Shown: positions 1-34,966 of the stretch, piece after piece
How the letters are laid out: each line of letters begins with the position of its first letter
How positions within the stretch are numbered: the stretch's first letter is position 1
Virus record (IMG/VR): IMGVR_UViG_3300009011_000036
Location: 1 to 34,966 of that record
DNA: 34,966 nucleotides
From: a virus
Reading direction: 5' to 3' (one strand)
Made by a program: the position numbers and the translations under genes
Notes under the pieces: generated by a model
Databases searched by the model: none
What the model was told of the DNA's origin: nothing
Seen by the model: the letters and a program-made list of their open reading frames with translations, nothing else

Positions 1-2
1 AG

Positions 3-129
3 GCGTTGGCCTGGTTGGAACGTCCGAACCAGCATTTGCTGATGTGGGACCAACCTGAGTACCCGGCACTGCTCGCCCAGATAGATGATGCCCCGCCGCT
101 TTTATTTGTCGCCGGCGCCCCCGGGATCC
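3..129 (+). pseudogene. dprA: Host dprA fragment, cut by the phage end
   Basis: The frame starting at base 3 reads ALAWLERPNQHLLMWDQPEY and continues through PALLAQIDDAPPLLFVAGAP. This resembles the segment of DNA-processing protein A (DprA/Smf, the RecA loader for single-stranded DNA in natural transformation) just before its Rossmann fold. The host sequence stops after base 129. The next bases are the phage terminus, which supplies one Leu codon and a stop (TAA at 132..134), so any product would lack the whole DNA-binding Rossmann core. The 5' part lies outside the window. Identification is by recognition of the WD..YP.LL..I.D.PPLLFV.G pattern and was not checked against a database. Confidence 0.7.
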
Positions 130-224
130 TGTAAGCGCGCGCCCGATTTGGCACCGCTAAGCGGCATGTTTGGCATTGGCGAGCAAAACAAAAGCCAAAC
201 TCTTTGGCGCGAGGTTTGGCACCG
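130..224. other. Left terminus with transposase-site-like repeats (Mu 'R' end)
   Basis: The terminus begins TGTAAGCG. A TTTGGC motif recurs in direct orientation at 147 (TTTGGCACCG), 169 (TTTGGCATT), 203 (TTTGGCGCG) and 215 (TTTGGCACCG, identical to the first), and once inverted at 194..200. Mu-type A transposases bind several such sites per end, and the first site lies at the same inward distance (base 18) as at the other terminus. Binding is inferred; the repeats themselves are plain in the sequence. Confidence 0.75.
184..220 (-). terminator. Late-operon terminator downstream of tail fibre assembly gene
   Basis: On the - strand the stem GCCAAAC / GTTTGGC (214..220 with 194..200, 13-nt loop) is followed by TTTTGTTTTG. 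It lies 19 bases after the last late gene ends (239). The stem arms are two oppositely oriented copies of the terminal TTTGGC motif, so the element probably serves both as terminator and as part of the transposase-binding array. Confidence 0.55.
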
Positions 225-238
225 ACTTCATGCTCTAG

Positions 239-610
239 TCAGGATGGCTGCACGGGCCAGTCAATGACTGAAGGAAAACCTGCCTGATCAGACACACGAT
301 TGACCTGGATGCTGTACAGCTTCCAAGTCGTCAGACTCGTCATGTCGGATTCGGTTGCGGTTTCCAAGTCCACCGCGTATTGCAGTGGCGCGATGCGTAG
401 CGCCGCCATAGCAAGCAAGCTGTCCCGCTGGGCGTTAGCTGTCGCGACCATCTGCTCGCGGGTCGGGGCGTTTGCCGCTGTTTGAGCTGCCCGTGCGGCG
501 GCCAACCCAGCGGCGTCGAGTAAGGTTAGGCTGGGGTCAATGAACTCATCTTGCGAACCGTCAGACTCAAAGGCGTAAATGCCACCGTCTTTATCCTTGT
601 AGTATTTCAT
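239..610 (-). CDS. Tail fibre assembly protein
   Basis: This 123-aa protein has the usual small tail-fibre-assembly layout. A short N-terminal part (MKYYKDKDGGIYAFESDGSQ) describes a residue-like 'K..D..GGIYAF' strand, an Ala-rich helix follows (residues about 32-50), and a C-terminal 'W..Y...V..V....GFP..I.WP.QP' signature ends the chain. Such chaperones help the adjacent fibre fold or trimerise and may stay at the fibre tip. The gene is last in the late operon. Its ATG overlaps the region of the fibre stop codon at 610, so the two are probably translationally coupled. A terminator follows. Function is assigned from the family pattern and from position next to the fibre gene. Confidence 0.82.
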   Translation of the reverse strand: MKYYKDKDGGIYAFESDGSQDEFIDPSLTLLDAAGLAAARAAQTAANAPTREQMVATANAQRDSLLAMAALRIAPLQYAVDLETATESDMTSLTTWKLYSIQVNRVSDQAGFPSVIDWPVQPS

Positions 611-1500
611 TAGCGAAGCTCCGCCCAGTTTGAGAATGTGCCGCTGTACGAATATGTGCTTCCAGGAGGAATAGTCGCCGTCAGAAAGTAATTCCCCCCG
701 TAAGTCGCAAAGGTGTATGCCGCAACAACACCCCCCACCGTGATAGAGCGCGCATTAGCGTCTGCGGTTACGATGTTGACCTGTATAGGACGGCCGGTGG
801 TATTCGTGTAGTTGGTGTTTGCCGCTCGTGATGCCTTCACATCCTGCCAAGTCTGACCCACAGCGAAGGCCGCATCCTGTCTAGCGAGACCTACCGCTGT
901 GCCGTTTGAATGGGTCATAACCGGTTGAGCCGCAGTGCCATCAGTAAATCCGGCACTCGCACAGAAGCTGCTGTTCAATTTGGAATTCAGCAGTCCGTTG
1001 CTTTCCGTTTTCGTGTAGGCATCGCCAATACCATACCCGCCCAGCGTCGTCGATTTGCTCGCCTTTCCCGCCAGAGCGTTGGTCACCGTCGCAGCAAAGT
1101 TGGGGTCATTTCCCAAAGCGTCTGCAAGCTCTTTCAGCGTATCGAGCGCTGCCGGTGACGAAGCCACCAATGCGGCAACGGCTTGTTGTATGGCGGTGGA
1201 GGTCTCAGTCTTGCTAAAGACGTCAGTAATCCCGGAAGCTGAGATAGTCGTCGGCTTGCCGCTCAGCTTCGCCCAGGTAAAAGCGGCGGCTTGAATTGCC
1301 TGAACCGCCTTGAATAGCTGAGAGTCGTCGCCGGGGTCGATGGTCAAACCAGCCCCTACAATGGCATTGACCAGTTCTCGCTGAACCGCATTGAGCCATT
1401 CAACGGTGATAAGCGTCGCCACCACACCGGTCCCAGGTTGACCGCGTACGAACTCCTTTGAGCCGTTAGCGGTAGAAGTGCTATCCCCAACTCGTTGCAT
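610..1500 (-). CDS. Tail fibre protein
   Basis: This 296-aa protein is the receptor-binding fibre. The N-terminal third has a phage-fibre pattern (EWLNAVQRELVNAI, then a helix with LFKAVQAIQ). Repeats of the type 'W.KLSGKPTTISASGITD' and 'LGGYGIGDAYTKTE' follow (about residues 95-175), a motif common in Gram-negative phage fibres. The C-terminal 120 residues are Ser/Thr/Gly-rich and would form the adhesive tip. The ATG start at 1500 overlaps the TAA stop of the gp48-like gene. An upstream in-frame start at 1566 would read back into that gene and is less likely. The fibre is short compared with Mu gpS, and no invertible alternative tip or invertase gene is present. Confidence 0.83.
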   Translation of the reverse strand: MQRVGDSTSTANGSKEFVRGQPGTGVVATLITVEWLNAVQRELVNAIVGAGLTIDPGDDSQLFKAVQAIQAAAFTWAKLSGKPTTISASGITDVFSKTETSTAIQQAVAALVASSPAALDTLKELADALGNDPNFAATVTNALAGKASKSTTLGGYGIGDAYTKTESNGLLNSKLNSSFCASAGFTDGTAAQPVMTHSNGTAVGLARQDAAFAVGQTWQDVKASRAANTNYTNTTGRPIQVNIVTADANARSITVGGVVAAYTFATYGGNYFLTATIPPGSTYSYSGTFSNWAELR

Positions 1501-2078
1501 TAGTTGTTGTCTCCGTAGCCAAATAACAAGAAGGACTCGGCTGGCTTCACCTGGCTGAGTCGGCATTCGAGCGGTTTGTTTCCCCAGTACGTCACTGGAT
1601 CATCTGCAGAGGTCACCCCTGCCGCTGCATAGGTGACCGTTACCTCTGGCGCGTTCACGCGCCAGGCGTAATCCCAGTCGCCACCGTTCACAGGGTCGTC
1701 CGCATGGGCTTCTCCTGCCCTTGCGGGCCGGAAAGTGCTGATGGTTATGTCGTAGCCCAAGGACTTAGCGAGGGCGACGAAGAAAGACTTGCTTTGCCCA
1801 CCCCGCGCTCCGAGCTTGCTGACGACTGCATTTACTCGTTGCTGCGTCGATTGCTGAGTACCAACAAGGCAAGGGTCAGGCAGCGCCAAGACCCTTTCCC
1901 AGTCAACAAGACCTGCACCAGTGTCAGGAAATATTGCGTCGTAGACCTGGTCAGTTGCCTGCTCTGCCTCAGTGAGCGCAGCAGCCTCGGCTTCGATCAC
2001 AGCCGATAGGTTTTTGGCGTTGGGGGCGTAAGCATCAAGCGGGAGCATCAACCGCAACTGATCCGATAGACGAGTCAT
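1500..2078 (-). CDS. Baseplate/tail protein, Mu gp48 family (DUF2313, YmfQ-like)
   Basis: This 192-aa protein has the DUF2313 pattern: an N-terminal helical segment (LSDQLRLMLPLDAYAPNAKN), 'IFPDTGAGLVDWERVLALPD' at about residues 49-68, and 'RVNAVVSKLGARGGQS' followed by 'LAKSLGYDITI'. Members sit between baseplate protein J (gp47) and the fibre in Mu, P2-like phages and tailocins, and probably connect the fibre to the baseplate. The ATG at 2078 overlaps the gp47-like stop by four bases (ATGA). Confidence 0.9.
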   Translation of the reverse strand: MTRLSDQLRLMLPLDAYAPNAKNLSAVIEAEAAALTEAEQATDQVYDAIFPDTGAGLVDWERVLALPDPCLVGTQQSTQQRVNAVVSKLGARGGQSKSFFVALAKSLGYDITISTFRPARAGEAHADDPVNGGDWDYAWRVNAPEVTVTYAAAGVTSADDPVTYWGNKPLECRLSQVKPAESFLLFGYGDNN

Positions 2079-3145
2079 ACCATCGGCACCAGGGTCAGGG
2101 TGCCCGGCCTGATCCAGCCGATCAGGGAGCTATCCGACGATGCTGCAACGTTTCCAGATGGAGATGTTACAGCCCGATCAGAAACGCCAGGCAGGCTGCT
2201 GATCATCGTTTCAATCTGGGACCGCCGCAGGCCCACTTTCGGTTTAAGCGTGCCCAGCAGTTCCTCGTATGCTTTCTGCGCTGAAACCTGAACCGCATCT
2301 AGTTCGTACCCATCCTCAAGCTCTACCTGCGCAATCGAGTCAACAACGCGCACAGTCGGCACGAACACCAATACGTCCGCATATACAGAGCACAGCGACT
2401 CGATGTGCGCCTGGCAGGCTTGGACAACGGTCGGCGACGGTAGGCCGCTACTTCCGGTGATGGCGATATCGACTGACCCGCCACCGCGACGTTTCGGCAG
2501 GACCAGCGCGTACGAGACTCCATCGACTTCTTTTGCCCAGCGCTCATAGTCGTAGTCGGCGCCACCTACCGGAGGTTTCCGCATCACGTCCAATAGGCGA
2601 GCTTCCAGGGAGTCCACAGTCTCCGCGTCTTCGCCACCTGTCGTTGCTGCGGAGAAACTTGCCGATGCGCTCATACCCAACGGCGGGCTTGTGAGTGTCA
2701 GGACGCCAGAGAGGTTATTGAGCTGTGAACCTGGGGTTTCTGCTCGGACCAAGACCGAAGCAAGGCCTACCGAACTCAACTTTACGTCGCTAACGGTCAA
2801 GAAAGCAGCGCCCGTCGCGGTATGTGTCAGGCGTGAGGATGCCAGCAACGTTACATCAGGCGTTCCAGTCAATTGGACTGGCCCCGTGGATGAGACAGCG
2901 TCCTTTAACGACAGACCGCGCAAGCCTGCTCCATGGATGACCTCTTCGTCGTCGGCTTCGTCAGGGAAGATCTGTCTATAGAGCCAAGCAAGCTTCTGAT
3001 AGTAGCCTTCCAGTGCCGCCGCAAATGACGCAGAACGCACGTAGTTATCGCTATCACTGCCGATGTCCGCCTCAGCATTCAAGTTGCGAATATCGCGCAA
3101 GATGTTGCTCAGTATCGCGTCGTAAGTCGGAACGGTGAGTGCCAT
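2075..3145 (-). CDS. Baseplate wedge protein J-like (Mu gp47)
   Basis: This 356-aa baseplate wedge protein has the length and pattern of the Baseplate_J family: N-terminal 'PTYDAILSNILRDIRNLNAE', a Gly-rich beta region, then 'TGGEDAETVDSLEARLLDVMRKPPVGGADYDYERWAKEVDG' at about residues 170-210 (quoted as motifs within that stretch). These proteins form the wedge ring around the hub in contractile tails. The start codon overlaps the gp46-like stop (TGATG), which indicates coupling. Confidence 0.92.
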   Translation of the reverse strand: MALTVPTYDAILSNILRDIRNLNAEADIGSDSDNYVRSASFAAALEGYYQKLAWLYRQIFPDEADDEEVIHGAGLRGLSLKDAVSSTGPVQLTGTPDVTLLASSRLTHTATGAAFLTVSDVKLSSVGLASVLVRAETPGSQLNNLSGVLTLTSPPLGMSASASFSAATTGGEDAETVDSLEARLLDVMRKPPVGGADYDYERWAKEVDGVSYALVLPKRRGGGSVDIAITGSSGLPSPTVVQACQAHIESLCSVYADVLVFVPTVRVVDSIAQVELEDGYELDAVQVSAQKAYEELLGTLKPKVGLRRSQIETMISSLPGVSDRAVTSPSGNVAASSDSSLIGWIRPGTLTLVPMV

Positions 3146-3495
3146 CAGATAACCCTTACAGGATGCTGAAATACTTCCTCGACGCCTGCGCTGTCGATCA
3201 CCGTGATCAGCAGAAGCAACCAGCCATTGTGGGACTGTTCAACGTCGACCAAAAAGGACGTGGCTCGCCCATCGTCAACCATCGGCTGTAGAGCCTCTGT
3301 TGCATATTGATTGGCAAGCTTGCCGACTCTGGATAGGTCCTTGGAGCGGCGCAGTAGGTACAAACGCGAGCCCAAAGTGGGATCGGCCCACCAGGAGCCG
3401 AGCGGCACGGTGAGCCGGAGATAAATGGCGTTGGCAAGCGTCTTAATACGCTTGCCAGTTAAGTCGCCTGATTTTGGGTCTATGCCTGCGTCCAT
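3145..3495 (-). CDS. Baseplate protein, Mu gp46 family (gp25/W-like)
   Basis: This 116-aa baseplate wedge component begins MDAGIDPKSGDLTGKRIKTL and continues with 'LRLTVPLGSWWADPTLGSRLYLLRR', the characteristic Mu gp46 pattern. The open frame extends upstream to 3642, but that part runs over the gp45 gene and lacks family similarity. I therefore place the start at the ATG at 3495, giving the usual family length. There is no convincing Shine-Dalgarno sequence in front of this ATG. A 31-codon frame fills the 76-base gap from gp45 and overlaps this start, so coupling to it is possible. Confidence 0.87.
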   Translation of the reverse strand: MDAGIDPKSGDLTGKRIKTLANAIYLRLTVPLGSWWADPTLGSRLYLLRRSKDLSRVGKLANQYATEALQPMVDDGRATSFLVDVEQSHNGWLLLLITVIDSAGVEEVFQHPVRVI

Positions 3496-3573
3496 TCGGG
3501 CATGATGGTGGAAGAGGTGATCGCTTGGTCTTTCTCGACCGTACAAACCACCCCTATGTTTAGTACCGCAATC
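3478..3573 (-). CDS. Possible 31-aa leader peptide ORF between gp45 and gp46
   Basis: A GTG codon overlapping the gp45 TGA stop opens a frame of 31 codons (MIAVLNIGVVCTVEKDQAIT then SSTIMPEWTQA). It ends with a TAG just inside gp46. It would bridge the only sizeable gap in this part of the baseplate operon. No Shine-Dalgarno sequence and no family are recognisable. It may simply be the coupling path for ribosomes, or chance. Confidence 0.25.
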
Positions 3574-4129
3574 ACATACTGATTGTGTCGCTTGAATTAG
3601 GGGAGATGCTACCTTGCGCGAGGATGTTTCCGCTGGCCCCAATGCTACCCGAAGTCACGATGTTGCCCTTCACTGCCAGCCCCTGTTCTACCGTTACCGT
3701 CCCGCTCGTTTCCAGCAAGGGCGTCTGGAACGATACCTTTTTGTTGGCTTTCACGATCAGCGTATCGGTCTCCACTTCGATCACCCGGCCGCGCTTGAGA
3801 TGCACCCTGTCTCCCTCGTCCGTGTACAGAGCGACCTCTCCATCTTTCAGCGTCAAACGATACCGACCATCTTCACTGGCCACGACCACAGCATGCTTAC
3901 TGTTCCCACCTACCGGGATACAGATGTACTCCGCACCGGCCAGCGGCGAGGACGTGAACCCATAGTGCTGGAACAACTCTCCCGCTACAGCCTCACCGGC
4001 CAGCCCCTGCATCTCCACCCCGGTCAGCTTTCCCTGATTCGAGCTGCTGGCCACCGCTCGAAATGCCTGACGCACGCTACTGCGCTCACGGGCTGCCTGC
4101 TCCCGCATCATCCGTCCTAATGTCTTCAC
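3572..4129 (-). CDS. Baseplate spike / assembly protein, Mu gp45 family (V-like)
   Basis: This 185-aa protein matches the Mu gp45 central spike family. It has an N-terminal helix 'RMMREQAARERSSVRQAFRA', an OB-fold-like region with 'GLAGEAVAGELFQHYGFTSSP' and 'GDRVHLKRGRVIEVE', and a C-terminal repetitive beta-helix with Gly/Ser-rich turns ('VKGNIVTSGSIGASGNILAQ') forming the membrane-piercing needle. The start is GTG at 4129, overlapping the gpP TAG stop by one base and preceded by GGGG at a good distance. It works with the gpP hub directly upstream. Confidence 0.9.
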   Translation of the reverse strand: MKTLGRMMREQAARERSSVRQAFRAVASSSNQGKLTGVEMQGLAGEAVAGELFQHYGFTSSPLAGAEYICIPVGGNSKHAVVVASEDGRYRLTLKDGEVALYTDEGDRVHLKRGRVIEVETDTLIVKANKKVSFQTPLLETSGTVTVEQGLAVKGNIVTSGSIGASGNILAQGSISPNSSDTISM

Positions 4130-5247
4130 TAAAGCCCCTTAACCATTTCGATAAATGCAGAGTCCGGGTTGTTCTTCCCTTTGTGTTTCTTCAGCTTGGC
4201 GCCGTCGAGCACCCACATCTTGTCTTCACGCAGCCGCAGTTCGGTGATCGCTCCCTGACTTCGCGTAAGTCGCAAAGTACGAGCCATCAGGAAGTAAATG
4301 GCGTTCAAACCATGAGGCTCGCTTCTGACCCTCACACGCTGACCCGGCGTCCATACGGAACCATTGCCGCAACGGTGCCCCTTCACAATCGCCCTTATTT
4401 CGAACCCCTCCAGCCGACTGTCAGCCAGCAGTTTGCGAGCGCGGGTGGTCGCCATGTCCTGGTTCTCGGTACTGCTGTCGACCACCACTTTAGGCCGGAA
4501 AATTCCTCGCTTGGCCAAGGTGTCGTCCTGGATCACAGATCGCAGGTGCGAGCGAGTGGTATCTAAACCGTCATTGTCATACTGACCGTGCTGACCGAGC
4601 AGGGTGATCTGACTGTATCGGTTGGCGATGGACCGGCGAACGCCAAGGCGCTCCACGTTGTTACCTTGACCGTCGCGGCTCAAGATCAGTTCGGCCACTG
4701 GTGGGGCCTCGTAGTTCGGACCACCAACGACCAGCGTGCCGTCGGGATCAAACCATGGCCACAGTCCGTTAGCCTCGGCGACCTGCATCAGCGCCTCCCA
4801 TGCAGATTGCCCTGGCTCGATCTGCACACGGCGACGTGACTTTGCCGTGTCCGTCTGGATGCTTATCTTGCTGATTCCCAGCGGCTTCACCACCAGGTTA
4901 ATGACCTCAGTCAGCGACGCCTCTCGCATCGATACGAATGGGCATGAGCAATCGACCAGAGCAGCAGCACCGTCGCGACCATTGATACGAATCGCGACGC
5001 CTTGGCGGTTCACGTCGTGCTCGAACTCGTCGACCTGGCCGGTCAACACTCGGTCACGACCAAGATTGAGGGTGCAGCTCGCTCCCTCTACTAGGACAGA
5101 TGGCAGAGAAACGGTGTCTTTGGCATAAAGCTCAAGTTCAAAAGCATCGGATGGCGTGAGCAAGTCCGACTCAACAGACCAGCCATCCCACGTTGCGTGG
5201 GTGAGTCCACCGATAGTCAGGGTAATAGCGTCACTTTGCGTAGGCAC
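4129..5247 (-). CDS. Baseplate hub protein gpP (late control D-like)
   Basis: This 372-aa protein corresponds to Mu gpP, the baseplate hub (gp27/gpD fold). Visible parts are an N-terminal beta barrel ('ITLTIGGLTHATWDGWSVES'), a middle 'GQSAWEALMQVAEANGLWPW' segment followed by 'FDPDGTLVVGG' (about residues 145-180), and a C-terminal barrel ending in a Lys-rich tail (KLKKHKGKNN). I choose the GTG at 5247 because GAGG lies six bases upstream. A GTG at 5259 is a possible alternative. The start falls inside the end of the gpN-like gene, consistent with coupling. Confidence 0.88.
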   Translation of the reverse strand: MPTQSDAITLTIGGLTHATWDGWSVESDLLTPSDAFELELYAKDTVSLPSVLVEGASCTLNLGRDRVLTGQVDEFEHDVNRQGVAIRINGRDGAAALVDCSCPFVSMREASLTEVINLVVKPLGISKISIQTDTAKSRRRVQIEPGQSAWEALMQVAEANGLWPWFDPDGTLVVGGPNYEAPPVAELILSRDGQGNNVERLGVRRSIANRYSQITLLGQHGQYDNDGLDTTRSHLRSVIQDDTLAKRGIFRPKVVVDSSTENQDMATTRARKLLADSRLEGFEIRAIVKGHRCGNGSVWTPGQRVRVRSEPHGLNAIYFLMARTLRLTRSQGAITELRLREDKMWVLDGAKLKKHKGKNNPDSAFIEMVKGL

Positions 5248-6559
5248 GGAGCACCTCACCTGGTTGGATGTTGTAGGGAGAGCCCAGACTCGGATTCAAT
5301 CGCGAAAGCTCGATGGCCCGCGAGTGGTCGCCGTACCAACGATGAGCGAGCACCCGCAAGCTTGCAGGCGATTCAACGGTGCGCTCGACCAGAGGCGGAC
5401 TGAGCAGGATCACAGAGCGTGCTCGGGCTTGGATCAGCCCGGCCATGGTGCGCAGAGCATCAATCACCGGAAGCGCGGTCTCCACACCGTACAGACGCCT
5501 GTGCAGCAGGATTGCCGACTCAATAAGCGACCTGGAAAGATTGACCAGTGACTCCAGATCGCCCGGACTAAGGGTCTGGGTGGCCGCTTCATCCTCAATA
5601 ACAGCAGACACGGCCTGCGCATTTGCCAGCGCTGTCTCAGTGACGATCAGAACCACCAGTGCCAAACTGGCCGCATCGACTGGGTCGGTGGGCATGCTGT
5701 CAGGGATCACTGAAGTATCTGGCTCACTGCCCTGCCTGGCACTGATGAGCAGCGCTGTACCAGCTCTTGATGCCTGCGCTGTCAAACTGGTGCTGCCCGG
5801 CACCGTGGCCGGGACACCGCCTCGGGACAGCAGCTCACGCGACGATGAGGGCGTGGTGTTCTGGATGACGGCGCGAATCTCAGTCGGCGTCCGGGCCAAG
5901 TCCACCAGCGGGTCGAATGCAGACAACGGATTGCTGGTGGCCATACTCACAACCTGCGACACCACACCCATGATCTGGCTACGCAGTTGCTGCAAGCGAA
6001 GGCCAATGCCTGGCAGCCCCAAGGCCTTCTCCATAAAGCCAGTCCAGCCGCCACCGATCCAACTTTGTATCTCAGTGACCAAGGAATCGATTTTGGCCAG
6101 CAGGTCAAAGAGTCCGTCCTGCCAGGTGGTCTCGTCCTCCGCATAAGCCGACCAAACAGCCGTCCATACAAGGTCACGATCAAAGAACGGCTCATCAGGT
6201 GTGTGCTCCACAAACTGGAGGGCCACTTCGGCATAGTCCGGGCGCTCGGCGGTGTGATGCACATTCATTGACCGAGTGACAACAGTAAGACTGCCGTAGA
6301 TGGGATGCACCAACTCACCCGGCCCTAGTACATCCAAGGCATCAAGCAACGCTCTTAGGTAGAACTCATAGTTTGGACCGTTGAAGATGACGCGCAGGGA
6401 GAACGCTCGGCCACCTCGCCCCAGATCCTCAGCCGAGTCACCTTGCTTGTAAGGCGTTCCATGCTGGCTAGTAAACCACTGAGCCTCTAAGTTTTCGTCC
6501 GCAACATCGAGAGGAATACCTCGAAAAGAGGCATCCAGCAAGTTCTCTTTCCAGCTCAA
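5231..6559 (-). CDS. DNA circularisation / tail protein gpN-like
   Basis: This 442-aa protein begins MSWKENLLDASFRGIPLDV and shows 'HGTPYKQGDSAEDLGRGGRA', the DNA_circ_N pattern of Mu gpN, a distal tail/baseplate protein in spite of the family name. The last 55 residues ('RVLAHRWYGDHSRAIELSRL..NP......IQPGEVLRAYA') look like a gpX/LysM-type tail module. The start is TTG at 6559, overlapping the tape-measure TGA (TTGA), and fits the conserved N-terminus. Expression is therefore probably coupled to the tape measure. Confidence 0.9.
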   Translation of the reverse strand: MSWKENLLDASFRGIPLDVADENLEAQWFTSQHGTPYKQGDSAEDLGRGGRAFSLRVIFNGPNYEFYLRALLDALDVLGPGELVHPIYGSLTVVTRSMNVHHTAERPDYAEVALQFVEHTPDEPFFDRDLVWTAVWSAYAEDETTWQDGLFDLLAKIDSLVTEIQSWIGGGWTGFMEKALGLPGIGLRLQQLRSQIMGVVSQVVSMATSNPLSAFDPLVDLARTPTEIRAVIQNTTPSSSRELLSRGGVPATVPGSTSLTAQASRAGTALLISARQGSEPDTSVIPDSMPTDPVDAASLALVVLIVTETALANAQAVSAVIEDEAATQTLSPGDLESLVNLSRSLIESAILLHRRLYGVETALPVIDALRTMAGLIQARARSVILLSPPLVERTVESPASLRVLAHRWYGDHSRAIELSRLNPSLGSPYNIQPGEVLRAYAK

Positions 6560-8775
6560 TTTCCACGCCTCACTTGAATATCAGTTCTGCGCTCAACTTC
6601 GGCTTGCACCATCTCAGAGTTAAGTCGCAGTTCTAAAACCAGCGGCTTATCGATCAATGAGCGCAATCGTTGTTCGGCCATGTTTTCTCCACCCTGTTGC
6701 AGTGGGCCAATACCTGCCTGAGTCAGGCGGCTCGCGGCGTTCTGCGCCCAACTAACAGCCCCCTGCGCAGATGTACCAGAAGAAGTGAGCCCGGTTTGTT
6801 GCATGGCCAAGCGCTGGGCTTGGCTGGAAAGCCAATCACTTGAGGCGTCCGGATTATTCTTGGCCAGATCAATGCGGTTTTGATAAAACGAGGTGTTATA
6901 AGCTTTCTGACCAGCCGTGCCCAACTTGGAGTTCTGAGCGGCCCGCAGCCGACCTTCATCTGTGTTCTGCGTAGAACCGCTGGTAAAACCACCAATGGCA
7001 GCCAGACTTACAAGCCCCCATGGAACTGGCGGAACAACTTTCGGCGTCTTGTTACCGACATCAGGAATTGGCGGGGTCATGCCTGTTGCTGGCCAGTTAG
7101 TAACAAATACCGAACTTACGCCCGTCGCTTCTTCCAACACTTTACCAACGGCAATATTTTTAAGAGTTTCAGGGCCACCCATAAACTTGTTGATAAGTGC
7201 GCCTGCACCCGCTGTAGCGCCGCGACCGGCAATATATCCACCAACACCAACAGCGGCACCACCCGCCAGCATCTGCTCACCCGAAAGATTTAAGTCATCG
7301 AGCAAGTAACTACCGAACTCCGCAAAACCTTTATTAAGAGGCTTGGCCATGCGGTCAATCGCCTCTCCCAAGGTTGCTTTAACTCGCGCCCCAGTACCGG
7401 TGGCACTCTCAACGTTATCTTTCAGGTCACTTTCAAAGATCGGCTTGGCGCCTTGAATGTCTTTTGATTGCTGTTTAAACGTGTCGAGCCTATTGCCGGT
7501 AAGCATGATTCGCATACCACGAATAGTGTCTTGGTCCATACCCTTGAACACGGCACCCATAAACTTTCCGCGCTGCTCGTCGGTTTTCATCCCGTCGTAC
7601 TTGCGTTTCAAATCCGCAAATACCTCCTCAGGGTTGCGCGACGCACCTTTTTTATCGAAGAAACTCACACCAGACGCTTTCGTGACTTGGTCACGATAAG
7701 TCTTGTTGCTGAATACCCGCAGGGTTGATTCGGCAAGCGTGCCCAGACGTTCGGGCTGCATCTCAACGGTCGATAGCGTCTCGGTAAATGCCAGGGCCTG
7801 CGACAGCGACATGCCCGCCTGCTGCGCTGCACCACCGATTTTCGGGAACAGATCGGCCAGGTTCTCCAACTCGGCGTTCCCCTGACGCCCGGCGACGGTC
7901 ATCTTTTGCAGCAGATCGAGCGCTACACCTGCTTGGTTTAGGTCGAGGTTAAAGGCGCTGGCACCGGCAACAACGGCTTTGCCCAGTACCGCCGAGTCGG
8001 CGCCAGTAACCGCCGTCGCCTGGCCGACTGCATCGGCGGTCTTCTTGGAGGCGCCGTAGTTCACACCCGAAGCGATCAAGGTATTGAAACCGCTATCCAC
8101 GTCGGTTCGGTCGAGGCCGTACTTCTTGGCAATCCGAAAACCTTCGTTGCGCCACTCTTCGCGCTCCGCGTTCGTCATGCCTGCTGTCTGCTGTGTTCGG
8201 ATCAGTGAGCGATCCAGCTTGGCACTACCCGTCAACCCGGCACCGACACCGACACCAATGCCCAATCCGGCCAGCTTGCCTTGTGCGCTCTGGCCGAAGT
8301 TCTTCAACCGGTTGAACTCATCACGCACCCCACCAGCCAATCGTTTGAGCAGACGCAGGTTGCTGCCGCCAGACTGAGCGAGACGGCGCATGCTGACTTC
8401 CGTCTTGTCGACAGACTGACGGAGCTGATCAGCACCCTCTTTGGCTGCTTTGGCCAGCTCGGTTTTGGTGTCCTGCGCGGCTTTGCGCCCAGCTTGGCCC
8501 ATGCTCTTCAACTCGGCACTAGTCTGGGTGACGCCCTGCCGGAATACGCCTTGCCCCTGCGCCGATTCACGCAACGCCTGGCGCACGATCTTGTAGCTCG
8601 CAGCACCCGTCTGAGCGGACCTATTGAGGGCCGCCCCAGTCTTGTTTGCCTCGTCGCCCAAGGCCTTCGCACCGTCTCTAGCGGTCTTTTTGAGGCTCTG
8701 CTCAAGGGCTTGAATTTCGCGACGACTGTTGCCGGAGGTCGCTTGAATCCGCAGGGCAACCCGTAAATCACTCAT
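6556..8775 (-). CDS. Tail tape measure protein
   Basis: At 739 aa this is the longest protein in the element. Its organisation is typical of a tape measure: a long N-terminal charged, Ala-rich coiled-coil zone (residues 1-150); a glycine-rich stretch near 165-185 (GIGVGVGAGLTGSA); the conserved PhageMin_Tail region ('ATAVTGADSAVLGKAVVAGA', 'LADLFPKIGGAAQQAGMSLS', about 250-330); and a hydrophobic Gly/Ala patch around 500-530. It sets tail length and is ejected with the DNA. TTGGAG precedes the ATG. An intrinsic terminator lies just upstream of the gene. Confidence 0.93.
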   Translation of the reverse strand: MSDLRVALRIQATSGNSRREIQALEQSLKKTARDGAKALGDEANKTGAALNRSAQTGAASYKIVRQALRESAQGQGVFRQGVTQTSAELKSMGQAGRKAAQDTKTELAKAAKEGADQLRQSVDKTEVSMRRLAQSGGSNLRLLKRLAGGVRDEFNRLKNFGQSAQGKLAGLGIGVGVGAGLTGSAKLDRSLIRTQQTAGMTNAEREEWRNEGFRIAKKYGLDRTDVDSGFNTLIASGVNYGASKKTADAVGQATAVTGADSAVLGKAVVAGASAFNLDLNQAGVALDLLQKMTVAGRQGNAELENLADLFPKIGGAAQQAGMSLSQALAFTETLSTVEMQPERLGTLAESTLRVFSNKTYRDQVTKASGVSFFDKKGASRNPEEVFADLKRKYDGMKTDEQRGKFMGAVFKGMDQDTIRGMRIMLTGNRLDTFKQQSKDIQGAKPIFESDLKDNVESATGTGARVKATLGEAIDRMAKPLNKGFAEFGSYLLDDLNLSGEQMLAGGAAVGVGGYIAGRGATAGAGALINKFMGGPETLKNIAVGKVLEEATGVSSVFVTNWPATGMTPPIPDVGNKTPKVVPPVPWGLVSLAAIGGFTSGSTQNTDEGRLRAAQNSKLGTAGQKAYNTSFYQNRIDLAKNNPDASSDWLSSQAQRLAMQQTGLTSSGTSAQGAVSWAQNAASRLTQAGIGPLQQGGENMAEQRLRSLIDKPLVLELRLNSEMVQAEVERRTDIQVRRGN

Positions 8776-8802
8776 TGCAACGACTCCAACAGGTTCTTAC
8801 AT

Positions 8803-8830
8803 AAAGAAGAAAGGCCCGTCTCCGGGCCTT
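8803..8830 (-). terminator. Intrinsic terminator inside the late operon, before the tape measure gene
   Basis: On the - strand AAGGCCCG-GAGA-CGGGCCTT (8830 down to 8811) is a perfect 8-bp stem with a GAGA tetraloop, followed by TCTTCTTT. It occupies the 58-base gap between the 89-aa gene and the tape measure. It should cut transcription of the distal tail genes unless antiterminated or read through. Confidence 0.75.
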
Positions 8831-8833
8831 GAA

Positions 8834-9103
8834 TCAGTGAACGGTGGGAGCAAGTTCCGGTGCCTCGACCGGTTGCCAGCTCAGATCGGCGCCGCCACCC
8901 GGCGAGCGGCTGACGATGAACCGGCCGCTGCCTTCCGGCTGAAAGCCAAGGCGCTGCGCAGATTCCCGCAGATCGTCCTGGAAGGCCTCCATCGGGCATT
9001 TGGCCCCGACCACCAGCACCGAGGCCCCGCGTCTGGCCCGTAGGTTGTTCTCCAGCGTGTGAAGCTCGACCGCGCTCAGCGGTACTGATTGATGCTGATT
9101 CAT
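8834..9103 (-). CDS. Small conserved tail-region protein of unknown function
   Basis: I do not recognise this 89-aa soluble protein. It starts MNQHQSVPLSAVELHTLENN and contains 'ENNLRARRGASVLVVGAKCP' and a C-terminal 'GRFIVSRSPGGGADLSW'. Its ATG overlaps the stop of the frameshifted chaperone product (CGATGA), so ribosomes that shift at the slippery site end exactly where this gene begins. Position between chaperone and tape measure suggests a role in tail assembly. The intrinsic terminator follows four bases after its stop. Confidence 0.7.
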   Translation of the reverse strand: MNQHQSVPLSAVELHTLENNLRARRGASVLVVGAKCPMEAFQDDLRESAQRLGFQPEGSGRFIVSRSPGGGADLSWQPVEAPELAPTVH

Positions 9104-9596
9104 CGCTTCTTTTTCCCCCTCGCGACGTACCTGGACGTGTTCTTCTTGCGGCCCAGCAGAAGATCGATACGGGTATCAATCTCCGGCCGGGTCATGTTGC
9201 GGATCTCGTCTAGGCGGTAGCCGTGGCGGACGAGTCCGTGCTCAATTTTTCGCCAGTCGAGGGTGCTGCCTCGCTCGGCAGCGCGAGCTTTTTTTCCAGC
9301 GCCTCGTCCGCTTCAGCAAGGGTCGCCAGATCCACCTCGGCCAATTGCTCCAGGAGCAGCTCAGTAGTCAGCGAGTCCAGAGGAATGTCGCCCAGCGACA
9401 GCAACTGGCGGCGATAGGCCTCGACCGTGATCAACTGGAGCGGGCCTTGGGGGTGAAGCTGCTGGGCAACGACCATGTCACCGGCCACCGGCACACGAAG
9501 GGTAAACGTCTTGTGACGACTCCCCGCGAACAGCACACCGATACGCAGTTGGCCGGTGGTGGTCAGGCCATCCCAAGCTTTGGAAGAAGCGGTCAT
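9100..9596 (-). CDS. Tail assembly chaperone, -1 frameshift fusion product
   Basis: In the zero frame the gene (9596 to 9210) contains the heptamer A AAA AAG at 9294 down to 9288, in the correct phase (GAA AAA AAG). A -1 shift there leaves a frame that stays open for 62 more codons and stops at the TGA at 9102..9100, overlapping the next ATG. The predicted fusion is about 165 aa with a very basic end (DLLLGRKKNTSRYVARGKKK). Such paired products, as in lambda G/GT and Mu gp41/gp42, coat the tape measure while the tube forms. The shift efficiency cannot be read from the sequence. Confidence 0.75.
9210..9596 (-). CDS. Tail assembly chaperone, zero-frame product
   Basis: This 128-aa protein sits between tail tube and tape measure, the fixed place of the tail assembly chaperone. 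The N-terminal beta-rich part ('GVLFAGSRHKTFTLRVPVAG', 'PLQLITVEAYRRQLLSLGDI') is followed by an acidic helix (LLLEQLAEVDLATLAEADEA). The tail after the slippery run is Ser/Thr/Ala-rich and low in complexity (SEAAPSTGEKLSTDSSATAT). That pattern is usual where the short form simply runs on to a stop while the shifted form carries the functional extension. Confidence 0.82.
   Translation of the reverse strand: MTASSKAWDGLTTTGQLRIGVLFAGSRHKTFTLRVPVAGDMVVAQQLHPQGPLQLITVEAYRRQLLSLGDIPLDSLTTELLLEQLAEVDLATLAEADEALEKKLALPSEAAPSTGEKLSTDSSATATA
9288..9294 (-). other. Slippery heptamer A AAA AAG (-1 frameshift site)
   Basis: Seven A residues followed by G on the - strand (9295 down to 9288) are read as GAA AAA AAG in the chaperone frame. 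This gives the A AAA AAG heptamer, one of the most efficient -1 sites in bacteria, as in dnaX. The following GC-rich segment (CTCGCGCTGCCGAGCGAG) contains a possible stem (CTCG...CGAG) that could stimulate shifting. Confidence 0.75.
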
Positions 9597-9600
9597 GTCA

Positions 9601-9975
9601 TTACTCCGAAGACGAATATCTGAGGGCGGAAAGGGTCAGGTCGCGAGTGGCCTCGCCTTCGAGCTGGTACTTGCTGCCCATCTCGATCAGCGCCACGCCG
9701 GTCCAGCTCTCCTTCTGGCCGCCGCCGTCGACCGGCTCAATGGTGATCTTGGCGTCAATCATGGCCCGCCAGTTCGGCTCACCGGACTTTGGAATTGCAA
9801 CGGAGACGCGCAGATCGTGCTCCTCCATGCCTGCCGCAGTGCCAGATGGAACGCCCGAGCGATTCATGGTCTTGACGACGGTTCTCCCCGTTTTCAGGGT
9901 GTGGTCCAGGGACTTGATCTCATAGTCCGAACCGTTGATGGTCAGGACGATCTGCCCGACGTAGTTATCCGACAT
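9601..9975 (-). CDS. Tail tube protein (Mu gpM)
   Basis: This 124-aa protein starts MSDNYVGQIVLTINGSDYEI and carries 'GRTVVKTMNRSGVPSGTAAG' and 'IEMGSKYQLEGEATRDLTLS', the pattern of the Mu/FluMu tail tube family. Hexamers stack inside the sheath to form the DNA channel. AAGGAG nine bases before the ATG is the strongest type of ribosome site in the tail block, in keeping with a high-copy product. It directly follows the sheath gene. Confidence 0.92.
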   Translation of the reverse strand: MSDNYVGQIVLTINGSDYEIKSLDHTLKTGRTVVKTMNRSGVPSGTAAGMEEHDLRVSVAIPKSGEPNWRAMIDAKITIEPVDGGGQKESWTGVALIEMGSKYQLEGEATRDLTLSALRYSSSE

Positions 9976-9990
9976 GGGATTGGCTCCTTG

Positions 9991-11088
9991 TTACAGCAAC
10001 AGATCGATACGACCGGCAAACACATGCAGGCCGTTCACGACATCGGTTGGAATGGCGGCGTTCAGCCGGTTGACGTCTTGAGCAGAACGCTCAACGATCA
10101 ACGATTTAGCGTTGGCCGCGACCTCTTCGACGATCTCCAGAGCCTCCAGCTTCTCCAGAACGTCGAGCAGCTCGCTGCGCACTGCTCCGGGCGTCTTACT
10201 CGACAGCTTGGAGCGAGGGAAGCGCAGACGGATTCGGTCGCGGCAGGCCTGGCGCACGTAATAGAGGGTGCGGATGGTGGTGAGGTCGAGCAACGAGACA
10301 TCCGTGGCTCCGGCCGCACTCTTGGTGTAGGTGGTGATCGCTCGAACGATCTGCACCAGATCACCGGGGCCAACTTCGAGCGGCGTGATGCCGTTGCTGA
10401 GACACGCTTCCTGCTCGGTACGACCCAGCCGACTCGCAACGGGCGGCACCGTGATGCCCGTCAGTGTCAGTGTGTTGAGCGGACGCGCCGGATCTTCTTC
10501 CGAGGCGATCATGGCGGCATAAGCGGCCGCGACCTGCCGGGCGGTAGAGACAGTGCCAGGCAGCAACGCGATGGAAATGGCACCGCAGTTCAGAGCGGTG
10601 GCCAGCGCGGTTGCAGCCGACAGTGTCGAAGTAACAGCCGCGACCCCAATGATCGATTGCTGCTCGATGGAATCGGTGTAGATGTTGATATGGGTACGCA
10701 ACGCGGTGAGCGCGGTCTGGCTGAACCAGGCTGGAACCAGAATGGTGTAACCCCCCAGCGCCGTGGCGGCCAATGCCGCCGAAATGTCCGGTTCTGTACT
10801 GCCACTGACAGTGATACCAACGCAGGACACAGCTGCATAACGATAGGAGGCGAGCACGGCGGCAACCATCTCTTCAGCCACTTCGCCGAACTGGGCGAGC
10901 GCTTCAGGCGCACTGAATACTTGAGCGGGTACGTGAGGCAACGCTGTCGCCTCTGCACCCAGCGGAACGATCAGACAGATGCTCTGCGCGTTGGTGGGCA
11001 AATTGCGCACCGCGAGAGCGAGGTTGAACTCCATGTACACGCCGGGCTTGCGGATACTGGCCGGGATGGTGTCAAAAGTTACGGTCAT
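9991..11088 (-). CDS. Contractile tail sheath protein (gpL-like)
   Basis: This 365-aa sheath protein shows that the tail is contractile. The beginning 'TIPASIRKPGVYMEFNLALA' corresponds to the sheath N-terminal arm. The C-terminal third 'LLDLTTIRTLYYVRQACRDR' ... 'LLDVLEKLEALEIVEEVAAN' matches the conserved sheath core that binds the tube. The protein is shorter than Mu gpL (about 495 aa), apparently because the variable outer domain is reduced. The ATG overlaps the gp38-like stop (ATGA). Confidence 0.9.
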   Translation of the reverse strand: MTVTFDTIPASIRKPGVYMEFNLALAVRNLPTNAQSICLIVPLGAEATALPHVPAQVFSAPEALAQFGEVAEEMVAAVLASYRYAAVSCVGITVSGSTEPDISAALAATALGGYTILVPAWFSQTALTALRTHINIYTDSIEQQSIIGVAAVTSTLSAATALATALNCGAISIALLPGTVSTARQVAAAYAAMIASEEDPARPLNTLTLTGITVPPVASRLGRTEQEACLSNGITPLEVGPGDLVQIVRAITTYTKSAAGATDVSLLDLTTIRTLYYVRQACRDRIRLRFPRSKLSSKTPGAVRSELLDVLEKLEALEIVEEVAANAKSLIVERSAQDVNRLNAAIPTDVVNGLHVFAGRIDLLL

Positions 11089-11306
11089 TCTTCGGTCCCC
11101 TTAGCGGAGTTTTTGGCACTGCCCTTCGTCGAGGTCGCGGCCGATTCATCGACTCGCTTCAACTCGCCCGAGGCGATGCGACGCAGGTAATAGGAGTGCT
11201 CTGGCACCGTCACCGGCTCAGCCGGTTCGGGTTTGATATGGTCCGTTACCTGCTGACCCGCGACCGGCATCAGCGGCACGGGGTGTTCAGTCGCGATCAC
11301 GCGCAT
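11085..11306 (-). CDS. Mu gp38-like small protein (DUF2635)
   Basis: This 73-aa protein reads MRVIATEHPVPLMPVAGQQV, then 'VPEHSYYLRRIASGELKRVD' and a Ser/Lys/Thr-rich tail. The DUF2635 family lies directly upstream of the sheath gene in Mu-like phages; its role is not established. The ATG at 11306 overlaps the gp37 stop (TGATG). A GTG three bases upstream is an alternative start. Confidence 0.82.
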   Translation of the reverse strand: MRVIATEHPVPLMPVAGQQVTDHIKPEPAEPVTVPEHSYYLRRIASGELKRVDESAATSTKGSAKNSAKGTEE

Positions 11307-11875
11307 CACAGATCCCTCAATTCGATCTTGTCGGTTGCAGACCCTACGGGGTTGTCCGACGGGGTGTGGTAAGTCAGGTCAATGCCTTCCAGCATCGGCA
11401 TTTCTTCTTCAGGAATTGTCCATTCCAAGTCGACGGCGAAGCTCTGGCCCAGTACCGAGAGGTGGCTGGTTTGGAACTTGCCATTCACCAGGTTGGCAAA
11501 ATCGGTTGGTGAGACCCTGGCGCCGTTTTCCTTGTGTTGCCAACCAGTCAGCAGTCGCAGGCAGGCTTCCCAGATCCAGTAACTGCCCGGATCTCTGGCC
11601 ACTGAACCGCGCCGGGTTTCGCGCTCACCGCGCACCGAGGCACTGGCAATAACCAGCCGAAACACCACGGCGGCCTTGTAGCGCCGACTCTGACCAGCCT
11701 TGCTAAACACCACCCGAGGGGTGGTGATCAGCACGCTGGGTGTCAGTTTGAGCATGTCGACCATCAAATCCGGGTCGCTCAGTTCGCCGCCGTAGCTGTC
11801 CAGGTGCAGCCGTGGGAGCTGGTTTTTCAGCTCTGCCAGCCGCGCCTGGATGGCGTCTTCCAATTCGCCAATCAT
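11306..11875 (-). CDS. Mu gp37-like head-tail / tail terminator protein
   Basis: This 189-aa protein matches the Mu gp37 family: 'LEDAIQARLAELKNQLPRLH', 'SVLITTPRVV' and 'FRLVIASASVRGERETRRGS', with the closing 'LEWTIPEEEMPMLEGIDLTY'. Gp37 proteins are thought to act at the tail end that joins the head. The ATG at 11875 overlaps the preceding stop (TGATG); a GTG at 11878 is equally possible. Confidence 0.85.
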   Translation of the reverse strand: MIGELEDAIQARLAELKNQLPRLHLDSYGGELSDPDLMVDMLKLTPSVLITTPRVVFSKAGQSRRYKAAVVFRLVIASASVRGERETRRGSVARDPGSYWIWEACLRLLTGWQHKENGARVSPTDFANLVNGKFQTSHLSVLGQSFAVDLEWTIPEEEMPMLEGIDLTYHTPSDNPVGSATDKIELRDL

Positions 11876-12366
11876 CACAGCCGACCCAAGGTGTTGCGGT
11901 TGAACATCCGAGGCTGCTGCACAATCAGCGGCCGAGACGAACCTGATTCAGATGCGCCGCGTTTCTCATCCTCGGTGGCTAGGCTCTGCAACCGCTTGAT
12001 GATGTCCAGGTAGCGCAGGCGCACTGCCGATTCAGCCCCGGCTTTTTCCCCGTACAGGTGAAAGCGGGTCAGCTCCGGCAGATCGTCTGCCACCCAGCCC
12101 GGCGCATCCTCACCAGGCTGCCGATAGCGGAGGTAAAACTGCACCTCGCTCCGGGCGCGGGTCGCGGCGTCGGCCATCCGTGCCAGCGCTGCCACCGCCG
12201 CCGCAATGTCCTCGGCCTCCCAACCATCCAGCGAATCACCCTTTGCCGCCGCTTCCAGCAACTCAGGCTCAATCGGCCGACTGGTGGCTGGCACGGACAG
12301 GTCGGCCATTTCCTTGGCACCGAAGCGATTGACCAGGATCAGCGCGGTCGGGAGCGAGAGGTTCAT
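11875..12366 (-). CDS. Mu gp36-like head completion protein (DUF1320)
   Basis: This 163-aa protein carries the DUF1320 arrangement: 'NRFGAKEMADLSVPATSRPI', an Ala-rich helical middle ('EAEDIAAAVAALARMADAAT'), 'RYRQPGEDAPGWVADDLPEL', then 'LTRFHLYGEKAGAESAVRLR'. Members are head-tail connector or completion proteins. The start overlaps the gp35-like stop by four bases (ATGA). Confidence 0.87.
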   Translation of the reverse strand: MNLSLPTALILVNRFGAKEMADLSVPATSRPIEPELLEAAAKGDSLDGWEAEDIAAAVAALARMADAATRARSEVQFYLRYRQPGEDAPGWVADDLPELTRFHLYGEKAGAESAVRLRYLDIIKRLQSLATEDEKRGASESGSSRPLIVQQPRMFNRNTLGRL

Positions 12367-12995
12367 TTATCGGAATCCTTTCCCGAACCACGCTTGTTGC
12401 GGCCAGCCGGTTTATCAGCGTCTTGCTTGGCTGGCGTTACAGTTCCTGCGTCAGGACCCGACGGCGAAGGACTTGGCGCACCCTGCGACGCGCTCTGCGA
12501 CGTTTCAGTACCGCCGGAGTTGTCGAGCGTTGTATCGCTTTCATCGTCTGGTGCCTCCGGGCTGACCTGCACAGGCTTGAGGTGTTGACTGATCAGTGAG
12601 AGCAGCGCATCCCCTGCGATGCAAATCACACCTTCAACCGTTGGGTCTGCTGGCTCCAGCGCTTGAGCGTCGGTGATGATCAGGGCTGGTGCGGCTTTCT
12701 GTTGCTCCAGAACTCTCACCAGATCTGCCGACGCGGTCTTCAACCCGGCGCGAGCGCTCTCCAGTGAGTGCTCCAGTGAGGCGATGCGCTCGCCCATTTC
12801 CCCCAGCAGCGAGTCATCCTGACCGGCGCTGTCGAATGGCTCGGCCTGCTCGACCACTACCAGTTGCGGATCTTTGCGAAAGGCATTGAGCTGTTCTTCG
12901 GTCAAGGCGCCGTCGGGATAGAACTTCCCAGCGGCCGAGTGCGCGATGCCGCCACGGCGGAAGCCGTCACGGCGCGCAGTGATAACTACGCCCAT
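12363..12995 (-). CDS. Mu gp35-like protein (FluMu_N / HI1506 family)
   Basis: This 210-aa protein has a short folded N-terminal domain ('GVVITARRDGFRRGGIAHSA', 'ALTEEQLNAFRKDPQLVVVE', residues 1-50) that matches the FluMu_N family found after gpT in Mu-like phages. A coiled-coil segment follows (about 65-100), then a long Ser/Pro/Gly/Lys-rich disordered tail (about 150-210). It is probably a minor head protein. It lies two bases after the capsid stop, with GGGGG before the ATG. Confidence 0.8.
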   Translation of the reverse strand: MGVVITARRDGFRRGGIAHSAAGKFYPDGALTEEQLNAFRKDPQLVVVEQAEPFDSAGQDDSLLGEMGERIASLEHSLESARAGLKTASADLVRVLEQQKAAPALIITDAQALEPADPTVEGVICIAGDALLSLISQHLKPVQVSPEAPDDESDTTLDNSGGTETSQSASQGAPSPSPSGPDAGTVTPAKQDADKPAGRNKRGSGKDSDK

Positions 12996-12997
12996 GA

Positions 12998-13906
12998 TCA
13001 GCCCCCTGTGCCGGTCGAGCCGAAGGCCATCTGCCAGAAGCCGTAACCACCAGCGGCACGGGCTTCAGCACCAAACTTGAACTTGCGACGGTTGAATACG
13101 TCGTCAGCCTCGGCATCGGTCTGCTGCACGAACACTGGCGCCTTGCGCTCCTGGTAGATGAAAGGACGCACGGGCTTGCTGGTGTCCAGCAGGAACCAGG
13201 CGGTGTCAGAGGTCAGGCGCGCTTCCACGACCAACTCGGCGGTGCCCTTGTAAGGGTTCGGCTTGCCGTCTTCCAGGCGTTCGAGCGTCAACAGTGCGCG
13301 GGCTGTGTCTTCCAGCGCTGGCGGCACCAGGAGCACAGTTGGGATGGCGTTGATCGGGCGGCCATCTTCATCCTTGAACTTGCGCATGGCGGTACGTGCC
13401 GCGCCGTAACTTGCTTGGGCCGCAGCCAAGGTCGAGATGCTGAGCACTTTGGTGCTCATGTTGCTGACACTGGTGTCCGCAACCGGGTGGTCGGTATCGA
13501 AGAAGTATTGGCCGTCGTAGCAGAACTTGGTGAAAGCGTTGTTCACCAGCTCAAAGACGATCTCGTCAGGCAGTTGCTTGGCCGAGAAACCGGCCATCTG
13601 CGCCTGCGGCGCATAGATGCCCATCTGGTCATCTTCGATGTGATTGCGGTCAACTTCGACGGTGGCTTCAAAGTCCTCGTTGACTACCGAATAGCTGTAG
13701 GCCTTGAGGTTCTTGACGTGCTTCTCGCCGATCCAGCGACGCATCTTGGGAAACGCCGAAAGCCATGCATAAAGGTTGCTGCCCGTGCTGGACGGCACCT
13801 TCATGGCGATCTTGTCCCAAGTGCTGGGCGCCGAAGTGAACGCGTTGTTGAACAGGGTTTTCAGGCCGACGAAGGCCGCCTGAATGGACGATTTATTGAC
13901 CAGCAT
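12998..13906 (-). CDS. Major capsid protein (Mu gpT family)
   Basis: This 302-aa protein is the major head subunit. It shows the gpT pattern: 'IQAAFVGLKTLFNNAFTSAP', 'PKMRRWIGEKHVKNLKAYSY', 'TVEVDRNHIEDDQMGIYAPQ' and 'DGQYFFDTDHPV'. AAAGGAG precedes the ATG and fits high expression. It follows the protease/scaffold and cement genes, the same order as Mu I-Z-T. The scaffold and protease encoded upstream would shape and mature the prohead built from it. Confidence 0.94.
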   Translation of the reverse strand: MLVNKSSIQAAFVGLKTLFNNAFTSAPSTWDKIAMKVPSSTGSNLYAWLSAFPKMRRWIGEKHVKNLKAYSYSVVNEDFEATVEVDRNHIEDDQMGIYAPQAQMAGFSAKQLPDEIVFELVNNAFTKFCYDGQYFFDTDHPVADTSVSNMSTKVLSISTLAAAQASYGAARTAMRKFKDEDGRPINAIPTVLLVPPALEDTARALLTLERLEDGKPNPYKGTAELVVEARLTSDTAWFLLDTSKPVRPFIYQERKAPVFVQQTDAEADDVFNRRKFKFGAEARAAGGYGFWQMAFGSTGTGG

Positions 13907-13932
13907 GCGCAGTGCGCTCCTTTATAAGAGGG

Positions 13933-14328
13933 TTACTCAACCCAGACGCCGTCGGAATCGATACCGACGATGCGACCAGCAGCAGAGCGAGTGCCGCTGC
14001 TGTCGGTGGCGGCGACGGTGGCGTCGTCGACGATGTAAGCGGTCTTGAGCATTTGGGCCTGAGTGACGGTGCCGTCGTTGGCCCATTTGAATGCGCGGTT
14101 GCGGTGAACCGTGACGGTCACTGCACCATCGGCGCCGCCAGTGTTGTCTGCCAGATCCTCGGCACGGCCCGCATAGGTCAGGCCCGTGGCTGCCTTGCCG
14201 GGGATGGCAAAGCCGCTGGCATTCAGAACGACCATCGAGCCACCGAAGATGCGCAGACCGGCGCCAACGCCGATGACAACGATGTCGGTGTGTTTCATGG
14301 GGGTATTGCGATCAGCACTCAGCGGCAT
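13933..14328 (-). CDS. Probable capsid cement / decoration protein
   Basis: This 131-aa beta-rich protein lies between the protease/scaffold and the major capsid gene. Its pattern 'GFAIPGKAATGLTYAGRAED', 'GAVTVTVHRNRAFKWANDGT', 'AYIVDDATVAATDSSGTRSA' and 'GRIVGIDSDGVWVE' resembles decoration proteins that bind capsid surfaces in siphoviruses and Mu-like phages. The assignment rests on this pattern and on position. The ATG at 14328 has GAGG upstream; an internal ATG at 14298 is possible. Confidence 0.7.
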   Translation of the reverse strand: MPLSADRNTPMKHTDIVVIGVGAGLRIFGGSMVVLNASGFAIPGKAATGLTYAGRAEDLADNTGGADGAVTVTVHRNRAFKWANDGTVTQAQMLKTAYIVDDATVAATDSSGTRSAAGRIVGIDSDGVWVE

Positions 14329-14331
14329 GAC

Positions 14332-14838
14332 TTAAGCCTCGTTCTTCAGGGTCTTGGCGAACTCGACCGGGTCGACACCGAACTGGGCGCACATCGCTGC
14401 CTGTTCGGCGTTCAGCGCAGTGGCGGTGCCGGGATCTTTGGGCTGGATGCCGGACAGGCCGGACGCTTCGGCAACGACCGGTGCCGCTTGGACGTACGAA
14501 CGGAAACGGTCCAGGCCGCCTTGCTCGGCGCAGGCCGCACGGTGGTAGTCAGCAGTGGCCGGGGTGATCTTGCCCGCCTTCAAGGCCGCGTCGATCTCGG
14601 TCTTGATAGCGTTGTCATGCTCGGAGCGCTGATGAGTGGCCAGCGCGGTTTCAGCATTCAGAGCACGAGCTTGCAGCGCATCGAAGTCAGGGCGTGGTAC
14701 GAAGCGATTGAGGTCCGGCTGCTCGCTGTTACGGGCGGCCGCAGCGGTTTTCAGTTGGGTGGCGGCCGCGATTGCCTCGTTGTCCGTAGCGGACTCGGCA
14801 ATGCCAAGCGCCGCACACAGGGCGATAGGTAGTGGCAC
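14332..14838 (-). CDS. Internal scaffold protein from an in-frame start (Mu gpZ-like)
   Basis: Inside the protease gene an AGGAG lies six bases before an in-frame GTG at 14838. A product starting there has 168 aa, begins MPLPIALCAALGIAESATDN, and consists of the helical C-terminal half ('ALQARALNAETALATHQRSE', 'AGKITPATADYHRAACAEQG'). In Mu, gene Z is made the same way within gene I and supplies the scaffold. The strong ribosome site contrasts with the weak one of the full-length protease, which would give the excess of scaffold that head assembly needs. Confidence 0.75.
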   Translation of the reverse strand: MPLPIALCAALGIAESATDNEAIAAATQLKTAAAARNSEQPDLNRFVPRPDFDALQARALNAETALATHQRSEHDNAIKTEIDAALKAGKITPATADYHRAACAEQGGLDRFRSYVQAAPVVAEASGLSGIQPKDPGTATALNAEQAAMCAQFGVDPVEFAKTLKNEA

Positions 14839-15315
14839 GTGATGCTCCTGGTTTTCGTGGTTGAGGGCAGTGAGAAAGAGGTTTGGCTTATTAGTCAGGC
14901 CGATGCTGACCATGCGGCTGATGCGCATGAAGGTCAGGTCGTAGTCGAAGACTGGGGAGAGGAAGCGGTACTCGCGGCTGATTACCTGAGTGGCGGCGTT
15001 TGGGGTCCAGGCGATGTGTCCCCAAAGGGCGCCGTCGCGGATCTCCAACTTATCAATCCAGCCAGACGCAGGCGCAGGCTGACCGACCGGTGCCAGGATC
15101 TCGCTGGCGTGCTCCCAATCCACGGCCAAGTCGATGCCACGAGACTTGAACGCATCGAGCACCAAGCCCTGAGCGAGGTCATCAAACAACCAGGTGCGGC
15201 CATCGCGTCCGAGCACAGTAGGACCGGCAGGGATAAGCTCGACCCATTCGGGGGCTTTACCGTCGGTGGAGACCGTGGCTGAAAGGTCGGTATTGAGTGC
15301 GAGTAATGTCTTCAT
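14332..15315 (-). CDS. Head maturation protease (Mu gpI family)
   Basis: This 327-aa protein is the Mu-like I protease: 'VELIPAGPTVLGRDGRTWLF', 'DLAVDWEHASEILAPVGQPA', 'ASGWIDKLEIRDGALWGHIA' and 'YRFLSPVFDYD' in residues 25-130. The C-terminal half is helical and Ala-rich and doubles as scaffold from an internal start. The gene heads the capsid/tail operon behind a 244-base leader. A perfect 6-bp hairpin ends exactly at its ATG and no clear Shine-Dalgarno sequence is visible, so its translation may be restrained relative to the scaffold. Confidence 0.9.
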   Translation of the reverse strand: MKTLLALNTDLSATVSTDGKAPEWVELIPAGPTVLGRDGRTWLFDDLAQGLVLDAFKSRGIDLAVDWEHASEILAPVGQPAPASGWIDKLEIRDGALWGHIAWTPNAATQVISREYRFLSPVFDYDLTFMRISRMVSIGLTNKPNLFLTALNHENQEHHVPLPIALCAALGIAESATDNEAIAAATQLKTAAAARNSEQPDLNRFVPRPDFDALQARALNAETALATHQRSEHDNAIKTEIDAALKAGKITPATADYHRAACAEQGGLDRFRSYVQAAPVVAEASGLSGIQPKDPGTATALNAEQAAMCAQFGVDPVEFAKTLKNEA

Positions 15316-15333
15316 GCCGCTAGTTTCAGCGGC
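15316..15333 (-). promoter_or_regulatory. Hairpin abutting the protease start codon
   Basis: On the - strand GCCGCT-GAAACT-AGCGGC forms a perfect 6-bp stem whose last base is immediately followed by the ATG of the gpI-like gene. It replaces the place where a ribosome site would normally be and could limit initiation. Confidence 0.45.
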
Positions 15334-15559
15334 GACCCATGGAGGGTGAGTTTCAGGTCGGTTTAAGGTGCCAAGGTCTGACGGGAACCGAGAGGGGATT
15401 TAGTGCGGGGCTGCCATTCTATACCTCATTTCACAAACTTCGCTCCAACCATCACCCCCGAATGGCACTGAGCGTAAATCTAACGCTAGTCTAACGCTAC
15501 CGACGCACAGCAACCGCCCCGGTTGTACCGTAGAAGGCCCTAAAACGTCGCCTGAGCGC
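15334..15559 (-). promoter_or_regulatory. Leader and candidate late promoter of the capsid/tail operon
   Basis: This is the largest gene-free gap inside the structural region. On the - strand it holds a -10-like TATAGAAT (15423 down to 15416) with TTGGAG 19 bases upstream. Further upstream lies a tandem 11-bp repeat, TCTAACGCTAG/TCTAACGCTAC on the + strand (15479..15489 and 15490..15500). A small hairpin CAACCG-CCC-CGGTTG sits at 15511..15525. A poor -35 with repeats upstream fits an activator-dependent late promoter. The promoter call is an inference. Confidence 0.4.
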
Positions 15560-16135
15560 TTAGATTTGATCGCCCTCAAAAGGCCCCTTCAGATAGTTTC
15601 CGATGATCTCGGCGACCTCCAGTTCGTCAGCAGCGGACAAACCAAGATATGGACGTGCCCGCATCTCAGTTGAGCGCGCACCGTGGGTGACCCACTGGGC
15701 GAAATTGGAGGCGCTCTTCTTGACGAACCGATTCCCGACACCGCTCTTACCTGCCTTGAAGTAAACCTGCTGGGATCGGGCGGCATGGTTGATGGTCCCG
15801 CCGAACTGATGGATGGCTCCATAGTGACGGTCGGTGCCAAAGTCCAGCTCGTTGTTGGATACCTGGTGGCGGAACGAGTCCTGCAACATCCCGCTCTCTC
15901 GCAGGATCTTTTCCTTATTGCGCTTCTTGCGAGCCAGCGTCGACGGCGCCAATGGAGCCCAAGGTGAACCGTCCGGGCCAACCTTGCGCCGAAACCTGTC
16001 ATCGGTGGACAGGTGAAGGTATTCGGCTATGTCATTCAGCGGTGTTGCGACATCACCAAGACGCTCGAACAGCTCCAACAGCGCCTTGCTTGCCTGTTCG
16101 GTCGTGGTGGTGACGGTGAGGATTGAGCCTGCCAT
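15560..16135 (-). CDS. Virion morphogenesis protein (Mu gpG family)
   Basis: This 191-aa protein matches the phage virion morphogenesis (gpG/tail S) family: 'PLNDIAEYLHLSTDDRFRRK', 'PDGSPWAPLAPSTLARKKRN', 'ILRESGMLQDSFRHQV' and 'YGAIHQFGGTI', with the closing 'RARPYLGLSAADE'. It takes part in head-tail joining. AGGAG lies six bases before the ATG, directly after the gp30-like TAG stop. The long leader of the capsid operon follows its own stop, so it ends its transcription unit or is read through. Confidence 0.9.
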   Translation of the reverse strand: MAGSILTVTTTTEQASKALLELFERLGDVATPLNDIAEYLHLSTDDRFRRKVGPDGSPWAPLAPSTLARKKRNKEKILRESGMLQDSFRHQVSNNELDFGTDRHYGAIHQFGGTINHAARSQQVYFKAGKSGVGNRFVKKSASNFAQWVTHGARSTEMRARPYLGLSAADELEVAEIIGNYLKGPFEGDQI

Positions 16136-16143
16136 GGGCGCTC

Positions 16144-17373
16144 CTAATTAGGCCGACGGTAAAGACGGACGCCCACGCGGAGGCTGGCCAACAGATCATC
16201 CGCGCCCGATCCGCCCTGGACGGTAGATGTCCAGCCATCGCTGCCCATCTCAACGACCACGGCCTCTGGCTGTTCCTCGCCTGCCTCGGCGAACCGCGAG
16301 ATGTAGCGCTTGCGAAGCACCGCACGCTTCTGGTCCTCCAGCCAGTCCAAGCGCGCCCAGATCTCGTCAGGTTCACGGATAGCCTGAGCCAACAGCAGCA
16401 GATCACCAGGTGGCAGACGCAACTGGCCATCGGACCCCTCGAACATCCCGCGACCGATCACCAGCGGATCTCCCGCCAGATCACGAAACACAGCCGGAGC
16501 GTCGGCTTTGGCACCGAACGTCTTCAGGAACCGGCCCACTTGCGTTTTAGGTGTGAGGCCCTTCGGCATACGTTGAGCTTCCGTCGCGGGCCTGGCTTCC
16601 GGCAGCGGACGTGCCGGAGTTCGGCTGGGCACACCCGGCGTTGGCTCGATCTTTTGGCCCGGCTCCCGGATCTGGGGCACGGCCACAGTGAGCCGGGACT
16701 GACCAGGTGCATAGTCAAAGCCGGGGTCAATGCCGACAGGCACCTTCACAGATCGCGGGCCAAGCGGGCTGTTCATGCCCACTACTTTATCCTCATATTC
16801 AATGGCCGGAGCCGGACCCACCGTCAGACCTTGCCGCTCCACGTCGCGCTGACTGACCATGAACTTCTTGCACTTGCAGCCCCAGCCATTCTGGGGGCTA
16901 TGGGTAGACCACCACGGATCGTCCAGGGGCAACACCGTGCCATTCCAAGACAAATGAATTGGCCGGGGATGAGCGCTGTCCCCGTGGCGATACAGCCCGT
17001 ACGGCCTGGCTTTCCTCAATTCAGGATCAGCCATCTGCGCTTCACGGCCAGCGTTGTAGCTCTGGCGCATGTTGGTTTCGTAGATCACGCGGGTGCGCCA
17101 GCCCCGGCCACCGTTGTACTGCCAGCCATGTTTGGCGACGACCTGGTCAAAGTCTTTGCGGAACTGTTCCAGGGTGCCGCCCTTGGCAATGGCCTTTTCG
17201 ACCGAGCCCCGCAGGTCCGTTAGCAAGTCCCGCTTGGAAGCACCAGCCACCACAAAGGCCCAGTCGTGCTCTTCTTTATATACATCCGCCCAAGCACGCG
17301 TCGGAAGATCGGTCTTGCCTCGGAAGAAATCGATCTGCTCCTGGAAAGGTAAGGAACCGTGTGATACTGCCAT
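16144..17373 (-). CDS. Head morphogenesis protein (Mu gp30/F family) with C-terminal PBECR2-like domain
   Basis: The 409-aa protein has two parts. Residues 1-200 match Mu F-like minor head proteins: 'FRKDFDQVVAKHGWQYNGGR', 'RVIYETNMRQSYNAGREAQM' and 'THSPQNGWGCKCKKF' with its CxC pair (166/168). Residues about 200-285 form a Pro-rich linker. Residues about 285-409 ('LLLLAQAIREPDEIWARLDW', 'AVLRKRYISRF', 'AVVVEMGSDGWTSTV') resemble PBECR2, a barnase/EndoU/colicin/RelE-type nuclease fold fused to F-like proteins in some phages. Nuclease activity is not shown. The ATG at 17373 has GAGG five bases upstream, and the divergent moron gene starts only 30 bases away. Confidence 0.9.
   Translation of the reverse strand: MAVSHGSLPFQEQIDFFRGKTDLPTRAWADVYKEEHDWAFVVAGASKRDLLTDLRGSVEKAIAKGGTLEQFRKDFDQVVAKHGWQYNGGRGWRTRVIYETNMRQSYNAGREAQMADPELRKARPYGLYRHGDSAHPRPIHLSWNGTVLPLDDPWWSTHSPQNGWGCKCKKFMVSQRDVERQGLTVGPAPAIEYEDKVVGMNSPLGPRSVKVPVGIDPGFDYAPGQSRLTVAVPQIREPGQKIEPTPGVPSRTPARPLPEARPATEAQRMPKGLTPKTQVGRFLKTFGAKADAPAVFRDLAGDPLVIGRGMFEGSDGQLRLPPGDLLLLAQAIREPDEIWARLDWLEDQKRAVLRKRYISRFAEAGEEQPEAVVVEMGSDGWTSTVQGGSGADDLLASLRVGVRLYRRPN
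17360..17368 (+). promoter_or_regulatory. Candidate extended -10 promoter of the + strand moron
   Basis: TG-T-GATACT (17360..17368) is an extended -10 element placed to start transcription about 30 bases before the moron ATG at 17404. No good -35 is visible, as is usual for extended -10 promoters. It lies within the first codons of the opposite gp30-like gene. This is an inference from pattern only. Confidence 0.3.
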
Positions 17374-17403
17374 TTGACCTCTCGTCTAAAGGGATTTTTC
17401 GCT

Positions 17404-18054
17404 ATGAACAAAACGTATTCGGGCATTGCCGTCGGAGTTGCTCTAGCCGGGCTGACCTACGCAACATGGTTGCTGAAGCAGAGCTTGGTCTCCCCAGGCA
17501 TCTTCTTGTCGCTGGCCACGGTTGTTATTGCTGCCTCTCTCGTGGTCGCTTTTGCGCCCGTGATAAAGAAGGTTGGTTTCTGGTCGTTATCGCTCGAACT
17601 GCGAGAAGCTACCAATGCAGCCGAACAAGTATTGGAGCAACTCAAACGCTCAGTTGAATACGCCTTCGTCCCTGCAATCGCCTCTATAACCGAGTTCTCT
17701 GGCGGTTTCGGAGACCTAAACTCGACAGAAGATGAACGCTTGGAAAAGTTCTTAAAACTCGCAGCCGCAATAGAGGGCGCCGGATGTTCCGTGCACCACG
17801 CGGCAGATCTGGCGGCGGCGGCGCGGGTGATCGCAATCGGCCAACTCCGAAAATTTGCATATTTCAGCACCGGCGCGGTTGTTCCTAGCCTCGACGAACC
17901 GTTACCCACCGTCGACGCGTTGAACGCTGAAGCATTCCTTCCTGATCGGATTGAGTATCACTGCCAAGTAACCAAGAGGACGAAGGAGGGCTTGATAAGC
18001 CAACTTCATGCGGTGATTGACGGTTACTCGAAGATTTACCCATACACCCTATAA
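17404..18054 (+). CDS. Moron: membrane-anchored protein of unknown function, opposite strand
   Basis: This is the only + strand gene between the repressor and the left end. The 216-aa product begins MNKTYSGIAVGVALAGLTYA, a first membrane segment (residues about 6-24). A second spans about 31-54 (IFLSLATVVIAASLVVAFAP). 'FWSLSLELREATNAAEQVLE', a short strand and amphipathic helix, follows, and then a soluble domain of about 140 residues without recognised family. The ATG at 17404 (AGGGA upstream) is preferred over a TTG at 17374. Its stop overlaps the portal stop tail to tail by a few bases. An inverted gene with its own promoter in a late operon is typical of a moron expressed in the lysogen. 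Superinfection exclusion or another conversion trait is a reasonable guess only. Confidence 0.85.
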   Translation: MNKTYSGIAVGVALAGLTYATWLLKQSLVSPGIFLSLATVVIAASLVVAFAPVIKKVGFWSLSLELREATNAAEQVLEQLKRSVEYAFVPAIASITEFSGGFGDLNSTEDERLEKFLKLAAAIEGAGCSVHHAADLAAAARVIAIGQLRKFAYFSTGAVVPSLDEPLPTVDALNAEAFLPDRIEYHCQVTKRTKEGLISQLHAVIDGYSKIYPYTL

Positions 18055-19608
18055 ACCTCTCAGTACGTCATAGCGCCCTGCAAGATTGGCCGCGACCAGT
18101 CCGTCCGCCATGGCATCCGCCAGTTCTGAACTGTTCATGGTTGGGTAGGCCTCAATCAGCCGATCCCGAAAGCCTTCAAGGCTGTCCGACGCATCGAGCA
18201 GTTCCTTGATAGCGTCGACCATGTCATCCATGCCGGTCGCTGTCTGGCGCTCCAGTGCCTGCACCTGGTTATCCACAATATCTCGCGTAGACGGAGTGGC
18301 TGCAGCCGATTGCTCACGGTTGGTCGCGGTGGCCAGTGCAGCCTGCTGAGTGGCCTTAACGGTGACCCCAAGGATCTCGGCGTCATCGGCCGGAGCTGGG
18401 AGATTCAGCCTGTCCCTGATCACTGACTGCTCTACACGCAGGCCCAGTGGCACCAGATCCTTAAGAGCACTGACCAGGAGCTGGACGTTTTCCGGCTGCG
18501 GAACATCAACGATCAAACGTGGATATGGTCGACCAGGCGCGTAGTTGAGGTCGCAGTACGGGCGCACCAAGAATCGGTTGAGCGTATTGCTCAGGGCCTT
18601 CGCATCGGCTTCCAGCAAGTCCAGGCGCACTTCGTTGTGAACCTTGGCCTGTGCCAGGCTCGCGCCATCGTCGGCACTCATCGTCTGGCCGACCACGGCC
18701 TTACTGATTTGCTTGTCCCACCACTCGGCCAAGCCTTTGAAGAAATCGCCAGCCCCGGCGACATTGGCCGCAGCTTGGAAGTCGATACGCATGGAATCGG
18801 GGATCACCGCCGCAGCATCACTGCCGAGGTTGGCCACCGCTGACAACAGCACGCCGATATCGTCGGCGCTCGCGCCAGGCCCGTAGCGCCCAACGCGCAT
18901 AGGGATACCGTAGATGTCGGCAAACCCCATCCAGTCCTTCCACGTCCATGCCTTGCACATATAGGCAACGGCCGCCAGCCTGGCCAAGCCGCCACGGATG
19001 GGCAGGCCGGAACGAATGCGGGGTAGATGCGTGATGAACTTGTACGGAGCAAGGGCAAGCCCGTACATCGGGTCAGCCTCGTCGAGCAGCCGAAGCTCTC
19101 GACCGGTAGCTTGGTCGAACTGGAAGAAGCGCTGGTCTCGCGGCTCGTAACGCTCCGGCATCCATTCTTTGCCACTGCGGTCCCAGATGATTTCAGATAC
19201 TGCGTAGGCCTTGCCCAAGGCGTCGACCAAGTCGGCTTGCAGTTCTCCGAACTCTGGCTGGGTTACCAGCTCAGTAAGGGATTCAGCACGGCGCACGTCC
19301 TCAGCGTCATCGCTTGCCGCTTCGATCCGGACATTCAAACCAGCGACTGCCAGCTTTCGGGTGCCTAACACCGATGCGTAGTGCAGATCCCTCTCTTCCA
19401 TTTCTTCAGCGAGGGTCAGGTAGTCATGCGCCGATCCTTCGACTGCGGCTTGCAGGATGGATGCAAGCCGCTCGGGCGTGAGACCACTGGCGACCGATGA
19501 GTGCCAAACCTGCCGCACGCCCGTCAGGCGCGGGGCGGCCAGCTCTTGCGTCAGTTGACCTAAGTCGATTGGGCGGCCATGTTGATCCACGATGCGCGAT
19601 AGAGCCAT
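18049..19608 (-). CDS. Portal protein (Mu gp29 family, DUF935)
   Basis: This 519-aa protein is the portal: 'GRPIDLGQLTQELAAPRLTG', 'LAEEMEERDLHYASVLGTRK', 'WDRSGKEWMPERYEPRDQRF', 'SGLPIRGGLARLAAVAYMCK' and 'GFADIYGIPMRVGRYG', all of the DUF935 pattern. Twelve copies should form the vertex through which TerL drives DNA. The last 100 residues ('ELLDASDSLEGFRDRLIEAY') are helical, as in Mu gp29. The start overlaps the TerL stop (TAATG). In Mu gp30 follows directly; here the + strand moron intervenes, so the late transcript crosses it antisense. Confidence 0.94.
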   Translation of the reverse strand: MALSRIVDQHGRPIDLGQLTQELAAPRLTGVRQVWHSSVASGLTPERLASILQAAVEGSAHDYLTLAEEMEERDLHYASVLGTRKLAVAGLNVRIEAASDDAEDVRRAESLTELVTQPEFGELQADLVDALGKAYAVSEIIWDRSGKEWMPERYEPRDQRFFQFDQATGRELRLLDEADPMYGLALAPYKFITHLPRIRSGLPIRGGLARLAAVAYMCKAWTWKDWMGFADIYGIPMRVGRYGPGASADDIGVLLSAVANLGSDAAAVIPDSMRIDFQAAANVAGAGDFFKGLAEWWDKQISKAVVGQTMSADDGASLAQAKVHNEVRLDLLEADAKALSNTLNRFLVRPYCDLNYAPGRPYPRLIVDVPQPENVQLLVSALKDLVPLGLRVEQSVIRDRLNLPAPADDAEILGVTVKATQQAALATATNREQSAAATPSTRDIVDNQVQALERQTATGMDDMVDAIKELLDASDSLEGFRDRLIEAYPTMNSSELADAMADGLVAANLAGRYDVLRGL

Positions 19609-21188
19609 TACCAGATGCCTTTTTTGTTACGCCAGTTACCGCCCGATCCGACCTTGTGGCCTGACTGGGCGCCGGGCTGGACGCGGTGATATTCGAATAT
19701 TTCAGTCTCTTGGCGAGAGGCATAGTCGGCCAGCACGGCCGCGATACCGGCGTCACCGTGACGTTTATCGCCGCTCTTAGAGCCGTCGCCTTTTTCGGTG
19801 GTGCGCTTCTCCGGGATGCGGGCAACGCCTTTCACAATCCGGAAAGCCCGGATATCGCCGGTCACATCGCGGTCGGCCGGGATCTCATCAAAGGTGCCGT
19901 CTTCCAGCGCCGCCTTGAATGGCGGCATGTTGTCGCGATACCAGCCCTCGCTCAGCATCACCCGCTCAATGCGGTTGAATCCGTAACGCACCGCCGCACT
20001 CTCCGCGAGCTGCGATCCGTTACCCCTGGCATCGGGCGCGCCCTTGAGAAAGTTGGGCAGTCGGTCGACGATGTAGAACAGGATCTGCTCTTGCTGCCTG
20101 AACGGGACGTTGCGCAGCTCGACCAGGAAGGGAGTGCGCTTTCGTAGGTTCTGCTCTTTAACCAGAGGCCAGATCACCGACAGGTCACCACTACGGGCGA
20201 AGTCGTGGCCGTAGTAGCTGTATACGTCTGCCGGGATCTTGGACAGGAGCGGCAGCAATTCGCGCTCGCACCACTCCAGCGACTCGGCCATGCGCAGATG
20301 CTCGGGAATGGTTTCGTATCCTGGCGGATACTTGAGTCGCACCACCGGCACATCCTTGCTGGTCCGCTGCTCGATGAGCGCCATGCTCAGGTATGCACCG
20401 CCGCCCTGGCTTGGGACACAGTCCAGCTCTTCCTCTGCCGCATCGCCATAGAAGTCGTAAACATCCTGTACCCAGGCTTGTTCTTCCTCTGGGTCGTAGG
20501 GGATGCCCTTGCGCAAACAAACGCGCTTATAAAGCCCGTCCGCAACGGCTTCACGGAAGGTGCAACGAAAGAGCGCGCCCTTGCGCTTGCCCGCACGGAT
20601 TTCCTCAATGAGGTCATTGAAAGGGTTCTCGGCGCCGTCGTGAGTACTGATCACATGCACTTCTCCGCCCCAGATCAGAAGGGCGAGCGCTGCCTTTAGC
20701 AGTTGTGCAAGATCAGCATGAAACCCGGCCTCATCAATGACGACGATGCCCTGCCTGCCCCGCAAGTTGCTCGGGCGGCTGGTCAGCGCAACGATCCGAT
20801 GTCCCGATGGGAACGCGATGGCGTAAGTCTTGATGTGCTTGTCGGGGTCACTGTCCGGCCAGATGCCTTCCTCGATTTCACCAGCGGCATAGTTGAACGC
20901 CCGCGCCCAGAGCGCGCAGGCCTGAATGTACTCGACCGTCATGTCCTGGTTGTACCCGAGGTAGTAGACGTTCTGGCCACCTGCTGGTTTTTCGGACGCG
21001 CAGACCAGGACGTTGTCCGCGGCCTCAGCCCACGTCAGGCCTATACGGCGGGACTTCTCACCGATCTTTAGCGGCGCCCTGATCCCGATCCATTCCTGTT
21101 GATAGTCCAGGAGAACGGCGGGAGCACTGAGGTCGCCCAGGCCGCTAAGGTCTTCACCGAGTGGCGAGGCCGAGGCAACGGAACTCAC
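19608..21188 (-). CDS. Terminase large subunit (Mu gp28 family)
   Basis: This 526-aa packaging motor ATPase/nuclease shows a TerL Walker-A-like 'EKSRRIGLTW' at residues 44-53, Walker B 'GIVVIDEAG' at 147-155, a motif III-like 'VHVISTHDG' at 177-185, and a nuclease Asp in 'YYGHDFARSGD' (about 325-335). Mu-type terminases package replicated phage by headful from the c end, taking host DNA at both ends. The start is GTG at 21188, overlapping the previous stop (GTGA). Confidence 0.94.
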   Translation of the reverse strand: MSSVASASPLGEDLSGLGDLSAPAVLLDYQQEWIGIRAPLKIGEKSRRIGLTWAEAADNVLVCASEKPAGGQNVYYLGYNQDMTVEYIQACALWARAFNYAAGEIEEGIWPDSDPDKHIKTYAIAFPSGHRIVALTSRPSNLRGRQGIVVIDEAGFHADLAQLLKAALALLIWGGEVHVISTHDGAENPFNDLIEEIRAGKRKGALFRCTFREAVADGLYKRVCLRKGIPYDPEEEQAWVQDVYDFYGDAAEEELDCVPSQGGGAYLSMALIEQRTSKDVPVVRLKYPPGYETIPEHLRMAESLEWCERELLPLLSKIPADVYSYYGHDFARSGDLSVIWPLVKEQNLRKRTPFLVELRNVPFRQQEQILFYIVDRLPNFLKGAPDARGNGSQLAESAAVRYGFNRIERVMLSEGWYRDNMPPFKAALEDGTFDEIPADRDVTGDIRAFRIVKGVARIPEKRTTEKGDGSKSGDKRHGDAGIAAVLADYASRQETEIFEYHRVQPGAQSGHKVGSGGNWRNKKGIW

Positions 21189-21469
21189 TGGGATTCACCG
21201 CTGGTGGCCGCTTTAATAAGGGCGGAGCGATACTGGCCCATGGACTGAAACGACATGGCGTATGCGTCATCGCTGATCAAACCGACCAGTTGAGGTGCGG
21301 CACTGCCGGTACGGCGACTCCACTCATCGACAGTGAACACGGAACGATTGCCACACCTGACCGGCTGGTTTGAGCACCATACGTTATGGCTACCCGGAAA
21401 CTGACCCACAACGGGGTCGCCGCCACAGTATGGGCACTTAGGGAGCGTCTTCTGATCGGCGGTTTTCAC
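21185..21469 (-). CDS. Zinc-ribbon protein, Lar family-like
   Basis: This 94-aa protein carries CPYCGG near residue 12, two further cysteines (HNVWCSNQPVRCGN) and then 'FTVDEWSRRTG'. The spacing and the closing Trp-Arg-Arg resemble the Lar/restriction-alleviation zinc ribbon family, but the C-terminal 45 residues are unlike it. The start is GTG at 21469 because GGGGGAAG lies six bases before it. It overlaps the stop of the 49-aa gene (GTGA) and precedes TerL in the same way. It may help against host restriction or only act in packaging; both are inferences. Confidence 0.65.
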   Translation of the reverse strand: MKTADQKTLPKCPYCGGDPVVGQFPGSHNVWCSNQPVRCGNRSVFTVDEWSRRTGSAAPQLVGLISDDAYAMSFQSMGQYRSALIKAATSGESQ

Positions 21470-21615
21470 GCTTTCTTCCCCCGGCCCAGCCACCAAGCAA
21501 TTGCCAGGAAGAGCGCCACGTTAACGTCGCAAGAAAGCAACTGGGTCGCATTGGTTTCGTTTGCCCCCAGAGCAGTCATCCCCGCGCACAAGGCGAATGA
21601 AATTAGGTAGTTCAT
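21466..21615 (-). CDS. Small 49-aa membrane protein in the terminase cluster
   Basis: This short frame reads MNYLISFALCAGMTALGANE and ends LFLAIAWWLGRGKKA. Its ATG overlaps the TerS stop (ATGA) and its TGA overlaps the next GTG (GTGA), so it bridges the two neighbours perfectly. It has two hydrophobic segments (about residues 3-17 and 33-44) and a basic C-terminus, and looks like a small inner-membrane protein. I do not recognise a family. Overlaps on both sides make it very likely to be translated. Confidence 0.75.
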   Translation of the reverse strand: MNYLISFALCAGMTALGANETNATQLLSCDVNVALFLAIAWWLGRGKKA

Positions 21616-22124
21616 GAAGCCATCCCCAGAATCTCACGGCGGATCTCGTCGACCGTCGTAGCGTTAAGGCCGCCTTTCTTGGCGATCTTTTCCACCCGAG
21701 CGGCGGCCGCTTCAGCCTTCTCACGGAACTCCGCCTGCCACTTTTTCTGAACCACGGAGGCACGACCCAACTCGGCAACGGCCTTCGCCACCTTGGGGAG
21801 GTCGATCTGGTCGCCATCAGACATCAGCAGCTTGAAGAGATGTTCCTGGACGAGCCGCATCAGCGCTTCGTTGACGGCCCCTTCTTCGTCTGGAGCGGCC
21901 TGAACAACTGCACGAGCCTGCTCGCTGGCCATCTTCAGTGCTGCCAGCTTGTCCTCGAATTCGGTGCCGTAACGGTGCAACGCCGACTTGCCAATGGAGT
22001 AGCCTCGGCTTTCCAGCTCACCAGACAGCAGCTCATAACCAGAAAAATTGTTTTCGACCAACGATTGATCAAGCCAGGCTTTCACCTCGGCTGGCAGCGC
22101 TGCGACCTTGCTACGTGGCGGCAT
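21612..22124 (-). CDS. Terminase small subunit (Mu gp27 family, DUF3486)
   Basis: This 170-aa DNA-recognition subunit of the terminase begins 'PPRSKVAALPAEVKAWLDQS', followed by 'ENNFSGYELLSGELESRGYS' and 'IGKSALHRYGTEFEDKLAAL', the DUF3486 helix-turn-helix region (residues 10-65). A long helical part with 'QKKWQAEFREKAEAAAARVE' follows and would oligomerise. It lies three bases after the gp26-like stop and overlaps the 49-aa gene. Confidence 0.9.
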   Translation of the reverse strand: MPPRSKVAALPAEVKAWLDQSLVENNFSGYELLSGELESRGYSIGKSALHRYGTEFEDKLAALKMASEQARAVVQAAPDEEGAVNEALMRLVQEHLFKLLMSDGDQIDLPKVAKAVAELGRASVVQKKWQAEFREKAEAAAARVEKIAKKGGLNATTVDEIRREILGMAS

Positions 22125-22127
22125 AAG

Positions 22128-22436
22128 TCACGACCAGTACTTTTCAGGGCGAGCGATACCCGGATTGCACGGAATGGTGTATTCGGCGATGTCTACGCCG
22201 TAGTGCGTCAGGCCACAGATCCACACGCCATTCGGCTGCTTATCCAGAGTGGCCAGCGACCGATCTTTCAAATAGTCCAGCTCACGGCGCAGCTCCAGCG
22301 CGGTTGCGTCCGGATAAATCCCCTGGATGGTGGAGAGCACAACCGCTTCGTGAGGATCAACTGGGCGACTGGTGTTCAGGGTAAGCAGGATGTACCAGCG
22401 CAGCGACTCGCGGCGGGTTTTGGCTGGATCAATCAT
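22128..22436 (-). CDS. Mu gp26-like small protein
   Basis: This 102-aa protein reads MIDPAKTRRESLRWYILLTL, 'EAVVLSTIQGIYPDATALEL', 'RRELDYLKDRSLATLDKQPN' and 'HYGVDIAEYT'. This winged-helix-like layout is known from Mu gp26 and its relatives directly upstream of the small terminase. It may be a DNA-binding packaging helper. Its ATG overlaps the gp25-like stop (ATGA). Confidence 0.82.
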   Translation of the reverse strand: MIDPAKTRRESLRWYILLTLNTSRPVDPHEAVVLSTIQGIYPDATALELRRELDYLKDRSLATLDKQPNGVWICGLTHYGVDIAEYTIPCNPGIARPEKYWS

Positions 22437-22768
22437 TGACGCGCTCCTTTGAGCTGGACGTTTTCAAGCCTCAGCGCCAAGGCGTCGAGCTTGGCTTCTA
22501 TTACGGTCTGGTTGCGCACGTAGTCTTCGCGGCGCACGTAGTTGAGGGGCATCTCACCGCGTAGCCGCTCCAAGCCGATCTCAACTTGACGCAAGCGCTC
22601 CGAGTCCTTGGCTACCGCGTTGAAGCGTTCATCCATAACGGCGAAGCGCTGGTCCAAGCGGCGTTCGGTCTGAGCCAGCAGCAGCTTCACCAGCCCGGCG
22701 AACATGGCCAGCAACGTCACGCCTGAGGCGAGCAGTTGCCAAGTTGGTATCTCGATTGTCGGCATCAT
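22433..22768 (-). CDS. Mu gp25-like membrane/coiled-coil protein
   Basis: This 111-aa protein has one N-terminal membrane segment (WQLLASGVTLLAMFAGLVKL, residues about 9-30). A charged coiled coil covers the rest (AQTERRLDQRFAVMDERFNA and 'DALALRLENVQ'). Mu gp25 and DUF2730-type proteins occupy the same place after the DksA-like gene; their role is unknown. Two adjacent ATGs (22768, 22765) overlap the preceding TGA, and either can be the start. Confidence 0.78.
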   Translation of the reverse strand: MMPTIEIPTWQLLASGVTLLAMFAGLVKLLLAQTERRLDQRFAVMDERFNAVAKDSERLRQVEIGLERLRGEMPLNYVRREDYVRNQTVIEAKLDALALRLENVQLKGARQ

Positions 22769-22977
22769 CGGCGCATACGCTCCTGATGTTCCTGACACTC
22801 CACACACAGCAGTACGCCGGGAATGATCAGCCGTCGTGCTTCTGGAATGTCAGCACCGCAGTCCTCGCAGTGCTCTGCCGACGGCCGTTGCGGTATTTTC
22901 TTTTGTGCCAAATGCGCCGCTATGACCGCAGTGCGGTGCGCGTCTTCGCGCTCAGAGGCAATGTCAATTACGTCCAT
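22765..22977 (-). CDS. DksA/TraR-type C4 zinc-finger protein
   Basis: This 70-aa protein has a short helical N-terminus (MDVIDIASEREDAHRTAVIA) and then a C4 finger, CEDC (37-40) and CVEC (58-61) with 'ADIPEARRL' between. That is the TraR/DksA zinc-finger signature of small phage proteins. TraR-like proteins bind the RNA polymerase secondary channel and alter promoter choice without ppGpp. A similar effect here is inferred. It lies between the lysis and packaging genes, and its start overlaps the Rz gene. Confidence 0.87.
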   Translation of the reverse strand: MDVIDIASEREDAHRTAVIAAHLAQKKIPQRPSAEHCEDCGADIPEARRLIIPGVLLCVECQEHQERMRR

Positions 22978-23605
22978 TGGTGTTCCAGTCGATCAGGCTA
23001 TTGAGTTGTACGCGGCAGACTGCGGCGCGCTCGCTGTTGCGGGTGTGATTGAGCAGCAGGATTGCTTGGTTGAGGCCTGAGTCGAGGCTGTCAGCGGCTC
23101 CGGGTCCTCCGGCCGACGCAGCAGCTCCGCTGGTGCCGGTGCTGGCTTGCACTGCTGCGGCACCGGTAATGGCAAGGGCGCTGTTCCACAGCCGAACAAA
23201 ACCATTGGTAAAAACAGCAGGAGGCAGCGGCTCAAGCTGCGCGTCGAGCGCACGCCGGTAACTGGTCGTGACATTGGCGATTTCCTTGGTGAGTTTGTCG
23301 GTGGTGTGGCGCAGCTCGGCCTTTTGGTCGGCGAGTTCTTTGGCCAGGCCGTTGCCCCGGTCGACCTCAGCAAGAAGCCGTTCCGCTGCTGCGTCAGCCG
23401 CTTTCTTTCCCGCAAGGGCCTGTTCGGCCACCTCTTCGGCATGCTTCGCCTTGAGTTCGCTGAGCGCTGCCTTGCCTTCGGCTTGGGCTTTTTCGAACCC
23501 ATCGCTATAGCCGTCCTGGTAGTTCAGGTGCATCGTCCAGAGGAACAGCCCCGCGAGAGCAGCTATCAGGCCCAACGGCACAAGCGCTTTCACAATCGGA
23601 TTCAT
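22964..23605 (-). CDS. Inner-membrane spanin (Rz-like)
   Basis: This 213-aa protein starts MNPIVKALVPLGLIAALAGL with one membrane anchor (residues about 6-26). A long periplasmic coiled coil follows (GFEKAQAEGKAALSELKAKH ... 'KKAADAAAERLLAEVDRGNG'). The C-terminal part has 'GLNQAILLLNHTRNSERAAV', similar to DUF2514/Rz-type lysis proteins. It is the i-spanin that pairs with the nested o-spanin to fuse the membranes at lysis. The ATG at 23605 overlaps the endolysin stop (ATGA). Confidence 0.85.
   Translation of the reverse strand: MNPIVKALVPLGLIAALAGLFLWTMHLNYQDGYSDGFEKAQAEGKAALSELKAKHAEEVAEQALAGKKAADAAAERLLAEVDRGNGLAKELADQKAELRHTTDKLTKEIANVTTSYRRALDAQLEPLPPAVFTNGFVRLWNSALAITGAAAVQASTGTSGAAASAGGPGAADSLDSGLNQAILLLNHTRNSERAAVCRVQLNSLIDWNTNGRN
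22993..23274 (-). CDS. Outer-membrane spanin lipoprotein (Rz1-like), nested in Rz
   Basis: A frame wholly inside the Rz gene, in another phase, starts at ATG 23274 (AAGGAA upstream) and encodes 93 aa. After a basic start (MSRPVTGVRSTRSLSRC) comes a hydrophobic stretch and the lipobox-like LFGC with the lipid-acceptor Cys at about residue 29. The mature part is Pro-rich (GTAPLPLPVPQQCKPAPAPA). This is the hallmark of Rz1 o-spanins. Phe at -2 of the lipobox is slightly unusual. Confidence 0.8.
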   Translation of the reverse strand: MSRPVTGVRSTRSLSRCLLLFLPMVLFGCGTAPLPLPVPQQCKPAPAPAELLRRPEDPEPLTASTQASTKQSCCSITPATASAPQSAAYNSIA

Positions 23606-24216
23606 GAACAGCGCCCCTTGCCCCAACCAGCCTTGATATAGATGGGCTCCCACTGACGCAGAATCAGCCGTGGGTACGCCCGGTTTTCCTTGAATGCGGC
23701 TGCTGAGCGCCCCGCGTTGAAGCGCTCAATCGAACCGAACCAAGTCAGCTTGTCGGCGCCTTTTGCCGAGGCCAACTTGCGGTCGCGGATCAGCCAACCG
23801 AGGCCACCGTTGTAAGAGGAAAGAATCATGGCCGCCTGCTCGCAGGAGTCGGCGGCGGTAATCCGGCTGGCTAGCCAGCGGTCGTAACTAACGAGTGCCT
23901 GCATAGACCAGGAGGGGTTATACGGCTCGTTCTTCCCCAAAGCCTTGGGGAAGGTTGCTGCTAGCCAGGCGGCGGTCGAGGGCATCACCTGGCCCAAGCC
24001 TTGCGCGCCGACAGGCGAGCGCGCATCGAACTTCCAGCGGCTCTCCTGGTGGATCTGGCCAGCGAACATGGCGATAGGGGCATCCAGTCCCCACTCGGCC
24101 TGCGCGATGCGGGTGAGGTCACGCTGGTATCGCTCGGCGACGACTGGGATGTCCGCAAGCGCGATGATTGGCATCAGCGCCCCGAGGGCCAGCCCGATGA
24201 TTAAGATTCGGCGCAT
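23602..24216 (-). CDS. Endolysin: lytic transglycosylase (SLT domain) with N-terminal signal/anchor
   Basis: This 205-aa protein starts MRRILIIGLALGALMPIIAL, a hydrophobic export signal that may act as a signal-arrest-release segment. It then shows the SLT core: catalytic Glu58 in 'GQIHQESRWKFDARSP', followed by 'VGAQGLGQVMPSTAAWLA' and 'AAMILSSYNGGLGWL'. It cleaves the glycan strands of peptidoglycan at lysis. The ATG at 24216 lies two bases after the holin stop. An open frame upstream of it reads into the holin and is rejected. Confidence 0.9.
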   Translation of the reverse strand: MRRILIIGLALGALMPIIALADIPVVAERYQRDLTRIAQAEWGLDAPIAMFAGQIHQESRWKFDARSPVGAQGLGQVMPSTAAWLAATFPKALGKNEPYNPSWSMQALVSYDRWLASRITAADSCEQAAMILSSYNGGLGWLIRDRKLASAKGADKLTWFGSIERFNAGRSAAAFKENRAYPRLILRQWEPIYIKAGWGKGRCS

Positions 24217-24218
24217 GG

Positions 24219-24512
24219 TCAGAGCCCCAGAGTCAGGCCGAGGATGCAGGCCATCACGACCAAGGCACGGCGCACGCCTGCCCATGGCTGGTGGACTCGC
24301 ATCACCTGGTTAGGGCGGGCATACGGAAACAGCGCCCGGTCGATCCAGTAGCCCAGCACGCCGCCGCCTGTGACCAGACCGGCCTTGTACAGAACAACTG
24401 GGAGTTTGGTCGGTGCGATCAACGCCAGGGCAATCAGAAGCGCCAGAGTGATCAGGGTCCAGTCAGTCATACGCGGCGCACGGGGGCGCCCACGTCCTTT
24501 ACGAAAGTTCAT
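24219..24512 (-). CDS. Holin
   Basis: This 97-aa protein has a basic N-terminus (MNFRKGRGRPRAPRMTDW), then membrane segments at about residues 18-34, 41-60 and 80-96 (TLITLALLIALALIAPTKLP; VMACILGLTLGL). 'YWIDRALFPYARP' is found in the two/three-segment holin family of Pseudomonas and related phages. It would open the inner membrane at lysis time. The ATG overlaps the previous stop (ATGA). An internal ATG at residue 15 could give a shorter form, as in dual-start holins. Confidence 0.82.
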   Translation of the reverse strand: MNFRKGRGRPRAPRMTDWTLITLALLIALALIAPTKLPVVLYKAGLVTGGGVLGYWIDRALFPYARPNQVMRVHQPWAGVRRALVVMACILGLTLGL

Positions 24513-24835
24513 GCACGGGCCTCACTTGAGGATTTGATTGAGGAACGGAGGCTGGCCAAGTGCAAAGCCGCCACTTCGGAGTTACCGCGAATGCGCTGGG
24601 GTTCCTGATATTCGGCATGCGCGATGGGGTTGGTTCTTGGTGCAGGTCGCAACTTCTCTCGCTGACGAACCAGTTCAGCGTCACGTTCTTCGGCGATAGC
24701 AACGTGCTTCATTGCCAGCTCAAGCCACGCCGAAGGGCATGCCTGCATGGCGGCTTTGCGACTATCCTGAGACGCTGCTGCGTGGATCAGAACCGCATAA
24801 GCGCGGGGTGAAGTTGGCTTGGACTGGGTGGACAT
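24509..24835 (-). CDS. Unknown protein, first gene of the lysis block
   Basis: I do not recognise this 108-aa, Ala/Ser/Arg-rich soluble protein (MSTQSKPTSPRAYAVLIHAA ... 'LRSSIKSSSEARA'). It is mostly helical, with no motif, signal or membrane segment. It is the first gene after the terminator that ends the early operon and overlaps the holin by four bases, so it should be made with the lysis proteins. Its leader contains a long inverted repeat (24838..24876). Confidence 0.7.
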   Translation of the reverse strand: MSTQSKPTSPRAYAVLIHAAASQDSRKAAMQACPSAWLELAMKHVAIAEERDAELVRQREKLRPAPRTNPIAHAEYQEPQRIRGNSEVAALHLASLRSSIKSSSEARA

Positions 24836-24837
24836 GA

Positions 24838-24876
24838 CGCGAATCCATCTGCGAGAAGTACCCGGCTAGATTCGCG
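24838..24876. promoter_or_regulatory. 8-bp inverted repeat before the lysis/late block
   Basis: CGCGAATC (24838..24845) and GATTCGCG (24869..24876) form a perfect dyad with a 23-base spacer just upstream of the first lysis gene. It lies after the early terminator and next to the Mor-like gene, so it is a candidate activator site or leader hairpin. Also nearby are two direct GGCCAA copies (24958, 24976). Confidence 0.35.
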
Positions 24877-24913
24877 TTTATTGATAGGGGGGAGAGTTTC
24901 TTAAACACGCAAG

Positions 24914-24939
24914 AAAAAGCCCCGCAGTTAGCGAGGCTT
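24914..24939 (-). terminator. Intrinsic terminator of the early/middle operon
   Basis: On the - strand AAGCCTCGC-TAACT-GCGGGGCTT (9 bp with one G-T pair) is followed by TTTTTCTT. It lies 55 bases after the Mor-like stop and separates the early operon from the lysis block, so the latter needs its own promoter. Confidence 0.8.
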
Positions 24940-24993
24940 GGGGATGTTGCAGAAGTAGGCCAATGGTATCAAATCGGCCAAAGGGCAATAGCT

Positions 24994-25431
24994 TTAATGG
25001 ATGGTGGGTTCATCAAAGCCAAACAAGTCCGGTTCATTTTTCCGGTGCAGCGCCCGCTGTCGAGCGATGATGTCATAGATGGTCGGGGAGGCAAGTCGAT
25101 ACTTCCTGACCAGATCAGACGGCTGGATATTGTTGTCACGCCAGTCGCGAAAAATCGACGCATCCCGCATGGCTTTTTTCAGCGCCTCACCGCGTGGCAA
25201 ATAAACCACGCTGCCCCCCATCACATCGCAAATTGCAAATACCACGAAGCGGGCGATCTCAGGAACATCGGTTCGCTCACCTAGCTTGGCGCGCAGTTCC
25301 GCTTCTGCAATCTCAACCATTTCTTTGAGCGTGCCCTCCCACCGCAGAAGCACTGCCGGGTCTCCCATGTGAGCCAAAACCTTGGCCGGGTCGAGACTGT
25401 CCGAATCATCGGGAAACAGAGACTCCGTCAT
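24994..25431 (-). CDS. mor: Mor-family transcription activator
   Basis: This 145-aa protein matches the Mor/C activator family: 'VLAHMGDPAVLLRWEGTLKE', 'ICDVMGGSVVYLPRGEALKK' and a C-terminal helix-turn-helix 'IQPSDLVRKYRLASPTIYDI' (about residues 103-125). In Mu, Mor switches on the middle promoter and the related C the late ones. Here only one member of the family is present, so it may serve both purposes. The ATG overlaps the GemA stop (ATGA). Mor proteins bind dyads upstream of promoters without good -35 boxes. Confidence 0.92.
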   Translation of the reverse strand: MTESLFPDDSDSLDPAKVLAHMGDPAVLLRWEGTLKEMVEIAEAELRAKLGERTDVPEIARFVVFAICDVMGGSVVYLPRGEALKKAMRDASIFRDWRDNNIQPSDLVRKYRLASPTIYDIIARQRALHRKNEPDLFGFDEPTIH

Positions 25432-25838
25432 GATGTTTGAACCCCACGGCGTCTGGCGTCGTATTCAAGGGCTGCAACAACGCCCTGAAGTTGTTTCGGG
25501 TTAAGCCATTCTGTCCGCTCAACCTTGTACATCCGCTTGGCCATGCCGTCGGCGTATGCCCAACTGCGGCCAGTGGTAGTCAAAAAAGCGCCGATTTTCT
25601 TCACCAACTTCTCGCGTTCCGGGCTCGCCTTCGGCGCAAGTCGGCCGGTGTTCCTTTTGGGCTCCCACCCCAGCCGCTCAAACTCGCTGAGCACGGCGTC
25701 CATTTGTGCAGGCTTCAAATCCTTGGATGACTGCGCACCAGTTACTCGCATAAGTAATGCGCGGTAAGTGTCGTCATCAATCCCCAAGTCCTTTTTAGCG
25801 ATGTGGATCTTCGATAGCTGTATGTTTCGCATGTTCAT
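25428..25838 (-). CDS. gemA: GemA-like regulatory protein (DUF1018)
   Basis: This 136-aa protein starts MNMRNIQLSKIHIAKKDLGI, then 'DDDTYRALLMRVTGAQSSKD' and 'LKPAQMDAVLSEFERLGW', and ends 'QLQGVVAALEYDARRRG', the DUF1018/GemA pattern. In Mu GemA lies just before Mor and alters host gene expression and DNA supercoiling. I place the start at the ATG at 25838 (GAGGACGG upstream); a second ATG follows at 25832. Confidence 0.92.
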   Translation of the reverse strand: MNMRNIQLSKIHIAKKDLGIDDDTYRALLMRVTGAQSSKDLKPAQMDAVLSEFERLGWEPKRNTGRLAPKASPEREKLVKKIGAFLTTTGRSWAYADGMAKRMYKVERTEWLNPKQLQGVVAALEYDARRRGVQTS

Positions 25839-25868
25839 AGTGTCCGTCCTCGGTGGTCGGCTTCCCAA

Positions 25869-26549
25869 TTAGTTCAGCAGTGGCCGTGTCTCTGCGCCCA
25901 TTCCTTGATTCAGGGTTACGCTTGCTGCGGCTTCAATCCCCGAAAGAACATCGTTTGACGCTCGCTGACTCGGCTTCGTGTCGGCATTACGGTTCCGAGA
26001 TTCCAGCTTTCCAAGTTCTGGATATTGCTTTGCCATGTACGCATCGATAGCCGCTTGAGGCTTTACACCGGCGAACGCATGAACTTTTTCCCAAACTGCC
26101 TGAACCCAACCATTGCAAAACAGATCTGCTCTCTTGGTTTTGGTAGCAGTCTTACAACGCTTTAACTTGTCAGCGATGTAGCTATTCCGGGCTTTGCGAA
26201 CTTCGCGCAGCAAAATCGACATGGTGTAACTGGCAATCTCTGGTCCTGGAGCTACACCGATAAACTTCCAGTTACCCGCACTCCAAGTCTCTTGAAACAG
26301 CAGATGGCACCCGAACGCTTTAGAAACAAGGTTGGCCAGTGATGTTTCCCAACTCGCTGGGCGACTCTTTGCACCAGACCGACAGCCTTCCTCTGTTGCT
26401 TCGGCGGCCAGCAAGTCCGCTGAATCGACTTGAAACTTTTCCATCAAGGCTTGCGCCTGACGCATGGCTGCTGCGGCTTCATGCGGATTACTGCTCCCGG
26501 CTAATGCAAGACACTTCCGGATTTTCTCAATCGCTTTGTTCTGATCCAT
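25869..26549 (-). CDS. DUF2786 family protein
   Basis: This 226-aa protein begins MDQNKAIEKIRKCLALAGSS, followed by 'NPHEAAAAMRQAQALMEKFQ', the DUF2786 signature (residues 1-45). The middle has 'GCHLLFQETWSAGNWKFIGV' and 'LREVRKARNSYIADKLKRCK', typical of the longer DUF2786 phage proteins. The function is not known. The ATG at 26549 has AGGAG six bases upstream and follows copy B of the double-hairpin element. It precedes GemA by 30 bases. Confidence 0.85.
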   Translation of the reverse strand: MDQNKAIEKIRKCLALAGSSNPHEAAAAMRQAQALMEKFQVDSADLLAAEATEEGCRSGAKSRPASWETSLANLVSKAFGCHLLFQETWSAGNWKFIGVAPGPEIASYTMSILLREVRKARNSYIADKLKRCKTATKTKRADLFCNGWVQAVWEKVHAFAGVKPQAAIDAYMAKQYPELGKLESRNRNADTKPSQRASNDVLSGIEAAASVTLNQGMGAETRPLLN

Positions 26550-26621
26550 TGGCTGCTCCTCAGTACCGGACAACCACGCCCGGCAGACCTAACCCCAGCA
26601 GGGAATTAGGTTTCGCGGGAA
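26550..26621 (-). repeat. Double-hairpin element, copy B
   Basis: This exactly 72-base gap reads on the - strand GCGAAACC, stem 1 (ACCTAA...CCC-TGCT-GGG...TTAGGT), GTCTG, stem 2 (CCGGGC-GTGGTT-GTCCGG), TACTGAGGAGCAGCC and then the ATG. Its flanks and second stem match copy A, but the first stem has different paired bases. It probably acts in the mRNA. Confidence 0.75.
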
Positions 26622-27035
26622 TCAATGCAGGCGAGAAATATCTTTGTTGTTTGTGATCAGGTGTTTTTTCAGTGCGGGGAAACTTCGCCATTCCCAGTCA
26701 TAGGTAAAGAACTTCGTCGCCTCCATCTCCGAAGCTTTTCGCTTACCGAATACTTTCCGATAGGCTTCGATTTCTTTCTTGCTGCGCACACTCCTCGTGA
26801 CCTTGCGCAAGAACCGCCGTGTTTCTTCATGCTTAGGCTCGCCGGTTCGGTTATCGCAGGAAAGCCAAATGCCTTTGAGATAACCATCTATATAAACAAG
26901 GGTTCCCCAAGTCTTTTTGCCATGGCTGATGGTCTGCACCAAACCAACTTCGAAGTTGTCGCACTTCAGTTTCATTGAGCCGTACGGACTTTCCATCTGT
27001 GCCTTCAGCTCATCCCAATCCGCCTGTTCCATCAT
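26622..27035 (-). CDS. Unknown early protein between two double-hairpin elements
   Basis: I do not recognise this 137-aa, strongly basic protein: MMEQADWDELKAQMESPYGS, 'KLKCDNFEVGLVQTISHGKK', 'TWGTLVYIDGYLKGIWLSCD', then a Lys/Arg-rich helix ('RRFLRKVTRSVRSKKEIEAY'). The first half looks like a small beta sheet and the second like a nucleic-acid-binding helix pair. GAGGAA precedes the ATG. A structured 72-base spacer sits on either side of the gene, unlike the overlapping genes elsewhere. It may therefore have been inserted or be regulated as a unit. Confidence 0.72.
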   Translation of the reverse strand: MMEQADWDELKAQMESPYGSMKLKCDNFEVGLVQTISHGKKTWGTLVYIDGYLKGIWLSCDNRTGEPKHEETRRFLRKVTRSVRSKKEIEAYRKVFGKRKASEMEATKFFTYDWEWRSFPALKKHLITNNKDISRLH

Positions 27036-27107
27036 TTCCTCGGCTGCTCGTCAGTACCGGGCAACCACGCCCGGCAGACCGCCCCGGTTTCCCGAGGCGG
27101 TTTCGCG
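27036..27107 (-). repeat. Double-hairpin element, copy A
   Basis: This exactly 72-base gap reads on the - strand GCGAAACC, stem 1 (ACCGCC...CGG-GAAA-CCG...GGCGGT), GTCTG, stem 2 (CCGGGC-GTGGTT-GCCCGG), TACTGACGAGCAGCCGAGGAA and then the ATG. It shares about 45 bases with copy B, and the stem 1 differences keep pairing. The ribosome site follows stem 2 closely. Confidence 0.75.
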
Positions 27108-27344
27108 TTAGTGAAGGGTTGGCTTGAGAATCAGCTTCTCGCGCATTGCCATGCAGATATCGCAGTCGCAGCCACCAACGTGACGCTCAGCGGTTTCCAG
27201 CGGCAGACGGGCAATCAGCCGGGCGCTCTGCACCATCGCTGTCGCGACACGGCCAGCTTTGCTGTTGTGGATCTGTGCTTGGTTATCAACGGAGATGGAA
27301 ACGCCATCGGTGCTGTCTTCTACAACGATTTGGAACTTGCTCAT
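27108..27344 (-). CDS. Unknown early protein with a Cys cluster
   Basis: This 78-aa protein begins MSKFQIVVEDSTDGVSISVD, continues 'NSKAGRVATAMVQSARLIAR' and ends with a cysteine cluster 'GGCDCDICMAMREK' that could bind a metal or be a redox motif. The family is not recognised. It lies 53 bases after the DUF3164 gene and directly before copy A of the double-hairpin element. Confidence 0.72.
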   Translation of the reverse strand: MSKFQIVVEDSTDGVSISVDNQAQIHNSKAGRVATAMVQSARLIARLPLETAERHVGGCDCDICMAMREKLILKPTLH

Positions 27345-27397
27345 TCGGACTACTCGCTCGATTCGGATGTTGGCTGGCAGAGTTATTAGGGGGCAAA

Positions 27398-28042
27398 TCA
27401 GTGCAGGGTTTGTGGCGCGGTATCCGCCACGAAGATGCTCGCGATATCCAACGGGATCGGCGCGTATTGATCCGACTCCCCGATACGCTCATAAACCCTG
27501 ATGTAGCTCTTCGAGCCCACCACCTGCACCGCTTCACCAATTGCAGTCATTGCGCGCTGCCAGCGCTCGTCCTGAATCTCCAACCGACGCAGGCTAAGCA
27601 CACGGCCAGTGCTGATCTCGCCAGCTTTGTCGGTACGAAACGCCTCGTTGACCAGGACGCGTACTTCGCTGCGTGCATCCTGAGTCCACTCCGCCGCGCA
27701 TTCATCGATCAGAACGCGGGCAGCCTGAAGGCGCTCATCGAACTTGATGGAGTCCTGGACGGCGTGGACGATCTTGAATTGCCCATCGAACGAGAACAGG
27801 GTGACGTTCCCTTTCTTACCGCCGATGGTTGCCTTGTATTGCTCTGCCGACATTTCTACGAATGCCTTGATGTCACCAAAAGCGGCGACCTTGAACTTTG
27901 CCAGCGAGGCCGATACAGCCTTGGCATGTCCAACTAGTTCGCTCACCAACTGGTCGCGAGCCAGATCAATAGGTTTGATCAGCACCTCCGGCACCAGGTG
28001 ACCTTTTGCGTCTTTGCGAAAACCTTCTGGGATGTTGTTCAT
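27398..28042 (-). CDS. DUF3164 family protein
   Basis: This 214-aa protein matches the DUF3164 proteins of Mu-like early regions: 'IPEGFRKDAKGHLVPEVLIK', 'VSASLAKFKVAAFGDIKAFV', 'GGKKGNVTLFSFDGQFKIVH', 'ARVLIDECAAEWTQDARSEV' and 'RVYERIGESDQYAPIPLDI'. It is commonly found downstream of A and B, but its function is unknown. The ATG at 28042 overlaps the preceding TGA (TGATG). Confidence 0.87.
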   Translation of the reverse strand: MNNIPEGFRKDAKGHLVPEVLIKPIDLARDQLVSELVGHAKAVSASLAKFKVAAFGDIKAFVEMSAEQYKATIGGKKGNVTLFSFDGQFKIVHAVQDSIKFDERLQAARVLIDECAAEWTQDARSEVRVLVNEAFRTDKAGEISTGRVLSLRRLEIQDERWQRAMTAIGEAVQVVGSKSYIRVYERIGESDQYAPIPLDIASIFVADTAPQTLH

Positions 28043-28515
28043 CAATGGTGGTCCATGTTCATTGGTCGAGAGGTCGTGTGTTGCAGCTCCACAAGTGCCG
28101 CCACGGCCTGTTTCTTTGCTTCTTCAATCTGGTGATCCGTTTTGAGTGCAGCCCCCGGATTAGCGCGGCGCTTCATCGTCACCATCATCTGATCAAGTGC
28201 TGCGTTCCCGGTCTGGATCTGTTTTTCGGTTCGCTTTGGTTTTGATATGCGTTCTTCTTGCTGCTCTACCGGCAACTCTCTGAGCAATTGAGCCGGAGCA
28301 GGCCAGCGCTCACATGTTGCAAACAGGGTTTCAAACGCTTTGCGGATGCGCACCACATCCCGCGCCTCGTCCCACCCCCTGCCTTTGGTCATAGCGATCA
28401 GCCAGATCTCTGCCGTTTTGATCGCTGAGTCCGCCGCTGGAGCGCCATCGAGCCGGAGCGCAATCAGCCCGGACACGCCCGCAGCGATCTCACGCTTGAG
28501 CCACGCGTCATCCAT
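28042..28515 (-). CDS. Unknown early protein (Mu gp16-region-like)
   Basis: This 157-aa helical protein reads MDDAWLKREIAAGVSGLIAL, 'AAIKTAEIWLIAMTKGRGWD'-like helices, 'RIRKAFETLFATCERWPAPA', a charged linker and 'KQAVAALVELQHT'. Its central 'ETLFATCERWPAPAQLLREL' pattern occurs in phage replication-region proteins. No function can be given. The ATG at 28515 overlaps the previous gene; a start at 28536 is possible. Confidence 0.72.
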   Translation of the reverse strand: MDDAWLKREIAAGVSGLIALRLDGAPAADSAIKTAEIWLIAMTKGRGWDEARDVVRIRKAFETLFATCERWPAPAQLLRELPVEQQEERISKPKRTEKQIQTGNAALDQMMVTMKRRANPGAALKTDHQIEEAKKQAVAALVELQHTTSRPMNMDHH

Positions 28516-29002
28516 TTGCCCAGTTCTCCAGTGCATTTATTGCCGCAGAGGTTTGGCTTTGCTGACGCGGGCGGGCTTGCAAAGTACGGCTCTCCGGTGC
28601 CAATGCCATCGCTCCACCAGAAGCTCCGGGCTGGTACTGAGTCATGACCTGGTACAGCCAGCCATGCCCCTTGAGCGGAGTCGTAAGCCGACCGGAATCA
28701 CGGGCGCTCAGCGCTTGATCAATGGCCCACAACCAGCACTCTGGTGGCGCTTCGAATACCTGACCGGCACGCTCGATGCGCTGCGCCTGCACATCTGGCA
28801 GAAGCTCGTTAAGCAGTTTCGCAACGCGATCCATCGTCAGCTCGCGTGACTCAGGACGGAACAGACCGAGGTAGCGCATCAGGGCATTGCCGAGAGGACC
28901 GGACATCTTGAAGGCAATCCCAAGCGCCTCGCGGGCACCGTCATGCGCAATCAGCGCATCGAGCGAAAGTGTCGTTCCGCAGTTCGGGCAACGGGTGCGC
29001 AT
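28508..29002 (-). CDS. Unknown early protein with N-terminal zinc ribbon
   Basis: This 164-aa protein begins MRTRCPNCGTTLSLDALIAH, a half zinc ribbon (CPNC). A helical region 'MSGPLGNALMRYLGLFRPES', 'LTMDRVAKLLNELLPDVQAQ' and 'PPECWLWAIDQALSARDSGR' follows, then a Gln/Ser/Ala-rich tail. The family is seen in Pseudomonas Mu-like early operons, with no known role. The ATG overlaps the previous TGA. Confidence 0.75.
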   Translation of the reverse strand: MRTRCPNCGTTLSLDALIAHDGAREALGIAFKMSGPLGNALMRYLGLFRPESRELTMDRVAKLLNELLPDVQAQRIERAGQVFEAPPECWLWAIDQALSARDSGRLTTPLKGHGWLYQVMTQYQPGASGGAMALAPESRTLQARPRQQSQTSAAINALENWANG

Positions 29003-29460
29003 CAGTGCACCCCCTGATAGCGAACGCGGAGCACGCCACCGTATGCCAAGGCCGCCGGATGGGCCTTGAACCAAACGATTTGCGATTCAGACCATTCGCC
29101 CTCAGCCCCACTTTCAGGCATCGACCTGTTGTAGGCGTCCACCTCGTCACGGAATTGCCAAGCCTGCGTCGCTGTAGGAAAGGCGGCAATTCGGAAAGCC
29201 CCGCCTTCAGACTCGATGTCGAGCACCTCGACATGCCAAAAATTTGACCTCGTGGAACCAAACGTTAGATCGTCAGTCGGATCTGCCGTAGATTCGTCCG
29301 TAGTTTTTGAGTCAACAAAAGAACGGCTGCTCAACTCCTTTGCCCTTACCTCCGCAAAATCGAGCGAAGCTGCGAAACCAATCACGCGACCTTCGCTGCA
29401 CAAGCGAAACATGCGGCCGCTTTCGCGGATCTCGACTTCAGGCTTAATGGACAGTTGCAT
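29002..29460 (-). CDS. Unknown early protein
   Basis: I do not recognise this 152-aa protein (MQLSIKPEVEIRESGRMFRL ... 'WSESQIVWFKAHPAALAYGG'). It looks like a mixed alpha/beta protein with an acidic Asp/Thr/Ser linker near residues 50-75. I place the start at the ATG at 29460, eight bases after GGAGG, rather than at the ATG that almost touches this ribosome site. It overlaps the end of the HTH/Cys gene. Confidence 0.72.
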   Translation of the reverse strand: MQLSIKPEVEIRESGRMFRLCSEGRVIGFAASLDFAEVRAKELSSRSFVDSKTTDESTADPTDDLTFGSTRSNFWHVEVLDIESEGGAFRIAAFPTATQAWQFRDEVDAYNRSMPESGAEGEWSESQIVWFKAHPAALAYGGVLRVRYQGVH

Positions 29461-29818
29461 AACCATCACCTCCGCAATTCGGGTTATTGGGACACTGCTG
29501 GCAGGCACGCCAGTGCTGCATCGCCATTGGGTTATGAGTAGGCACCGGGCGCCGGTAGAAGCCCTGGCATTGCTCGACCGTCAGGGTCTCCCCAACAGCG
29601 ACGCATTCGATACGTCCCAGCACTTCCATTACGCGACGCTCAACACCGGCCGTGCTAGGGCTGCTGTACTTGTTCGCAAGGATCAGGCTGACTGCCGTAC
29701 GACTCATCCCGATACGGGCCGCAGCTTTCGTACGGTCGGTCGCCGTCACCTCAGCAGCCAACAAGCGTACGAACAGCGGGGGCTCGATTCCCCAACGCGA
29801 AAGATCCACAGTAGTCAT
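29444..29818 (-). CDS. HTH protein with C-terminal cysteine cluster
   Basis: This 124-aa protein has a helix-turn-helix at residues about 30-50 ('KAAARIGMSRTAVSLILANK', LacI/Cro-like) and five cysteines near the end (72, 84, 106, 109, 115; CQQCPNNPNC) that may bind a metal. It is a probable early regulator or DNA-binding accessory protein. Its ATG overlaps the preceding stop by four bases. Confidence 0.8.
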   Translation of the reverse strand: MTTVDLSRWGIEPPLFVRLLAAEVTATDRTKAAARIGMSRTAVSLILANKYSSPSTAGVERRVMEVLGRIECVAVGETLTVEQCQGFYRRPVPTHNPMAMQHWRACQQCPNNPNCGGDGYATVH

Positions 29819-30588
29819 TGCAAAGTCCCCCCACTGGCAGGCGTTGCCAATTCAAACTTGGTACGCGTGATCAGATCCGCATGATTCCCCTGCAATTCCG
29901 CCGCAGTAACCCAGTCGGATAACAAGGCTTTTAACCGCTGGAACTCCGGGTTCAGCCACGTCGTGTCCTCTTGCTCTTCGGAAGGCTCAAGAGCGCTGTC
30001 ATAGACGAGCCTGCTGATATTCGGGTCGAACACTTGGAGACGCTGAAAGCTATGTATCTGCGGAGGCTTAGGACCTGTGTAACGGGTCTGAATCAGGCTG
30101 TACGTGTGTGACGTTTTAGGCGGATTGCCCATCGTCTTGACGACATATCCGGCTTCCGCAAGGGCCTCCAAGTACTTGCCGACAATTAAGGGATTAGCGG
30201 ACACGGTCTCCGTAGAGGCCGAGAAAGCAATATCAGCAATCGTCAGGTTGCCCTTCAAAATCCTAAGGCTTCGCCAGATGTTCTCGGTAAGCAGATGAGC
30301 GTGCGTACGCTGCCCATTGCTGTCCAAGCGCGGGTGCTCGATCCCCTCATCCCGAACGAGACGGAACACCTGCCCGATGATTTTGGACGCCGCGCTATGG
30401 TCGATTTCCTCAACCACCCCAGCCTTTGTCAGGGCCAAAACGTACGCCCTGATCTGGCTTGGGATTTGGCCGCTGCGGCGCGAAAGATCTTTGACTGTGA
30501 AGCCATCGTTCAGGAGCCGAATTGTTTCCCACATCTTTTGGCGCGGCTCGACAACACCTTTAACAAGCAACGAGTTTCTAGCAGCCAT
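29815..30588 (-). CDS. Winged-helix DNA-binding-like early protein
   Basis: This 257-aa protein starts MAARNSLLVKGVVEPRQKMW. 'ETIRLLNDGFTVKDLSRRSG' and 'QIPSQIRAYVLALTKAGVVE' form an N-terminal winged helix (about 20-65). A second one lies at about 105-160 ('IWRSLRILKGNLTIADIAFS', 'IVGKYLEALAEAGYVVKTMG'). Proteins of this build follow the B gene in several Pseudomonas transposable phages. The ATG overlaps the B stop (TGATG). Confidence 0.8.
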   Translation of the reverse strand: MAARNSLLVKGVVEPRQKMWETIRLLNDGFTVKDLSRRSGQIPSQIRAYVLALTKAGVVEEIDHSAASKIIGQVFRLVRDEGIEHPRLDSNGQRTHAHLLTENIWRSLRILKGNLTIADIAFSASTETVSANPLIVGKYLEALAEAGYVVKTMGNPPKTSHTYSLIQTRYTGPKPPQIHSFQRLQVFDPNISRLVYDSALEPSEEQEDTTWLNPEFQRLKALLSDWVTAAELQGNHADLITRTKFELATPASGGTLQ

Positions 30589-31310
30589 CACACAGCTCTC
30601 CGAACAGGAGCCTCGCCTGTGAACCAACCACGATTACCCCAAGCCGCAAGATCCACATGGTCAAGCATTGCTGCGGAAGCTTCCGATTGAACCCGGTAAA
30701 GATTGACCGCAGCCCGACGCAAGCAACCACGTGTTGCGGTGTTCAAATCGGCCAACAGATCATCGTGAAATTTGAGGCTGGGGTAGCTTTCCGCCGCCAG
30801 TCTGCGAAGGTCCTCCAGATTGGCTGGCTGAGCCGGAACCCATTCCAATACGCGGTTATGCAGGCGCTCTAGACGACGCAGAGAAGATGGCACTCGCTCC
30901 TCACCAATCAGAACGATTGTTCCCTCACTGGCGTTATAGATATCGGTCAAGACATTCGCGACAGCCTTATCCAGCAAGTACTGCACGTCATCGACAATAA
31001 GTGGACGGCGCGATGCAGACAGCTGAATAGCAATCTGATCAACCATTTCAGACATGGTCCGGCCGGGCAGGATGCTCATATCAGCCATGATTGCCTGCAA
31101 AAACGCTTTCTTGCTCCAAGTATCCCGGCACTCGATGTAGTAGCAACGATGCTGGTTTGCTGCAAAGGCAGCAGCCGCGCTTTTGCCATACCCACTAGGC
31201 CCATACATAGCAACCAGCCCCGGAAGGCCAGTCGGCCGTGCTTGCGCGCGCTTCATCGCACCAGAAAGCAAACCGACATTGGTCAAAGGAATTATCTTGG
31301 TTACACTCAT
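30588..31310 (-). CDS. B: Target-selecting ATPase, MuB-like
   Basis: This 240-aa AAA+ ATPase has Walker A 'GPSGYGKS' at residues about 37-44, Walker B 'LIVDDVQ' at about 103-109, a sensor-like 'GTIVLIGEE' and an arginine-rich 'LRRLERLHNRVLEWV'. With A it captures target DNA, activates strand transfer and prevents insertion near the phage itself. AGGGAG eight bases before the ATG is a strong ribosome site. A hairpin element lies between A and B. Confidence 0.93.
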   Translation of the reverse strand: MSVTKIIPLTNVGLLSGAMKRAQARPTGLPGLVAMYGPSGYGKSAAAAFAANQHRCYYIECRDTWSKKAFLQAIMADMSILPGRTMSEMVDQIAIQLSASRRPLIVDDVQYLLDKAVANVLTDIYNASEGTIVLIGEERVPSSLRRLERLHNRVLEWVPAQPANLEDLRRLAAESYPSLKFHDDLLADLNTATRGCLRRAAVNLYRVQSEASAAMLDHVDLAAWGNRGWFTGEAPVRRAV

Positions 31311-31353
31311 TACGCTTCTCCCTGCTAGCGTGCTGCAACACGCCTGCTGCTAT

Positions 31354-31376
31354 AAAAGCTGGTTGTCTCAACCAGC
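31354..31376 (-). terminator. Hairpin with U-run over the transposase stop codon (A-B attenuator)
   Basis: On the - strand GCTGGTT-GAGAC-AACCAGC is a perfect 7-bp stem containing the TGA of the transposase gene, followed by TTTTAT. It is a weak intrinsic terminator or an mRNA-stabilising hairpin. Translating ribosomes would melt it. A second small stem (GCGTG...CACGC) follows at about 31329..31343. Confidence 0.5.
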
Positions 31377-33419
31377 GTTCTGTTGAAACACTTCCTGCAT
31401 TGCCAAGAAGTCCGGATGATTGGGATATAGCGCCCACCACCTGGCTTCTTCGGCAGTCAGGTCATCCCCTGCTACCTTGCGTTGATCCAGCCGCACCCAA
31501 AGCCGGTATCGCTCAACGTCAGTGCTTGGCACCTCGAACTTCGGACGCTGTTGATCAAGCGAAATCGCGTAGGCTTGTGCTGCCTCAAGCGCTTCTGGCG
31601 AGAGATTTGCTGACGGAGCAGTCGAAGGGGCGATCATCTCCACCCGATGTCCTGTGAGCGTTTCCACCTTGTCCACAGCTCGCTTGAACTGACCCCGCTG
31701 CCGCTTATCCCTCGCAATCTCAAGCATTGTTTTAGGCATGTAATCCGTGCTGTTACCGTCAAGCACAGCCGCTCCGATCAATTCGCCCTCTAACGTGTAA
31801 GCCCAGATTTGGCTAGCATCTCTAACGTCATAGGCAATGCGTATTTCTTGGTCATGCAAGGCCGTTAGATCTGGCATGAAATAGGTGTTGCCTGACCACG
31901 CGACTTCACCGCGCCTTGTTGTACGAACCACCTGCGGACGCATCAGCGATTCCACCATGTCAGCAGAAGCGACCATTGGCTCCCAGCCTTCCGCCATTGC
32001 TGACTGCCAAGCCTCATCCGGACTCATATGGCGCAGGTTCCCTGTTACAGGGTCGCGATACTTTGGAAGCCCGCGATGCGGCGTGATGTTGTAGACCGCA
32101 ATCTCATGCTCAACCCCAGCCATGAACTCGCCGAATGTGGGAAGCAAGCGACTTTTACCAGTCTCACGCAGGTCCTTCCGGCCTATGCGATGCACACGGG
32201 TTCCTGCGTGCTTGTCCATGTCCGCACCTATGTAGCTGGTCAGCTTTTTGGCAGATCGCACCCAAATAGTTTGATGACCGCGCTCTGAAAGACCTCGCGC
32301 CTGGCTGTTGTAAGGGAGTGAGTGCGTCATCGTCCCGCCCAGCCGGTCTACGACTTCTCTTACGGTGTCATTGGCGAAGCCGGACCCGTTATCCACGTAG
32401 AAGATGCTGAACATGCACTCCTTAACAGCGTCACGAAGTGCATCCAAAACCCCGATAGCAGACTCGGCCTCGCCTACCGAAACCCCCACCACGCGCCGCG
32501 TCGCCACGTCCAATACGGTCGTGATCTCTGGCCGATAAGGCTTGCCAGTAATGGGATTGATAACCTCAGCATCAAACTTGTGTCCGTCGGCCGTATACAC
32601 GTCACCAGGAAACAAGTTCTTGGTTGATCGACGACGAAATGGCTGGAGCGCCTTCAACTCCTGCGGGCTCATTCGCCCCCGATTCAGTGCATCTGGGGCC
32701 AGTTTTTTAAGCATGCGCTGAACAACGTGAATGCTCGGAACTGCCTGACTGTATCCCGCCGCGAACTCCGCATAGCTAGAGGCCACAGACGGCTTGGTCG
32801 GACGCTGATAGCAACGGAGAAATTCAGGAAGCCATTCCGGGATTCCAAGATTCTGACGTTGGCGCAGGGGCGCCAGTGCCGCCTCATTACGACCAGCATC
32901 ACGCCACGCGGACAGCCAGCGCTTTAGCGTTCTTTCTGACAAGCCCCGCTCGCCGGTCAAGCGATCATTTGCCAGATTGATGCGATCCTTGAGGTACTGA
33001 GAGAGTGTCCCGGCCTGAGCGCTCCGAATCAGAGTATCAATGGCGACTCGTTGCGATACACCGCCCATCATCCGTTCGATCTCTCGGCAAAATGCAAGCC
33101 GCGCGGCCATTACTTGGCGTTGCTTCTCAGTAAGTTTTGCCACCGCACCTGCGTTTCGTGAGGCATCCGCAGAGACAGGCAGATCTGGGGTTGCAACTAC
33201 CTCTTGAGTCGCCCCTGCGAGAGAAACGGACCGCTCTAGCAGCGCTGACTGGGTTTCTGGAGGCAGAATCGCAATCGGATACTCAATAGCTTTTGAGCCC
33301 TCACGCTTACGCCCTTGCCAGTTGGCTTTAGCGCGTATCTGGATCGCCCTTGCCGACGAAGGCATCCCCGGCAAACCCGCGAGTTCCTGCGCGGTGAACC
33401 AGCCAAGTGAATTAGTCAT
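31368..33419 (-). CDS. A: DDE transposase, MuA-like
   Basis: This 683-aa protein begins MTNSLGWFTAQELAGLPGMP, an N-terminal Mu-type winged helix (about 1-60). HTH domains follow at about 150-250 ('ERTLKRWLSAWRDAGRNEAA'). The integrase core carries catalytic residues Asp278 ('VYTADGHKFD'), Asp343 ('FYVDNGSGF') and Glu379 ('ARGLSERGHQ'), spaced 35 residues between the last two. The later part ('FMPDLTALHDQEIRIAYD') is the Mu-type C-terminal beta barrel. It cuts and joins the TGT/ACA ends in integration and replicative transposition. Confidence 0.95.
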   Translation of the reverse strand: MTNSLGWFTAQELAGLPGMPSSARAIQIRAKANWQGRKREGSKAIEYPIAILPPETQSALLERSVSLAGATQEVVATPDLPVSADASRNAGAVAKLTEKQRQVMAARLAFCREIERMMGGVSQRVAIDTLIRSAQAGTLSQYLKDRINLANDRLTGERGLSERTLKRWLSAWRDAGRNEAALAPLRQRQNLGIPEWLPEFLRCYQRPTKPSVASSYAEFAAGYSQAVPSIHVVQRMLKKLAPDALNRGRMSPQELKALQPFRRRSTKNLFPGDVYTADGHKFDAEVINPITGKPYRPEITTVLDVATRRVVGVSVGEAESAIGVLDALRDAVKECMFSIFYVDNGSGFANDTVREVVDRLGGTMTHSLPYNSQARGLSERGHQTIWVRSAKKLTSYIGADMDKHAGTRVHRIGRKDLRETGKSRLLPTFGEFMAGVEHEIAVYNITPHRGLPKYRDPVTGNLRHMSPDEAWQSAMAEGWEPMVASADMVESLMRPQVVRTTRRGEVAWSGNTYFMPDLTALHDQEIRIAYDVRDASQIWAYTLEGELIGAAVLDGNSTDYMPKTMLEIARDKRQRGQFKRAVDKVETLTGHRVEMIAPSTAPSANLSPEALEAAQAYAISLDQQRPKFEVPSTDVERYRLWVRLDQRKVAGDDLTAEEARWWALYPNHPDFLAMQEVFQQNAG

Positions 33420-33451
33420 GAGCCAAGCCTGTGATGTGTTCTTGGTAATAA

Positions 33452-33461
33452 AGCGTTAGAC
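33452..33461 (-). promoter_or_regulatory. GTCTAACGCT site between ner and A
   Basis: GTCTAACGCT on the - strand lies three bases after the Ner stop codon. The 8-base core GTCTAACG also occurs at 33792..33801 (before ner) and at 15489 (late leader), all in non-coding gaps. It is a candidate operator. Confidence 0.35.
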
Positions 33462-33463
33462 TG

Positions 33464-33748
33464 CTAGTCATTTTCCGAAGCCGAATCTGCACGGCCGGAG
33501 CGTGGCAAAGGGTTGCCGTCCTCGGACCAGCGCTCTGGCCAAATTTCCCAGGTCTTCATGCCCAAAGCTCTAGCTATGGCGGACTCCATTCGGGGGTACG
33601 GCAAGCGCTTCACGTTGTGCATAGCGTTTCGCTCTACCTCTAACTTGCGAGCCAAGTCAGAGAGCGATGTGCCATGAGTTCGGAGCTGGAACTTGATCCA
33701 CTCCCAGCGCATCGCAGGGTCCTTCGGAATTTCGTTATCTTTTTTCAT
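33464..33748 (-). CDS. ner: Ner-like DNA-binding protein (Nlp family)
   Basis: This 94-aa protein starts MKKDNEIPKDPAMRWEWIKF, then 'QLRTHGTSLSDLARKLEVER', 'NAMHNVKRLPYPRMESAIAR' and 'ALGMKTWEIWPERW', the Ner/Nlp helix-turn-helix family. In Mu it represses the early promoter and c after infection. The first gene of the early operon is its expected place. I choose the ATG at 33748 (GGAACGGA upstream). A TTG at 33787 would add 13 residues of operator sequence and is less likely. Confidence 0.92.
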   Translation of the reverse strand: MKKDNEIPKDPAMRWEWIKFQLRTHGTSLSDLARKLEVERNAMHNVKRLPYPRMESAIARALGMKTWEIWPERWSEDGNPLPRSGRADSASEND

Positions 33749-33986
33749 TTTTTGATGTCCGTTCCACTTAAACGAGTGGGTTATCAAGGGGGTCTAACGT
33801 TCCCTTGTGAATAAGCTAGTCGTTTTTCGTAATGGCATCAACCGAAATCCGAAGATTTCGTTTCGGTTTTCAATGCTGTCGATAGCCTTTTCCGGCTATC
33901 TGCTTGTTTTTTATGGTTTTTTTCAGAAAGCGAAATTTCGTTTTGCCGATAAACGGCATTTCGCTTTCTCGGTCTAGGAAAACGAA
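33749..33986. promoter_or_regulatory. Early control region between repressor and Ner
   Basis: This region contains six copies of ATTTCG(T/C/G)TT in both orientations (33840, 33855, 33927, 33935, 33958, 33979), mostly arranged as nested dyads. The longest is a perfect 12-bp inverted repeat, AGAAAGCGAAAT (33925..33936) with ATTTCGCTTTCT (33958..33969). One copy overlaps the repressor start codon. A candidate early promoter on the - strand has TTGATG (33840 down to 33835) and TAGCTT (33817 down to 33812), 17 bases apart. These are the likely operators of the repressor. Confidence 0.65.
33881..33915 (+). terminator. Terminator-like hairpin upstream of the repressor gene
   Basis: GATAGCC-TTTTCC-GGCTATC (33881..33900) is followed by TGCTTGTTTTTT on the + strand. 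If the repressor transcript starts further left, this would attenuate it. Otherwise it would stop + strand read-through or serve as another operator dyad. Confidence 0.4.
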
Positions 33987-34673
33987 ATGTCGGAAAGCGA
34001 GATCGAGAAATACGCTAAAGGCTTGGGAGAGCGGATTCGGGCGTGCGCTAACGCTGTAGGCAATGGTGAAGAGCTTTCCCGGCGCACTGGCATTCCCCGC
34101 AGCACGCTGGAGTCCTACCTCACAGGAGACAGCGAGCCAAAAGCCTCACGACTTGTGGCTATCGCGCTCGCAGCGCAAGCATCCGTCGGGTGGTTGGCTA
34201 CTGGGGAGGGCGACATGACGCAGCCTCAACTAGGTCACAGCGAAGACCAGGACGATAGTTACGCCTACATCCCGCTTTACGATGCGCGCGTAAGCCAAGG
34301 CCACGGCGCCTGGAATGACGGCGTAAAAATACTGACAAAATTGGCGTTTACGAAGTACAGCCTGAGGCGGAAAGGCCTGAATCCTGCGGAGTTGGCGGCA
34401 GTTCGCGTAGACGGAGACTCCAACGAGCCTATTCTGAGCGACGGCGATACAGTGATGGTCGATCTGAGCAGAAACGTTCTCCAGGGCGAGGCGTTCTATG
34501 TCATCAGGATTGACGACCTACTCTATGCAAAGCGGCTTCAACGTGAGTTTGACGGCAGCATCATGGTCATCAGCGCGAACCCGGCGTACAAGATGATCAC
34601 GGTCCCGCAGGATCGCTTGGAGTCGTTGCAGATCATTGGACGCGTGGTCTGGGCTGGGGGCTGGATGATCTGA
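33987..34673 (+). CDS. c: Phage repressor, HTH + S24 (LexA/CI-like) family
   Basis: This 228-aa protein has an N-terminal XRE-type helix-turn-helix ('GNGEELSRRTGIPRSTLESY', residues about 26-46) and a C-terminal S24 domain with Ser145 in 'VDGDSNEPILSDGD' and Lys182 in 'LLYAKRLQ'. The Ser-Lys distance of 37 equals that in LexA and UmuD. The usual Ala-Gly cleavage pair is not evident; the matching place reads DARVSQGHGAW. It should keep lysogeny by binding the ATTTCG sites in front of it, including one over its own start. Confidence 0.93.
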   Translation: MSESEIEKYAKGLGERIRACANAVGNGEELSRRTGIPRSTLESYLTGDSEPKASRLVAIALAAQASVGWLATGEGDMTQPQLGHSEDQDDSYAYIPLYDARVSQGHGAWNDGVKILTKLAFTKYSLRRKGLNPAELAAVRVDGDSNEPILSDGDTVMVDLSRNVLQGEAFYVIRIDDLLYAKRLQREFDGSIMVISANPAYKMITVPQDRLESLQIIGRVVWAGGWMI

Positions 34674-34865
34674 TGCCAAACACATCGCTAAGAAAACGCT
34701 AAACATGCCGAATTGGGGGAAATCGGACCAAATTCCCCCAAGCGCCTATTTGGCACTATTTTTTTTGCTTGCCCCTTCCCAAGCCCCCTGTTTTCCGGCC
34801 TTTTCCGGTTTCTTCCGCCATCTTCCCACCATTTCCTCTAGTGCCATCTAGATCACTAACTCACA
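34674..34865. other. Right terminus with transposase-site-like motifs (Mu 'L' end)
   Basis: This 192-base gene-free end holds TTTGGC-type motifs at 34674..34682 (inverted), 34749..34757 (direct) and GATGGCAC (inverted, 34848 down to 34841), the last exactly 18 bases from the ACA terminus. A 9-bp dyad TTGGGGGAA/TTCCCCCAA (34713..34741) could end the repressor transcript. From about 34757 to 34840 the + strand is almost only C and T, with a tandem TTTTCCGGCC/TTTTCCGGTT (34791..34810). Confidence 0.7.
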
Positions 34866-34966
34866 CCTCCTACTGGCTGATCACCGGCGCGGCCCACCTG
34901 GTGGGGGGCCTCGGCCCCTGGTCGTTGCGCCTGCCATCGGTGATCGGCGCGTGGTTGAGTGTGTGG
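34866..34966 (+). CDS. Host gene fragment, ArnT/PMT-type glycosyltransferase
   Basis: After the phage terminus a frame reads TSYWLITGAAHLVGGLGPWS, then 'LRLPSVIGAWLSVW', open to the end of the window. The 'YWL..G......W..RLPS' pattern is typical of the N-terminal membrane region of family 39 glycosyltransferases (ArnT and relatives). Both ends of the gene are missing. It is not a continuation of the DprA fragment on the left. Confidence 0.55.

Follow-up and report, generated by a model that had tools for sequence, protein, structure and literature searches.

Type II hammerhead ribozymes flank a small gene upstream of gemA-mor in a Mu-like phage: a proposed role in cutting the early message

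The locus and its genes

The window analyzed here is the whole of IMG/VR virus record IMGVR_UViG_3300009011_000036, a stretch of 34,966 nucleotides that represents a Mu-like, Pseudomonas-type phage and encodes a Mu-type transposase, a transposition ATPase, GemA and Mor. The operon under study and its two similar RNA elements (copy 1 and copy 2, the ribozymes described below) are encoded on the minus strand, and the gene order is phrog_3652, ribozyme 1, phrog_5671, ribozyme 2, a DUF2786 protein (phrog_421), GemA and Mor. The genes and complete elements are as follows.

27108..27344, minus strand: gene before copy 1, a weak phrog_3652 match; the first base of the element falls within its TAA stop
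27038..27108, minus strand: type II hammerhead ribozyme copy 1 (Rfam RF02276, 69.4 bits, E 1.2e-12)
26622..27032, minus strand: gene between the ribozymes, phrog_5671 (PHROG function unknown; E 2.1e-30), 136 aa; the open reading frame call starts at 27035
26547..26618, minus strand: type II hammerhead ribozyme copy 2 (Rfam RF02276, 52.9 bits, E 2.5e-8)
25869..26549, minus strand: gene after copy 2, a DUF2786 / DUF7168 protein (phrog_421), from PHROG and Pfam matches

The flanked phrog_5671 protein had no Pfam match and its AlphaFold2 model (mean pLDDT 69) was too weak for a fold search; the family was present in 3 of 299 genomes in a genus search, a number that could not broaden the test. A first-pass annotation, made from the sequence, had described the gaps on both sides of this gene as exactly 72 bases long. 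The length holds for the downstream gap (26550-26621), where the DUF2786 gene must start at ATG 26549 because residue 5 is already the first of the DUF2786 domain, but the upstream one (given as 27036-27107) is probably 75 bases long, since homologues of the middle protein begin MEQADWDE, which places its start at the second ATG (27032).

Identity of the two elements

The two elements that flank the small gene are, with hardly any doubt, type II hammerhead ribozymes. The Rfam search that the first-pass annotation had called for placed both in RF02276 (Hammerhead_II), well known as a self-cleaving class, and thus they are not an unknown leader structure; both scores exceed the gathering threshold of the family (37 bits), and against a covariance model built in this analysis copy 1 and copy 2 reached 82.8 and 69.3 bits, respectively. 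These were the only two matches when the whole window was scanned with cmscan. No other Rfam family was matched in the window up to E = 1, by which a riboswitch or another known leader was ruled out, and a control scan of 14 well-known genomes returned 0 matches; with the E-values given above, the two elements lie well outside what chance would produce. A third candidate at 5659-5758 (plus strand), matched by the covariance model with 18 bits and E 0.011, was taken as a probable chance match.

In both copies the core strands GAA(A) and CUGANGA are intact, a GUC cleavage triplet (NUH type) stands between stem III and stem I, and stems I and III are closed by loops. Stem II is open and consists of 2 bp, GC before GAAA with GC after CUGANGA, and loop I forms a pseudoknot with the 3' tail (UGGUU with AGCCA/G). 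Reading the hammerhead core onto the sequence placed the parts as listed here.

27101..27104, minus strand: copy 1 core strand GAAA (G12-A13-A14 plus A15.1), by core alignment
27078..27101, minus strand: copy 1 stem III hairpin, 10 bp, 27101-27092 with 27087-27078, by fold and covariation
27076..27077, minus strand: copy 1 predicted cleavage after C17 (27077), with the 3' product from 27076; GUC by core alignment
27055..27076, minus strand: copy 1 stem I hairpin, 9 bp, by fold and covariation
27048..27054, minus strand: copy 1 core strand CUGACGA, by sequence and core alignment
27041..27045, minus strand: copy 1 pseudoknot 3' strand AGCCG, partner of loop I UGGUU, by pair counts and compensatory changes in relatives
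27038..27041, minus strand: Shine-Dalgarno GAGG of the middle gene, adjoining and overlapping the pseudoknot strand, by sequence
26611..26614, minus strand: copy 2 core strand GAAA, by core alignment
26587..26611, minus strand: copy 2 stem III hairpin, in sequence unlike that of copy 1, by core alignment and fold
26585..26586, minus strand: copy 2 predicted cleavage after C17 (26586), with the 3' product from 26585, by core alignment
26564..26585, minus strand: copy 2 stem I hairpin, 9 bp, with a G-U pair, by core alignment and fold
26557..26563, minus strand: copy 2 core strand CUGAGGA, with N7 = G, by core alignment
26556..26561, minus strand: GAGGAG within the copy 2 core, 6 nt before ATG 26549
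26550..26554, minus strand: copy 2 pseudoknot 3' strand AGCCA, which abuts the start codon, by sequence
26586..27076, minus strand: predicted excised RNA of 491 nt with one gene, a 5'-OH and a 2',3'-cyclic phosphate, as implied by the two cleavage sites

Much of what had been noticed earlier finds its place in this structure. The blocks GCGAAACC, GTCTGCCGGGCGTGGTTG and GAGCAGCC occur in both copies on the minus strand, the last of them comprising stem II and the pseudoknot strand that pairs with loop I. The first of the two hairpins described at the outset is stem III, fully paired in both copies in spite of the different sequences (ACCGCC/GGCGGT versus ACCTAA/TTAGGT). The other one, stem I, keeps its pairing through the G-U. 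Stem II, the pseudoknot and the catalytic core had been missed; the first two of these connect the hairpins with their flanks.

Relatives and covariation

Related copies were gathered by a pattern scan of IMG/VR and by protein-based searches, and the descriptor scan yielded 160 distinct ribozymes. The pattern fixed part of stem I and the tail, and the fair evidence is therefore provided by the positions that it left unforced and by the loci found through proteins. Positions left free by the descriptor paired far above shuffled controls (stem I pair 5 in 157/160 copies versus 68 expected). When the structure including the pseudoknot was assessed in an alignment of 114 sequences, 94.8% of the pair cells were paired, whereas shuffles reached 78.8% and slid controls 29-48%, and 15 of the 21 pairs had changed on both sides. 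The pseudoknot had both-side changes in 3 of its 5 pairs, with 84% of its cells paired; stem II was nearly invariant and displayed no covariation in the alignment of relatives. The core strand GAAA was invariant across the 114 relatives, C17 was present in 160/160, and the catalytic core together with the cleavage nucleotide was kept in 160/160 distinct copies, partly by search selection. The original suggestion of a conserved, covarying RNA structure directly before ribosome sites, which depended on the existence of further covarying copies, is thus supported by more than 100 of them.

An extension of stem II into the upstream CAC-stop codon was considered and rejected, as positions 11.3 and 11.4 paired in 28/160 and 24/160 copies, no better than shuffles. 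In the printed RF02276 consensus stem II seems to be one column off, with 0/160 copies paired there and 160/160 in the C11.1-G10.1 register.

The relatives are mostly transposable phages and the named hosts are Pseudomonas and Stutzerimonas. They include the laboratory phages JBD30 and D3112, with a type II hammerhead at 9394-9465 and 9439-9510, respectively, and in four named whole genomes there are 2 ribozymes apiece, all within this locus. An array of eleven type II hammerheads on one strand was observed in another phage, L032 (IMGVR_UViG_3300017605_000570, 2817-6749, minus strand), mostly with one ribozyme before each small gene and a spacing of 243-389 nt; most of the gene products are without PHROG match and the pseudoknots include C-G for G-C swaps.

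Position of the ribozymes relative to genes

A ribozyme was found directly upstream in 34/34 relatives of the flanked phrog_5671 gene that had been located by protein (with a few genomes counted twice because two collections contain them). The covariance model of this analysis detected an upstream ribozyme on the same strand in 76 of 78 loci found through GemA, which represent the closest GemA relatives and not all GemA; the two others (L274 and L280) have less than 120 bases of upstream sequence. In close relatives the link between the ribozyme and these Mu-like genes is strict: no gemA-mor locus with enough sequence lacks an upstream ribozyme. Loci found through the DUF2786 protein contained a ribozyme in 48/80 cases, and so the link is with this locus and not with DUF2786 as such.

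The fit between ribozyme and genes is close. In 95 of the 166 cases scored, the stop codon of the preceding gene reaches exactly to the 5' edge of stem II, a point 2 nt short of GAAA. At the opposite end the element extends over the ribosome site: a GAGG ribosome site often follows directly 3' of the pseudoknot strand in the relatives, nearly all of which are alike in having GAGG(A) at the Shine-Dalgarno position of the flanked gene. The non-coding gap from stop codon to ribosome site is essentially the ribozyme. Upstream genes of families c2, c3, c5, c6 and c10 end in His-stop (CAY TRA) at the ribozyme, for example at 27108-27113 (minus strand); no pairing partner for these ends was found.

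Three cassettes, phrog_5671, DUF2786 and a 92-aa gene, occur singly or combined, always in one order; the first of them is preceded by a ribozyme and later ones may be as well. The phrog_5671 gene varies at its 3' end according to what comes next. At many other gene junctions in these operons there is no ribozyme, even at later ones between the same cassettes, which argues that not every gene needs a message of its own. Immediately past the start codon behind the ribozyme, D3112 differs from JBD30 (L172 2511-2640, D3112 orf17 region), and the annotated start of D3112 orf17 lies about 110 nt further on than this start codon.

Proposed role: cutting of the early message

By established chemistry, a hammerhead cut produces one end with a 5'-OH and another with a 2',3'-cyclic phosphate. 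The sequence, structure, covariation and position of the elements are shown directly; cleavage in this phage, and effects on RNA stability and translation, we infer. The reading preferred here, to which a probability of roughly 0.6 is assigned, is that the ribozymes cut the polycistronic early mRNA and leave each new end with a protective hairpin. Each hammerhead would fold on the nascent RNA and cut itself after its GUC, parting the message into the upstream early genes, a 491-nt monocistronic phrog_5671 piece and a DUF2786-gemA-mor message. Since the type II cut falls between two intact hairpins, both new ends would keep one. Just past its stop codon, the upstream product would terminate in the stem III hairpin and carry the 2',3'-cyclic phosphate, and the downstream product, with its 5'-OH, would have the 9-bp stem I hairpin from nucleotide 1 and the ribosome site at once behind it; stem I of copy 1 would thereby form the 5' end of the middle-gene mRNA. 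The terminal hairpins of both products are predicted to be stable. In this way message ends may be standardized and protected and the ribosome site freed from the ribozyme fold, and the cassette gene(s) and gemA-mor would obtain their own messages. The layout of type II, with a hairpin on both new ends, offers a concrete reason why this permutation would suit mRNA cutting.

Protection of the messages by the surviving hairpins is something we infer by analogy. In E. coli, RiboJ, a cleaved hammerhead with a 5' hairpin, gave about twofold more transcript and a two- to tenfold increase in protein (PMC6206723). It was also used in a Pseudomonas study. Cleavage in vitro is fast for type II hammerheads with the pseudoknot described here; it was also found for clustered prophage hammerheads, those of Agrobacterium being active in E. 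coli as well (Perreault et al., 2011; PMC3088659).

A core that may serve as ribosome site

Core position N7 of copy 2 is G, a base that within the set is shared only with the close relative L017. Because of it CUGAGGAGC provides, six bases ahead of the AUG, a GAGGAG that is the only plausible Shine-Dalgarno for the DUF2786 gene, and from its sequence the catalytic core of copy 2 appears to double as Shine-Dalgarno sequence. A purine at N7 occurs in 4/30 copies where the start lies at most 19 nt from C3 versus 1/132 elsewhere (Fisher p 0.004, uncorrected for relatedness). A competing hairpin, in which UCC pairs with GGA of the Shine-Dalgarno, is predicted in both known copies. For copy 2 alone, a competing fold was 3.6 kcal/mol more stable in RNAfold than the hammerhead scored without its pseudoknot, a feature that the program cannot score; since the competing fold is predicted to be more stable, copy 2 may cleave less well.

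Tentatively, and with rather less confidence than cutting itself, copy 2 can be pictured as a self-contained cut-to-translate switch, in which folding and ribosome binding would be exclusive and cleavage would turn on translation of DUF2786. If so, removal of the GAAA strand by self-cleavage would start translation of this gene, and the UCC-GGA hairpin, a modeled structure, could be the off state.

Alternative explanations

The ribozymes might instead lower expression by destabilizing one or both products, limiting the output of gemA-mor or timing the switch from early to middle genes. We regard this as unlikely, although it is the strongest of the alternatives: a site between the early genes and gemA-mor, seen in all gemA loci whose upstream sequence is long enough, would suit such a control, and glmS is a known case in which a ribozyme controls expression and lowers its mRNA (cited in PMC3088659). 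Unlike glmS-type regulated ribozymes, however, the elements described here have no ligand site, metabolite-binding fold or extra regulatory domain, and the ribozyme fills the whole gap. Strong hairpins on both new ends also argue against destabilization, and RiboJ, the nearest engineered precedent, raises expression (PMC6206723).

That the ribozymes act mainly as repeated recombination boundaries for small cassettes, with cutting incidental, would agree with the single or combined occurrence of the phrog_5671, DUF2786 and 92-aa cassettes between ribozymes in fixed order, and with the variable 3' end of the phrog_5671 gene. This is improbable given how the copies have diverged: stems III and I drift while pairing persists, which indicates selection on structure and not on DNA identity, and the two copies of a genome often differ, with mostly intact cores at low DNA identity.

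Slightly less probable still is that the host RtcB closes the excised RNA into a circular phrog_5671 mRNA or that the outer pieces are rejoined. The layout resembles Tornado, in which coding RNA between two ribozymes is circularized by native RtcB in E. coli (PMC12628768), but either product would, judging from the sequence, rebuild a complete type II hammerhead from the GAAA of one copy and the CUGANGA of the other, and should therefore cut again. Many relatives have only a single ribozyme, and spliced or circular products were sought by Perreault et al. and none were found (PMC3088659). Finally, a non-catalytic conserved leader hairpin that acts on translation alone, although compatible with a site directly before ribosome sites, is very improbable in view of the conservation of core and cleavage nucleotide (160/160, partly by search selection) and of the cleavage of family members in vitro (PMC3088659).

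Comparison with known systems

Cutting of the early message, the preferred reading, has precedents. Type II hammerheads, their pseudoknot and their occurrence as pairs or clusters that flank prophage genes were described in 2011, when the processing of long phage transcripts was already proposed (Perreault et al., 2011; PMC3088659), and enrichment near Mu-like phage genes was stated in 2023, the reason being given as still unknown (PMC10085705). The elements share with that class (RF02276; PMC3088659) the core, the GUC, closed stems I and III, the open 2-bp stem II, the pseudoknot and the occurrence in prophages, without essential difference; copy 2 departs from it by the rare N7 = G, with which the core becomes GAGGAG. 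In the clustered prophage hammerheads (ardA region of Agrobacterium, Azorhizobium, Clostridium scindens), several ribozymes on the same strand likewise flank a single gene or short block (PMC3088659). Here two coding-strand ribozymes flank phrog_5671 in a Mu-like phage. The paired prophage arrangement is already known and the window pair is a further example, whereas the fixed locus, before gemA-mor of Mu-like phages and with a defined set of cassettes, sets it apart. New are the strict position upstream of phrog_5671 relatives and gemA, the stop-to-start fit and the reading of end protection, together with the variant in which the core would act as ribosome site and the eleven-ribozyme array in L032. 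With a ribozyme present in JBD30 and D3112, the question of the role of phage hammerheads can be tested directly.

Two engineered systems resemble parts of the arrangement. Tornado (PMC12628768) has in common a coding RNA between two self-cleaving ribozymes; in the phage there is no sign of a design for ligation, and rejoined ends would reconstitute a cutting hammerhead. RiboJ (PMC6206723) is alike in a hammerhead cut upstream of a ribosome site and a hairpin at the new 5' end, and the phage ribozymes may be a natural counterpart of this insulator. RiboJ derives from sTRSV and carries an added 23-nt hairpin, whereas the type II ribozymes use their own stem I and the upstream message would also receive a terminal hairpin.
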